Of a DNA stretch of 40,786 bases, positions 1 through 40,786 are shown in pieces. The position numbers and the translations under genes are program-made. The notes beneath the pieces are model-generated. The model worked only from the letters and a program-made list of their open reading frames with translations, was not told where the DNA came from and did not search any database. Location: assembly GCA_020428645.1 (NCBI GenBank), contig JAGQMN010000006.1:1-40786 (forward strand). Direction: 5' to 3'. Numbering within the stretch: the stretch's first letter is position 1; the number at the start of each line of letters is the position of its first letter. The stretch is from Patescibacteria group bacterium. GTDB lineage: Bacteria; Patescibacteriota; Minisyncoccia; Phycocordibacterales; UBA1006.

Positions 1-393
1 CCAGGTGATGTCTTTAAGAATATCACTATAAATTTGTTTCACAGCTTCAATTCCATAGTACTCACGGATAAAACCCTGAACCCCATCAGTTTTGTAGAGG
101 TTCTCAAGTTCAGGCATGATGTTTTGTAACGTTACCTTTTGTCGTTCGATGATCCCCTCGATTTTCTCTGGGTGTGCTGCTCGGTAGTAGGTTTTCCACC
201 CACTCTTCTCGGTGAACATGAGCCCCTTTTTGATGAGTCGATCGACAATGTCGTATACTGTGGTTCGTTTGATTTCAGAATTTTGAGCAATTTTCAAAAT
301 ACTGGTCTTGCCAAGCGATAGGGAGGTGAGATAAATCACCGCCTCTTTTTCCTCAAGTCCAAGCGATATGAGTTTTTCTTTCAAATTATCCAT
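1..393 (-). CDS. TrmB-family transcriptional regulator, C-terminus cut by window edge
   Basis: The first 131 residues are present; the gene runs off the left edge. The start is the ATG at 393, giving MDNLKEKLISLGLEEKEAV. Residues 10-75 form a TrmB/MarR-like winged helix (LGLEEKEAVIYLTSLSLG, then KRTTVYDIVDRLIKKGL as the recognition helix and wing). Residues 80-110 (HPEKIEGIIERQKVTLQNI) look like the helical linker of TrmB proteins. The family binds DNA and usually senses sugars through a C-terminal domain, which is outside the window. A -10-like TATTAT lies 9 nt upstream of the start (403-408, minus strand). The gene is divergent from the secreted protein at 533, and a 39-bp inverted repeat lies between them. 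The fold call is secure; the effector is unknown. Confidence 0.85.
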   Translation of the reverse strand, partial: MDNLKEKLISLGLEEKEAVIYLTSLSLGKTSILKIAQNSEIKRTTVYDIVDRLIKKGLMFTEKSGWKTYYRAAHPEKIEGIIERQKVTLQNIMPELENLYKTDGVQGFIREYYGIEAVKQIYSDILKDITW

Positions 394-418
394 AATATGT
401 CGATAATAACGACAACAT

Positions 419-457
419 AAAAATCATTACTATATATTTACTATAGTAATGATTTTT
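419..457. repeat. 16-bp perfect inverted repeat in a divergent promoter region
   Basis: Arms 419-434 and 442-457 are exact reverse complements around a 7-nt loop. Inside lies a fully symmetric 12-mer TTACTATAGTAA at 438-449. TrmB-type regulators bind short palindromes of the TACT-n-AGTA kind, so an autoregulatory operator for the flanking TrmB gene is a reasonable inference. A transcription terminator is less likely because the stem is almost all A/T and no gene ends here. Confidence 0.6.
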
Positions 458-475
458 ATAAAAAAGTCGACATTT

Positions 476-504
476 TTGACGGTATCTAAGACGGGCTTTA
501 AAAT
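476..504 (+). promoter_or_regulatory. Sigma-70-like promoter of the 533 gene
   Basis: TTGACG at 476-481 and TAAAAT at 499-504 are separated by 17 nt. The predicted leader is about 22 nt, A/T rich and without Shine-Dalgarno. The promoter begins 19 nt after the inverted repeat ending at 457. Confidence 0.6.
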
Positions 505-532
505 TTAAATAAATCACTTTAAAAACTAGATT

Positions 533-1093
533 ATGCAAAAAACAATTTTATTAATGATGTTTATAGTAATTGCAGCAACATCATTTTCTCAGTCACTGCT
601 AACACCTTACTCTATTTATTCGGTTGAGAGTGATAATGTACTCCCAGTTATTTTACTTAATGGGAAAAAAGAGCTTTCAGGGAAGTTTGATCTCATCTAT
701 ATTGCCTACATTAACAAGAATATTGCCAAGACAATGGTTGGTTTTTCTTACCAGCCGGAACATTGGTTCAGACTTGGTTTAGTCGCTGGTGTAGAGAAAA
801 GTACTGCCGGTTACAGGATAGGTACTAACGTATGGTTAGGAAAAGACAAGTACTCTCTATTAGTCATAGCTGATAAGGGGAGAGGTGTAAAAAATTATTT
901 CTACCATGCCATGGGTACCTATCAGTTGAATCAAAACGTTGATGTTGGTATCAATGCATGGCGGTTTCATGGTATTGGTCCCCACATTGGTTACAAGTTT
1001 TCAAAACTAGAAACAAGAGTTTGGTTTGCACCTCTGTATGATAGTGAATTTGAACAACCTCGTATTGTGTGCGGTTTGAATATAAAAATTTAA
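533..1093 (+). CDS. Small secreted protein of unknown function
   Basis: 186 residues. An N-terminal signal peptide (MQKTILLMMFIVIAATSFSQ, cleavage near 20-21) predicts export. The rest is rich in aromatic and beta-prone segments (YSIYSVESDNVLPVILL, FRLGLVAGVEKSTAGYRIG, RVWFAPLYDS) and has no cysteine motif apart from one C near the end. The alternating pattern recalls small outer-membrane beta-barrel proteins of Bacteroidota, but I cannot assign a family. It is AT rich compared with the neighbouring dehydrogenase and has an A-rich SD-less leader, like the other accessory genes here. It ends at a terminator shared with the convergent FAD gene. The ORF is secure; the function is not recognised. 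Confidence 0.75.
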   Translation: MQKTILLMMFIVIAATSFSQSLLTPYSIYSVESDNVLPVILLNGKKELSGKFDLIYIAYINKNIAKTMVGFSYQPEHWFRLGLVAGVEKSTAGYRIGTNVWLGKDKYSLLVIADKGRGVKNYFYHAMGTYQLNQNVDVGINAWRFHGIGPHIGYKFSKLETRVWFAPLYDSEFEQPRIVCGLNIKI

Positions 1094-1110
1094 ACAATAA
1101 CAACGATAAT

Positions 1111-1141
1111 AAAACCCCGCGAATATTCGCGGGGATTTTTT
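1111..1141. terminator. Bidirectional terminator between 533 gene and FAD oxidoreductase
   Basis: A perfect 20-bp palindrome at 1115-1134 (CCCCGCGAATATTCGCGGGG) is flanked by AAAA on the left and ATTTTTT on the right, so it works for both converging genes. The FAD gene stop codon lies in the T-run. Confidence 0.9.
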
Positions 1142-2894
1142 ACGCCAAATATTTTGTGATGTCGTCTTTCGTCATACCAATTTTCTTGCCGGGGTTGAAA
1201 ATGTTATTTGGATCGAAGATGTCTTTGATGCGTTTGAATACCCGCATCATATCGTCACCAAACATTTGTGGAAGGTATGGAGTGCGGACGATACCATCAT
1301 TGTGTTCGGCAGTGATTGACCCACTGTACTCAAGCACCAGTTCGTACACACGGTCGGAAATCTCAACGATCTTTGCCTTATTCTCTGGTTTATTCATGTC
1401 AACGAGCGGAATGATGTGGAAGTTTCCATTTCCAAGGTGTCCCGCGATGGTGTAGAGAAACTCGCTTTGATATTCATTCAGAATGTTAACGAGGCGAGGG
1501 AGGTACTGTGGCAGGTGTTCTGGATTCACCGCAATATCATCGATGAACGGCGCGGTGCGTGTTCCTGAACCAGCTGTACGTGATTTTTTGGAATGTTCGG
1601 TCAACAACTTGAAACTGTCATGGCGGAAGTCCCAATATTTTTGTGAAGCCTTGCCTTTGACGATGAACGCTTTCAATTTTGGCATCGTTGTTTGTATATC
1701 GTTGAACTCAGCGACAACGTCTTGGTGAACTTTTTCAGCATTCTGGTCAGCGCTCTCGGCAAGTACTACAAATTTTGGTACACCACCCGTAATCGCCATC
1801 CAAAATTCTGGCAGAAATCGTGCTGCATACCGAAGTGCTGGGAAGAATCCTTTATCTTTGATGAAGTCGCGGAAGAACTTGATTCCGATTTTAAAGGTGT
1901 GGTCGTCGTACAGCTCGATCGTGTCGAGATCGTGTTTTTGTAACACCTCAACAATTTTTGGTAGTTGACTCAGTTCGTTCACGAACATCACCACCATCTC
2001 TTCTTTTTCTTCTGCCGGTACGAGTTTGTAGGTGATTTCAGAGATAATACCAGTGGTACCCTGTGCACCGACGATTACTTTTGTGAGGTCAAACGTTCCA
2101 TTACCATTTTCAAAGTCTTCGATAGACTGTGCATCGACAACATCCCAAATCAAATATCCTGCTGAATTTTTGGTGGTTGTTGGACGCCGGTCCTGGATCA
2201 GGTTCCAGTTTTCTTTGATCAGTTCGTACACTTCACGCGCAATGTTTCCGAGATACGAACCGTTCTCAATGGTTTCTCGAAGTTCGTCATACATCATTGG
2301 TTTGAGAACATACTCGTTGCCATCAGCGAGAATTACCTTGAGGCTCGCTACGAAATCTTTGTTCTGACCATATTTCAATGATTTTTCACCAGCTCCGTTG
2401 TTGGCAACCATACCGCCCAGCGCACAGAGTTTGCGAGATGCAGGAAAGGTCGGCATGAGCATTCCGCGGGTGAGCGTCTTTTCTTCAAACGGAATATAGC
2501 GCATACCTGGTTGTGCGGTCGCAGTTCCTACGATTGGGTAGGCGAATCCATCTCGGTGTGTTTGCATGCCAAAATCCCCAACCTCGGTTTTAATGTATTC
2601 ATTCATGTAGCGCGTCACATCAACGATAATTGAATGATTGAGAGATCCACCTGACATACCCGAACCAGCAGCGCGCGCAGTGAGGGTGAGTTTTCCATCG
2701 TTATTTTGATTATATTCGTTTACAAAGGTAATAAGTTTTTGAATATCATGTGCGTTTCGTGGATACACAACGAGATCAGGCATGATGGTAAACAGTGACC
2801 AGTCGGTTGCATGGCTGGTGAGTTCGTTTTCATCAATAGTTACATCCCCATCTATTCGGGTGGCTAGTGTTTCTGCAATATCACCGTAATTCAT
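1140..2894 (-). CDS. FAD-linked oxidoreductase (GlcD/D-lactate dehydrogenase type)
   Basis: 584 residues. The N-terminal FAD-binding PCMH domain (about 35-230) shows AAGSGMSGGSLN near 75-86 and GGMVANNGAGEKSLKYG near 158-175. The C-terminal FAD-oxidase C domain shows GHLGNGNFHIIPL near 485-497 and HNDGIVRTPYLPQMF near 531-545, the conserved His/Asn substrate-side motifs of the family. Members oxidise 2-hydroxyacids such as D-lactate or glycolate. In a fermentative CPR-like cell, D-lactate turnover is plausible but inferred. No C-terminal Fe-S (CCG) domain is present, so the electron acceptor is unknown. Start ATG 2894: an extended -10 (TGATATACT) lies 6 nt upstream, predicting a leaderless mRNA. 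It is divergent from cca. Confidence 0.9.
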   Translation of the reverse strand: MNYGDIAETLATRIDGDVTIDENELTSHATDWSLFTIMPDLVVYPRNAHDIQKLITFVNEYNQNNDGKLTLTARAAGSGMSGGSLNHSIIVDVTRYMNEYIKTEVGDFGMQTHRDGFAYPIVGTATAQPGMRYIPFEEKTLTRGMLMPTFPASRKLCALGGMVANNGAGEKSLKYGQNKDFVASLKVILADGNEYVLKPMMYDELRETIENGSYLGNIAREVYELIKENWNLIQDRRPTTTKNSAGYLIWDVVDAQSIEDFENGNGTFDLTKVIVGAQGTTGIISEITYKLVPAEEKEEMVVMFVNELSQLPKIVEVLQKHDLDTIELYDDHTFKIGIKFFRDFIKDKGFFPALRYAARFLPEFWMAITGGVPKFVVLAESADQNAEKVHQDVVAEFNDIQTTMPKLKAFIVKGKASQKYWDFRHDSFKLLTEHSKKSRTAGSGTRTAPFIDDIAVNPEHLPQYLPRLVNILNEYQSEFLYTIAGHLGNGNFHIIPLVDMNKPENKAKIVEISDRVYELVLEYSGSITAEHNDGIVRTPYLPQMFGDDMMRVFKRIKDIFDPNNIFNPGKKIGMTKDDITKYLA

Positions 2895-2900
2895 GTGCGT

Positions 2901-2909
2901 AGTATATCA
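2901..2909 (-). promoter_or_regulatory. Extended -10 of FAD gene (leaderless)
   Basis: On the minus strand TGA-TATACT (TATACT at 2901-2906) is followed by 6 nt and the ATG at 2894. Transcription would start at or next to the start codon. Confidence 0.6.
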
Positions 2910-2936
2910 GTTTATTGCTATTTATATGTAGCTTCA

Positions 2937-2942
2937 TATACT
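2937..2942 (+). promoter_or_regulatory. -10 box of cca (leaderless)
   Basis: TATACT at 2937-2942 followed by 6 nt and GTG at 2949. The box fixes the start of cca and lies back to back with the promoter of the divergent FAD gene. Confidence 0.55.
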
Positions 2943-2948
2943 AGAGTT

Positions 2949-4448
2949 GTGAACCAAGAATTCAAAAGTAAAATCCCTGACAACACACTATGGACGGTAC
3001 AGCAGCTCAAAACTGCTGGTTTTGAAGCCTACATTGTGGGTGGATGTGTGCGTGATGTTCTCCTTGGTCGTGCGCCGAGTGATTGGGATGTGACGACAAA
3101 TGCAACACCTGAACAGATTATCGAGGTGTTTGAAAAAACCGATCGGCGTGTCGTGTACGAGAACAACTTTGGCACCGTTGCGATTGTGAATAAAGACCTC
3201 GAACATGATGATCCGAGTTACGCTATTGAAATTACCCCATACCGTACCGAGGGCACGTATACTGACAACCGTCGTCCTGACGAGGTGACGTTTTCAACTG
3301 ATATTCATGAAGACCTCAAACGTCGCGACTTCACGATTAATGCAATGGCATATGATCCAACGAGCGACACCTTGATTGACGATTTCGATGGGCAGAGTGA
3401 TCTTCAGGAACGCATTATTAGAACCGTTGGCGATGCGAACGAACGATTTACTGAGGACGCTCTCCGCATCATGCGAGCGGTACGATTTTCGGCGCAACTC
3501 GGTTTTGTGTGGGATAGCGCGACGGTATCGGCTATTCGTGATCACGCTGAACGATTAACAAACATTTCGGCTGAGCGTATTCGTGATGAATTGATCAAAA
3601 TTATTGACGCACCATTTGCGATGGATGGTGTTATTAGTTTACATAAACTTGGTCTACTAGCACATATTCTCCCTGAACTCGAAGAGGGGATTGATTGCGA
3701 CCAGGGTGGTGCACACATGTATGACGTGTGGATACATAATGTGAAATCGCTCGAACATGCAACGAATAAAAATTATCCGCTCCATATCAAAATTGCTGCG
3801 CTCCTCCATGATGTTGGTAAACCGCGAACACGCCGTGCTGCGAATGGTCGGGGCACCAAGGAGTGGACGTTCTATGGTCACGAAGTCGTCGGGGCAAAGA
3901 TGACGCGCGATATTATGAAGCGTCTCAAGTTTTCAAAAGACATGATCGAACAAGTCGAGAAACTTGTTCGCTACCACATGTTTTTCTCTGATCCTGACGC
4001 GATTACCTTGTCAGCAGTTCGGCGTATGGTAAAAAATGTTGGACAGGATCTGATTTGGGATTTGATGGATTTGCGTACGTGCGATCGCATCGGTACCGGA
4101 AGGCCCAAAGAAAAACCGTACCGACTGCGTAAATATCACGCTATGATCGAAGAGGTTATGCGTGATCCGATTAGTGTCGGTATGTTGAACATCAACGGGG
4201 ATATTATGGTTGGTGAAATGGGATTGCATCCCGGACCGAAAATGGGGTGGGTGCTCCACGCGCTCCTTGAAGAAGTGCTCGAAGACCCAACGTTGAACAC
4301 CCGTGAGTATTTAGAAAAGCGTACACGTGAACTATGGGAGCTTACTGATGACGAAGTGAAAAAGCTCGGACAGGCTGGCAAAGAAAAAAAAGACGAGGAA
4401 GAGTTCCGAGAAATAAAAAAGCTTCATAGGAAGCATAAGGTGGATTAA
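2949..4448 (+). CDS. cca: CCA-adding enzyme / poly(A) polymerase family with HD domain
   Basis: 499 residues from GTG 2949. Class II nucleotidyltransferase: GGCVRDVLLG near 30-40, DWDV near 45 carrying the metal-binding carboxylates, then KRRDFTINAMAYDP and the tRNA-binding region with RFTEDALRIMRAVRFSAQLG. The second half is an HD phosphohydrolase-like domain (ALLHDVGKPRTRR near 284-296, FYGHEVVGAKM, VRYHMFF). It builds or repairs the 3' CCA of tRNA in the cytoplasm. A longer reading frame begins with GTG at 2895, but that start lies upstream of the -10 at 2937-2942, so GTG 2949 is preferred. The C-terminus is a charged Lys/Glu tail. No tRNA gene in the window, so nothing here tests whether CCA is encoded. 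Confidence 0.92.
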   Translation: MNQEFKSKIPDNTLWTVQQLKTAGFEAYIVGGCVRDVLLGRAPSDWDVTTNATPEQIIEVFEKTDRRVVYENNFGTVAIVNKDLEHDDPSYAIEITPYRTEGTYTDNRRPDEVTFSTDIHEDLKRRDFTINAMAYDPTSDTLIDDFDGQSDLQERIIRTVGDANERFTEDALRIMRAVRFSAQLGFVWDSATVSAIRDHAERLTNISAERIRDELIKIIDAPFAMDGVISLHKLGLLAHILPELEEGIDCDQGGAHMYDVWIHNVKSLEHATNKNYPLHIKIAALLHDVGKPRTRRAANGRGTKEWTFYGHEVVGAKMTRDIMKRLKFSKDMIEQVEKLVRYHMFFSDPDAITLSAVRRMVKNVGQDLIWDLMDLRTCDRIGTGRPKEKPYRLRKYHAMIEEVMRDPISVGMLNINGDIMVGEMGLHPGPKMGWVLHALLEEVLEDPTLNTREYLEKRTRELWELTDDEVKKLGQAGKEKKDEEEFREIKKLHRKHKVD

Positions 4449-4449
4449 A

Positions 4450-4480
4450 AAAACCCCGCACAAACTGTTCGGGGTTTTCT
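4450..4480. terminator. Bidirectional terminator after cca
   Basis: Stem AAAACCCCG (4450-4458) pairs with CGGGGTTTT (4470-4478) around an 11-nt loop. A-run on the left and T-run on the right let it serve cca and the convergent 4502-5005 gene. Confidence 0.85.
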
Positions 4481-4501
4481 ATTGTCCAAATCGTCGGGCT
4501 A

Positions 4502-5005
4502 TTATCGGCCAAGGTTATTTTCTGGCAACCAACCAACCCGGATCTTGGTACGATTCGTTGTAGCAGTTTCGCTAAGTTCATTAATGCTAACCGTGTCCTC
4601 AGGCACATTTGGGCCCTCCGATCCCTGGTATTGGTCGTTATTAAGGCCAGCCGTATATTCAGGCAATGCTGGGCCTCTCTCTTTATTGGCAACAAGATAA
4701 TAATTTTTTTGATCGGCAAGTTCTTTTTGATACTTGCGATTCAAAACCGGTTTTTGGATATACGCATTCTGGATAGGATAGTAGTAATGCGCATTTTTGT
4801 AAAATTCATCAGCTACAACAATTTCAAGCAGTTGTGCTTGATACATTGTGCTGTTCAGTGTCGCTACTTCCACGATGACGGTGGTGTCATCTGCATTTTG
4901 GAAGTTGGGATTTTCGTCTGCTGTTGGTGCAGACCTTCCCATTTCTGCATTAGCAGCCGGTGCTAAGAATAGCAACGCTGCTAGTAACCAAAAAAGTTTT
5001 CTCAT
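4502..5005 (-). CDS. Secreted protein of unknown function
   Basis: 167 residues with a clear signal peptide (MRKLFWLLAALLFLAPAANA, cleavage near 20). The mature part is Asn/Gln/Tyr rich (NSTMYQAQLLEIVVADEFYK, AHYYYPIQNAYIQKP) with an acidic, Pro-containing tail ending in TKIRVGWLPENNLGR. No cysteine, no repeat, no family recognised. It uses the accessory-type start: TTGTAA/TAGAAT promoter and a leader of about 100 nt without Shine-Dalgarno. It is convergent with cca. Real gene by signal peptide, promoter and flanking terminators; function unknown. Confidence 0.75.
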   Translation of the reverse strand: MRKLFWLLAALLFLAPAANAEMGRSAPTADENPNFQNADDTTVIVEVATLNSTMYQAQLLEIVVADEFYKNAHYYYPIQNAYIQKPVLNRKYQKELADQKNYYLVANKERGPALPEYTAGLNNDQYQGSEGPNVPEDTVSINELSETATTNRTKIRVGWLPENNLGR

Positions 5006-5148
5006 AGAAACGTTTGTTAGTTAAGTTAATTAATTTTTTTGAGGTTCATTACTTTTTTGCATATCTCATGCCTATCCTGTGGCGAACCATTTACCACATA
5101 ATGTTCTTGCTTGATTCTAACACAAACATTTATTTTTACAAATAAAAA
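5006..5148 (-). promoter_or_regulatory. Promoter and structured leader of the 5005- gene
   Basis: On the minus strand TTGTAA (5136-5141) and TAGAAT (5114-5119) are 16 nt apart, the latter preceded by TGT as an extended -10. The transcript would carry a leader of about 100 nt with two small hairpins (a TGTGGT/GCCACA stem and a GCAT/ATGC stem). No known riboswitch motif recognised. Confidence 0.45.
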
Positions 5149-5180
5149 GTAGGCAACCAGATATACATCCAATTGCCTAC
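5149..5180 (-). terminator. Terminator of the 5192-6079 gene
   Basis: GTAGGCAA (5149-5156) and TTGCCTAC (5173-5180) are exact complements. On the minus strand the stem is followed by TTTTTATTT. Confidence 0.8.
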
Positions 5181-5191
5181 GTTATAGGTTT

Positions 5192-6079
5192 CTATTTTTT
5201 TTCTTGTTGATCCTCTGGTTTCACCACAGGGTTACCCTCTGTGGTAAAGGTCAACCCACCGTTTCCGTCTTTTGTGAAGGTAAAACCATGCCCTTTTTGA
5301 GAAGCGGTGTCGATTGCCTTTTCAAGGAGTTCATTATCGCTCGTGTCATATTCTTCTGGGTTGAATTCGGAATGTTGACGCGATACATAATAAAGAATTA
5401 TTCCTAACCACAATAGAACCAAAATTTTCCAAAGGATATCCCAAAAACTGGTATCATCAGAAATCTTATCAACTGATGGTATGCTTTCTTGATTTGGATA
5501 GTTTTGTGTCGGTTCGATGTATACGTCTTTGGTGACCCCTGGTTCAGGTTTTGTCGAAACTGATGCAACAACATCGTTTTCGTCAGAAATATTATCATAT
5601 TGAGGAGCTCGCACATACGCCTTACCAACATTGCCTTGAACCAACAGATTTAAATTAGTTGGTACGTAGTTCACGACTACATCAAATGTTGATATAGGAC
5701 GCACGGATACCGGCAAGGTTGTTTTCCAATGAGAAGGAATAAAAATTTCTTCACCGATTGAAAGACGAACCATGGGTTCTCTACCATATCCGCGATCACG
5801 ATAGTAGAGACGGGATGGAGACATATTGTTCATGTGAAACAATACTTCCCAATTCCAACCGCTACCGGTGGCATATTCTGCGATATCCCATAATGTCGTA
5901 CCCTCTATCACTTCGACTGATATAGCAGTCTCTTGTAGTGGTTGTGTATCAACCTCTTGTTCATACAAGGTTACAGTAGGTTCGCTTAAGCGAATAATAT
6001 CGCCTGGTTTAATTTCTTTCTCGGTTGAACAAGCAAGTGAAACAATGGCAATAATGAAAAGGAAAAGTGTTTTTTTCAT
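5192..6079 (-). CDS. Putative lipoprotein with LysM-like domain and C-terminal membrane segment
   Basis: 295 residues. The N-terminus MKKTLFLFIIAIVSLACST resembles a lipoprotein signal, with Cys near 17, although -3 is Ser instead of the usual Leu. Residues 55-118 look LysM-like (EGTTLWDIAEYATGSGWNWE, then IGEEIFIPSHW), similar to peptidoglycan-carbohydrate binding modules in envelope proteins. A transmembrane segment follows near 213-232 (FWDILWKILVLLWLGIILYY), then a charged tail with FTFTKDGNGGLTFTTEG. Lipid anchor and late membrane span together are unusual. AT rich, accessory-type start (AAAAACCAGAAATC before ATG). Probably cell-wall associated; exact role unknown. Confidence 0.75.
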   Translation of the reverse strand: MKKTLFLFIIAIVSLACSTEKEIKPGDIIRLSEPTVTLYEQEVDTQPLQETAISVEVIEGTTLWDIAEYATGSGWNWEVLFHMNNMSPSRLYYRDRGYGREPMVRLSIGEEIFIPSHWKTTLPVSVRPISTFDVVVNYVPTNLNLLVQGNVGKAYVRAPQYDNISDENDVVASVSTKPEPGVTKDVYIEPTQNYPNQESIPSVDKISDDTSFWDILWKILVLLWLGIILYYVSRQHSEFNPEEYDTSDNELLEKAIDTASQKGHGFTFTKDGNGGLTFTTEGNPVVKPEDQQEKK

Positions 6080-6129
6080 GATTTCTGGTTTTTGATTTAT
6101 TTATACTGTTTTTAAATTTTCTAATACAT

Positions 6130-6157
6130 ATAATACACATATTTGACAAATTGTCAA
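6130..6157 (-). promoter_or_regulatory. Promoter of the 6079- gene with palindromic -35 region
   Basis: Minus-strand TTGACA (6152-6157), 16-nt spacer, TATTAT (6130-6135). The -35 sits in a perfect 15-bp palindrome, TTGACAAATTGTCAA at 6143-6157, which could be an operator. Confidence 0.55.
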
Positions 6158-6169
6158 TATATTAACAAA

Positions 6170-6201
6170 ATAAAAAACACTCGCATGATCACGCGAGTGT
6201 T
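6170..6201 (-). terminator. Terminator of the 6216-6734 gene
   Basis: AACACTCGC (6176-6184) pairs with GCGAGTGTT (6193-6201). On the minus strand it is followed by TTTTTATTTTG. Confidence 0.85.
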
Positions 6202-6215
6202 ATTTTGTGGTTGTT

Positions 6216-6734
6216 TTATTTTAAGATTTTCTGACTTGCCTGTCTAACCATTTTCTCAAATCGTCCATCGAGGTTGATAATTTGGAAAACGTTGGAGCTT
6301 CCCAAAAACGTAGCGAGTGTTTGACAGTCATCCAAGCTCAATTGTTGATCTGATTGAATTTTTTTGTATACAGCAGGTGAAAGCTTTGAGCTGTCTTTGT
6401 TCCTGTTTCTTATCAGTTCATTAAACCCACATTTCAGTGCGTGATGGTCAACACTCTCCTCAAGGAATTCCTCGTAGAACCTTCGAAGAGCTTTTGATGA
6501 CCGAGTAATTTCACTGACTTGGTTGCCAATGATGGCTTCCGGTCCCATGGTTGAATCACCTGCAGGAGGTTCTTTGAGGGGTACGATGTTGTTCACACCA
6601 TGGATAAAACCTAAGAGGAAGGCAACCCCTTCTTTTAAGTTAAAATTTGCTCTGTAGTCGGTTGGAATGCTGTATAGACTTTCGAGCCCAGCTTCCAGAC
6701 CTTGAATGTAAATATTATAATATGTTTTTGACAT
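6216..6734 (-). CDS. Cytoplasmic protein of unknown function
   Basis: 172 residues, no signal peptide or membrane span. Mostly helical by eye (YNIYIQGLEAGLESLYSIPT, KALRRFYEEFLEESVDHHAL, VYKKIQSDQQLSLDDCQTLA). No catalytic motif or family recognised. Own promoter (TTGACT/TTATAT) and own terminator make it a single-gene unit between the LysM-like lipoprotein and exonuclease III. The start ATG 6734 follows an A-rich leader ending in TTTTAAAAACCGACATT, matching the accessory start context. Codon use is AT-leaning relative to the exonuclease. Probably acquired; function unknown. Confidence 0.7.
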   Translation of the reverse strand: MSKTYYNIYIQGLEAGLESLYSIPTDYRANFNLKEGVAFLLGFIHGVNNIVPLKEPPAGDSTMGPEAIIGNQVSEITRSSKALRRFYEEFLEESVDHHALKCGFNELIRNRNKDSSKLSPAVYKKIQSDQQLSLDDCQTLATFLGSSNVFQIINLDGRFEKMVRQASQKILK

Positions 6735-6768
6735 AATGTCGGTTTTTAAAAGTTACAATCTTAATTTC

Positions 6769-6797
6769 ATATAATAATATTTAAGTTGTTTAGTCAA
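6769..6797 (-). promoter_or_regulatory. Promoter of the 6734- gene
   Basis: Minus-strand TTGACT (6792-6797), 17-nt spacer, TTATAT (6769-6774). It is placed directly after the stop codon of the upstream exonuclease gene. Confidence 0.55.
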
Positions 6798-7580
6798 CTA
6801 TTTGAGTGTGATACCAACAGGGCAGTGATCAGAACCCATTATCTGATCGTAGATGGTTGCCTCTTTAATTTTTTTCTGCAGTTTTTTTGATACGAAAAAG
6901 TAATCAATTCTCCACCCAATGTTACGCTGGCGCGCGGCGGAACGGAATGACCACCAGGTGTACTGTATGGTTTTAGGATGGAGTTCACGAAAGGTATCTA
7001 TGAACCCAGCATCAATAAGATTCGTGATACCTTCGCGTTCCTGATCAGTGAACCCAGGACTTCCCGGATTTTTTTCAGTCGTGCGGTTTGCATCAGGTCG
7101 TGCAATGTCGATGTTGTTGTGGGCTGCGTTGAAGTCCCCACAGACCACGACTGGTTTCTTTTTTTCAAGTTTCTTTAAATGCTTCAAGAACGCAACATCC
7201 CACTGTTTGTGTCGGAGTTCGAGTCGTGCGAGATCAGGTTTCGCATTCGGTGTGTAGATGTTTACCAGGATGAATTCATCAAACTCGGCATTCATAATAC
7301 GACCCTCATTATTGATTGGTGAATCTTCCATACCGAACCACACTTTTTTTGGTTCAATTTTTGAGAAGATGGCCGTTGATGAATAACCCTTTTTCTCGGC
7401 ACTGTGATAGTAGTCGTAGGGATAGTCAGGGAAGATGGTTTCGTCCACCTGGTCGGGTTGTGCCTTGGTTTCTTGTAAACAGATAATATCAGGTTTGGTG
7501 ATGATATTTAAAAATTCGAGTGTTCCTGGTTTATCTTTCCACGCTCGAAACCCGTTTACGTTCCATGAGATGATGCGCAT
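6798..7580 (-). CDS. xth: Exodeoxyribonuclease III (AP endonuclease)
   Basis: 260 residues, the usual family length. All landmark motifs are present: RIISWNVNGFRAW at 2-14, CLQETKAQ near 34-41 with the metal-binding Glu, VVCGDFNAAH near 144-153, RRIDYF-like WRIDYFF near 223-229 and the closing SDHCPVGI with catalytic Asp-His near 249. It cleaves DNA at abasic sites and trims 3' ends in base-excision repair. ATG 7580 lies 7 nt after an extended -10 (TGT-TAAAAT), so a leaderless mRNA is predicted. No obvious terminator of its own; the promoter of the next minus-strand gene follows at once. Confidence 0.95.
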   Translation of the reverse strand: MRIISWNVNGFRAWKDKPGTLEFLNIITKPDIICLQETKAQPDQVDETIFPDYPYDYYHSAEKKGYSSTAIFSKIEPKKVWFGMEDSPINNEGRIMNAEFDEFILVNIYTPNAKPDLARLELRHKQWDVAFLKHLKKLEKKKPVVVCGDFNAAHNNIDIARPDANRTTEKNPGSPGFTDQEREGITNLIDAGFIDTFRELHPKTIQYTWWSFRSAARQRNIGWRIDYFFVSKKLQKKIKEATIYDQIMGSDHCPVGITLK

Positions 7581-7587
7581 ACGTATA

Positions 7588-7596
7588 ATTTTAACA
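7588..7596 (-). promoter_or_regulatory. Extended -10 of xth (leaderless)
   Basis: Minus-strand TGT-TAAAAT (hexamer 7588-7593), 7-nt gap to ATG 7580. Confidence 0.5.
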
Positions 7597-7649
7597 AATT
7601 TATTGCTTTTTTAAATATTCTACGTATTCTGATACAAACTCACACTTGT

Positions 7650-7826
7650 ATGGCAACAATAAAAAAACAAGGTAAACGACCAGTACCATGTTCACAAGGC
7701 ACCCATGGTAAATTTACCTATCCTTCACCTGAAAGGTATGGGTGCTTTGTTAAAAAATGCGGACATTGTGGTCGGTTACTTGACCAACACAACAATGTGC
7801 TATCATTAGCATCATTACAAAAGTAG
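7650..7826 (+). CDS. 58-aa small protein with Cys-rich, zinc-ribbon-like motif
   Basis: A short ORF from ATG 7650 to TAG 7826. It carries PVPCSQGTHGKFTYPSPERY near 11-30, then GCFVKKCGHCGRLLDQHNN near 31-49. Four cysteines (14, 32, 37, 40) plus a His could bind one zinc (CxxCG-type ribbon: KKCGHCG). The stop codon is inside the left arm of a strong terminator, as for several proven genes here, which supports its reality. No family recognised; many CPR genomes encode such mini zinc-ribbon proteins of unknown role. It is divergent from xth and followed by the patatin-like gene. Confidence 0.65.
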   Translation: MATIKKQGKRPVPCSQGTHGKFTYPSPERYGCFVKKCGHCGRLLDQHNNVLSLASLQK

Positions 7827-7845
7827 GCTCACCCCCTACTTTTTG
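7819..7845 (+). terminator. Terminator overlapping the stop of the 58-aa gene
   Basis: AAAAGTAGG (7819-7827) pairs exactly with CCTACTTTT (7835-7843), loop 7 nt. The stop codon TAG (7824-7826) is in the stem. Confidence 0.85.
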
Positions 7846-7852
7846 TTACTAT
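7844..7852 (+). promoter_or_regulatory. Extended -10 of the patatin-like gene
   Basis: TGT-TACTAT (hexamer 7847-7852), 7 nt before ATG 7860. It starts directly after the U-tract of the preceding terminator. Confidence 0.5.
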
Positions 7853-7859
7853 TTAGATT

Positions 7860-8726
7860 ATGCACAATCGTACAACGAAAATAGGTGTCGTTATCAGCGG
7901 AGGTGGTATGCTCACCGCATACAATGCGGGTGTGATCTCTGAATTGCGCAAGTACATTCAACCTGATCTCATTATTGCTGGTTCTGGTGGATCTGCGCTC
8001 GCGGCGTTCTACGCTTCAGGTCAGTTGAACGATCAGATCGAGAAAGATGCATGGACCAAGTACCTCGCAACACGAAAAATGATTCACCCGTGGCGGTTTT
8101 TACGAATCTTTGACACTGATTACCTCATCGATGTGATCAAACATAAACTTCCTCTCGATGTTGAGCGTATTCGCACATCTCATATTGATCTAGAAATTAC
8201 CGCACTCTCTGAAAAGACGGGAGAAATTGTTTACTTTAATAAACACCATAATATCTTTGACGTGATTCAAGCGAGTCACGCAGTGCCGGTTATGGCAAAG
8301 TCCATTAATATTGATGGTGAATACTACGTTGACTCGTTTGCATCATCCCACGTGTATAATCACATCGAACGAGCATTTGAGGTGTATGGTATGGACAAGG
8401 TCATTGTGATTAACTGTATCGCATTCCTTGATAAACAGATCAAGTATGAGCTTGAGCTCTACAATTGGCTACGGTCAGATAAATTTCATGCAAACCTCAA
8501 GGTGCGCATGGATGAATTAAGAAATAACTACAAACTATTCAGGGAAACCATTAATTGGGCAGATAATGTCATGTTTATAGAACCGTCTCGAAAGACGGGA
8601 ATCACTCCAGTAACAGTTAATCCACAAGGATTATGGCGAGCGTTTAAAATTGGGATGTACGATGCCGAGAGTCTTGAGGAACACATTCAAGAATTCCTCG
8701 AACGGCAAGTACCAACTACCGCATAG
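7860..8726 (+). CDS. Patatin-like phospholipase family protein, atypical active-site motifs
   Basis: 288 residues. N-terminal oxyanion-hole loop SGGGMLTAYNAGVISEL (13-29) and the following DLIIAGSGGSALAAFYASG (36-54) match the patatin fold, whose members hydrolyse acyl lipids with a Ser-Asp dyad. The usual nucleophile elbow G-x-S-x-G reads A-G-S-G-G here, with a Gly to Ala change, and the usual D-G-[GA] aspartate motif reads VDSFAS near 156-161. The Asp is kept but the following Gly is not. Activity is therefore uncertain. No signal peptide or membrane span, so cytoplasmic. Leaderless start predicted at ATG 7860. It ends in a terminator with the TAG stop in its loop. Confidence 0.85.
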   Translation: MHNRTTKIGVVISGGGMLTAYNAGVISELRKYIQPDLIIAGSGGSALAAFYASGQLNDQIEKDAWTKYLATRKMIHPWRFLRIFDTDYLIDVIKHKLPLDVERIRTSHIDLEITALSEKTGEIVYFNKHHNIFDVIQASHAVPVMAKSINIDGEYYVDSFASSHVYNHIERAFEVYGMDKVIVINCIAFLDKQIKYELELYNWLRSDKFHANLKVRMDELRNNYKLFRETINWADNVMFIEPSRKTGITPVTVNPQGLWRAFKIGMYDAESLEEHIQEFLERQVPTTA

Positions 8727-8740
8727 TACGGTAGTTTTTT
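8714..8740 (+). terminator. Terminator of the patatin-like gene
   Basis: AACTACCG (8714-8721) pairs with CGGTAGTT (8729-8736), followed by TTTT. The stop codon 8724-8726 is in the loop. Confidence 0.85.
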
Positions 8741-8766
8741 GACAAAAGAATATAAAGATGTACTAT
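8739..8766 (+). promoter_or_regulatory. Promoter of the 8813 gene
   Basis: TTGACA (8739-8744), 16-nt spacer, TACTAT (8761-8766). The -35 begins inside the U-tract of the preceding terminator. The A-rich leader is about 40 nt. Confidence 0.6.
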
Positions 8767-8812
8767 AGATTTCAAAATAAAACGTAATATTAACACTACA
8801 AAACTTTTTAAC

Positions 8813-9286
8813 ATGGCAAAGAAAAAGGCTGACCCTGCATCCATAGAAGTGCATGATCCAAAAGTGATAAGTTTCTTCTCTAAAGAAGCACTTGCAACTT
8901 TATCAAACGAACTAATACTTTACGATGGAAGACCTCGTTATAGTGACGAGATTTTGAAGGCATTTGAAGATTTGCTTGAAAAGAGAATTCAAGACAAGGA
9001 GTCTGATATTAAAAGAAAAAAAGATGATCTCAAGGAGTTACGTTATAGTCTAATTGGAAAAAAACCATTTGAAGATTATGATCATGCTCATGACATAAAT
9101 CAAGCTGAAAAAGTATTGGTAGCGGATGAAAAAGTTTTAAAAGAGCTTCGGTTCGCTTTGAGTAGAGCGAAACATAAAACATTTGGCATTTGTTTTAATT
9201 TGCGGATGTTAATCCCCCTTGAGCAGTTATTAGCTAACCCAATTTCTAAATACTTAGTAGTTCATAATCAGAGGTGTGTTGGTTGA
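8813..9286 (+). CDS. DksA/TraR-like protein with degenerate zinc finger
   Basis: 157 residues. Residues 45-115 form a Lys/Glu-rich helical hairpin (FEDLLEKRIQDKESDIKRKK), the coiled-coil arm shape of DksA. The C-terminus ALSRAKHKTFGICFNLRMLI-PLEQLLANP aligns well with the DksA/TraR finger (G-T-Y-G-I-C ... I-P-x-E-R-L-x-A-x-P), but only the first of the four zinc cysteines is kept. DksA-type proteins enter the RNA polymerase secondary channel and tune initiation. Without a zinc site this one may fold differently or act as a paralogue of the TraR-like protein at 15860. It has an accessory-type TTGACA promoter and is AT rich. Family assignment is by motif only. Confidence 0.6.
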   Translation: MAKKKADPASIEVHDPKVISFFSKEALATLSNELILYDGRPRYSDEILKAFEDLLEKRIQDKESDIKRKKDDLKELRYSLIGKKPFEDYDHAHDINQAEKVLVADEKVLKELRFALSRAKHKTFGICFNLRMLIPLEQLLANPISKYLVVHNQRCVG

Positions 9287-9305
9287 TGCATGAAAAAATT
9301 ATCAT

Positions 9306-9336
9306 AAAATAGCGACTAATTAAAATCGCTATTTTT
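9306..9336. terminator. Bidirectional terminator between 8813 gene and methyltransferase
   Basis: AAAATAGCGA (9306-9315) pairs with TCGCTATTTT (9326-9335). The methyltransferase stop codon (9329-9331) lies in the right arm. Confidence 0.85.
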
Positions 9337-9994
9337 TTTGCATCAAGGTAAAGACGAGTGTCACATTGTCACCTGGATCAGATTTTGATTCGTACGTTTG
9401 GAACTGCTGGTCAACGATCATGAACGCTTCACCGAACGTATCAGTGATTTCGTTCTCGGTAAAGAAATGGTAGTGCACGCCGAATTTTGTAAAGTTGCCA
9501 TCTGTTGAGGTACGCGGACTCCATCCCATGAACTGTGCTGTTTTTCGTGAGAGAGAAATTTTTAAAAAGTATCCGCCGGTTTTTAGTACGCGAGAGATTT
9601 CCCCTACGTAGTCATCCCATTGGTCACTCGTAATGTGTTGAAGTGTTCCAATGTCAGTAACGAGATCAAAGCTCGTATCGGTGAACGGAATGTCGAGTGC
9701 GTTTCCCACCATGAACCGTGCACGGTCGGCGTAACCGTCTTCGCGAATCCGTGCATTCACCTTTTCAACAATGTCTTTGACGTAGTCTATGCCGAGCACC
9801 CGATAGCCAAGACCAACGAGTTTCGCAGCCCACAATCCGCGACCTGCACCAATATCAAGAACGAGTGCATCACGTTCGAAATCAGGTAACATTTCTTCTG
9901 CTGTGTATCGGTAGGGAAGGTGCGTCCAAATATCGCTCCCGGTTTGGTAGGCGAATTGAAAGTATTGTTTTTGAACTTCAGGAGAGTGTTCCAT
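9329..9994 (-). CDS. Class I SAM-dependent methyltransferase
   Basis: 221 residues. Motif I LVLDIGAGRGLWAAKL near 40-55, motif II VLGIDYVKD near 64-72, an acidic RFMVGNALDIPF loop, motif IV/post-I FDLVTDIGTLQHI near 107-119 and VLKTGGYFLKISLSRK near 136-151. This is the Methyltransf_11/25 layout for small-molecule or lipid acceptors; the substrate cannot be told from sequence. Cytoplasmic. A TATACT box lies 12 nt upstream of ATG 9994 within a CAGTATACTG palindrome, giving a leader of only a few nt. It is convergent with the DksA-like gene, and its stop codon is in the shared terminator. Confidence 0.85.
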   Translation of the reverse strand: MEHSPEVQKQYFQFAYQTGSDIWTHLPYRYTAEEMLPDFERDALVLDIGAGRGLWAAKLVGLGYRVLGIDYVKDIVEKVNARIREDGYADRARFMVGNALDIPFTDTSFDLVTDIGTLQHITSDQWDDYVGEISRVLKTGGYFLKISLSRKTAQFMGWSPRTSTDGNFTKFGVHYHFFTENEITDTFGEAFMIVDQQFQTYESKSDPGDNVTLVFTLMQKK

Positions 9995-10006
9995 AACTAT
10001 GATTAC

Positions 10007-10012
10007 AGTATA
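10007..10012 (-). promoter_or_regulatory. -10 box of the methyltransferase gene
   Basis: Minus-strand TATACT (10007-10012), 12 nt before ATG 9994. It lies within the palindrome CAGTATACTG. Confidence 0.45.
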
Positions 10013-10100
10013 CTGTCACGCATCCTTTTTTCAATTATGGATATTACTCCTATCAACAAGATATATTGACTTATTGAAAAAGAAAGCGTAACAGAATAAC

Positions 10101-10140
10101 AAAAAGGACAAATGTGTATGTTGCACAAATGTCCTTTTTA
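10101..10140 (-). terminator. Terminator of the Xer recombinase gene
   Basis: AAAAAGGACA (10101-10110) pairs with TGTCCTTTTT (10130-10139), extended by a further GTG/CAC segment across a 2-nt internal mismatch. On the minus strand a T-run follows. The rest of 9995-10188 holds only this hairpin and the methyltransferase promoter. Confidence 0.8.
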
Positions 10141-10188
10141 TTTTGTCTTTTATAAAAGAAATATCTTCGCGTTACACCGTTTCACCGC

Positions 10189-11103
10189 TTAATTTTTGTT
10201 ATGAAACTTTTTGTGTACTTCGCGTAATTGTTTGTCGGTGATGTGTGTGTAAATTTGTGTTGTCGTAATATTGCTGTGCCCCAACATCATTTGGACACTA
10301 CGAATGTCTGCGCCGTTTCTCAGTAAATCCGTGGCGAAGGAATGACGAATCGTATGTGGGGTAACCTTCTTTGAGATACCTGCCTCGATCGCAATTTGTT
10401 TCACCAGGCGTTCCACAGACCGTGGTGTGAGCCGAAGTGTTTCGTTATTCTCTTCACGTTTCACAGCCTGAGGACCTTCCTGAACGAACAGTGCCTCATC
10501 CATGTCGGTTCTCGTTTTGAGATACTCAAGGACACTTGCACGTGCATTCGGACTTAAAAAGACAATGCGCAGTTTGTCACCTTTACCTCTGATAGTCATT
10601 TCCTCTTTAGATAGATCAAGGTCACGGTTGAGTGAACACAGTTCAGAGACACGGAGTCCTGTTGAGAATAACATGTGCATGATGGCGAGGTTTCGCGGAT
10701 GTTTCTGCGCGACTTCGAGCATACGTTTCAATTCGTTGATGTCGAGGTGGTCGATGTGTCGATCTTCGGTTTTTGCGAGTTCAATATTATCGGGACTGTA
10801 GACATTATGTCCCTGCTTCATCAAATATTTCAAGAACATCCGAATAGCGATGAGGTAGTAGTTCTGCGTTCGCTTCTTCATCGTGCCTGATGATTGTCCG
10901 CGGGTTTTCGTTCCTGATTGACGGTTGAGGTTAAGTCGGAATTGACGAATGTTCTCTGCGTTAATATCGCCGGTATTTTTTACACCTGAAAAATCAATAT
11001 ACCGTGATAAGTACTGACGGTAATTTCGGACAGTTTTGAGCGACCGCCCTTTTTCAATCTCGATGTATTCGAGAAACTGTTGTAGTGCGTCATCAATTTT
11101 CAC
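10189..11103 (-). CDS. Tyrosine recombinase of the XerC/XerD type
   Basis: 304 residues from GTG 11103. N-terminal SAM-like DNA-binding domain (about 1-90: LQQFLEYIEIEKGRSLKTVR), then the catalytic domain with FSTGLRVSELCSL near 145-157 (Arg I), HTIRHSFATDLLRNGAD near 250-266 (His-x-x-Arg), LGHSNITTTQIYTHI near 274-288 (His and nucleophile Tyr). Size and motif spacing fit the chromosome-dimer resolution enzymes, and only one such gene is visible here, next to core genes and without phage genes. The start is corrected from an upstream ATG at 11121 because a TATAAT box at 11110-11115 would lie inside that longer frame. The GTG sits 6 nt after it. Confidence 0.9.
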   Translation of the reverse strand: MKIDDALQQFLEYIEIEKGRSLKTVRNYRQYLSRYIDFSGVKNTGDINAENIRQFRLNLNRQSGTKTRGQSSGTMKKRTQNYYLIAIRMFLKYLMKQGHNVYSPDNIELAKTEDRHIDHLDINELKRMLEVAQKHPRNLAIMHMLFSTGLRVSELCSLNRDLDLSKEEMTIRGKGDKLRIVFLSPNARASVLEYLKTRTDMDEALFVQEGPQAVKREENNETLRLTPRSVERLVKQIAIEAGISKKVTPHTIRHSFATDLLRNGADIRSVQMMLGHSNITTTQIYTHITDKQLREVHKKFHNKN

Positions 11104-11109
11104 ATACGC

Positions 11110-11115
11110 ATTATA
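11110..11115 (-). promoter_or_regulatory. -10 box of the xer gene (leaderless)
   Basis: Minus-strand TATAAT (11110-11115), 6 nt before GTG 11103. It decides the start codon. Confidence 0.6.
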
Positions 11116-11149
11116 CCCCAAATATTTTCCGACGTTACTTAATTATAGA

Positions 11150-11176
11150 AAATAAAGTCACCCTAATAGGGTGACT
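11150..11176 (-). terminator. Terminator of the 11193-11825 gene
   Basis: AGTCACCCT (11156-11164) pairs perfectly with AGGGTGACT (11168-11176) around AAT. On the minus strand TTATTTTCT follows. Confidence 0.85.
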
Positions 11177-11192
11177 AATGTTGGACTCCTTT

Positions 11193-11825
11193 CTACGTTG
11201 GAATTCCGTAGCTGTTCAATTTTTGAATTAACCATTCATAGGCTTTCGGAAAAAAGATACCAACGAGTGGTTTTGGACTGGTAGGAAAAAAGTGATACCA
11301 TTTTTGCCCCCATTCTTCCCTGACAGTTTTCCTTAATTCTCTCGAACGAACAGGATCGATTTGATCTGCTGTTCTCAGGAACACTTGTCGAGAGCATTTC
11401 GAATTCAGGTATCTTTTTAGTAGACGTTTATCGAAAAACCAATCTATCTCTCTTTTTCTTAGATTTCTGTACTTGGTGTACTGTCGTTTGTAATCTCTTA
11501 TGAAGAACCAAGCTCCGACTGAACCTATTGAAAACATGCAGATTCTTTCAAACCACCAAATGTCGAGAACCATGGCGACGATCATTACAAATCCGGGACC
11601 CATTGTTAATAGTTTTCGAAAGGTTGTTGATGGTGTGTAAGTACAAAACGGCAAAAGTAGGAACAGACCTATCGCTAACCCACGGAAAATGTTAAAAAAA
11701 GGATCTACTCGGTAGACAGCAAAAGCTGCCACCAAAACACCTGTTACTACCAACAGTGCTGGAAGATGATTTATCCAAAATAAAACTCTCATCTTTTCCC
11801 CAAAGGAAATTTTCTTAGTTTTCAT
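11193..11825 (-). CDS. Integral membrane protein of unknown function
   Basis: 210 residues. Hydrophobic spans near 12-32 (VLFWINHLPALLVVTGVLVA), 45-62 (IFRGLAIGLFLLLPFC), 74-90 (GPGFVMIVAMVLDIWW) and 92-108 predict three to four membrane segments. A basic cytoplasmic C-terminal half follows (RDYKRQYTKYRNLRKREIDW). It ends FPKAYEWLIQKLNSYGIPT. No family recognised. Own TTGACA/TAAAGT promoter with an A/T-rich leader of about 30 nt and own terminator, so another single-gene accessory unit, lying between xer and rpsO. Confidence 0.7.
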   Translation of the reverse strand: MKTKKISFGEKMRVLFWINHLPALLVVTGVLVAAFAVYRVDPFFNIFRGLAIGLFLLLPFCTYTPSTTFRKLLTMGPGFVMIVAMVLDIWWFERICMFSIGSVGAWFFIRDYKRQYTKYRNLRKREIDWFFDKRLLKRYLNSKCSRQVFLRTADQIDPVRSRELRKTVREEWGQKWYHFFPTSPKPLVGIFFPKAYEWLIQKLNSYGIPT

Positions 11826-11855
11826 GTAAAGTATGATTTAATTTGTTTACTTACA

Positions 11856-11883
11856 ACTTTATGTGGATTTACACGCTTGTCAA
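11856..11883 (-). promoter_or_regulatory. Promoter of the 11825- gene
   Basis: Minus-strand TTGACA (11878-11883), 16-nt spacer, TAAAGT (11856-11861). Confidence 0.55.
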
Positions 11884-11898
11884 TCCTAACGAAAGCTG

Positions 11899-11927
11899 TT
11901 GCAAAAAAATAGAACTAGTGGTATTGT
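11899..11927 (+). promoter_or_regulatory. Promoter of rpsO
   Basis: TTGCAA (11899-11904), 17-nt spacer, TATTGT (11922-11927), 10 nt before ATG 11938. The predicted leader is only about 4 nt, too short for the classic S15 autoregulatory pseudoknot. Confidence 0.55.
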
Positions 11928-11937
11928 TCTACCTGTT

Positions 11938-12204
11938 ATGTTAACAACAAAGAAGAAAAAGGACGTTATCGTAGGTGTACAAACTCACGATTCTGACACC
12001 GGTTCTCCTCAAGTGCAAATTGCGCTTCTGACTGAACGGATTGCAGAACTGACCGAACACCTCAAGGTCCACAAAAAAGATATCCACTCGCGTCGCGGGT
12101 TAATCAAAATGGTCGACACACGACGTAAACTTCTTCGAAACTTTAAGAACAAAGATTTCGAAGGGTACCAAACTCTTATCCAGAAACTTGGTATTAAAAA
12201 ATAA
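11938..12204 (+). CDS. rpsO: 30S ribosomal protein S15
   Basis: 88 residues from ATG 11938, the normal S15 length. The S15 signature is clear: [20 protein letters not shown] near 18-37, [20 protein letters not shown] near 39-58, then [21 protein letters not shown]15 binds 16S rRNA helices 20-22 early in small-subunit assembly. A longer frame begins at 11899, but that region is the promoter, so ATG 11938 is the start. The stop codon is in the stem of the terminator that follows. pnp, the usual neighbour in many bacteria, is absent. Confidence 0.97.
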
Positions 12205-12228
12205 GCGCCATCGGCGTTTATTTTTTTT
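12200..12228 (+). terminator. Terminator overlapping the rpsO stop
   Basis: AATAAGCGCC (12200-12209) pairs with GGCGTTTATT (12213-12222) with one G-U, loop ATC, followed by TTTTTT. The stop codon 12202-12204 is in the stem. Confidence 0.85.
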
Positions 12229-12239
12229 CCTCCACACGC

Positions 12240-12245
12240 TACAAT
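12240..12245 (+). promoter_or_regulatory. -10 box of the 12254 gene
   Basis: TACAAT (12240-12245), 8 nt before ATG 12254. It excludes the longer frame that opens at 12188. Confidence 0.45.
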
Positions 12246-12253
12246 ACGTATAT

Positions 12254-15200
12254 ATGGATACTGATGATAATAAAAAAATCACCTGGACGCGGTCGAGTAA
12301 ACCAAATGATGCTGGTACGTCCAAAGTAGAACCAAACACTGACGGTGTCAGTGGTGATCCACTCGATACCCTGAGTCAACAAGCGGCAAGCTACCGAGCA
12401 ACTCAGACGAGCACTCCTTCATCGACACCAGATGCAGATATTGATGCATTGAAACATGAAATTGAAGCAACCCTCGCACACAAGAATACACCCACTACTG
12501 ACCCGAACCAAACTATCGTGAAATCACGACAGGGAGATGTTGTTGATATTGATGCACCTGATCAAACTATTCTAGCCAATGGAGCAGATAGTACCCAATC
12601 AGTTTCACCCACACCTGTTGATGTACCATCATCACAAGAACCACCACTTCAACCATTAGTTGCATCACGTGATCAGGTAGCCAAGGAGAACCACGAAGCG
12701 CTTGTTGCATCATTGAAGGATGATATTAAAACAAACTTTGAAGATGCAGCACGAGCAGAATCATCGTCACCACAATCAGGCAATACAGGTGTTGGTCAAA
12801 CGTACTACTCAGACCTCTCCAAAGCCATGAGCGCGAACGAACCAGCAACCATGTCCGAGCTCATTAGGAAGGCACGCTTTGAAGAAAAAGAACGCACGGT
12901 ACTCTCACCGCGATCAAAAAAAAATATTGCCTTCATTGTTGGCGCACTCGTGCTGTTGGTAGTATCAATTGGTATTATCTCAACGTTCTTTAAAAAAGGC
13001 GATACGGTTGAATTTATCACCGAAGAGCGCGTATCATCACTCGTTCGTTCAAACCTCGATACTGGAATCAACACAACAGGACTCGATGCGTCACGTATCA
13101 AGCAAGCCATTCGTGACGTGATTGAAATGAAGATTCCTGATGATTCAATCAATCAAATTTATTACGTAGAAAACGATGGACTGGGAAACTTACGGCGTAT
13201 TGGCATCAAAGATATCTTTGATAAGACAAACAATCAGACACCTGAATTTTTGTACGACAATATTGAAAATACGTTTACCCACGGTGTGTACAAGACCGAT
13301 AAAAACTACCCGTTCATTATTATGAAGCCACTCTCGTATGATCGAGCGCTGATGGGTATGCTCGAGTGGGAACCAACCATGATTGACGATCTTGCGACGT
13401 ATCTCGATTTGCCTCCTGAGGCGACCGACCGATCACTCCTCAAGGATGGGTTTGAAGATGATCTCATCAATAATAAAACGGTTCGCGTTGCGCGATTTTT
13501 GCCACGTGACGTTGATCGGCGCGGTATTCTTGATTTCCTTGGCATAGAATCACCTGGCAATCCTCTTGAAGAAGGAACCATAGATACGGAAGGTACCACT
13601 GAATCCGATGGAGGGACAACTACCGTTGGCGAAACTGAATCACTTGGTTTTTGGCAACGATTCCTGCCAGCAATGTTTGGAACACCATCTGCGTATGCTC
13701 AAACCGTTTCCCAGGTAACTGGGATTGTTGTTGAGCAAGCGGTTGATCCTGTAACAGGTAACACTACCACGCAACCACTTGCTGGAGTTCAAGTAGCTGT
13801 GTTGGGTACAACTGTGAGTTCTACAACAAATACTGGAGGAGGATTTACTCTTTTAAATGTACCAGGAGGGAGTAGAACCATCACGTTTGCACGTTCAGGA
13901 TACCTTTCAGAAAGTATCACAGCAAATATGAATACTGTTGGTCAGCTTTCTGTTACTCTCGAAGCTGTTCCTCTTGGAGGTCAAAGTTTCGATGATGGTG
14001 ATGGTGGATTTATAGTCGGCGGCGGTGTTGATATTGTTGGTAATATAGATATTGATGCCGTTGATGTTAACCCTGTATGTTTTGATAAAGTAACAGGACT
14101 ACGGTTAACTCCTGCTCAACAGAGTCAGACCGCACGGCTCGATATGTACTGTTTTGAATCCTACCGGTGTTACCGGTACAGTTGTTTCGTAGGAACGACT
14201 GAAGTCGGCGTTGATAATGCGAATCAACCAGGTGCCGTCTGCCGTGATGTTGTTGAAGAAGGGCAGGTGTACTTACCTGATGATCCGAATCACTCGAGTT
14301 CAGATTACACAGGATCAAACCTCTCGTGTTACCAGTTCTTTGAAATCAAATTGTTACCAAAAATTAATACTACCGTAGTGTGTTTTGAAACAGCAACCGG
14401 TACGTATCTACCAAACTTTAATTCAAACGGAGCAATACCTCCAACTGTTACGTGTCTGGGTCCAGAAGATCGAGCTAAAACGGTGTGTGTTGATCAAAAT
14501 GATAAGCTCTATGAACCTGATGATGCCAATGCAGTTTTTGTAGGACCGCCTAAATATTGTTTTGAACCGTTTGATGGTGCGGTAACACCCGAAGGTGGTG
14601 TCGATGTTGGTGGTGGTATTGGTGTTGGTGGTGGTGTTGATATTTACTTACCTGATGATATTTGTTCTCAAATCCAGCAGGGGACTGCAGAAGCAAGTCG
14701 CTTCCTACGACAGAAAGCATACGAGCTCCGCATTATTGCCAACCGAGCACAGCTCTTTGGGTTATCTCGTAGTGATGCTGATAATTTGCGTAGTGTCGCG
14801 AATTTCCTCGAACAAATGTCGTACGGTAACTATACTCAGATCGAGTTACTTGCTGAGGGAAGTCAGGCACTCAATAAATTGAATCTTATTCTTCGTATTC
14901 TTGGTGAGGCAACCGAATTACCAGTTATTGGCGATATCCTTGATGATGATGTTATTCGTGTGTATGACGAAATTGTTATGATTCTGCGGATCATTCAGTG
15001 TGTGTTGAACCTTGATGGTGCGTGGGTCACGGGAGACGCCATTGTACAAGGTACGACATTTTATGCTGGTGCTTCTGGTGAGGGTGTCTTCCCCGTCCAG
15101 CAAACACTCGTTGCTATTGGACTCATGGATATCAATTCAGTCACCGGTGTTGTTGATTTGGTAACGCAAGATGCCGTGTCTCAATTTCAAATCGCGAATG

Positions 15201-15820
15201 GACTCGCGGTAACAGGGGTCATTGATCCTGATACACTAGAAGTACTGCTCACCATCGTCAACGAACATGCAAACGTGTATGGCGATGCAGCTCTTATTAA
15301 TGATTACCTTGATACCGATGGAAGTTCCCAAACATCTGGTGGAACACAGACTATTGGTTTAGGAACGTACAGTAATGATGTTCAAATTATTCAGGTACTC
15401 CTTTACACTCACGGGTATGATATTGTTACCATTAATGGACTTCTTGATGCACAGACATGTGCAGCAGTTCAAGCGTACCAGGAAGATCAAGGTCTTGAGG
15501 TTGCCGATGACAATACCTGTACCATTTCTCTTGAAACGATTGATAGTTTCAACGATATGATTCGTGGAGAGGCACTTCTCGGTTCAGGATTTACGGTCGA
15601 TAATGACGGGTTCCTTGTTGGTGTTGGTAAGTTTGAACTTCTCAAGGGGCCAGGTGTTGCTAATTTTGGCGTTAATGATGTTGACGCTGATTCGTTAAAC
15701 GAAGGAGATATTGTGCTGATGTATATGTTTCTCGATGAGGAAACTATTCTCATTACTCGCAGTCGAGTAGTGATTGATGAAGTTATCAAGCGTCGAGCGC
15801 TCGAAGATATCTTTACATAA
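12254..15820 (+). CDS. Large membrane-anchored envelope protein with carboxypeptidase-regulatory-like and peptidoglycan-binding domains
   Basis: 1188 residues from ATG 12254. Residues 1-220 are a Ser/Thr/Asp/Pro-rich cytoplasmic region, followed by one membrane span near 224-245 (IAFIVGALVLLVVSIGIIST). Outside: about 245-430 unknown; a hydrophobic FWQRFLPAMFGTPSAYAQT near 461-480 that looks like an embedded signal-peptidase site; a carboxypeptidase-regulatory-like beta domain near 488-575 (GVQVAVLGTTVSSTTNTGGG); a Gly/Asp-rich linker; a Cys-rich region near 605-775 (YCFESYRCYRYSCFVGTTEV); a second linker of GGVDVGGGIGVGGG type; a helical part; and two PG_binding_1-like repeats near 940-1000 and 1037-1100 (SQFQIANGLAVTGVIDPDTL, YQEDQGLEVADDN). 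Likely tethers membrane and wall. Function unknown. Confidence 0.85.
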   Translation: MDTDDNKKITWTRSSKPNDAGTSKVEPNTDGVSGDPLDTLSQQAASYRATQTSTPSSTPDADIDALKHEIEATLAHKNTPTTDPNQTIVKSRQGDVVDIDAPDQTILANGADSTQSVSPTPVDVPSSQEPPLQPLVASRDQVAKENHEALVASLKDDIKTNFEDAARAESSSPQSGNTGVGQTYYSDLSKAMSANEPATMSELIRKARFEEKERTVLSPRSKKNIAFIVGALVLLVVSIGIISTFFKKGDTVEFITEERVSSLVRSNLDTGINTTGLDASRIKQAIRDVIEMKIPDDSINQIYYVENDGLGNLRRIGIKDIFDKTNNQTPEFLYDNIENTFTHGVYKTDKNYPFIIMKPLSYDRALMGMLEWEPTMIDDLATYLDLPPEATDRSLLKDGFEDDLINNKTVRVARFLPRDVDRRGILDFLGIESPGNPLEEGTIDTEGTTESDGGTTTVGETESLGFWQRFLPAMFGTPSAYAQTVSQVTGIVVEQAVDPVTGNTTTQPLAGVQVAVLGTTVSSTTNTGGGFTLLNVPGGSRTITFARSGYLSESITANMNTVGQLSVTLEAVPLGGQSFDDGDGGFIVGGGVDIVGNIDIDAVDVNPVCFDKVTGLRLTPAQQSQTARLDMYCFESYRCYRYSCFVGTTEVGVDNANQPGAVCRDVVEEGQVYLPDDPNHSSSDYTGSNLSCYQFFEIKLLPKINTTVVCFETATGTYLPNFNSNGAIPPTVTCLGPEDRAKTVCVDQNDKLYEPDDANAVFVGPPKYCFEPFDGAVTPEGGVDVGGGIGVGGGVDIYLPDDICSQIQQGTAEASRFLRQKAYELRIIANRAQLFGLSRSDADNLRSVANFLEQMSYGNYTQIELLAEGSQALNKLNLILRILGEATELPVIGDILDDDVIRVYDEIVMILRIIQCVLNLDGAWVTGDAIVQGTTFYAGASGEGVFPVQQTLVAIGLMDINSVTGVVDLVTQDAVSQFQIANGLAVTGVIDPDTLEVLLTIVNEHANVYGDAALINDYLDTDGSSQTSGGTQTIGLGTYSNDVQIIQVLLYTHGYDIVTINGLLDAQTCAAVQAYQEDQGLEVADDNTCTISLETIDSFNDMIRGEALLGSGFTVDNDGFLVGVGKFELLKGPGVANFGVNDVDADSLNEGDIVLMYMFLDEETILITRSRVVIDEVIKRRALEDIFT

Positions 15821-15846
15821 AAAGCTACCGTTTTGGTAGTTTTTTG
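15820..15846 (+). terminator. Terminator of the 12254 gene
   Basis: AAAAGCTACC (15820-15829) pairs with GGTAGTTTTT (15835-15844), one G-U, loop 5 nt. The extended -10 of the next gene starts 1 nt later. Confidence 0.85.
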
Positions 15847-15853
15847 CTATACT
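15845..15853 (+). promoter_or_regulatory. Extended -10 of the TraR/DksA-like gene
   Basis: TGC-TATACT (hexamer 15848-15853), 6 nt before ATG 15860. Any -35 would have to lie within the terminator stem. Confidence 0.6.
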
Positions 15854-15859
15854 CTATCC

Positions 15860-16210
15860 ATGATTAATATTAAAGAACAAAAAGCTAAACTCGATGCACA
15901 AAAGGCAGAGCTCCGAGAAGAGCTCGACGCACTTGGCATGCAGAATAGTGATGGGGACTGGATTGTCCGACCTGACGAAGGAGACGGTACGATGGCTGAC
16001 CCAATTGATAACGCGGATATTACCGAAGATTTTGAAGAGAAAGTGGCACGCTTGAATGTTCTTGAAACTCAGTACACCCAGGTATTAAAAGCACTCATTG
16101 CTATTGAAACGGGGACCTACGGAACGTGTGAGGTTTCTGGAGAAAAGATTTCAGATGAACGATTGAAAGCGTATCCGGCGGCGACCACCTGTATTAACCA
16201 CGCAAACTAA
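15860..16210 (+). CDS. TraR/DksA-family protein
   Basis: 116 residues from ATG 15860. N-terminal coiled coil (IKEQKAKLDAQKAELREELD near 4-23), an acidic loop (PDEGDGTMADPIDNADITED) and the family C-terminus GTYGTCEVSGEKISDERLKA near 85-104 then YPAATTCINHAN. Of the four zinc positions two are Cys (YGTC, TTC), one is Ser and one is His (INH), a C/S/C/H set in place of C4. The family modulates RNA polymerase at promoters. It precedes the nested hairpin element at 16213 and is 7 kb from a second, more degraded member at 8813. Predicted leaderless. Confidence 0.85.
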   Translation: MINIKEQKAKLDAQKAELREELDALGMQNSDGDWIVRPDEGDGTMADPIDNADITEDFEEKVARLNVLETQYTQVLKALIAIETGTYGTCEVSGEKISDERLKAYPAATTCINHAN

Positions 16211-16212
16211 CC

Positions 16213-16335
16213 AGGAATTTCAAAACAAACGAATACCTTTGTCGTCTACGAAAAAAGAACGCTCACCGTATAACGAGATACGCCTCGCGTTCTTTTTTCT
16301 TGTCTCCGCGGTCTTCATCTTGTTTTGAAATTCCT
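16213..16335. ncRNA. Nested inverted-repeat element, candidate structured RNA or mobile miniature element
   Basis: Three nested stems share one centre. Outer 16 bp: 16213-16228 with 16320-16335, perfect. Middle 13 bp: 16250-16262 with 16287-16299, perfect. Apical 5 bp: CGTAT 16267-16271 with ATACG 16278-16282. Two unpaired flanks of about 20 nt form a large symmetric internal loop between the outer and middle stems. The middle stem plus TTTTTT could act as a terminator for the TraR/DksA gene that stops at 16210. The overall outline (closing stem, large bubble, terminal stem) recalls 6S RNA, but I see no sequence proof. No target-site duplication is evident. Confidence 0.45.
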
Positions 16336-16392
16336 ATACATTTCTTATTTTGTCGAAAAAATACTTGTCGCCTCGTAATCCATCTCATTTTT

Positions 16393-16401
16393 TGTTATAA
16401 T
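16393..16401 (+). promoter_or_regulatory. Extended -10 of the MazG-like gene
   Basis: TGT-TATAAT (hexamer 16396-16401), 7 nt before ATG 16409. Confidence 0.6.
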
Positions 16402-16408
16402 TCATTAT

Positions 16409-16720
16409 ATGAACATTTCAGAACTACAAAATCGTGCAATTGCCATCAGAGAGGCTTACGATGAGATAAATTTACAAGATGGATATAAGTGGGATGCACT
16501 ACAAACCGCCCAGGCTTTCGTTGGTGATGTTGGTGACCTTCAAAAACTAGCTATGGCTAAGGCAGGTTTGCGTAAGATTGACGATCTTGACGCAAAAATC
16601 CGACACGAACTTTCTGATTGTTTATGGTCAATATTAGTCCTCTCTGATATGTACGGGATTGATCTTGAAGCAGAATTTGTGAAAACCATGAACGAACTCG
16701 AAGAGCGTATTTCAAAATAA
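16409..16720 (+). CDS. MazG-like nucleotide pyrophosphohydrolase family protein
   Basis: 103 residues, the size of single-domain MazG-like proteins. The helical core has FVGDVGDLQKLAM near 37-49 in the place of the usual E-x-x-E motif (both Glu replaced by Asp) and HELSDCLWSILVLSDMYGID near 69-88 with the second E-x-x-D motif intact. Family members hydrolyse (d)NTPs to monophosphates using Mg2+ held by these acids. Asp substitutions may keep metal binding. Predicted leaderless. The stop codon is inside the stem of its terminator, and comM follows at once. Family call fairly secure; substrate unknown. Confidence 0.75.
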   Translation: MNISELQNRAIAIREAYDEINLQDGYKWDALQTAQAFVGDVGDLQKLAMAKAGLRKIDDLDAKIRHELSDCLWSILVLSDMYGIDLEAEFVKTMNELEERISK

Positions 16721-16740
16721 CCTGGATTCAGGTTATTTTT
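16714..16740 (+). terminator. Terminator overlapping the MazG-like stop
   Basis: AAAATAACCTG (16714-16724) pairs perfectly with CAGGTTATTTT (16729-16739). The stop codon 16718-16720 is in the left arm. The comM promoter begins at the U-tract. Confidence 0.9.
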
Positions 16741-16748
16741 GTTATACT
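16740..16748 (+). promoter_or_regulatory. Extended -10 of comM
   Basis: TGT-TATACT (TATACT 16743-16748), 9 nt before ATG 16758. The TG dinucleotide overlaps the end of the terminator U-tract. Confidence 0.55.
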
Positions 16749-16757
16749 AAAACCAAT

Positions 16758-18296
16758 ATGAAGTTTTCCAAAGTCTATGCTGCACAGCCGGAATATATAC
16801 GAGGCACGATCGTGAGCGTTGAGGTTGATATCTCGCGCGGACTCCACGCATTCTCGATTGTTGGCATGGCATCAAAAGCGGTTGATGAGGCACGCGATCG
16901 CGTTGGGTCAGCGATTAAGAACTCAGGGTTTACTTCACCCAAATCTAAGAATGAAAAACTTGTCGTGTCGCTCGCTCCTGCAGAATTGAAAAAGGACGGG
17001 GCGTACTATGATTTGGCGATTGCGCTTGGCTACCTTCTTGCCGCTGATGACATTGTATTTAATCCTGAAGGGAAACTTTTTCTCGGTGAACTCTCGCTCG
17101 ATGGACAGGTAGGCAGACTCCAGGGAATATTGCCGATTGTACAGGCAGCTCGTGATGCAGGTTTTAGCGAAGTATTTGTTCCGTATGCGAATCGTGAGGA
17201 AGCGGGACTCGTTTCGGATATCACTATTTATCCCGTACGAACACTCACCGAAGTCATTGCGCACCTTAATGAGCATGATGTTGAACGAACACTCATACAC
17301 GCACAACCACAAACACTCATTACTCGTACTACCGAACACCACTATGTGACCGATTTTTGTGATGTTAAAGGACAGGCAGTTGCCAAGCGGGGACTTGAAA
17401 TTGCAGCTGCCGGTGGTCACAATGTGTGTATGTTTGGTCCGCCCGGAACCGGAAAGACGATGCTCGCCCGCGCATTCACCTCAATACTTCCACCGCTCAC
17501 GAATGAACATACCCTTGAGGTGACCGGCATTCATAGTATTGCCGGGAACCTCTACTCGCTCGACGTGATGTCCGAGCCACCGCTCCGAACCCCACACCAT
17601 ACATCGAGCTATGTTGCGGTTGTAGGTGGTGGAACCAATCCACGACCGGGTGAGATTACTTTGGCACATCGCGGGGTACTGTTTTTAGATGAGTTTCCTG
17701 AATTCGATAAAAAGGTTTTGGAGAGTCTCCGTCAGCCACTTGAGGATCGAGTGGTAACCGTCTCCCGTGCAAAGGGAAGTGTGAATTTTCCGGCTGACTT
17801 TATCTTGGTTGCTGCGATGAATCCATGTCCCTGTGGTTTCTATGGAACGGAAACGGGTCGGTGTATCTGCGCCGCACATGATATTGCTCGGTACAAGAAA
17901 AAAATTTCAGGCCCAATTATTGATCGCATTGATATTTGGTTACCCGTTGAACACATTGATTACGAAGAACTTACCAATAATCGTCTAGATGATGGTGATA
18001 CCGAGGATTCAGAAGATATTCGTGCACGTGTCGCGCTCGCTCGTCAGGTACAGTACGATCGACATAGTACACAAAGATTGAATAGTAACCTCACGAGTCG
18101 AGATATTCAAGATGAAGATCTTGCACCTGATGTACTTTTCATTCTCAACCAGAGTGCGGAACGCATGCAGCTCTCACCTCGTGCGTACCATCGGGTGATA
18201 AAGCTTGCTCGTACGATTGCTGATCTTGAACAATCAGAACATATTCAAACAGAACACGTTCTTGAGGCACTGCAGTATCGACCACAGATACAATAA
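16758..18296 (+). CDS. comM: ComM, Mg-chelatase-like AAA+ branch-migration helicase
   Basis: 512 residues, the standard length. N-terminal ChlI-like domain (VSVEVDISRGLHAFSIVGM, GELSLDGQVGRLQGILP), central AAA+ with Walker A GPPGTGKTMLARAF near 227-240, Walker B-like GVLFLDEFPEFDKKVLESLR near 306-325, VAAMNPCPCGFYGTETGRC near 352-370 with the Cys pairs typical of the family, and the C-terminal Mg_chelatase_C helical domain (LSPRAYHRVIKLARTIADLE). ComM promotes branch migration during integration of DNA taken up by natural transformation. Its presence with recA fits the competence systems predicted for CPR bacteria. Convergent with the LysM/M23 gene. Both stop codons fall in one 34-bp palindromic terminator. 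Confidence 0.95.
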   Translation: MKFSKVYAAQPEYIRGTIVSVEVDISRGLHAFSIVGMASKAVDEARDRVGSAIKNSGFTSPKSKNEKLVVSLAPAELKKDGAYYDLAIALGYLLAADDIVFNPEGKLFLGELSLDGQVGRLQGILPIVQAARDAGFSEVFVPYANREEAGLVSDITIYPVRTLTEVIAHLNEHDVERTLIHAQPQTLITRTTEHHYVTDFCDVKGQAVAKRGLEIAAAGGHNVCMFGPPGTGKTMLARAFTSILPPLTNEHTLEVTGIHSIAGNLYSLDVMSEPPLRTPHHTSSYVAVVGGGTNPRPGEITLAHRGVLFLDEFPEFDKKVLESLRQPLEDRVVTVSRAKGSVNFPADFILVAAMNPCPCGFYGTETGRCICAAHDIARYKKKISGPIIDRIDIWLPVEHIDYEELTNNRLDDGDTEDSEDIRARVALARQVQYDRHSTQRLNSNLTSRDIQDEDLAPDVLFILNQSAERMQLSPRAYHRVIKLARTIADLEQSEHIQTEHVLEALQYRPQIQ

Positions 18297-18328
18297 TAAA
18301 ACATCACTATATATAGTGATGTTTTATT
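18295..18328. terminator. Bidirectional palindromic terminator between comM and M23 gene
   Basis: Arms 18295-18310 and 18313-18328 are exact complements (16 bp, 2-nt centre). The stop codons of both converging genes overlap the arms (TAA at 18294-18296 on plus, 18324-18326 on minus). Confidence 0.9.
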
Positions 18329-19448
18329 TCAAGAAGTTTACGTTCCGTTTCTTTCCATTTGGTTCTCTAATTTCAAAGTGAAGATGAGGACCTGTTGAAT
18401 TACCCGTTGATCCAACAGCTGCAATTTTCTGTCCTTGTTTGACGTTTGTTCCAACATCAACGTACAGTGCGCTGGCATGTGCATACAGTGATTGCGTTCC
18501 ATTTGCGTGTTGAATGATCAAACACTTTCCGTACCCAGAACCACAGGTTGTCTTGATGACCGTTCCGTCTGCTGCCGCAACAATTGGCGTTCCTGTACCA
18601 GGAGCAATATCAATACCATAGTGATAGGTTGCCTTTCGTGGACCAAATGGTGAGGTTACCGGACCTGATGTTGGTCTGATGTAGTAACCATCTGACACCG
18701 ACGATGATACTGAAGAGACTGATGAAGATTTAGATGAACTTTTTGTTGATGAGCTTGAACTCTTAACCACTGTTCGAACCGTTCCGTTTGGAATCATGAT
18801 TTTTTTACCAGGAACGAGCTTGGTTGCATCAATATCGTTGAACACGGTGATATCTTCAACTTCGACATCGTACATCTCTGCAATTTTTCCAAAGGTATCT
18901 CCTTTAGCAATGGTGTGCCGCACACCACTTACAGGCAAGATACGCAGTTCTTGACCTGGTTTGATGGTGTTACTAAGATTGTTTTCCCACTTAATAGTGT
19001 TGACCGATACATCGAAACTCTCGGCAATTTCAGAGAGCGTATCGCCATCTTGAACGACATACACGATAATACCGTCAGGATCAATTTCAACATTCTTCAT
19101 TGATGTAGCCCCCGTGATAATCCCCACTTGCGGAGAGAGGAGTGCAAGACGATTATCAATAGTTGGTTCGTTTGGACCACCAATAGCCTCTGGTATTTCA
19201 ACTGCGTAGTTGACTGTGAGCACGTCTACCCTTTGCGAATTGGTATCATTAACCTGTGCTCCGGCAATAATAGAAGCTGATGATGGGGACGAAGCAAATA
19301 GGAAAATACCGCCCATAAGAAAAACACTTCCCACGAGGATACTGTGTAGATTAAGCTGTTGGTATATCGCCGACTGACTATCGTCCGTCAGGTCTTGAGC
19401 ACTCGGTTTAATAAGCCTCTGTTGTATGTACTGCACCAAGGTGCACAC
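18324..19448 (-). CDS. Membrane-anchored LysM and M23 peptidase, putative cell-wall hydrolase
   Basis: 374 residues. A hydrophobic segment near 34-52 (LHSILVGSVFLMGGIFLFAS) anchors it. LysM 1 near 129-172 (VQDGDTLSEIAESFDVSVNT), LysM 2 near 178-222 (IAKGDTFGKIAEMYDVEVED), a Ser-rich linker near 226-252, then peptidase M23 near 262-370: PFGPRKATYHYGIDIAPGTG with the zinc His and Asp, SLYAHAS, and GPHLHFEIREPNG with the H-x-H pair. It would cleave peptidoglycan cross-links outside the membrane. The start is uncertain: GTG 19448 gives the longest form; TTG or GTG three and four codons later sit better behind a TGTTAATTT box. All zinc ligands are present, so an active enzyme is likely. Confidence 0.92.
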   Translation of the reverse strand: MCTLVQYIQQRLIKPSAQDLTDDSQSAIYQQLNLHSILVGSVFLMGGIFLFASSPSSASIIAGAQVNDTNSQRVDVLTVNYAVEIPEAIGGPNEPTIDNRLALLSPQVGIITGATSMKNVEIDPDGIIVYVVQDGDTLSEIAESFDVSVNTIKWENNLSNTIKPGQELRILPVSGVRHTIAKGDTFGKIAEMYDVEVEDITVFNDIDATKLVPGKKIMIPNGTVRTVVKSSSSSTKSSSKSSSVSSVSSSVSDGYYIRPTSGPVTSPFGPRKATYHYGIDIAPGTGTPIVAAADGTVIKTTCGSGYGKCLIIQHANGTQSLYAHASALYVDVGTNVKQGQKIAAVGSTGNSTGPHLHFEIREPNGKKRNVNFLK

Positions 19449-19579
19449 AAATTAACACATTGTCATGATAACACTCTATTAGGTTCGTACTATTGACAGT
19501 ATAATAGTATATATGTTGTTATTTTTAGTTTGATTTTAAACATAGATACCTTAAAATTGAGTTTTATAAGACGAGTCGG

Positions 19580-19585
19580 TATACT
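19580..19585 (+). promoter_or_regulatory. -10 box of uvrD/pcrA (leaderless)
   Basis: TATACT (19580-19585), 6 nt before ATG 19592. The rest of the 143-nt divergent spacer is AT rich and holds an isolated TTGACA at 19493-19498 without an obvious paired gene start. Confidence 0.55.
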
Positions 19586-19591
19586 CCATAC

Positions 19592-21547
19592 ATGAACTAT
19601 CTCGATACGCTCAACGATCAACAGAGAGAAGCGGTTCTTCACACTGAAGGACCGCTTCTTGTTGTTGCGGGTGCTGGAACGGGTAAGACGAAGACGCTTA
19701 CCCACCGTATCATTCACCTGATTCATCAAGGTGTTCACCCAAGAAACATTCTTGCTATTACCTTTACCAATAAGGCTGCATCGGAAATGCGTGAACGGGT
19801 GATTGCGATGCTTGGATCTGACGATCAGATACCAACCATGAGCACGTTCCACGCGCTTGGCGTGCGTATTTTACGAGAACACCACGCGCTCATTGGTATG
19901 AACAAGTACTTTAATATTCTCGACTCACAAGATCGGATGAGTCTCATTAAGCAGGCAATGAAGATTGAAGATATTGATTCAAAAGAATGGGAGCCTCGAA
20001 AAATTGGAGGTGTCATTTCACGTGCAAAAGCTGAAGAAAAAACTGCTGAGACATTTGTCGTCACAAACAATCCCATCACGAGCATGGTAAAGATGGTATG
20101 GTCTCACTACGAGAAATTGAAGCGTGCTGAACAGTCCCTTGATTTTGATGACCTCCTTTCTGAAACGTATTTTCTCTTCAGTAACCATCCAGAAATTTTA
20201 AAACAGTACCAGACACGTTGGCAGTACATCCACGTTGACGAGTACCAAGACACGAACACTATTCAGTACAACATTGTGAAACTATTATCAGCTGAACATC
20301 ATAATATCTGTGCGGTAGGGGACGGAGACCAAAATATTTACTCGTGGCGGGGAGCTGATATGAAGAACATTTTACACTTTGAAAAAGATTTTCCTGATGC
20401 CACGGTGGTGATTCTTGATACGAACTACCGCTCAACACAAAATATTTTGCAAGCAGCACACGATGTGATTTCAAAAAACAAGGAACGCATTGAAAAGAAG
20501 CTCGTAACTGATAATACAGAGGGTGCGGGCATCGTCGTGTACGAAGGATTTTCAGCTCACCAAGAAGCCGCATGGGTTGCGGATCGTGCACAACACTACA
20601 TCCGTGCGGGCATCGATCCACGTGACATTGCGGTGCTCTTTCGAACAAATTTTCAATCGCGTATCCTCGAAGAGGCATTCTTGCAACACACGATTCCGTA
20701 CCAAGTTGTTGGTGTAAAATTTTTTGAACGTAAAGAAATCAAAGACATCATGAGTTACCTCAAGGCAGCATTTAACCGTGAATCATTGTCTGATATAAAG
20801 CGCATTATTAATGAACCAAAGCGAGGTCTCGGTAAGGTTGCGGTTGCGAAAATTTTTGCAAACCAAGCGGATGGACTGCCGGCAAAATCACACGAATCAT
20901 ATACCTCATTTCTAAGGATTTTGGATGATATCTACACTCACGCCCAAGAACACACACCATCTGAAACGGTAAAATTTGTAATCAAACGAAGTGGTTGTGA
21001 AGAATACCTTTCAAAAGGTTCAGAAGATGATCATGAGCGACTCGAAAATATGAAAGAGCTCGTGACCTACGCACGTAAATACGATGATTGCGTTGATCCC
21101 TTTGATCACTTCTTTGAAGAAGTTGCCTTATTATCCGATCAAGATTCACTCGGTGCAAATACGAGTGATAGTAATACGGTGAAATTAATGACCATCCATG
21201 CGTCAAAGGGGCTCGAATTTAAATACGTGTTTGTTGTTGGATTAGAACAAGGATTGTTCCCAGGTCAGCGCGATGATGCCAAGAGTGTCTACGAAGAGGA
21301 AGAAGAACGTCGCCTGTGTTACGTTGCGTTCACGCGAGCGAAAGACGTGCTCCACCTTTCGTACGCAAAACTTCGCACGATTTATGGGCAAGAGCGCATC
21401 AACGAACCATCCGAATTTTTGAACGATGTTTCTGACGAGCTCGTCGAGTATTCAGAAGACTCCTACGGGTCTTCAAATGGTTTTGGGAAAACGTACTACG
21501 AAGATGATGAAGGAGAAGAGATTGAAACATTCTATTTAGATTTTTAA
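19592..21547 (+). CDS. pcrA: UvrD/PcrA-type superfamily 1 DNA helicase
   Basis: 651 residues. Motif I VVAGAGTGKTKTLTHRI near 25-41, motif Ia LAITFTNKAASEMRERV near 52-68, motif II HVDEYQDTN near 213-221, motif III AVGDGDQNIYSWRGAD near 237-252, motif IV FRTNFQSRILE, motif V TIHASKGLEFKYVFVVGLEQ near 534-553 and motif VI EERRLCYVAFTRAKDVLHLS near 570-589. It unwinds DNA 3' to 5' in repair and removal of protein roadblocks. It is somewhat shorter than E. coli UvrD, lacking much of the C-terminal tail; the last 30 residues are acidic. Ends in a palindrome shared with the convergent 50-aa gene. PcrA versus UvrD naming is conventional here. Confidence 0.94.
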   Translation: MNYLDTLNDQQREAVLHTEGPLLVVAGAGTGKTKTLTHRIIHLIHQGVHPRNILAITFTNKAASEMRERVIAMLGSDDQIPTMSTFHALGVRILREHHALIGMNKYFNILDSQDRMSLIKQAMKIEDIDSKEWEPRKIGGVISRAKAEEKTAETFVVTNNPITSMVKMVWSHYEKLKRAEQSLDFDDLLSETYFLFSNHPEILKQYQTRWQYIHVDEYQDTNTIQYNIVKLLSAEHHNICAVGDGDQNIYSWRGADMKNILHFEKDFPDATVVILDTNYRSTQNILQAAHDVISKNKERIEKKLVTDNTEGAGIVVYEGFSAHQEAAWVADRAQHYIRAGIDPRDIAVLFRTNFQSRILEEAFLQHTIPYQVVGVKFFERKEIKDIMSYLKAAFNRESLSDIKRIINEPKRGLGKVAVAKIFANQADGLPAKSHESYTSFLRILDDIYTHAQEHTPSETVKFVIKRSGCEEYLSKGSEDDHERLENMKELVTYARKYDDCVDPFDHFFEEVALLSDQDSLGANTSDSNTVKLMTIHASKGLEFKYVFVVGLEQGLFPGQRDDAKSVYEEEEERRLCYVAFTRAKDVLHLSYAKLRTIYGQERINEPSEFLNDVSDELVEYSEDSYGSSNGFGKTYYEDDEGEEIETFYLDF

Positions 21548-21583
21548 GAAATAACACCAATCTAAATTAGTGTTATTTCTTAA
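21544..21583. terminator. Palindromic terminator shared by uvrD and the 50-aa gene
   Basis: TTAAGAAATAACAC (21544-21557) pairs exactly with its complement at 21570-21583. Both converging stop codons (21545-21547 and 21580-21582) are within the arms. The T-runs are weak, so termination efficiency is uncertain. Confidence 0.7.
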
Positions 21584-21732
21584 GCAACCCCATCTTGTTT
21601 TATATTTTCGTAGAGTCCTTTTTTACTTGGATCAACATTAAACGGATTAGCGCTATCAATATCATTTTCAGCGGTAGTATTCATGATTTCAATTAAAGCA
21701 TCTTTTTTCATCATTAGGTCAGCATTATTCAT
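21580..21732 (-). CDS. 50-aa acidic protein of unknown function
   Basis: Short ORF from ATG 21732: it begins MNNADLMMKKDALIEIMNTT, continues with a segment rich in Asp, Asn and Pro, and ends YENIKQDGVA. Soluble, Asn/Asp rich, no motif recognised. It is supported as a real gene by an extended -10 (TGA-TATGAT, 8 nt before the ATG) and by a stop codon placed inside a perfect palindrome, the pattern used by the proven genes. Convergent with uvrD, divergent from rsmA. Confidence 0.6.
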   Translation of the reverse strand: MNNADLMMKKDALIEIMNTTAENDIDSANPFNVDPSKKGLYENIKQDGVA

Positions 21733-21740
21733 GTCTTTTC

Positions 21741-21749
21741 ATCATATCA
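21741..21749 (-). promoter_or_regulatory. Extended -10 of the 50-aa gene
   Basis: Minus-strand TGA-TATGAT (hexamer 21741-21746), 8 nt before ATG 21732. Confidence 0.5.
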
Positions 21750-21767
21750 AAATTTTTTATTTTGAAA

Positions 21768-21773
21768 TATACT
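21768..21773 (+). promoter_or_regulatory. -10 box of rsmA (leaderless)
   Basis: TATACT (21768-21773), 7 nt before ATG 21781. It is back to back with the 50-aa gene promoter. Confidence 0.55.
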
Positions 21774-21780
21774 TGAATAT

Positions 21781-22572
21781 ATGTCACTCGACGCGAAGAA
21801 ATCACTGGGGCAGAACTTCTTGAAGTCAGAAAAGGCGATTCGATCGATGATCGAATCGCCTGACATTTCTCATGACGATATTGTTGTTGAGATTGGACCA
21901 GGAAAGGGGGCACTCACCAAACCACTCCTCGAAACCGGTGCGACGGTGGTGGCGTTTGAACTCGATAAGCGAATGGTCGAATACCTACATGAAACCTTCG
22001 GCGAGTACGTTATGTCTGGTAAATTAATTCTCGTTCATCAAGATGTACTTGAGGCAGATATTAGTGCGTATACAAGCGGACAACCGTACAAGGTTGTCGC
22101 AAATATCCCTTACTACATTACGAACCTCATCATTCGAACATTTCTCTCAAACGGACACCAACCAACGAGTATGTGTCTCTTGATACAAAAAGAGGTAGCC
22201 GAGCGCATCGTGTCACGTAACGGTAAGGAATCGATTCTTTCACTCTCGGTACAGTTGTACGGAATTCCGCGTTTTATTATGAAGGTTGATCGACGCTACT
22301 TTTCACCAAAACCAAAGGTAGACTCTGCTGTGATTATAATTGATGCTATTAATCGAGATGACATAGTTGATGTGGATTTTGAAAACAAGTTCTTTGAGAT
22401 TATTAAAACAGCATTCTCGCAAAAACGAAAGAAAGCAATAAAGAATCTCAGTATGCTTGCATCAAAGTCTACATGGGAAAATATTTTTGAAGCGTGTGGT
22501 ATCGATCGCGATGTTCGCGCAGAAGACGTTACCTACACACAATGGCTAGAGATTGTTGACAAATACAGATAA
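21781..22572 (+). CDS. rsmA: 16S rRNA dimethyladenosine transferase RsmA (KsgA)
   Basis: 263 residues, the family norm. It opens with KKSLGQNFLKSEKAIRSMIE (6-25), the KsgA signature. SAM motif I VVEIGPGKGALTKPL near 35-49, then HQDVLEADI near 93-101, catalytic motif NIPYYITNLIIRTFL near 110-124, and the C-terminal SPKPKVDSAVI and FSQKRKKAIKNLS segments. It dimethylates two adjacent adenines in helix 45 of 16S rRNA and acts as a late 30S assembly checkpoint. Predicted leaderless. No strong terminator follows. Confidence 0.96.
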   Translation: MSLDAKKSLGQNFLKSEKAIRSMIESPDISHDDIVVEIGPGKGALTKPLLETGATVVAFELDKRMVEYLHETFGEYVMSGKLILVHQDVLEADISAYTSGQPYKVVANIPYYITNLIIRTFLSNGHQPTSMCLLIQKEVAERIVSRNGKESILSLSVQLYGIPRFIMKVDRRYFSPKPKVDSAVIIIDAINRDDIVDVDFENKFFEIIKTAFSQKRKKAIKNLSMLASKSTWENIFEACGIDRDVRAEDVTYTQWLEIVDKYR

Positions 22573-22623
22573 TAGATAAATAGTAATAAAAATTGTATTG
22601 TTAAATTTCTAAATCCACGTTAG

Positions 22624-22905
22624 ATGAACATATTTTTAATATCCAACCAAATTTTTCGTACCAAAATGCTTAATATCGGGTATTTTCTTCTGATAGAATT
22701 CATCACTATGTTGATTGCATTTGTGTTTGATTGGTCCCTATTTAAAACACCAGATTTTTCCTACATATACTTTGCAATAGGTTCCTGGTTGTTAGGCATG
22801 TACTTACAACTCAGGTACGCTCCCGAGCAAGATGAAGGTGAGTGTATATTGAGAAATACAAAAGCTGCCCCCTCAGGCAGCTTTTTTGATATACTATTGT
22901 CATGA
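22624..22905 (+). CDS. Possible small membrane protein, ORF runs through a terminator
   Basis: 93 residues with two hydrophobic stretches near 17-36 (IGYFLLIEFITMLIAFVFDW) and 45-62 (FSYIYFAIGSWLLGMYLQL). The last 15 codons read through a strong terminator hairpin (22861-22884) and the next gene's -10, and the stop overlaps the next ATG. That is unlike the other genes here. Either the gene really ends over these signals, or it is a remnant whose true stop was lost. A TGT-TAAATT box is 16 nt upstream of the ATG. AT rich. No family recognised. Confidence 0.45.
   Translation: MNIFLISNQIFRTKMLNIGYFLLIEFITMLIAFVFDWSLFKTPDFSYIYFAIGSWLLGMYLQLRYAPEQDEGECILRNTKAAPSGSFFDILLS
22861..22887 (+). terminator. 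Terminator upstream of the 22902 gene
   Basis: AAAGCTGCC (22861-22869) pairs perfectly with GGCAGCTTT (22876-22884), loop CCCTCA, followed by TTT. Confidence 0.85.
22887..22895 (+). promoter_or_regulatory. Extended -10 of the 22902 gene
   Basis: TGA-TATACT (TATACT 22890-22895), 6 nt before ATG 22902, immediately after a terminator U-tract. Confidence 0.6.
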
Positions 22906-23825
22906 ACATACACCGTTACCTCCCCAGTAAAAAAATTCGCATCATTATTCTCACCCTCTTTGTACTGCTCGTTGGATTTTTGGTCTACTACTTTTTTGAT
23001 GGGGCATCCAATCCAAAGAGTAACCTCATTGATGTAGTATCAGTTGATGACTACCGATCGTCTGATTACTACCTCGATTCTGATAATGATGGGGCGTACG
23101 ATTGGGAAGAAGCTCTTTTTGATGAACTTGATCCCCATAACCCAGACTCAGATGGAGATGGTGTCCTTGACGGAAAGTACCTTCAAAACAAACGACAAAT
23201 TCAAGAACGCGAACGTCGTGGTGGTGTACTTCCGGAGAGTACTCTAAGTGAGAGCGAAAAATTGGGACGAAGCACTCTCACCGCACTCTTGGCTATTGTA
23301 CAATCAGGGAGCACCATTGATGGACAAACGCAAGAACAATTCTCGGATAATATTTCAAATTACGTCAATGAACTCACGCTCGGGAACCAACTCTATACCC
23401 GTGATCAATTACAGCTCGTTGATGATTCCCGTGAAAATAGCTATCGGTATAGAGATGCAATGACACAGTTATTTAAAACCTACCCGGTTGCAACGAGTGA
23501 TATTGAATTGGTCATTCAGGCAACGGACAATCCAACTGATTACCAAGGTCAGGTGCGTGGTGCATCACGCAAGTACAATGAATACCTATCAGAGTTGGTA
23601 ACCCTCGAAGTTCCCTATGTTATTGCCGGCAGACACACCGAACTCATCAACAATGTTAGTCAACTGAACGCCGGATTCGAGAACTTATTGGCAGATGAAA
23701 TTGATGAACTCGTTTCACTATCACTTCTCGTCCAACTTGAGAATATTATGAACTCAACCGTTGAGGCAATCGTCAAAATTAACACCTACTTTGATATCAT
23801 TAGTGATCCAAGCGTCTTCAATTAG
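22902..23825 (+). CDS. Single-span membrane protein with Ca-binding (TSP3/EF-hand-like) loop
   Basis: 307 residues. A basic N-terminus then one span near 13-31 (IRIIILTLFVLLVGFLVYYF) places the rest outside the cell. Residues 55-91 hold SDNDGAYDWEEALFDELDPH and NPDSDGDGVLDG, two acidic DxDxDG loops like thrombospondin type 3 or dockerin calcium sites. The remainder (about 100-307) is a predicted helical domain (LGRSTLTALLAIVQSGSTID, DEIDELVSLSLLVQLENIMN) that I do not recognise. Similar membrane-plus-TSP3 proteins are common in Parcubacteria. Predicted leaderless; lies upstream of nusA with a terminator in between. Confidence 0.8.
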   Translation: MNIHRYLPSKKIRIIILTLFVLLVGFLVYYFFDGASNPKSNLIDVVSVDDYRSSDYYLDSDNDGAYDWEEALFDELDPHNPDSDGDGVLDGKYLQNKRQIQERERRGGVLPESTLSESEKLGRSTLTALLAIVQSGSTIDGQTQEQFSDNISNYVNELTLGNQLYTRDQLQLVDDSRENSYRYRDAMTQLFKTYPVATSDIELVIQATDNPTDYQGQVRGASRKYNEYLSELVTLEVPYVIAGRHTELINNVSQLNAGFENLLADEIDELVSLSLLVQLENIMNSTVEAIVKINTYFDIISDPSVFN

Positions 23826-23831
23826 GTAATC

Positions 23832-23860
23832 TTGGCATTTGAGGTAGATCATGATAAGAT
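23832..23860 (+). promoter_or_regulatory. Promoter upstream of nusA
   Basis: TTGGCA (23832-23837), 17-nt spacer, TAAGAT (23855-23860). The start would be near 23867, ahead of a terminator hairpin, giving nusA a leader of about 100 nt. Confidence 0.45.
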
Positions 23861-23876
23861 TAACGTATCGAATGAG

Positions 23877-23907
23877 AGAGAAGATGAGTATTCATGTTCT
23901 CTTTTTC
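23877..23907 (+). terminator. Terminator or attenuator in the nusA leader
   Basis: AGAGAAGATGA (23877-23887) pairs with TCATGTTCTCT (23892-23902), one mismatch, followed by TTTT. A second stem CTTACCA/TGGTAAG lies at about 23926-23942. It may end the 22902 gene, or attenuate nusA. Confidence 0.65.
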
Positions 23908-23969
23908 TTCGGAAATTATACGAATCTTACCAGTCTTGGTAAGAAAAAATAAATAGTGCATACAGATAT

Positions 23970-25244
23970 ATGTTTGACTTAAAAGTATTACAATCAACAC
24001 TCGATCAAATCGAGACAGAAAAAAATATTCCTCGCGAAAAAATTCTTGAGGCCATTGAACACTCACTTGCTGCCGCGTACAAAAAAGATTACGGAGCCAA
24101 GGGGCAGGTAATTCGTTCGCACTTTAACCCAGAAACAGGTGACCTTGAATTTTTTCAGGTAAAGACCGTGGTCGATGATACCATGGTAAAACCAGCATTA
24201 ACCGAAGTAGAGCTCGCTGATCCTGATTTTGTTGAAGAGGATAATGAAGAAGGTGATGAACGTGTCCGTTTCAACGTGGAACACCACATGTACCTTGATG
24301 ATGCAAAGCGCATGCGTGCCGATGCAAAACTCGGTGATGAAATTATTTTTCCTCTCGACAATCCGCTTGAAGACAATGAAGAGTTCGGTCGCGTTGCTGC
24401 GATGACGGCGAAACAGGTGATTATGCAGAAACTCCGTGAAGCTGAAAAAGACATCAAGCTTGCTCGCTACGAAAAAATGGTAGGAACGGTGCTCACTGGT
24501 ACTATTCAAAAAGTTGTTGGTGGTAAGGTGTTCGTTGAATTAGCACCGCGAACCATTGGTGTTATTGAAAAACGTGATCAAGCTCGTGGTGAATGGTACC
24601 AACCAGGAGAACGTATCAAGGTCTACCTCGACAAGGTTGAACCGGGCACTCGTGGTGTGCGACTCACGCTCTCTCGTACTAACCCTGCGATTATTCGTGA
24701 ACTCTTTAAAACAGAGTCACCAGAGGTTGCAACCGGTATTGTTGAGATTAAATCAATCGCACGAGAAGCAGGATCACGTACAAAAATTGCCGTACATAGC
24801 AATGATCCTGACGTTGATCCAATTGGAGCATGTGTTGGTCAACGCGGAAGCCGTATTAACGCGGTGACCTCTGACCTTGGTGAAGAGAAAATTGACATCA
24901 TTGTATGGTCAGACGACGAACTCCTCTATGTTGCGAACGCACTTGCGCCGGCTCAGGTGATTGATATCGAGGGCGACCTCGAGACACGAGAGGCAAAAGT
25001 TGTGGTTGCTGAAGACCAACTCTCTCTCGCTATTGGTAAGGAAGGACAAAACGCTCGCCTTGCAGCAAAATTAACCGGCTGGAAAATTGATATTTCAGGA
25101 ACACATGATAACCCAGAACTGGTTATTGAAGAACCTGTTCAAACTGAAGGTGCTGGTTCAGGTGATGATTTCGTATCACTTGATGACCTTAAGGGTGCTA
25201 TTGAAAAGGCACAAGGAGAAACAACTGATTCATCTGAAGAATAA
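23970..25244 (+). CDS. nusA: Transcription termination/antitermination factor NusA
   Basis: 424 residues. N-terminal RNA-polymerase-binding domain ([20 protein letters not shown] near 11-30, [11 protein letters not shown]) interrupted by an acidic insert near 75-100 ([17 protein letters not shown]). S1 domain near 168-235 ([20 protein letters not shown]), then KH1 with [14 protein letters not shown] near 283-296 and KH2 with [19 protein letters not shown] near 353-371. It ends with an acidic Ser/Glu-rich tail and lacks the acidic repeats of E. coli NusA. It binds RNA polymerase and nascent RNA to control pausing and termination. rimP, infB and rbfA, its usual partners, are not adjacent. Confidence 0.95.
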
Positions 25245-25253
25245 TACACTCCA

Positions 25254-25286
25254 CAAAACATCACTTATACACAGGTGATTTTTTGT
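25254..25286 (+). terminator. Probable terminator of nusA
   Basis: A short ATCAC/GTGAT stem (25260-25264 with 25275-25279) flanked by A-run and TTTTTT. Confidence 0.55.
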
Positions 25287-25319
25287 TGTATCTCAAAACT
25301 TTTGTGGGTTTTTTAAAAG

Positions 25320-25354
25320 TGGTATACTCAACTCGGTATACTCGTTAATACAAT
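25320..25354 (+). promoter_or_regulatory. Tandem -10 boxes upstream of the secreted-protein operon
   Basis: TGG-TATACT (TATACT 25323-25328), a second TATACT (25337-25342) in a repeated GGTATACTC 14 bp later, and TACAAT (25349-25354). ATG is at 25375, so transcripts would have leaders of about 15-45 nt, unlike the leaderless genes. Confidence 0.5.
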
Positions 25355-25374
25355 TTTAAATTCGTTACATACAT

Positions 25375-25686
25375 ATGAATGATCCACTACGCGACAACAG
25401 AATTTTTCCTGAAGAGATGCATGAAGCACCTGTGCGAAAAGAACCTCTCCACCACACCCATTTTTGGACGTGGTTTACGTTCAGTGCTATTTTTATTCTT
25501 CTGCTCCTTTGGTTAGCATTCAGTTTTTTTGGTACTGATCTGAAGACCGTCTTTAATCCACCGAGTCCAGAAGAAGTCGAATACCAACAGCAAGTCGCGG
25601 TGTTTGAAACACTCAATGCAGATCGCCCTCTTATGACTGCCGATGAGCGCGCAGATAAAATTAACAAACTCTTTGGTACCCAATAA
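25375..25686 (+). CDS. Small single-span membrane protein, first gene of the secreted-protein operon
   Basis: 103 residues. A His/Pro-rich N-terminus (EEMHEAPVRKEPLHHTHFW) faces the cytoplasm, followed by one span near 31-52 (WFTFSAIFILLLLWLAFSFF). The outside part is a short acidic stalk (NPPSPEEVEYQQQVAVFETL) ending ADERADKINKLFGTQ. No family recognised. It is only 4 nt from the next ORF and shares its promoter with four secreted proteins, so it may assist their assembly or anchoring. That is inference from position. Confidence 0.75.
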   Translation: MNDPLRDNRIFPEEMHEAPVRKEPLHHTHFWTWFTFSAIFILLLLWLAFSFFGTDLKTVFNPPSPEEVEYQQQVAVFETLNADRPLMTADERADKINKLFGTQ

Positions 25687-25690
25687 ACAT

Positions 25691-26608
25691 ATGATGAAGT
25701 ACACACAACAATTTCTTAGTATCGGTGTCGGTCTGGTTCTCTTATTTGTTACTGTGTTGGTATCAGGTACGCCAACCGCATATGCTCAATGCAACCCTGG
25801 TGAAACATCAGGTAACCTCTATGGCGTTGCAATGACTGATGAAATTGGTGCCATTTACATGAGCACCGAATCATGGAACGATGACCCACTCGGGGAAGGA
25901 CACGATGCAACGACCGTTGAATTCTACGTTTCGTATGACCGACAGAGTAACACCTGGAACGGTCGTGGATGGAATCCGTACGCGGGATGGGTTGATTTTG
26001 GTGGCACCAACGCTGCAAATATTACTGCACGAACCGCAGAATTTGAATCAGTGAAACAAGATCCTGATAGCTGGGGAAATTGGGATCCAACTATTGACCT
26101 TTCTCCGGTGAGCTACGAAGTAGACCCAGGTGAATTCGTCGGACTTGCCACCAATGGAGATTATACTGGTGGTGGAGGAGGTGCTGGTGATGACGACTAC
26201 GTTGGGGCTGGAAATATTGATTTCTCAGGTGTTGAACTTCAAACAACGGTTGGTTCATGTGATGAAACGGTTGATGTTCTCTTGAACGGTGTCAACATTC
26301 TCTACCAAGAATCATGTCCAATATCAGCACCAACAATTCAATGGACAACGAACGATATCACCCCAAACTCGTGTGAAACAGGTGTTGGGTTGTGGACTGG
26401 TGGTTCAGGTTCGTCGCGTGCTGATAGCGGTAGCGAAACCGCGTCTGCTAACATTACTGACAGTAACACCCCGGTCGTCTTCCAACTCCACTGTGAGGGT
26501 GCTGATTCAGGAACAACGGTGACCGGAACCGCATTTGCAAGTTGTGGAACTGATGATCCTATCGATCCAACCCAAGGTATTATCATTCCAGAGTTTAGGG
26601 AGGTATAA
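25691..26608 (+). CDS. Secreted Cys-containing beta-rich protein
   Basis: 305 residues from ATG 25691, with a second ATG at 25694. Signal peptide near 1-34 (FLSIGVGLVLLFVTVLVSGT ... AYAQ). The mature part includes EIGAIYMSTESWNDDP and NGRGWNPYAGWVDFGG, which resemble the Trp/Gly beta repeats (W-x-x-x-x-G-W-[IV]-x-F) seen in Parcubacterial surface proteins. A Gly/Asp linker (GGGGGAGDDDYVGAG) follows. The C-terminal part, Ig-like by eye, has Cys pairs (QESCPISAPTIQWTTND, QLHCEGADSGTT, ASCGTDDP). Start chosen because the frame upstream overlaps the preceding gene. Function unknown; likely a surface component. Confidence 0.75.
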   Translation: MMKYTQQFLSIGVGLVLLFVTVLVSGTPTAYAQCNPGETSGNLYGVAMTDEIGAIYMSTESWNDDPLGEGHDATTVEFYVSYDRQSNTWNGRGWNPYAGWVDFGGTNAANITARTAEFESVKQDPDSWGNWDPTIDLSPVSYEVDPGEFVGLATNGDYTGGGGGAGDDDYVGAGNIDFSGVELQTTVGSCDETVDVLLNGVNILYQESCPISAPTIQWTTNDITPNSCETGVGLWTGGSGSSRADSGSETASANITDSNTPVVFQLHCEGADSGTTVTGTAFASCGTDDPIDPTQGIIIPEFREV

Positions 26609-26627
26609 CATACATTAACACGTAACT

Positions 26628-28253
26628 ATGAAAAAATTTCTTACACAAAACATTAACTTTACCTACGCAGTCATTGTGATGCTTGCGCTCGTTATTGGTA
26701 TTGGAACCGTCAGTGCAAATGAGTCAATCACCAGTTCAGGATACGGTACTCCTGGACAGGCAGTACCACCCATTTTGCACCAGGGAGCTGGAGATCAAGC
26801 AATCGAGAGTCTGCGTCTCGGTGAGTGTCCCCCAAGTGCCCCAGAAAATGCACCATGTCATCCGATTGGTGCACTCGATACTCGTGGACCAACAGCAGTT
26901 GGGCCGGTAACCTTGTTTGATACAACTGTTACGAATCCATTCTTCGGTGTCTTGGACGATATGGTTGGACTTGGGCGACTCTACGTTTCACAAAACGCAG
27001 GTACATTTGTTGCGAGTCTTGTAAGTGGAACCAACGGTGTTCAACAACCTATTCAAAAGGTGAATGTTGATGGTGACGCAAAGATTACAAGCCTCTCTCA
27101 TGTTTCATCAGAAGAAAACGTATGTATTGCCACTGACGGTGTACTCGTACTCTGTCCAAATCTTACTTCAGGATCATGTGGAGCTGCAGCAGGACACACG
27201 TATAGTACGCCACCTACGAACAATCTCTGTTCAGCGGGAACTGCTTCATCAGTAACTACCAATCCGAGCACTTACACCTGGACCTGTACAGGTACCGGTG
27301 GGACTGCCAACTGTTCTGCAAATCGTGTCATTCCAGTTGACGGTGTTTGTGGACCGGCAGCAGGACATACCTACAATACACCACCTACGAATGGACTCTG
27401 TACTGCGGGTAATCCAGGAGCAGTACAGACCAACCCAACTACCTATAGCTGGACATGTTACGGTACCGGTGGGGGAAACAACTCACCAACGTGTAGTGCC
27501 AATCGAACCCTGGCAGTCAATGGTCAGTGTGAAAACTTCCCAGGTTCATATACGACGCAACCCGCTAATTCAACGAATGGATGTATTGCAGGAACGTACA
27601 ATGATCTCTCTGATACTGGAGCACTCTGGCGTTGGGAATGTAATGGGACGAATGGTGGAACAAATGCAAGCCCGTGTACTGCCAATGTTGCGCCAGTAGG
27701 TAATCCGTCATGTAAACCATGGACTGGTAGTTATACATATCAACCAGCCTACAATAACTCGACCGGATGTACCGTTGGTACGTATGCTGATGCAACTGAT
27801 ACCAGCACCCTATGGAAGTGGACATGTACCGACAATGCGGTAACGATCAACTGTTCAGCAAATAAAGAAACCTACAATGGATATTTGTTTGTATGTGGTA
27901 CTGATCCAGATGAACCATATCACTATGGTCAATCAGCTCCAGGTAACTCTCGATGGTCACAATGGACGCGTGGTGGTACGTATTCACCAAATGGTACGGG
28001 AGATGAAGAGCCATTCAATATGGGATCGTATGACTGTACTGATCCAGTAACCATACCATTTCTCTATGCGAATCCTTGGGAGTTACCAAATGGACAAGAT
28101 CCAAACAATCCGACAAATGATGGGTACGATGGAACCATGACAAACCCAATTAGCGGACAAGGAGATAAACTCTATTGGAAGTACTTCTGTCTCGATGCAG
28201 CCCCAAGTGATTGTTTCTGTAAGACAGCAGGATCAAGTGAACCACAATGTTAA
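26628..28253 (+). CDS. Secreted protein with C-x4-G-x4-C module and four Cys-rich repeats
   Basis: 541 residues. Signal peptide near 1-32 (FTYAVIVMLALVIGIGTVSA). Residues 85-176 form the module shared with the two downstream genes, with VDGDAKITSLSHVSSEENVC then a C-x4-G-x4-C hairpin at 166-176 (CIATDGVLVLC). Residues 182-420 contain four tandem repeats of about 55-60 residues, each with about four Cys: CGAAAGHTYSTPPTNNLC ... WTCTGTGGTANCSANR, then CGPAAGHTYNTPPTNGLC, CENFPGSYTTQPANSTNGC and CKPWTGSYTYQPAYNNSTGC. A further Cys-containing C-terminal region ends FCKTAGSSEPQC. Even cysteine pairing suggests disulfides outside the cell. No Shine-Dalgarno; part of the operon. Confidence 0.8.
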   Translation: MKKFLTQNINFTYAVIVMLALVIGIGTVSANESITSSGYGTPGQAVPPILHQGAGDQAIESLRLGECPPSAPENAPCHPIGALDTRGPTAVGPVTLFDTTVTNPFFGVLDDMVGLGRLYVSQNAGTFVASLVSGTNGVQQPIQKVNVDGDAKITSLSHVSSEENVCIATDGVLVLCPNLTSGSCGAAAGHTYSTPPTNNLCSAGTASSVTTNPSTYTWTCTGTGGTANCSANRVIPVDGVCGPAAGHTYNTPPTNGLCTAGNPGAVQTNPTTYSWTCYGTGGGNNSPTCSANRTLAVNGQCENFPGSYTTQPANSTNGCIAGTYNDLSDTGALWRWECNGTNGGTNASPCTANVAPVGNPSCKPWTGSYTYQPAYNNSTGCTVGTYADATDTSTLWKWTCTDNAVTINCSANKETYNGYLFVCGTDPDEPYHYGQSAPGNSRWSQWTRGGTYSPNGTGDEEPFNMGSYDCTDPVTIPFLYANPWELPNGQDPNNPTNDGYDGTMTNPISGQGDKLYWKYFCLDAAPSDCFCKTAGSSEPQC

Positions 28254-28267
28254 CGATACAACGTACT

Positions 28268-28846
28268 ATGAAAAAACTTCTACAAAAAATAAATACGCGA
28301 AGTATACGATCAATTGTAGCTGGGATTGTCCTTGCGGGAATGATGGGTATGGGAACATCATTTGTTCAGGCGCAACTCGAAACCTCAGTGGTGCCATTCC
28401 TCGGTCCTTCGAGTGGACTCCTCTCTCGTATTGGATCATTGACCATTGGAAATTCCACAACAGCATCATGGATGCAGGGGCGTTCAACAGACTGTATTAA
28501 TACCGAGCAAATTGGAACAGAGAGTTGTCTTGATGTAACCGGTGTTGGTACCTTTAGTAACCTCGTCGTCAACCAAATTGGTCGAGTGGTTGATACACTC
28601 ACCTTAACGACAGCCAATGAGTACACAAATGGTGAAGGAGGATTCGCTCCTGTAGGTATTATCCCAACACTTCTCATTGAAGATGATCCTTTAGTTGATG
28701 ATGAAGGTATGATTGTTCAAGGTCTTGGTTATGAGGTAAATGGTGTGTTTAGTCCACGCGATATTACCACTGAACGAGAGCTTTGCTCAGATAGTTCTGG
28801 TCAGCTTATTGTATGTGGTAGTGGGGGTGGAGGATTAGCAAAATAA
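28268..28846 (+). CDS. Short secreted protein ending in the C-x4-G-x4-C module
   Basis: 192 residues from ATG 28268. Signal peptide near 1-36 (SIVAGIVLAGMMGMGTSFVQ then AQ). The mature part (VPFLGPSSGLLSRIGSLTIG, CINTEQIGTESCLDVTGVGT) is beta-prone. Near the C-terminus C-x4-G-x4-C (CSDSSGQLIVC, 173-183) is followed only by a Gly tail GSGGGGLAK, so this is the module without an appended repeat domain. The frame opens upstream at 28247 inside the preceding gene; ATG 28268 is preferred because it begins a regular MKKLL signal peptide. Gly-rich end may be a flexible or attachment tail. Confidence 0.75.
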   Translation: MKKLLQKINTRSIRSIVAGIVLAGMMGMGTSFVQAQLETSVVPFLGPSSGLLSRIGSLTIGNSTTASWMQGRSTDCINTEQIGTESCLDVTGVGTFSNLVVNQIGRVVDTLTLTTANEYTNGEGGFAPVGIIPTLLIEDDPLVDDEGMIVQGLGYEVNGVFSPRDITTERELCSDSSGQLIVCGSGGGGLAK

Positions 28847-28857
28847 GCAATAGTATT

Positions 28858-30441
28858 ATGAATCACAAAAAACAACAACTACATTTTGGATTAGGATTTG
28901 TAACGATTCTCATGGTATTGTTTGGTTGCTTCTCTTCCGCGAATGCACAGGTTTCAGCAACGGTTCGTGAAAACCGATACCTCAATGACACAGGTAACGC
29001 GGCGGAATCACAGCCTGGTATTCTTGATATCTTTACGTTCGAGCTCGCACCAAAAGCACTCCAAACAGTATCTGGTTTTGCAGGACTTGGTTCAACAAGT
29101 ATTTTTGGGAGTTCAAATCCGATTATCTTTAGACAGGTAGGAACATCAATTTTTGATGATGTTGTTGCATACAGCAATGCGGCGATTAAAACTCTGTTTG
29201 TCGGCTACGATAACTCACCAACCTTTACTACCGGTGATCCACTCCTCCAAGTTGATGGAACGGTACAAATTAAAGAACTCGCACATACCGATCCAAGTGG
29301 ATACATGCAAGCATGTATCAATGATTTTGGGCATATAAAGATTTGTAGTGCATTAGTTCGAGTCTTCCAAAAAACTGATATTACATCAATGGATGGCTTC
29401 AAAATTTATTCCAGCACCTTAGGAGACTTTGATGGTGATGGTGACATTGATATTTTTGCCGGTCATTATAATTCTTCTTCTCGGTTATGGAAGAACAATG
29501 GATCTGGAGTCTTTACCGCAGGTTCTGTACCATCTGGTATTGGAACAGCAGTACCATACGATGTTGCCTCCGGAGATGTTGATGGTGACGGCGACCTTGA
29601 TGTGTACTTGGGACAGTATAGTACTGGTACCCCAAACAATTTATTGATTAATGATGGATCAGGTAATTTTACGGTTACCACTATTTCAGGAGACATTGCG
29701 CGAACCAGGGCAGTCGATATGTCAGATTACGACAATGACGGCGATCTTGATATTTATGTAGCGAATTTGGCAGGAGCAAATAAGCTTTACCTAAATAACG
29801 GGTCAGGAAGTTTTACTCCCAAATCCACTCCTGATGCTACTAATCGACCTGGTGGTGTAGTCTTCGGCGACCTTGACAATGACGGCGACCTTGACGGTTA
29901 TGCAACGGTGCTCGGTGATGATTTACAGAACAAGATCCTTGTTAATGATGGTGCGGCTAACTTTACGATCCAGACAATTTCAGGAGATTTGTACCATTCG
30001 CAGCAACCAACCTTGGTTGATGTCGACAATGACGGTGATCTTGATATTTATGTACCCCAAGATTCGACAGTTACTGAACCTAACAAGTTATGGATTAATC
30101 AAACTTCGTCGGGATTTGGTCCTAGTACCATGAGCTTCACTGATGGAAGTTTGCCCTCAGACAGCTACAGTGATTCAATATCTGCTTCGTTTGCTGATCT
30201 TGATGGTGACGGTAATGTAGATATGTACATGCCTACCAATGCTTGGGGTTCCCTTAACAGGTTACGCTATGGAAATGGAGATGGGACCTTTAATGAGACG
30301 TTACTTACTTCAGATAATATCTCGTCTTATATTTCAGAAATTGCTGATTTTGATGGAAACGGTTTCCTCGACATATTCACCTTATCTGTTAATAGCAATG
30401 GAAGTTCAGCAATATTCTTCCAAGTAGAAGAGTACGAGTAG
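28858..30441 (+). CDS. Secreted FG-GAP/VCBS-repeat protein with C-x4-G-x4-C module
   Basis: 527 residues. Signal peptide near 1-31 (HFGLGFVTILMVLFGCFSSA ... NAQ). Residues 90-163 carry the shared module: LLQVDGTVQIKELAHTDPSG then C-x4-G-x4-C at 153-163 (CINDFGHIKIC). Residues 175-520 are seven or so FG-GAP/VCBS-like repeats with DxDxDGxxD calcium loops: DFDGDGDIDIFAGHYNSSSR, DVDGDGDLDVYLGQYSTGTP, DYDNDGDLDIYVANLAGANK, DLDNDGDLDGYA, DVDNDGDLDIYVPQDSTVTE, DLDGDGNVDMYMPTNAW, DFDGNGFLDIF. Such repeats form beta-propellers used in adhesion. Last gene of the operon, closed by a terminator. Confidence 0.85.
   Translation: MNHKKQQLHFGLGFVTILMVLFGCFSSANAQVSATVRENRYLNDTGNAAESQPGILDIFTFELAPKALQTVSGFAGLGSTSIFGSSNPIIFRQVGTSIFDDVVAYSNAAIKTLFVGYDNSPTFTTGDPLLQVDGTVQIKELAHTDPSGYMQACINDFGHIKICSALVRVFQKTDITSMDGFKIYSSTLGDFDGDGDIDIFAGHYNSSSRLWKNNGSGVFTAGSVPSGIGTAVPYDVASGDVDGDGDLDVYLGQYSTGTPNNLLINDGSGNFTVTTISGDIARTRAVDMSDYDNDGDLDIYVANLAGANKLYLNNGSGSFTPKSTPDATNRPGGVVFGDLDNDGDLDGYATVLGDDLQNKILVNDGAANFTIQTISGDLYHSQQPTLVDVDNDGDLDIYVPQDSTVTEPNKLWINQTSSGFGPSTMSFTDGSLPSDSYSDSISASFADLDGDGNVDMYMPTNAWGSLNRLRYGNGDGTFNETLLTSDNISSYISEIADFDGNGFLDIFTLSVNSNGSSAIFFQVEEYE
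29731..30054 (+). repeat. Near-identical 30-nt repeats inside the FG-GAP gene
   Basis: Positions 29731-29760 and 30025-30054 match at 29 of 30 bases, and a partial copy lies at 29875-29897. They encode the DNDGDLDIYV loops. Recent duplication or gene conversion between propeller blades is likely. Confidence 0.7.
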
Positions 30442-30459
30442 ACATACCACATGTAAATT

Positions 30460-30485
30460 ACACCTTTGTTTAGAGGTGTTTTTTA
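30460..30485 (+). terminator. Terminator of the secreted-protein operon
   Basis: ACACCT (30460-30465) pairs with AGGTGT (30474-30479), followed by TTTTT. The next promoter's TTGACA starts at 30486. Confidence 0.7.
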
Positions 30486-30572
30486 TTGACAAAATTTTTA
30501 TTTTAATGTTAAGATTAATACGAGATTGCCACCGCGAGTGTTGGCAACAGTTCTAATTTTAAAATTGAAAGC
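30486..30572 (+). promoter_or_regulatory. Promoter and leader of the T9SS-tail protein gene
   Basis: TTGACA (30486-30491), 18-nt spacer, TAAGAT (30510-30515). The roughly 50-nt leader contains a TTGCCA/TGGCAA hairpin (30526-30531 with 30542-30547) and no Shine-Dalgarno. Confidence 0.55.
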
Positions 30573-32186
30573 ATGAAAAAACTACTTTTTTCCGTAATGG
30601 TGCTGTTGCTCGGCTTCATGCAAGCAGCAGCACAAGACATTATTATTAATGAAGAGATCTACTCCCAGAACTTTAATGGTTCAGCAAGAGGTGATTTATA
30701 TAACTTTGATAATGATGGTGATTTTGATCTGGTAACTGGCGTTGACAATACTACCAGTCAACCACAAATCCGTATCTTCGACCTTGGATCAGGGAGCAGT
30801 ACTGTGATTGCCACTGCTAGCGTAAATGATGTCTTTATTAGTGCCGATTTCATCGATACTGATGGCGATGGTGACCTAGATCTTCTGATTGTCAAAAAAT
30901 TGTTTAGCGACCAGTCAGAGATTCTGGTTGCCGAGCAAACAGGGGTTGGTAGTGGCACGTTCAACACACCTGTGTTGATTGAACAGGTGCCGTTGATTGT
31001 GTCTTACGTGGTAATTGTAGATTTCGACAAAGACAACCTAAGGGACGTTATTTTTGCTGCGCATGACCCAGTAAATTCAGATATCCTTTGGATGAAGAAC
31101 ACAGGCTCAGGTTTCTCTGTAGCTAGTCCATTACTTCAGAATTTACCCGAAGAGGTGAATGCTATGTTACCGTTAGAAATTGATGGAACCGGAAATATGG
31201 ATTTCGTTATTTCCATGTCCGATGTCCATACTGCAGTTTACTTGGCGAGTGGTACTACCCTGAGTCAAAGCCAGGTTATCGAAAATTTCGATGCAGATGG
31301 AATTGTGTTTGTTGAGAATATGTTATTTTTAAGCCTTGATCAGCCTGGAAAAATCAGGCGATATCAAAAATCTGGAACCAATTTCGGTGTAGGTCAAGAT
31401 GTCGCTTCATCCTCTGATCCTTATGCACTAGTCATTGCAGATTTCAGTGGAGACGGGTTGTACGACCTTGCATACACAGACCTCGTCTGTGATTGCATGA
31501 GAATTCTCTATCAAAATGGTGCAGGTTCATTCGATCTAGTACACGAAGTACCGATTGGTACTGGTAACTCAACGCCACTGTATTTGTACGCTGCTGATCT
31601 TGATCAGGATAGCCAAAATACGGTTGAAGTGATTGCTCAGGCCTCCGGACACTCCACCATTCAGTTATCAACCCTGTGGTTAGATACTGACGGTGACGGT
31701 GTTCCAAATGTAAATGATACTGATGACGACGACGATGGATATCTCGATGTTGATGAAATCGCGTGTGGATCTGACCCACTTGATGGATCTAGTGTTCCTG
31801 ATGATTTTGATGGAGACTTCATACCTGATTGCGTCGATGATGATGTTGATGGTGATGGGGTTCTGAATGATGATGACGCATGTCCATTTACTCCACTTGG
31901 TACACCAGTTGGTTTGGATGGTTGCCCTGAATTAGGAATTGATGAGTTCGCACTAGCGAGTACATCATTTTACCCAAATCCAGTTACAGATCGTTTGTAT
32001 ATTGATGCCCCTGAAGGTGTATCAATTACTGGTGTTGAAGGATATAACCTACTGGGACAAAAAATCTTAGAAGTGAGTGGTCAACCTGAATCAATTGATT
32101 TTTCTGTGTATCCGGTGGGTATGTATATTGTGAACGTTCTGTTTGATAACGGACATGTATCACAAGGAAGGATAATCAAAAAATAA
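30573..32186 (+). CDS. Secreted repeat protein with TSP3-like region and a T9SS type A-like C-terminal sorting domain
   Basis: 537 residues. Signal peptide near 1-21 (MKKLLFSVMVLLLGFMQAAA). Residues 35-360 hold FG-GAP-like motifs (FDNDGDFDLVTGV, DTDGDGDLDLLIV, DFDKDNLRDVIFA, DFSGDGLYDLAYTD). Residues 370-445 are dense thrombospondin type 3-like calcium loops (DTDGDGVPNVNDTDDDDDGY, DDVDGDGVLNDDDACPF). Residues 464-537 match the type IX secretion C-terminal sorting domain: SFYPNPVTDRLYID, then YNLLGQKILEVSG, SVYPVGMYIVNVLF and a basic end RIIKK. That domain directs proteins across the outer membrane of Bacteroidota. In a CPR-like cell without an outer membrane its role is unclear. Mixed codon use differs from the upstream operon, suggesting transfer. 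Confidence 0.85.
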   Translation: MKKLLFSVMVLLLGFMQAAAQDIIINEEIYSQNFNGSARGDLYNFDNDGDFDLVTGVDNTTSQPQIRIFDLGSGSSTVIATASVNDVFISADFIDTDGDGDLDLLIVKKLFSDQSEILVAEQTGVGSGTFNTPVLIEQVPLIVSYVVIVDFDKDNLRDVIFAAHDPVNSDILWMKNTGSGFSVASPLLQNLPEEVNAMLPLEIDGTGNMDFVISMSDVHTAVYLASGTTLSQSQVIENFDADGIVFVENMLFLSLDQPGKIRRYQKSGTNFGVGQDVASSSDPYALVIADFSGDGLYDLAYTDLVCDCMRILYQNGAGSFDLVHEVPIGTGNSTPLYLYAADLDQDSQNTVEVIAQASGHSTIQLSTLWLDTDGDGVPNVNDTDDDDDGYLDVDEIACGSDPLDGSSVPDDFDGDFIPDCVDDDVDGDGVLNDDDACPFTPLGTPVGLDGCPELGIDEFALASTSFYPNPVTDRLYIDAPEGVSITGVEGYNLLGQKILEVSGQPESIDFSVYPVGMYIVNVLFDNGHVSQGRIIKK

Positions 32187-32217
32187 AATACGTGTTGATG
32201 TACACCTTAGTACATTG

Positions 32218-32247
32218 AAAAACCCTTGTTTTGCAAGGGTTTTTTTA
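32218..32247 (+). terminator. Terminator of the T9SS-tail gene
   Basis: AAAAACCCTTG (32218-32228) pairs perfectly with CAAGGGTTTTT (32234-32244), then TTT. Confidence 0.9.
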
Positions 32248-32274
32248 GTATTTTTTCGTGATTTAGAGTCTCTG

Positions 32275-32283
32275 TGGTATAAT
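32275..32283 (+). promoter_or_regulatory. Extended -10 of tpiA (leaderless)
   Basis: TGG-TATAAT (TATAAT 32278-32283), 7 nt before ATG 32291. Confidence 0.65.
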
Positions 32284-32290
32284 CATTTTC

Positions 32291-33094
32291 ATGATACGAA
32301 AACCTAAAAAATTGATCGTTGCAAACTGGAAAATGAACGTTACCAAAGAAGAAGAGGCTGAAGGTCTGTTTCTCTCAATAAAGAACGTTGTTAATAAACT
32401 CGAATATACCAAAGTCGTGTGTTGTCCTCCGCATATGTACGTGAATCAGGTGGCACGGCACGTTGACCACAGAAATTACCGCGTTGGTGGACAAGATGCC
32501 TATCCCGAAGAATCTGGTTCACGAACAGGTGAAACCTCAGTACTGATGATGAAGAACGCAGGTGCCGAGTACATCATTCTCGGACATTCTGAACGTCGTC
32601 ACCTTGAAACGAAATCAGATGTGGCGCGTAAGGTAACCGCGGTGCTCGAACACGATATGGTTCCCATTATCTGTGTAGGTGAAGAACAGCGTGATCGCAA
32701 TTGGAAAAAGGCACTGACACAGCAGTTGAAAGATGTGTTCAATAGGGTTCCAAAAAAGAATCCAGAAAATATTATCATCGCATACGAACCGATTTGGGCA
32801 ATTAGTGGAGAAAAGAAAAACCCAGCAACATCAACTGAGTACATGGAGGCACTCGACGTCATCAAGAAAGAACTCAAGAAAATCTTTAAAACGAGCACTG
32901 CAGTTGATAAGATTCGTTTCCTGTATGGCGGTTCACTCGATGATAAAAACATTGAAGAATTCCTTAAAAACGCAGAGGTAGATGGATTTTTGGTTGGTCG
33001 GGTATCACACGATCCTCGGATTTTGATGACCATGTTTAGACTGGTTGAAGATCATATGCAACGCGAAATGTTTCCGATAAAAGAAGAAGAGTAA
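32291..33094 (+). CDS. tpiA: Triosephosphate isomerase
   Basis: 267 residues. LIVANWKMN (8-16) carries the substrate Asn and Lys, GHSERR near 98-103 the catalytic His, AYEPIWAIS near 164-172 the catalytic Glu, and LYGGSLDDKN near 214-223 plus FLVGRVSHDP near 233-242 the phosphate-binding loops. It interconverts dihydroxyacetone phosphate and glyceraldehyde 3-phosphate in glycolysis. The C-terminus is a Glu/Lys tail slightly longer than usual. The canonical G-x-A in the last phosphate loop reads GRVS. It precedes pgk but each gene has its own terminator and promoter. Confidence 0.96.
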   Translation: MIRKPKKLIVANWKMNVTKEEEAEGLFLSIKNVVNKLEYTKVVCCPPHMYVNQVARHVDHRNYRVGGQDAYPEESGSRTGETSVLMMKNAGAEYIILGHSERRHLETKSDVARKVTAVLEHDMVPIICVGEEQRDRNWKKALTQQLKDVFNRVPKKNPENIIIAYEPIWAISGEKKNPATSTEYMEALDVIKKELKKIFKTSTAVDKIRFLYGGSLDDKNIEEFLKNAEVDGFLVGRVSHDPRILMTMFRLVEDHMQREMFPIKEEE

Positions 33095-33114
33095 CACATC
33101 GTGTTGCTTTTTTA
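33089..33114 (+). terminator. Terminator overlapping the tpiA stop
   Basis: GTAACAC (33091-33097) pairs with GTGTTGC (33101-33107), one G-U, then TTTTTT. The stop codon 33092-33094 is in the stem. Confidence 0.8.
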
Positions 33115-33126
33115 TTATGCGAAGAC

Positions 33127-33135
33127 TGTTATACT
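33127..33135 (+). promoter_or_regulatory. Extended -10 of pgk (leaderless)
   Basis: TGT-TATACT (TATACT 33130-33135), 6 nt before ATG 33142. Confidence 0.65.
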
Positions 33136-33141
33136 CAGAGC

Positions 33142-34287
33142 ATGAATACTGTAGTACAACAGGTATTAGATCGATCGATTGAAACCGTTGACGATCTAAA
33201 AGGGAAGCGGGTACTTCTGAGAATTGATGTGAACACGTCACTCGGTGACAATGGAGTTGTTGATCCTGGTGAAGATTGGCGTATCGTAAAGGCGTACCAA
33301 ACGATCGATTACCTCGTTAATCATGGCGCGTGTGTAGTTGTTCTGAGTCACATTGGGAGAAACCCTGATGATTCCTTGAAACCTATCTACGATTATATGA
33401 GCGAATACCGTACTATTGGCTTTATACCAACGTACGACAGCACTATTCTTGAAACGAGTATTACCGGTATGCAACACGGTTCTGTATTGATGCTTGAAAA
33501 TGTTCGTCAGCACCCTGGTGAAGAGGTGAATGATAGTTCATTTCTCAATACCGTAATTGAATTGTGTGATTACTACGTGAACGATGCTTTTTCGGTATCA
33601 CACCGTGAACATGCGAGTGTTTCTGATGTTGCGACACGGTTACCTGCATACTTTGGACTACAATTTTGTGATGAGGTTAAAAATCTGACAAAGACACGCG
33701 AAGCTAACGAGAACACCGTGCTCCTCCTTGGTGGTGCAAAGTTTGATACGAAATTTGATCTCCTCAATCAATTTCTCCCGAAGGTGAGCTACGCACTCGT
33801 TGGTGGGGCGCTCGCGAATGTGTTTTTACGCGAGCGTGGCATTAACATTGGTGCATCATTTGCTGATGATGCTGTTGATATTTCAAGTATGGTTACCAAT
33901 GATAAAATTGTTCTTCCTATTGATGCGGTTGACCAACACGGAGACGTCATTCACATTGACCAGGTTGGGGACGAAGATATGATTCTCGATATTGGACCTG
34001 AAACTGAACAACTCTTTGAAACGATTATTGCACATGCAGATACCATCCTCTGGAATGGACCGATGGGTAAATACGAAGATGGGTACACCGCAGGATCTAT
34101 TGCTGTTGCTGATAGCATTGCAAAATCGGATGCGTATTCAGTAACCGGTGGTGGTGATACCGCAACGGTGATTCTTGAAGAGCACCTCGAAGAGAATTTT
34201 GATTTTATCTCAACGGGTGGGGGAGCGATGCTTGATTTCCTCGTCGAGGGAACACTTCCAGGAATAGACGTAATTATAAACAAATAA
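33142..34287 (+). CDS. pgk: Phosphoglycerate kinase
   Basis: 381 residues, a little shorter than the usual 390-410. KRVLLRIDVNTSLGDNGVVD near 22-41 is the N-domain substrate loop (RxDxN), VLSHIGRNP near 70-78, LENVRQHPGE near 117-126, DAFSVSHREHAS near 149-160, LLLGGAKFDTKFDLL near 195-209, ILWNGPMGKYED near 302-313 and SVTGGGDTATVILEEH near 333-348 for ADP/ATP binding. It makes ATP from 1,3-bisphosphoglycerate. Convergent with rnhA across a palindromic terminator. Confidence 0.95.
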   Translation: MNTVVQQVLDRSIETVDDLKGKRVLLRIDVNTSLGDNGVVDPGEDWRIVKAYQTIDYLVNHGACVVVLSHIGRNPDDSLKPIYDYMSEYRTIGFIPTYDSTILETSITGMQHGSVLMLENVRQHPGEEVNDSSFLNTVIELCDYYVNDAFSVSHREHASVSDVATRLPAYFGLQFCDEVKNLTKTREANENTVLLLGGAKFDTKFDLLNQFLPKVSYALVGGALANVFLRERGINIGASFADDAVDISSMVTNDKIVLPIDAVDQHGDVIHIDQVGDEDMILDIGPETEQLFETIIAHADTILWNGPMGKYEDGYTAGSIAVADSIAKSDAYSVTGGGDTATVILEEHLEENFDFISTGGGAMLDFLVEGTLPGIDVIINK

Positions 34288-34304
34288 CACATAGCCCATA
34301 CGTT

Positions 34305-34337
34305 AATCTATCGTTCTATAGAATGATAGGTTATTGT
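34305..34337. terminator. Bidirectional terminator between pgk and rnhA
   Basis: Arms 34305-34318 and 34319-34332 form a 14-bp palindrome with two G-U/A-C positions and no spacer, so the real loop is about 4 nt. TTATTGTTTT follows on plus. Confidence 0.7.
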
Positions 34338-34338
34338 T

Positions 34339-35067
34339 TTAAGTCGTGATGTTCCAATCCTTGAGGATTTCATCTTCGTGTTCTTTCGACAGAGCTTTTT
34401 TAAACTTTGCATTCGTACCAGACACGCGTGCTTCGCATGCTGCCCACGTATCGTGACGTTCGAGTACACCATTAAGGAGCGAGAGGTACGAATACGTCGC
34501 AGCAGATTTTGTAGTTTTTTTCTTTGGTTGGTCTGAGGTATCAGGAATATCGAGAATATTGGTAATAGAGTATTTTGATAGTGTTCCGCGATACAGTTGT
34601 ACATTCGTTCCCTCTGCTAATTCTCGTGCAATATCGTCAACTCGTTCGTTTCCAGGAATACCCACATGTCCACGTACGTGGTGCCAGGTGATGTTGGTAC
34701 GTCCTCGTTCTTCGATGAGTTCGAACAGTGTTTTCCATATTGATTGATTTTTGACAGGTTCTTTTGATGCCGTTGTCCACCCATTCTTGACCCACCCATA
34801 CATCCACTCGGTTGCACCTTTAATCGCATACTCTGAATCAGTGTAGAGGTGTACGTGTTCAGTGTTGTGTGCTGCATATGATAATGCTGAGACAATTGCG
34901 GTTAATTCCATTTCATTATTAGTTGTTTGTAATTTCGTACCTCCTAACTCGATAACCTCATTGAGTCGTGGATAGACCATAATAACTCCCCAACCACCTG
35001 GACCAGGATTACCAAGCGACGATCCATCGGTAAATATTGTTAGTGAGTTTTCTGTATTGATATTCAT
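34339..35067 (-). CDS. rnhA: Ribonuclease HI with C-terminal extension
   Basis: 242 residues. The RNase HI domain fills 8-152: IFTDGSSLGNPGPGGWGVI with the first Asp, TTNNEMELTAIVSAL with the Glu, LYTDSEYAIKGATEWMYGWV with the second Asp, and HHVRGHVGIPGNERVDDIAR with the last acidic site. It also has the basic protrusion (NGWTTASKEPVKNQ) used for hybrid binding. It removes RNA from RNA-DNA hybrids. Residues 155-242 are an extra helical domain (SLLNGVLERHDTWAACEARV) that I do not recognise; classic E. coli RNase HI is about 155 residues. Leaderless start predicted from TGC-TAGGAT. Confidence 0.93.
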   Translation of the reverse strand: MNINTENSLTIFTDGSSLGNPGPGGWGVIMVYPRLNEVIELGGTKLQTTNNEMELTAIVSALSYAAHNTEHVHLYTDSEYAIKGATEWMYGWVKNGWTTASKEPVKNQSIWKTLFELIEERGRTNITWHHVRGHVGIPGNERVDDIARELAEGTNVQLYRGTLSKYSITNILDIPDTSDQPKKKTTKSAATYSYLSLLNGVLERHDTWAACEARVSGTNAKFKKALSKEHEDEILKDWNITT

Positions 35068-35073
35068 AATGTT

Positions 35074-35082
35074 ATCCTAGCA
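35074..35082 (-). promoter_or_regulatory. Extended -10 of rnhA (leaderless)
   Basis: Minus-strand TGC-TAGGAT (hexamer 35074-35079), 6 nt before ATG 35067. Confidence 0.55.
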
Positions 35083-35089
35083 CAGCACA

Positions 35090-35114
35090 ACAAAAAAGAC
35101 CTATTTTTGGTCTT
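35090..35114 (-). terminator. Terminator overlapping the recA stop
   Basis: AAGACC (35096-35101) pairs with GGTCTT (35109-35114). On the minus strand TTTTTTG follows. The recA stop TAG (35101-35103) spans the stem-loop junction. Confidence 0.75.
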
Positions 35115-36192
35115 CTTTCATAGCCTTCCGAATCTCTTTTTCTAATTGATTCATGACTTTGGTGTCTTCTTCGAGCTTCTTTCGTGCGGCGTCGTACCCA
35201 CGTCCAAGTTTTACCTCCTCAGGATACTTAGCTCCTTCACTTGGTTTGTAGGTGTACGATGCTCCTGCTTTTTCGATGAACTTATACTTTTCACCGAGCG
35301 CAAGGAGTTCACCATTTTTTGCGATTCCTTCACCGTAGATGATGTCGAACTCCGTTTGCCGGAATGGTGCTGAAACTTTATTCTTGGCGACCTTGACCCG
35401 GGTACGTGAACCGACAACATCGTCACCTTTTTTGATTTGCGCAATACGCCGAATGTCGAGGCGTACCGATGAATAGAATTTCAATGCTTTTCCTCCTGGG
35501 GTTGTCTCAGGTGATCCAAACATGACACCAATCTTCATACGAATTTGGTTGATGAAGATAACGGTTGTTTTTGACTTTGCAACGAGCGCGGTGAGTTTAC
35601 GCAATGCTTGTGACATCAATCGTGCTTGTTTTCCAACGTGGTGCGCCCCCATATCACCTTCAATCTCGTCTTTTGGTGTAAGCGCTGCTACCGAATCAAC
35701 GACAACTACCGATACATTTCCCGATCGGACGAGCGAATCAACAATTTCGAGCGCTTGTTCACCGGTATCAGGTTGTGATACGAGAAGTTGATCAGTCTTA
35801 ACCCCAATTGCTTTTGCGTAGATAGGATCAAGTGCATGTTCCGCATCAATGAATGCACATACGCCACCTGCTTTCTGAGCTTCGGCAACAATATGAAGGG
35901 TGAGCGTCGTTTTACCTGATGCTTCAGGTCCATAGATTTCAATAATACGCCCTCGTGGAATACCCCCAATACCCAATGCCTCGTCAAGCCCGATTGATCC
36001 TGTTGAAATTGCAGCGACATCAACTTTTGGTGCATCACCTAATTTAATGATGGCACCTTCACCGAACTTAGTTTGGATCATATCAATGGTGTCTTGGAGC
36101 TGTTCGTCTTTCGTTGGTGCTCCTGTATTTGTAGATTTTGCTTTGTTTGCTGTAGGTGTTGTTTTCTTTTTGGTTTCTTTCTTCTTTGGCAT
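35101..36192 (-). CDS. recA: Recombinase RecA
   Basis: 363 residues. A Lys/Thr/Ala-rich N-terminal extension (about 1-28) precedes the core. Walker [14 protein letters not shown] near 87-99, [19 protein letters not shown] near 112-130, Walker [21 protein letters not shown] near 157-176, loop L1/L2 region [20 protein letters not shown] and [22 protein letters not shown] near 219-240, with the C-terminal domain after 290. It forms ATP-dependent filaments on single-stranded DNA for homologous recombination. It starts 3 nt after the stop of the Ig-like membrane protein gene and 4.5 kb downstream of ftsK's start, so the three probably form one transcript. Confidence 0.97.
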
Positions 36193-36195
36193 AAC

Positions 36196-36645
36196 TTATT
36201 CTTGGTTAGGTGTTTCTTCTATTTCTAATTCTAATACATCGGTTATCGTTTGCGCATCGAGCGTCTCTTGGTAGGTTGGTCTGTACATAGGATTCGTTCC
36301 TGTGCTATATACGTGATATTGGTACGTACGCTCTGTATCAAAAGGATCACGCAATCGTACCTCTATTATAGTATCTCCTGGTGAAAGTGCTACGTGTGTG
36401 GTAAAGGTACCACCTTCACCCTGTTTAACATTTCGACTGTTGATGTATACCTCTTCGGTGTTTCGTACCGTACCCGATACAACTATCGCCAACATATCGG
36501 TACTCGTGTACTCATTGAGCGATATCTCAACGATGCGTGGACCTTCTATATATGGTTTAAATCGATAGTAGGCGAACACGATAATACATGCAAAGAAGAT
36601 GACCGTGAGCACTTGTATTACAATTTTTCGTGTGCTGTGCTCCAT
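36196..36645 (-). CDS. Single-span membrane protein with Ig-like extracellular domain
   Basis: 149 residues from ATG 36645, 1 nt after the ftsK stop; ATG 36654, overlapping ftsK by 8 nt, is also possible. One span near 9-27 (VIQVLTVIFFACIIVFAYYR). Then a beta domain with VVSGTVRNTEEVYINSRNVK, GTFTTHVALSPGDTIIEVRL and RDPFDTERTYQYHVYS, the pattern of bacterial Ig-like (Glucodextranase-B-type) modules. Acidic tail ELEIEETPNQE. An AGGAGG stretch upstream in ftsK could serve as Shine-Dalgarno for ATG 36654. Function unknown; the position between ftsK and recA looks like translational coupling. Confidence 0.8.
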   Translation of the reverse strand: MEHSTRKIVIQVLTVIFFACIIVFAYYRFKPYIEGPRIVEISLNEYTSTDMLAIVVSGTVRNTEEVYINSRNVKQGEGGTFTTHVALSPGDTIIEVRLRDPFDTERTYQYHVYSTGTNPMYRPTYQETLDAQTITDVLELEIEETPNQE

Positions 36646-36646
36646 A

Positions 36647-38872
36647 CTATTCATCTTCAAGGAGGTCCTCCTCGTACTCTTCACCATTTTCTGATCCTCC
36701 TGATTTGATCAAAATATCTCGTGGCTTTGATCCATTTGCTGCACCAATGACACCTTGTTCTTCGAGTTGATCCATAATACGTGCTGCACGACTGTATCCA
36801 ATCGAGAGGCGACGCTGGAGGTACGATGTCGATGCTTTTTGATCGTCAATCACCAGTTGTCGAGCATCTTCATATAAAGGATCATCGCTCTCGCCATCAG
36901 CGAGTTCAACCCCACCTCCACCTTCCTGGAGGTGTTCATCAGGTAGTGAAATAGTATCGTCGAGTTCAAACTTATAGTTCTTTTTAATGTATGCAACAAC
37001 GCTCTTTACCTCATCTTCAGAAACGTACGAATTCTGAATACGGATCGGTTCATTTGCACCTTCGCCTTTGTACAACATATCCCCGTATCCAAGCAATTTT
37101 TCAGCACCGCTTGTATCGAGAATCGTTCGCGAATCGATTTGTGATGCGACTTTCATCGCAATACGTGTCGGTACGTTTGCTTTGATCAAACCAGTAATAA
37201 CATTCACTGATGGACGTTGGGTTGCGAGAAGGAGGTGAATACCAACGGCACGCGACATTTGTGCTAATCGTACAATCGACGCTTCGAGTTCGCGTGGATA
37301 CGCGCTCATGATGTCTGAGAGTTCATCAATGATCACCACGATGTATGGCATCTTTTCAGGAAGTTCACCTGAGAGATCTTCAATTTCTTCAGGGCTCAGG
37401 TTTTTGTATGCCGGACTAGCGATAGTTTTGTGGTAGGAGTCAATATCGCGGACGCTACACTGTTGCAGGACATCGTACCGTCGCTCCATTTCTTTAACCG
37501 CCCACTTTAATGCCAGTACTGCTTTCTTTGGATCGGTAATAACGGGGGTCAAGAGATGTGGTATTTTTTTGTAGAGTGTCATTTCTACACGTTTTGGATC
37601 AACCATGATGAACCGCAACATATCAGGCCCATTTCGGTAGAGGAGGGACATAACCACAGTATGAATCATCACCGATTTTCCCGCACCGGTGGCACCAGCC
37701 ACTAACGCATGAGGCATTTTACCAATGTTCGCAAAGTATGATTTGCCTGACACCCCCTTACCGAGAGAAATCGTGAGCGGGTGTGTTGCATTTTTGAACT
37801 CATCCTCAGCCAACAGTGATCCAAGTCCAATTTTTGATTTGGCGGTGTTCGGTACTTCGATTCCTACGAGAGAACGACCAGGGATTGGTGCTTCGATACG
37901 AATTGATTTCGCAGCGAGCGCGAGCGCGAGCTCATTTTGTAAACTCGCAATTTTTGATAGTCGCACACCTTGAGCTGGTTTCATGGCATACCGGGTTACT
38001 GTTGGACCAATCGAAATTTCATCCATCTCAACCGCGATACCAAAGTTTGCAAGCGTACGCTGGATGAGGTTTGCGTTTGCTTTGATGTCACCCGTTGATG
38101 GTTTTCCTGAACTCACACCTAAGAGTGAAAGGGGAGGGGGAGTGTATGAAGAGGCAAAGACCGCAGCGGTATCCATCGTGATATCATCATCGTCAGGTGT
38201 AGATTTTTTCTTTTTTGATTTTTTCTCGTTCGATAATCCAGGAGTACTATCTGAAACAACAGCTGTTGTTTCTTGTTCGTTTTTCCCAATGGCTTTTTCG
38301 ATCTGTTCTTCGAGAGCGTTTTCTTCTTCCTGTCGTTCAGCACGTTCTTCGAGTCGTTCAGTTACTTCTTCTTTTAATCTCTTGAATGCTTTGAAGTGTG
38401 GGTCAAAGATGAGGAATCCTGAAACAATCATAATTGCAAACATCAAGATTGCAGAAAACGGTCTATCAAATCCTGCAACAAGGTACGAACCAATCAACCC
38501 AATGAATCCACCAGCATCAAAACCTCGTGAGAAAAAGATATCAATGAGAGCATTTGCTGACAAGAACAGAGTCGTCATAGCAATACCATCGCGGATGCTG
38601 ATAGTTCGTTCTTTCAATACCCACACACCAATCAATATCAGGAGTGGTGCAAGCACCAGGAAACCGTAACCAATAACAGGGAAGAGTATTCGCTCAAATA
38701 CAAACTCACCATTTCGTCCGGTCAGGTTGAGCCATGACATGAGTGAAAAAATTCCAACAATGAGGTAGATGGTACCGGTTACGTACTTATTACCGCCAGT
38801 CGGGCGAATTTTTGAGAATGATCGTCCTTCGTTTGTAGTGCTCCTTTTTTTGCCTGTTCGTTTTTTTGCCAT
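36647..38872 (-). CDS. ftsK: DNA translocase FtsK/SpoIIIE
   Basis: 741 residues from ATG 38872. Four to five N-terminal membrane spans (about 35-180: YVTGTIYLIVGIFSLMSWLN, ILFPVIGYGFLVLAPLLILI), a charged linker near 180-240 and the motor: HALVAGATGAGKSVMIHTVV near 388-407 (Walker A), MPYIVVIIDELSDIM near 505-519 (Walker B), LLLATQRPSVNVITGLIK near 545-562. The C-terminal gamma winged helix near 668-717 (STSYLQRRLSIGYSRAARIM) reads polar DNA signals. It pumps chromosome DNA through the division septum and works with Xer, here at 10189. An ATG at 38905 is rejected because a TGG-TATGAT box abuts it. Confidence 0.95.
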   Translation of the reverse strand: MAKKRTGKKRSTTNEGRSFSKIRPTGGNKYVTGTIYLIVGIFSLMSWLNLTGRNGEFVFERILFPVIGYGFLVLAPLLILIGVWVLKERTISIRDGIAMTTLFLSANALIDIFFSRGFDAGGFIGLIGSYLVAGFDRPFSAILMFAIMIVSGFLIFDPHFKAFKRLKEEVTERLEERAERQEEENALEEQIEKAIGKNEQETTAVVSDSTPGLSNEKKSKKKKSTPDDDDITMDTAAVFASSYTPPPLSLLGVSSGKPSTGDIKANANLIQRTLANFGIAVEMDEISIGPTVTRYAMKPAQGVRLSKIASLQNELALALAAKSIRIEAPIPGRSLVGIEVPNTAKSKIGLGSLLAEDEFKNATHPLTISLGKGVSGKSYFANIGKMPHALVAGATGAGKSVMIHTVVMSLLYRNGPDMLRFIMVDPKRVEMTLYKKIPHLLTPVITDPKKAVLALKWAVKEMERRYDVLQQCSVRDIDSYHKTIASPAYKNLSPEEIEDLSGELPEKMPYIVVIIDELSDIMSAYPRELEASIVRLAQMSRAVGIHLLLATQRPSVNVITGLIKANVPTRIAMKVASQIDSRTILDTSGAEKLLGYGDMLYKGEGANEPIRIQNSYVSEDEVKSVVAYIKKNYKFELDDTISLPDEHLQEGGGGVELADGESDDPLYEDARQLVIDDQKASTSYLQRRLSIGYSRAARIMDQLEEQGVIGAANGSKPRDILIKSGGSENGEEYEEDLLEDE

Positions 38873-38905
38873 AGGTTTCAGTAATGTGAGTAAATCAATA
38901 GTCAT

Positions 38906-38914
38906 ATCATACCA
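38906..38914 (-). promoter_or_regulatory. Extended -10 of the ftsK operon
   Basis: Minus-strand TGG-TATGAT (hexamer 38906-38911). Transcription should start near 38899, downstream of ATG 38905, giving a leader of about 27 nt before ATG 38872. Confidence 0.5.
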
Positions 38915-39018
38915 TAGAGTACTGAACGATTATATTTTTTCTTCAATGTAGTAGTGGTGTACATGTAACTACGGTGTATATAAAAGACACCATATTAAAG
39001 ACTATTTGTATCAGAGAC

Positions 39019-39085
39019 TTGACGGATGTATTTTTATTATTACTATAAAGAGCACATTACACACGTGATTATATAAAGGACATTT
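39019..39085 (+). promoter_or_regulatory. Promoter and Shine-Dalgarno of the 39086 gene
   Basis: TTGACG (39019-39024), 16-nt spacer, TACTAT (39041-39046); AAAGGA at about 39075-39080 lies 5-6 nt before ATG 39086, one of the few Shine-Dalgarno-like sites in the window. Upstream, 38940-39000 contains repeated GGTGTA and a GGTGT/ACACC hairpin that may be regulator sites. Confidence 0.5.
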
Positions 39086-40018
39086 ATGAGTAATCAAAAA
39101 GACAATTCTAAAAATACCCAACAAAATAAAGCTATTATAAGTAACACCAACAGTGCTGTTGCTAACTATTTTAATGTCTTTGATCACGAAACGTACGTAC
39201 ACCTTGCAGAACGTTCATCAAAAATGGTCACTGCACTGTACATGATCACTGACTTTTTGAACGTGCATGACCCACTTCGAAACCTTATTCGTCAATCGGC
39301 TACTGACGCTATGAAAGAACTCTTTAGTCTGACACATGCGCACAAACACGAACGTGTTGAAACACTCTCTCGTGTGCAAAACATACTGCATGCGCTCACG
39401 ACCTATCTCACGGTAATTCATCGTAATGGATTTATTTCTGATATGAATATCTCAGTAATTACTACCGAACTACGCTCATTGAACGATGTGATTGCAGGAC
39501 AAATTACAAAAAGTTTACCCTATGATCGAACCGTCGATGGTACCACTGCGATACAAGAATTCAGTTTCTCGGACACCTTCTTTTCAGGTAGTCGTACAGA
39601 AGCTAAACATCCGCGTACTGATCATATAAAAGACACACCCACATCTAATGAAACTATAAAAGACAATACAAAAACAGAAACCTCATTAAAAAAGACACAT
39701 ACATATAATAAGAATGTCCTTGATACGGTACGAACAGATAACGGACAAAAAAATAGTGTGAAACCATCACCAAGTAAGACAGGGAAAAGTCTCGAAAAAA
39801 AAGCTCCTACAAAGAGAGAAACTGAAAAAGACAATCGTAAAGATAATATTCTTAAGATACTCAAACAAAAGCGAAACGCGTCGATAAACGACATTTGTGC
39901 ACTGTTCAAAAATTGTTCATCAAAGACAATTCAGCGAGATCTCAATGAACTCATCGATGACGGTATGGTCAAGAAAAAAGGTTCACGCAGGTGGAGCACG
40001 TACAACCTAACCTATTAA
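39086..40018 (+). CDS. Winged-helix (DeoR-like HTH) regulator with long N-terminal domain
   Basis: 310 residues, no signal or membrane span. An N-terminal helical domain near 25-150 (YVHLAERSSKMVTALYMITD, LRNLIRQSATDAMKELFSLT, VETLSRVQNILHALTTYLTV), a Lys/Thr/Asn-rich disordered linker near 165-250, and a C-terminal helix-turn-helix near 252-310: RKDNILKILKQKRNASINDI, then CALFKNCSSKTIQRDLNELI as recognition helix and DDGMVKKKGSRRWSTYNLTY as the wing. This is the DeoR-type HTH fold. The N-terminal domain is not recognised. Distinct for having a sigma-70 promoter and Shine-Dalgarno. It may regulate a nearby gene; target not known. Confidence 0.8.
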   Translation: MSNQKDNSKNTQQNKAIISNTNSAVANYFNVFDHETYVHLAERSSKMVTALYMITDFLNVHDPLRNLIRQSATDAMKELFSLTHAHKHERVETLSRVQNILHALTTYLTVIHRNGFISDMNISVITTELRSLNDVIAGQITKSLPYDRTVDGTTAIQEFSFSDTFFSGSRTEAKHPRTDHIKDTPTSNETIKDNTKTETSLKKTHTYNKNVLDTVRTDNGQKNSVKPSPSKTGKSLEKKAPTKRETEKDNRKDNILKILKQKRNASINDICALFKNCSSKTIQRDLNELIDDGMVKKKGSRRWSTYNLTY

Positions 40019-40020
40019 CC

Positions 40021-40049
40021 TAAAAAACGTACCAAACATACGTTTTTTA
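40021..40049 (+). terminator. Terminator of the 39086 gene, with alternative hairpin
   Basis: TAAAAAACGTA (40021-40031) pairs perfectly with TACGTTTTTTA (40039-40049). A competing stem AAACATA (40034-40040) with TATGTTT (40051-40057) overlaps it, so the two are mutually exclusive. Confidence 0.8.
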
Positions 40050-40200
40050 GTATGTTTGCATATACTTGGAAAATATGGTGTTGTAACTATCCCTGTAATA
40101 TTACCGTGACTCGTTCGTTATATACGGTGAGCACGCAAGAAGTGTTTTTTAACAACTACTGGTGCTGCTCGAAATGTAATGGTGCATCGCGTAACTCTTG
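40050..40200. other. Intergenic stretch without a recognised feature
   Basis: I see no convincing ORF, promoter pair or known RNA motif in these 150 nt on either strand. They separate the terminator of the regulator gene from the structured GC-rich block at 40201-40440. Confidence 0.5.
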
Positions 40201-40275
40201 CTATTGATTCACATCATGTGTTAGAATACCCGCGATGCCGAATAACCACACGTAACACTGTTGTTGTTCGGTCAT
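40201..40275 (-). CDS. Possible 24-aa peptide with sequestered Shine-Dalgarno
   Basis: ATG 40275 to TAG 40201 encodes MTEQQQCYVWLFGIAGILTH plus DVNQ, with a hydrophobic centre. GAGGA (40284-40288 on the minus strand) is 8 nt upstream, good spacing for a ribosome binding site. It is complementary to TCCTC at 40303-40307, so the site could be masked by a hairpin. A longer frame to 40485 exists but lacks a start signal. No homolog recognised. Confidence 0.35.
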   Translation of the reverse strand: MTEQQQCYVWLFGIAGILTHDVNQ

Positions 40276-40299
40276 TATATTTCTCCTCGATATTTTTTT

Positions 40300-40440
40300 A
40301 AAGAGGACGCTCAAGCGAGCGGGTGCTGTGTCGAAATTTACAACAGTACCAACGGGTTGCTTGTGCGCGCAAACAACCCGGGTATGTGGACACATAGGGT
40401 CGTCGAACACCCTCCACAGCCAAACCATATTTAGAAGACG
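40300..40440 (-). ncRNA. GC-rich structured block, possible RNA leader or small RNA
   Basis: Contains an 11-bp stem at 40353-40363 with 40370-40380, a CGCTC/GAGCG stem at 40308-40321 and an AGGGT/ACCCT stem near 40397-40414. The long stem has one non-Watson-Crick position, which is G-U on the minus strand but C-A on the plus strand, so a minus-strand RNA is favoured. Clearly richer in GC than the flanks. No conserved riboswitch, tmRNA, RNase P or SRP motif seen. Confidence 0.35.
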
Positions 40441-40538
40441 TTTCTCTATCATTAAAAGTTTTATTAATTTTATAGAGAGAAACACTTACTAAATAAATTT
40501 TTATAAAAATTTATTTTAATTAAACACAGATTTATATT
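40440..40538 (+). promoter_or_regulatory. AT-rich leader of the surface-protein gene with long palindromes
   Basis: A perfect 26-bp palindrome lies at 40491-40516 (arms of AAATAAATTTTTA), 22 nt before ATG 40539. An imperfect GTTTCTCTAT/ATAGAGAGAAAC stem (about 40440-40482) lies upstream. These could stabilise the mRNA of a highly expressed gene or bind a regulator. No Shine-Dalgarno. Confidence 0.5.
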
Positions 40539-40786
40539 ATGAAAAAATTCGTAATTACTGCTGTTGCAGCTGCATTCCTTTTCACAGGAGTAGTAAAGAC
40601 TGCATCAGCTGCAACTGTTGAAGAGCAAATCGCTGCGCTTATGGCACAGATCGCATCTCTTCAGGGTGGATCTTCATCTTCATCAACTCCATTTGATTGG
40701 AACGGAGTACTCATCAAGCAAGGATCACGTGGAACTCAGGTTTCAGATCTTCAAGCTTGTATGAATGCTCTCGGATTCTCAACAGA
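40539..40786 (+). CDS. Secreted peptidoglycan-binding surface protein, C-terminus cut by window edge
   Basis: 82 residues visible from ATG 40539. Signal peptide MKKFVITAVAAAFLFTGVVK ... ASA near 1-25, a short helix VEEQIAALMAQIASLQGG near 27-44, a Ser-rich linker, then the start of a PG_binding_1 domain (IKQGSRGTQVSDLQACMNAL near 59-78). This layout is common and abundant in Parcubacteria, where such proteins are thought to be major envelope or S-layer-like components, an inference from the family. The rest is outside the window. Confidence 0.85.
   Translation, partial: MKKFVITAVAAAFLFTGVVKTASAATVEEQIAALMAQIASLQGGSSSSSTPFDWNGVLIKQGSRGTQVSDLQACMNALGFST

Follow-up and report, generated by a model that had tools for sequence, protein, structure and literature searches.

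The stretch of DNA analysed here (the window; 40,786 nucleotides, one whole contig, C36, of a genome of 0.72 Mb in 39 contigs) encodes an exported protein, P0001, that ends in what resembles a sorting signal of the type IX secretion system (T9SS), and this raises the question why a CPR bacterium should make a protein with such a label. CPR bacteria are tiny, have a single membrane and presumably live on other cells, and, to our knowledge, T9SS export labels have been thought meaningful only in double-membraned Bacteroidota and their relatives. We found no earlier report of T9SS or Por tails in Patescibacteria in the open-access literature. One paper that contains both 'Parcubacteria' and 'Por secretion system' places the tails in other lineages that have outer membrane factors.

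The tail gene and its C-terminal domain

The N-terminus of P0001, with a Lys-Lys n-region, a hydrophobic core and AAA ahead of a glutamine, reads as a Sec signal peptide, as judged by inspection and by a simple rule-based scan (Table 1). Within the body, the best Pfam stretch for FG-GAP covers residues 95-160 and the Asp-rich TSP3-like part lies at about residues 371-455, whereas the C-terminal domain (CTD) takes up residues 467-537 (71 residues). Full-length fold prediction of P0001 was uninformative (mean pLDDT 37). The TTGACA promoter of the original prediction can be located at 30486-30491, together with a weak -10 hexamer, TAAGAT, at 30510-30515, which together would form a putative promoter. 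No leader RNA structure was found (z 0.70). Given the terminator-like hairpin and T run on its 3' side, P0001 looks like a transcription unit of its own.

Table 1. Features of the tail gene locus (window coordinates) and of the short tail genes that consist of a signal peptide (SP) and a CTD
Feature	Coordinates	Strand	Basis
Cluster of exported proteins P0004, P0003, P0005, P0002, upstream of P0001	25643..30441	+	synteny, Pfam
Sigma70-type promoter-like site upstream of P0001 (putative)	30486..30515	+	sequence reading
SD-less leader of P0001, A/T-rich ahead of the start codon	30523..30572	+	extent inferred from promoter-like site
P0001, FG-GAP/TSP3-like exported protein with T9SS type A C-terminal domain, 537 aa	30573..32186	+	ORF, translation, PF13517, PF18962, TIGR04183
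P0001 signal peptide MKKLLFSVMVLLLGFMQAAA, predicted cut before Gln21 (Q-rule type)	30573..30632	+	sequence
P0001 body: FG-GAP repeats, then Asp-rich TSP3-like stretch	30855..31937	+	Pfam, sequence
P0001 T9SS type A CTD: YPNP ... YNLLGQKI ... VGMYIVNV ... GRIIKK, runs to the stop codon	31971..32183	+	HMMs, model, structure matches
Intrinsic terminator-like hairpin and T run 3' of P0001	32220..32247	+	sequence reading
TIM and PGK genes flanking the tail-gene slot	32291..34287	+	synteny in genus
SP+CTD-only copies	G000:C1:7559-7867 (L031); L033 7565-7906; L054 4708-5016		

The type IX signal pattern that had been read from the end of P0001 is recognised by both HMMs of this domain, neither of which stayed silent: TIGR04183 scores 35.4 bits (E 7.7e-9, cut-off 23) and PF18962 scores 34.0 bits (E 3.6e-8, cut-off 27), both well beyond chance level, and the CTD match in the genome-wide search reaches 37.6 bits. 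Modelling of the C-terminal 171 residues with AlphaFold2, from the single sequence, agrees with this assignment and predicts seven strands in the last 75 residues (model residues 99-170) at pLDDT of about 70-83. The best PDB match of the modelled CTD is 8gl6_D, the CTD of RemA (Z 11.6, rmsd 1.6 A over 73 residues; Foldseek, VIA-align), followed by 8gl8_D from RemZ (Z 10.6), both of which are cargo CTDs solved inside the SprA-PorV translocon of F. johnsoniae. A sequence search of the PDB with P0001 alone gave no match, so that a tail profile was needed; the profile built from the CPR tails alone matches 8glk_D (NucA CTD) at 1.6e-15, and its best matches are likewise SprA-PorV cargo CTDs. The fold as such is a generic Ig/FN3-like sandwich with many structure matches at Z about 8. 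Taken together, the HMM scores, the structure matches and the match of the CPR-tail profile identify the tail, by its sequence and modelled fold, as a T9SS type A CTD.

P-x-P, two glycines and one tyrosine are shared by every one of the 22 CPR tails in the alignment. The motifs of these domains have been reported to specify the fold, with the possible exception of a near-invariant, functionally important lysine near the C-terminus, K1110 in RemZ (Lauber et al., PMC10994853). In the profile alignment, K1110 corresponds to tail position -5, which is lysine or arginine in 13 of the 15 tails of the genus and in 28 of all 38 tails, against 9.9% K+R overall; because the sequences are related to one another, p-values exaggerate this enrichment. 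P0001 itself has arginine, not lysine, at this position, and the second tail of the same genome has lysine. Tails of the same genome do not resemble each other more closely than tails of different genomes do (identity 0.299 vs 0.286, p 0.13) and thus show no sign of tuning to one receptor; receptor-driven homogenisation of the tails inside a genome is not seen.

Distribution and genomic context of the tails

Among the 61 genomes of the order that were searched, PF18962 was detected at E 1e-3 in 17 of the 20 genomes of the same family (16 of them above the cut-off), compared with 10 of 380 in a phylum-wide sample that includes the genome of the window (five above the cut-off; Fisher p about 1e-20). 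Many of the family tails sit on contigs of 111-388 kb. The genome of the window also encodes the second tail mentioned above, in a protein of 102 aa that consists of a signal peptide and a CTD and is encoded directly behind two genes which we take, from their sequences, to be infC and rplT. Genes for such SP+CTD-only proteins of 102-113 aa are found behind infC-rplT in three species (G000, G005 and G009), and this syntenic retention suggests that selection for keeping these genes, if any, concerns the CTD itself. The tails are a family-wide trait with two syntenic loci, not one transferred gene. Outside this family, four tails are present on contigs C1 and C5 of a distant CPR genome (G277; 700 kb, 99% complete, 5 contigs), which probably acquired them independently. 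A genome of another family of the same order (G053) has ten PF18962 tails, some in tandem and with Q-rule neighbours, on five short contigs (L040, L041, L042, L067 and L068) that are possibly contamination.

The slot occupied by P0001 recurs in the genus. In at least eight of its species a CTD gene is found next to TIM, and in G000, G003, G005, G007, G008, G009 and G010 the tail gene is directly upstream of TIM, with a gene for an IS200-like Y1 transposase (PF01797; L055 2726-3418) between the two in G007. The full-length TIM copies near tail genes in G003, G005, G006, G008, G009 and G010 are 78-87% identical at the amino acid level. Homologues of some or all of the members of the upstream cluster are found beside the tail gene in G003, G005, G006, G008 and G010, the same members being rearranged in G006. 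In several of these slots the tail gene is located behind homologues of P0003-P0005 and of P0002, an FG-GAP repeat protein in which Pfam detects no CTD, and, where the contig is long enough, is followed by PGK, RNase H, RecA and FtsK.

The end of P0002 is 96-99% identical in DNA among the window (28858-30441), G007 (L055 1-797) and G009 (L053 1-112); in the latter two the shared stretch borders the end of a contig, a place where an assembly may be misleading. The TIM genes of these species reach only 79-82% identity, the DNA identity ends at the P0002 stop codon, and the tail gene behind the near-identical P0002 shows no DNA-level match between the window and G007 or G009, which indicates that genes at the slot have been exchanged and replaced. 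The identity of P0002 would reflect either a recent exchange or an assembly break at shared sequence. Among the TIM-slot tail genes, the tails are 31% identical (18% after shuffling) and the bodies 30% (26% after shuffling); the tail is thus better preserved than the body.

RecA, encoded three kb from P0001, is closest to proteins of named Ca. Nomurabacteria, Kaiserbacteria, Adlerbacteria and Paceibacterota (66-74% identity). The genome is thus assigned by sequence to Paceibacteria (CPR), as had been suspected at the outset, and its size agrees with this placement. The source is a MAG with 2.78% estimated contamination, and all genomes compared here are MAGs, so that Bacteroidota contamination or a chimeric contig, either of which would have undone the original prediction, has to be considered. 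Against this explanation, the tail gene is internal on a contig that also bears NusA, RecA, FtsK, TIM and PGK, other MAGs of the genus show this arrangement too, and tails are found on long contigs as well. Gene order, namely the CTD gene by TIM across the genus and the SP+CTD-only gene behind infC-rplT, excludes contamination; we consider the contig not to be chimeric and assign this explanation a negligible probability.

Missing T9SS machinery and Bacteroidota-like gene features

Components of the T9SS were searched for at a threshold of E 1e-3 in 12 tail-bearing CPR genomes, eight of which are counted as at least 90% complete, with a Rubricoccaceae MAG that has 62 tails (G074) as the positive control. 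No homologue was found in any of the 12 genomes for SprA (1616 bits in the control), for PorV (7 matches in the control, the best with 325 bits) or for Omp85/BamA (10 matches in the control, and seven reference genomes also positive). PorU-type Peptidase_C25 was detected in none of 61 genomes, and no control genome scored either. Peptidase_M28, which we take to be the family of the animal-type glutaminyl cyclase, was likewise found in none of the 12 genomes, with 6 matches in the control and all 14 reference genomes positive. The control was reached via L083, the RecA contig of Rubricoccaceae MAG Ww533, which is found among Patescibacteria matches to the RecA of the window (59%) and may be mis-binned. 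Groundwater cells of CPR size that lack an outer membrane have been seen by imaging to be attached to Gram-negative hosts (PMC7906910). Given these images and the absence of SprA, PorV and Omp85, P0001 is a member of the CTD family, yet its own cell has no recognisable T9SS of which it could be a cargo. The original reading of a type IX tail in a CPR genome without outer membrane machinery is supported.

In several other respects the tail genes resemble those of Bacteroidota. Glutamine is found at position +1, directly after the signal peptide, in 20 of the 24 tail proteins of the family (83%); it is found there in 17 of 94 other exported or membrane-like proteins of the same loci and in 3 of 70 in named Paceibacteria, these two rates being rough because the non-tail sets were defined by a simple rule and include membrane proteins. 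In P. gingivalis, 83-86% of T9SS components and cargo have glutamine at +1, and phages of this bacterium have likewise adopted the Q-rule (PMC10653852). The leaders of the tail genes are A-rich, and a CTTAAAA-like core is present in 11 of 29 of them, against 16 of 294 leaders of other genes (p 2e-6); P0001 itself was not scored as bearing it. A cytophagal cargo gene has a similar A-rich leader, and several tail genes have promoter words of the TTGACA/TATAAT type upstream. The leader of P0001 does lack an SD, as first noted, and so do those of most of its neighbours, an SD-like word being absent in 21 of the 24 genes of the window; the distinctive leader trait is the A-rich CTTAAAA type of many tail genes rather than the missing SD. 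TATAAT or TATACT words are located 6-9 nt before the ATG of many genes (upstream of 16409, 16758, 21781, 22902, 32291 and 33142), a pattern that widespread leaderless transcription in this genome would produce.

The codon use of P0001, which had been described as unlike that of its neighbours, is within their range. Its z of 2.2 relative to the rest of the window is not exceptional, since ordinary neighbours reach, for example, 4.3 (FAD-oxidase), 4.0 (CCA-transferase) and 2.6 (RecA), and its GC (0.42) and GC3 (0.34) are the values of the upstream secreted gene. A foreign codon use is thus rejected; in both composition and codon use, P0001 matches the CPR genome.

Origin and possible use of the tails

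From what is known of these families, we infer that the tail genes came from Bacteroidota and that their products are exported by Sec. As observed today, the genes are native to the CPR family and retained at syntenic positions, and the searches of 12 genomes revealed neither a translocon nor a carrier nor Omp85. A viral carrier was rejected as no relatives of P0001 or P0002 were found in viral contigs, and a plasmid carrier was rejected as every PLSDB record with a similar tail is named for a Bacteroidota (Cytophagales) genus. Gene transfer from Bacteroidota to Patescibacteria, including one case in Paceibacteria, is on record (PMC12455944). With regard to the original proposal of a transfer from Bacteroidota or a tail re-used for another anchoring route, the signs of Bacteroidota origin stand (the CTD family, the Q-rule signal peptides and the leaders), the codon argument falls, and transfer, re-use in anchoring and host-directed use all come into consideration.

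A use at a Bacteroidota partner, with the CTD being read by the T9SS of the partner, is in our tentative opinion the likeliest single reading. According to this scenario, T9SS cargo genes of Bacteroidota would have been captured and kept by a monoderm CPR lineage that exports the tail proteins across its single membrane by its own Sec system; the proteins would work at the contact with the partner, whose PorV and SprA might still read the CTD as a T9SS label once the protein, or the protein that is nearly CTD alone, is in the partner's periplasm, and the CTD would be retained for this reason. The CPR cell might thereby display its proteins on the partner cell or jam the partner's exporter. We favour this reading because the terminus relevant to the T9SS is kept as in Bacteroidota, because SP+CTD-only proteins are kept in place, and because phages, which copied the Q-rule, set a precedent for export labels being taken over by parasites of Bacteroidota (PMC10653852). 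The HMM scores, the matches to SprA-PorV cargo, the basic residue at -5, the lack of SprA, PorV and Omp85, the retention in the family (17 of 20 genomes vs 10 of 380) and glutamine at +1 in 20 of 24 proteins speak for it as well, as do the images of CPR-size cells attached to Gram-negative hosts (PMC7906910). On the other side, a CTD from one Bacteroidota species does not always work in another (PMC11285876), P0001 has arginine instead of lysine at -5, and the tails within a genome are not homogenised. CPR cells are also thought to sit outside the host envelope, and their proteins' entry into the host periplasm is hypothetical. The more specific proposal that a monoderm CPR symbiont addresses secreted proteins to the T9SS of its Bacteroidota host by a host-type leader, a host-type Q signal peptide and a host-type CTD, either as cargo or as CTD-only plugs of the host translocon, is bolder and in our view somewhat less likely.

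Other explanations have to be weighed against use at a partner. The CTD, as a stable Ig-like sandwich, might have been re-used in the CPR envelope as an adhesion, oligomerisation or anchor module of Sec-exported surface proteins without any T9SS. The lack of SprA and PorV, the generic nature of the fold, the existence of SP+CTD-only proteins and the adhesin-like FG-GAP/TSP3 bodies are all compatible with such a role, which nevertheless seems somewhat unlikely to us: a new role should relax the residues relevant to the T9SS, yet the tails retain YPNP, LG, G-Y and the basic motif at the C-terminus to much the same degree as Bacteroidota cargo does, and a co-conserved anchoring partner was not identified. 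Alternatively, the tails could be baggage of gene turnover, with cargo genes being recaptured into permissive slots and replaced before a CTD that is functionless in CPR decays. This would fit the lack of DNA similarity among slot tail genes even where P0002 is nearly identical (G007 and G009 vs the window), the bodies at about 30% identity while TIM is at 78-87%, the Y1 transposase next to the G007 tail gene, and the status of Bacteroidota as recorded donors of genes to Patescibacteria, including a Paceibacteria (PMC12455944). We consider this reading to be rather unlikely, given that the SP+CTD-only gene, which has little besides the CTD, keeps its position in three species, that P0001 already has the composition and codon use of its genome, and that all nine tail genes beside or near TIM in members of the genus keep an intact CTD. 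Finally, tails that are numerous and intact could be served by a divergent, undetected T9SS-like apparatus in these cells, since the control-backed searches covered SprA, PorV and Omp85 only and the PorU search had no positive control. The 12 genomes gave no homologue of SprA, PorV or Omp85 at E 1e-3, and this result and the imaged CPR-size cells without an outer membrane (PMC7906910) make such an apparatus very improbable.

A CPR family that keeps T9SS labels without the machine offers a concrete clue to the partners of uncultivated cells, and use at a Bacteroidota partner gives a testable idea of how a CPR cell could place its proteins on a host. The annotation 'T9SS sorting domain' alone does not prove a T9SS.

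The closest known counterparts of P0001 are the T9SS type A cargo CTDs of Flavobacterium johnsoniae (RemA, RemZ, NucA and FspA; 8gl6, 8gl8, 8glk and 8glj), to which its tail is similar in HMM assignment, modelled fold, motifs and extreme C-terminal position, the signal peptide with glutamine at +1 and the cargo-like body being shared too. In contrast to F. johnsoniae cargo, the CPR tails belong to a monoderm Paceibacteria lineage that lacks SprA, PorV and Omp85, and some copies are nearly CTD alone. With the Q-rule signal peptides of Bacteroidetes (PMC5837995, PMC10653852) the family shares glutamine right after the signal peptide, in 83% of its tail proteins, the count being that of tail proteins and not of the whole secretome; unlike in the Bacteroidetes Q-rule systems, the 12 CPR genomes have no Peptidase_M28 protein. 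The recorded transfers (PMC12455944) involve the same donor and recipient phyla, the Paceibacteria case included. In contrast to that report, the text of which never mentions 'secretion', the present case concerns an entire family that has retained a set of labelled cargo genes.
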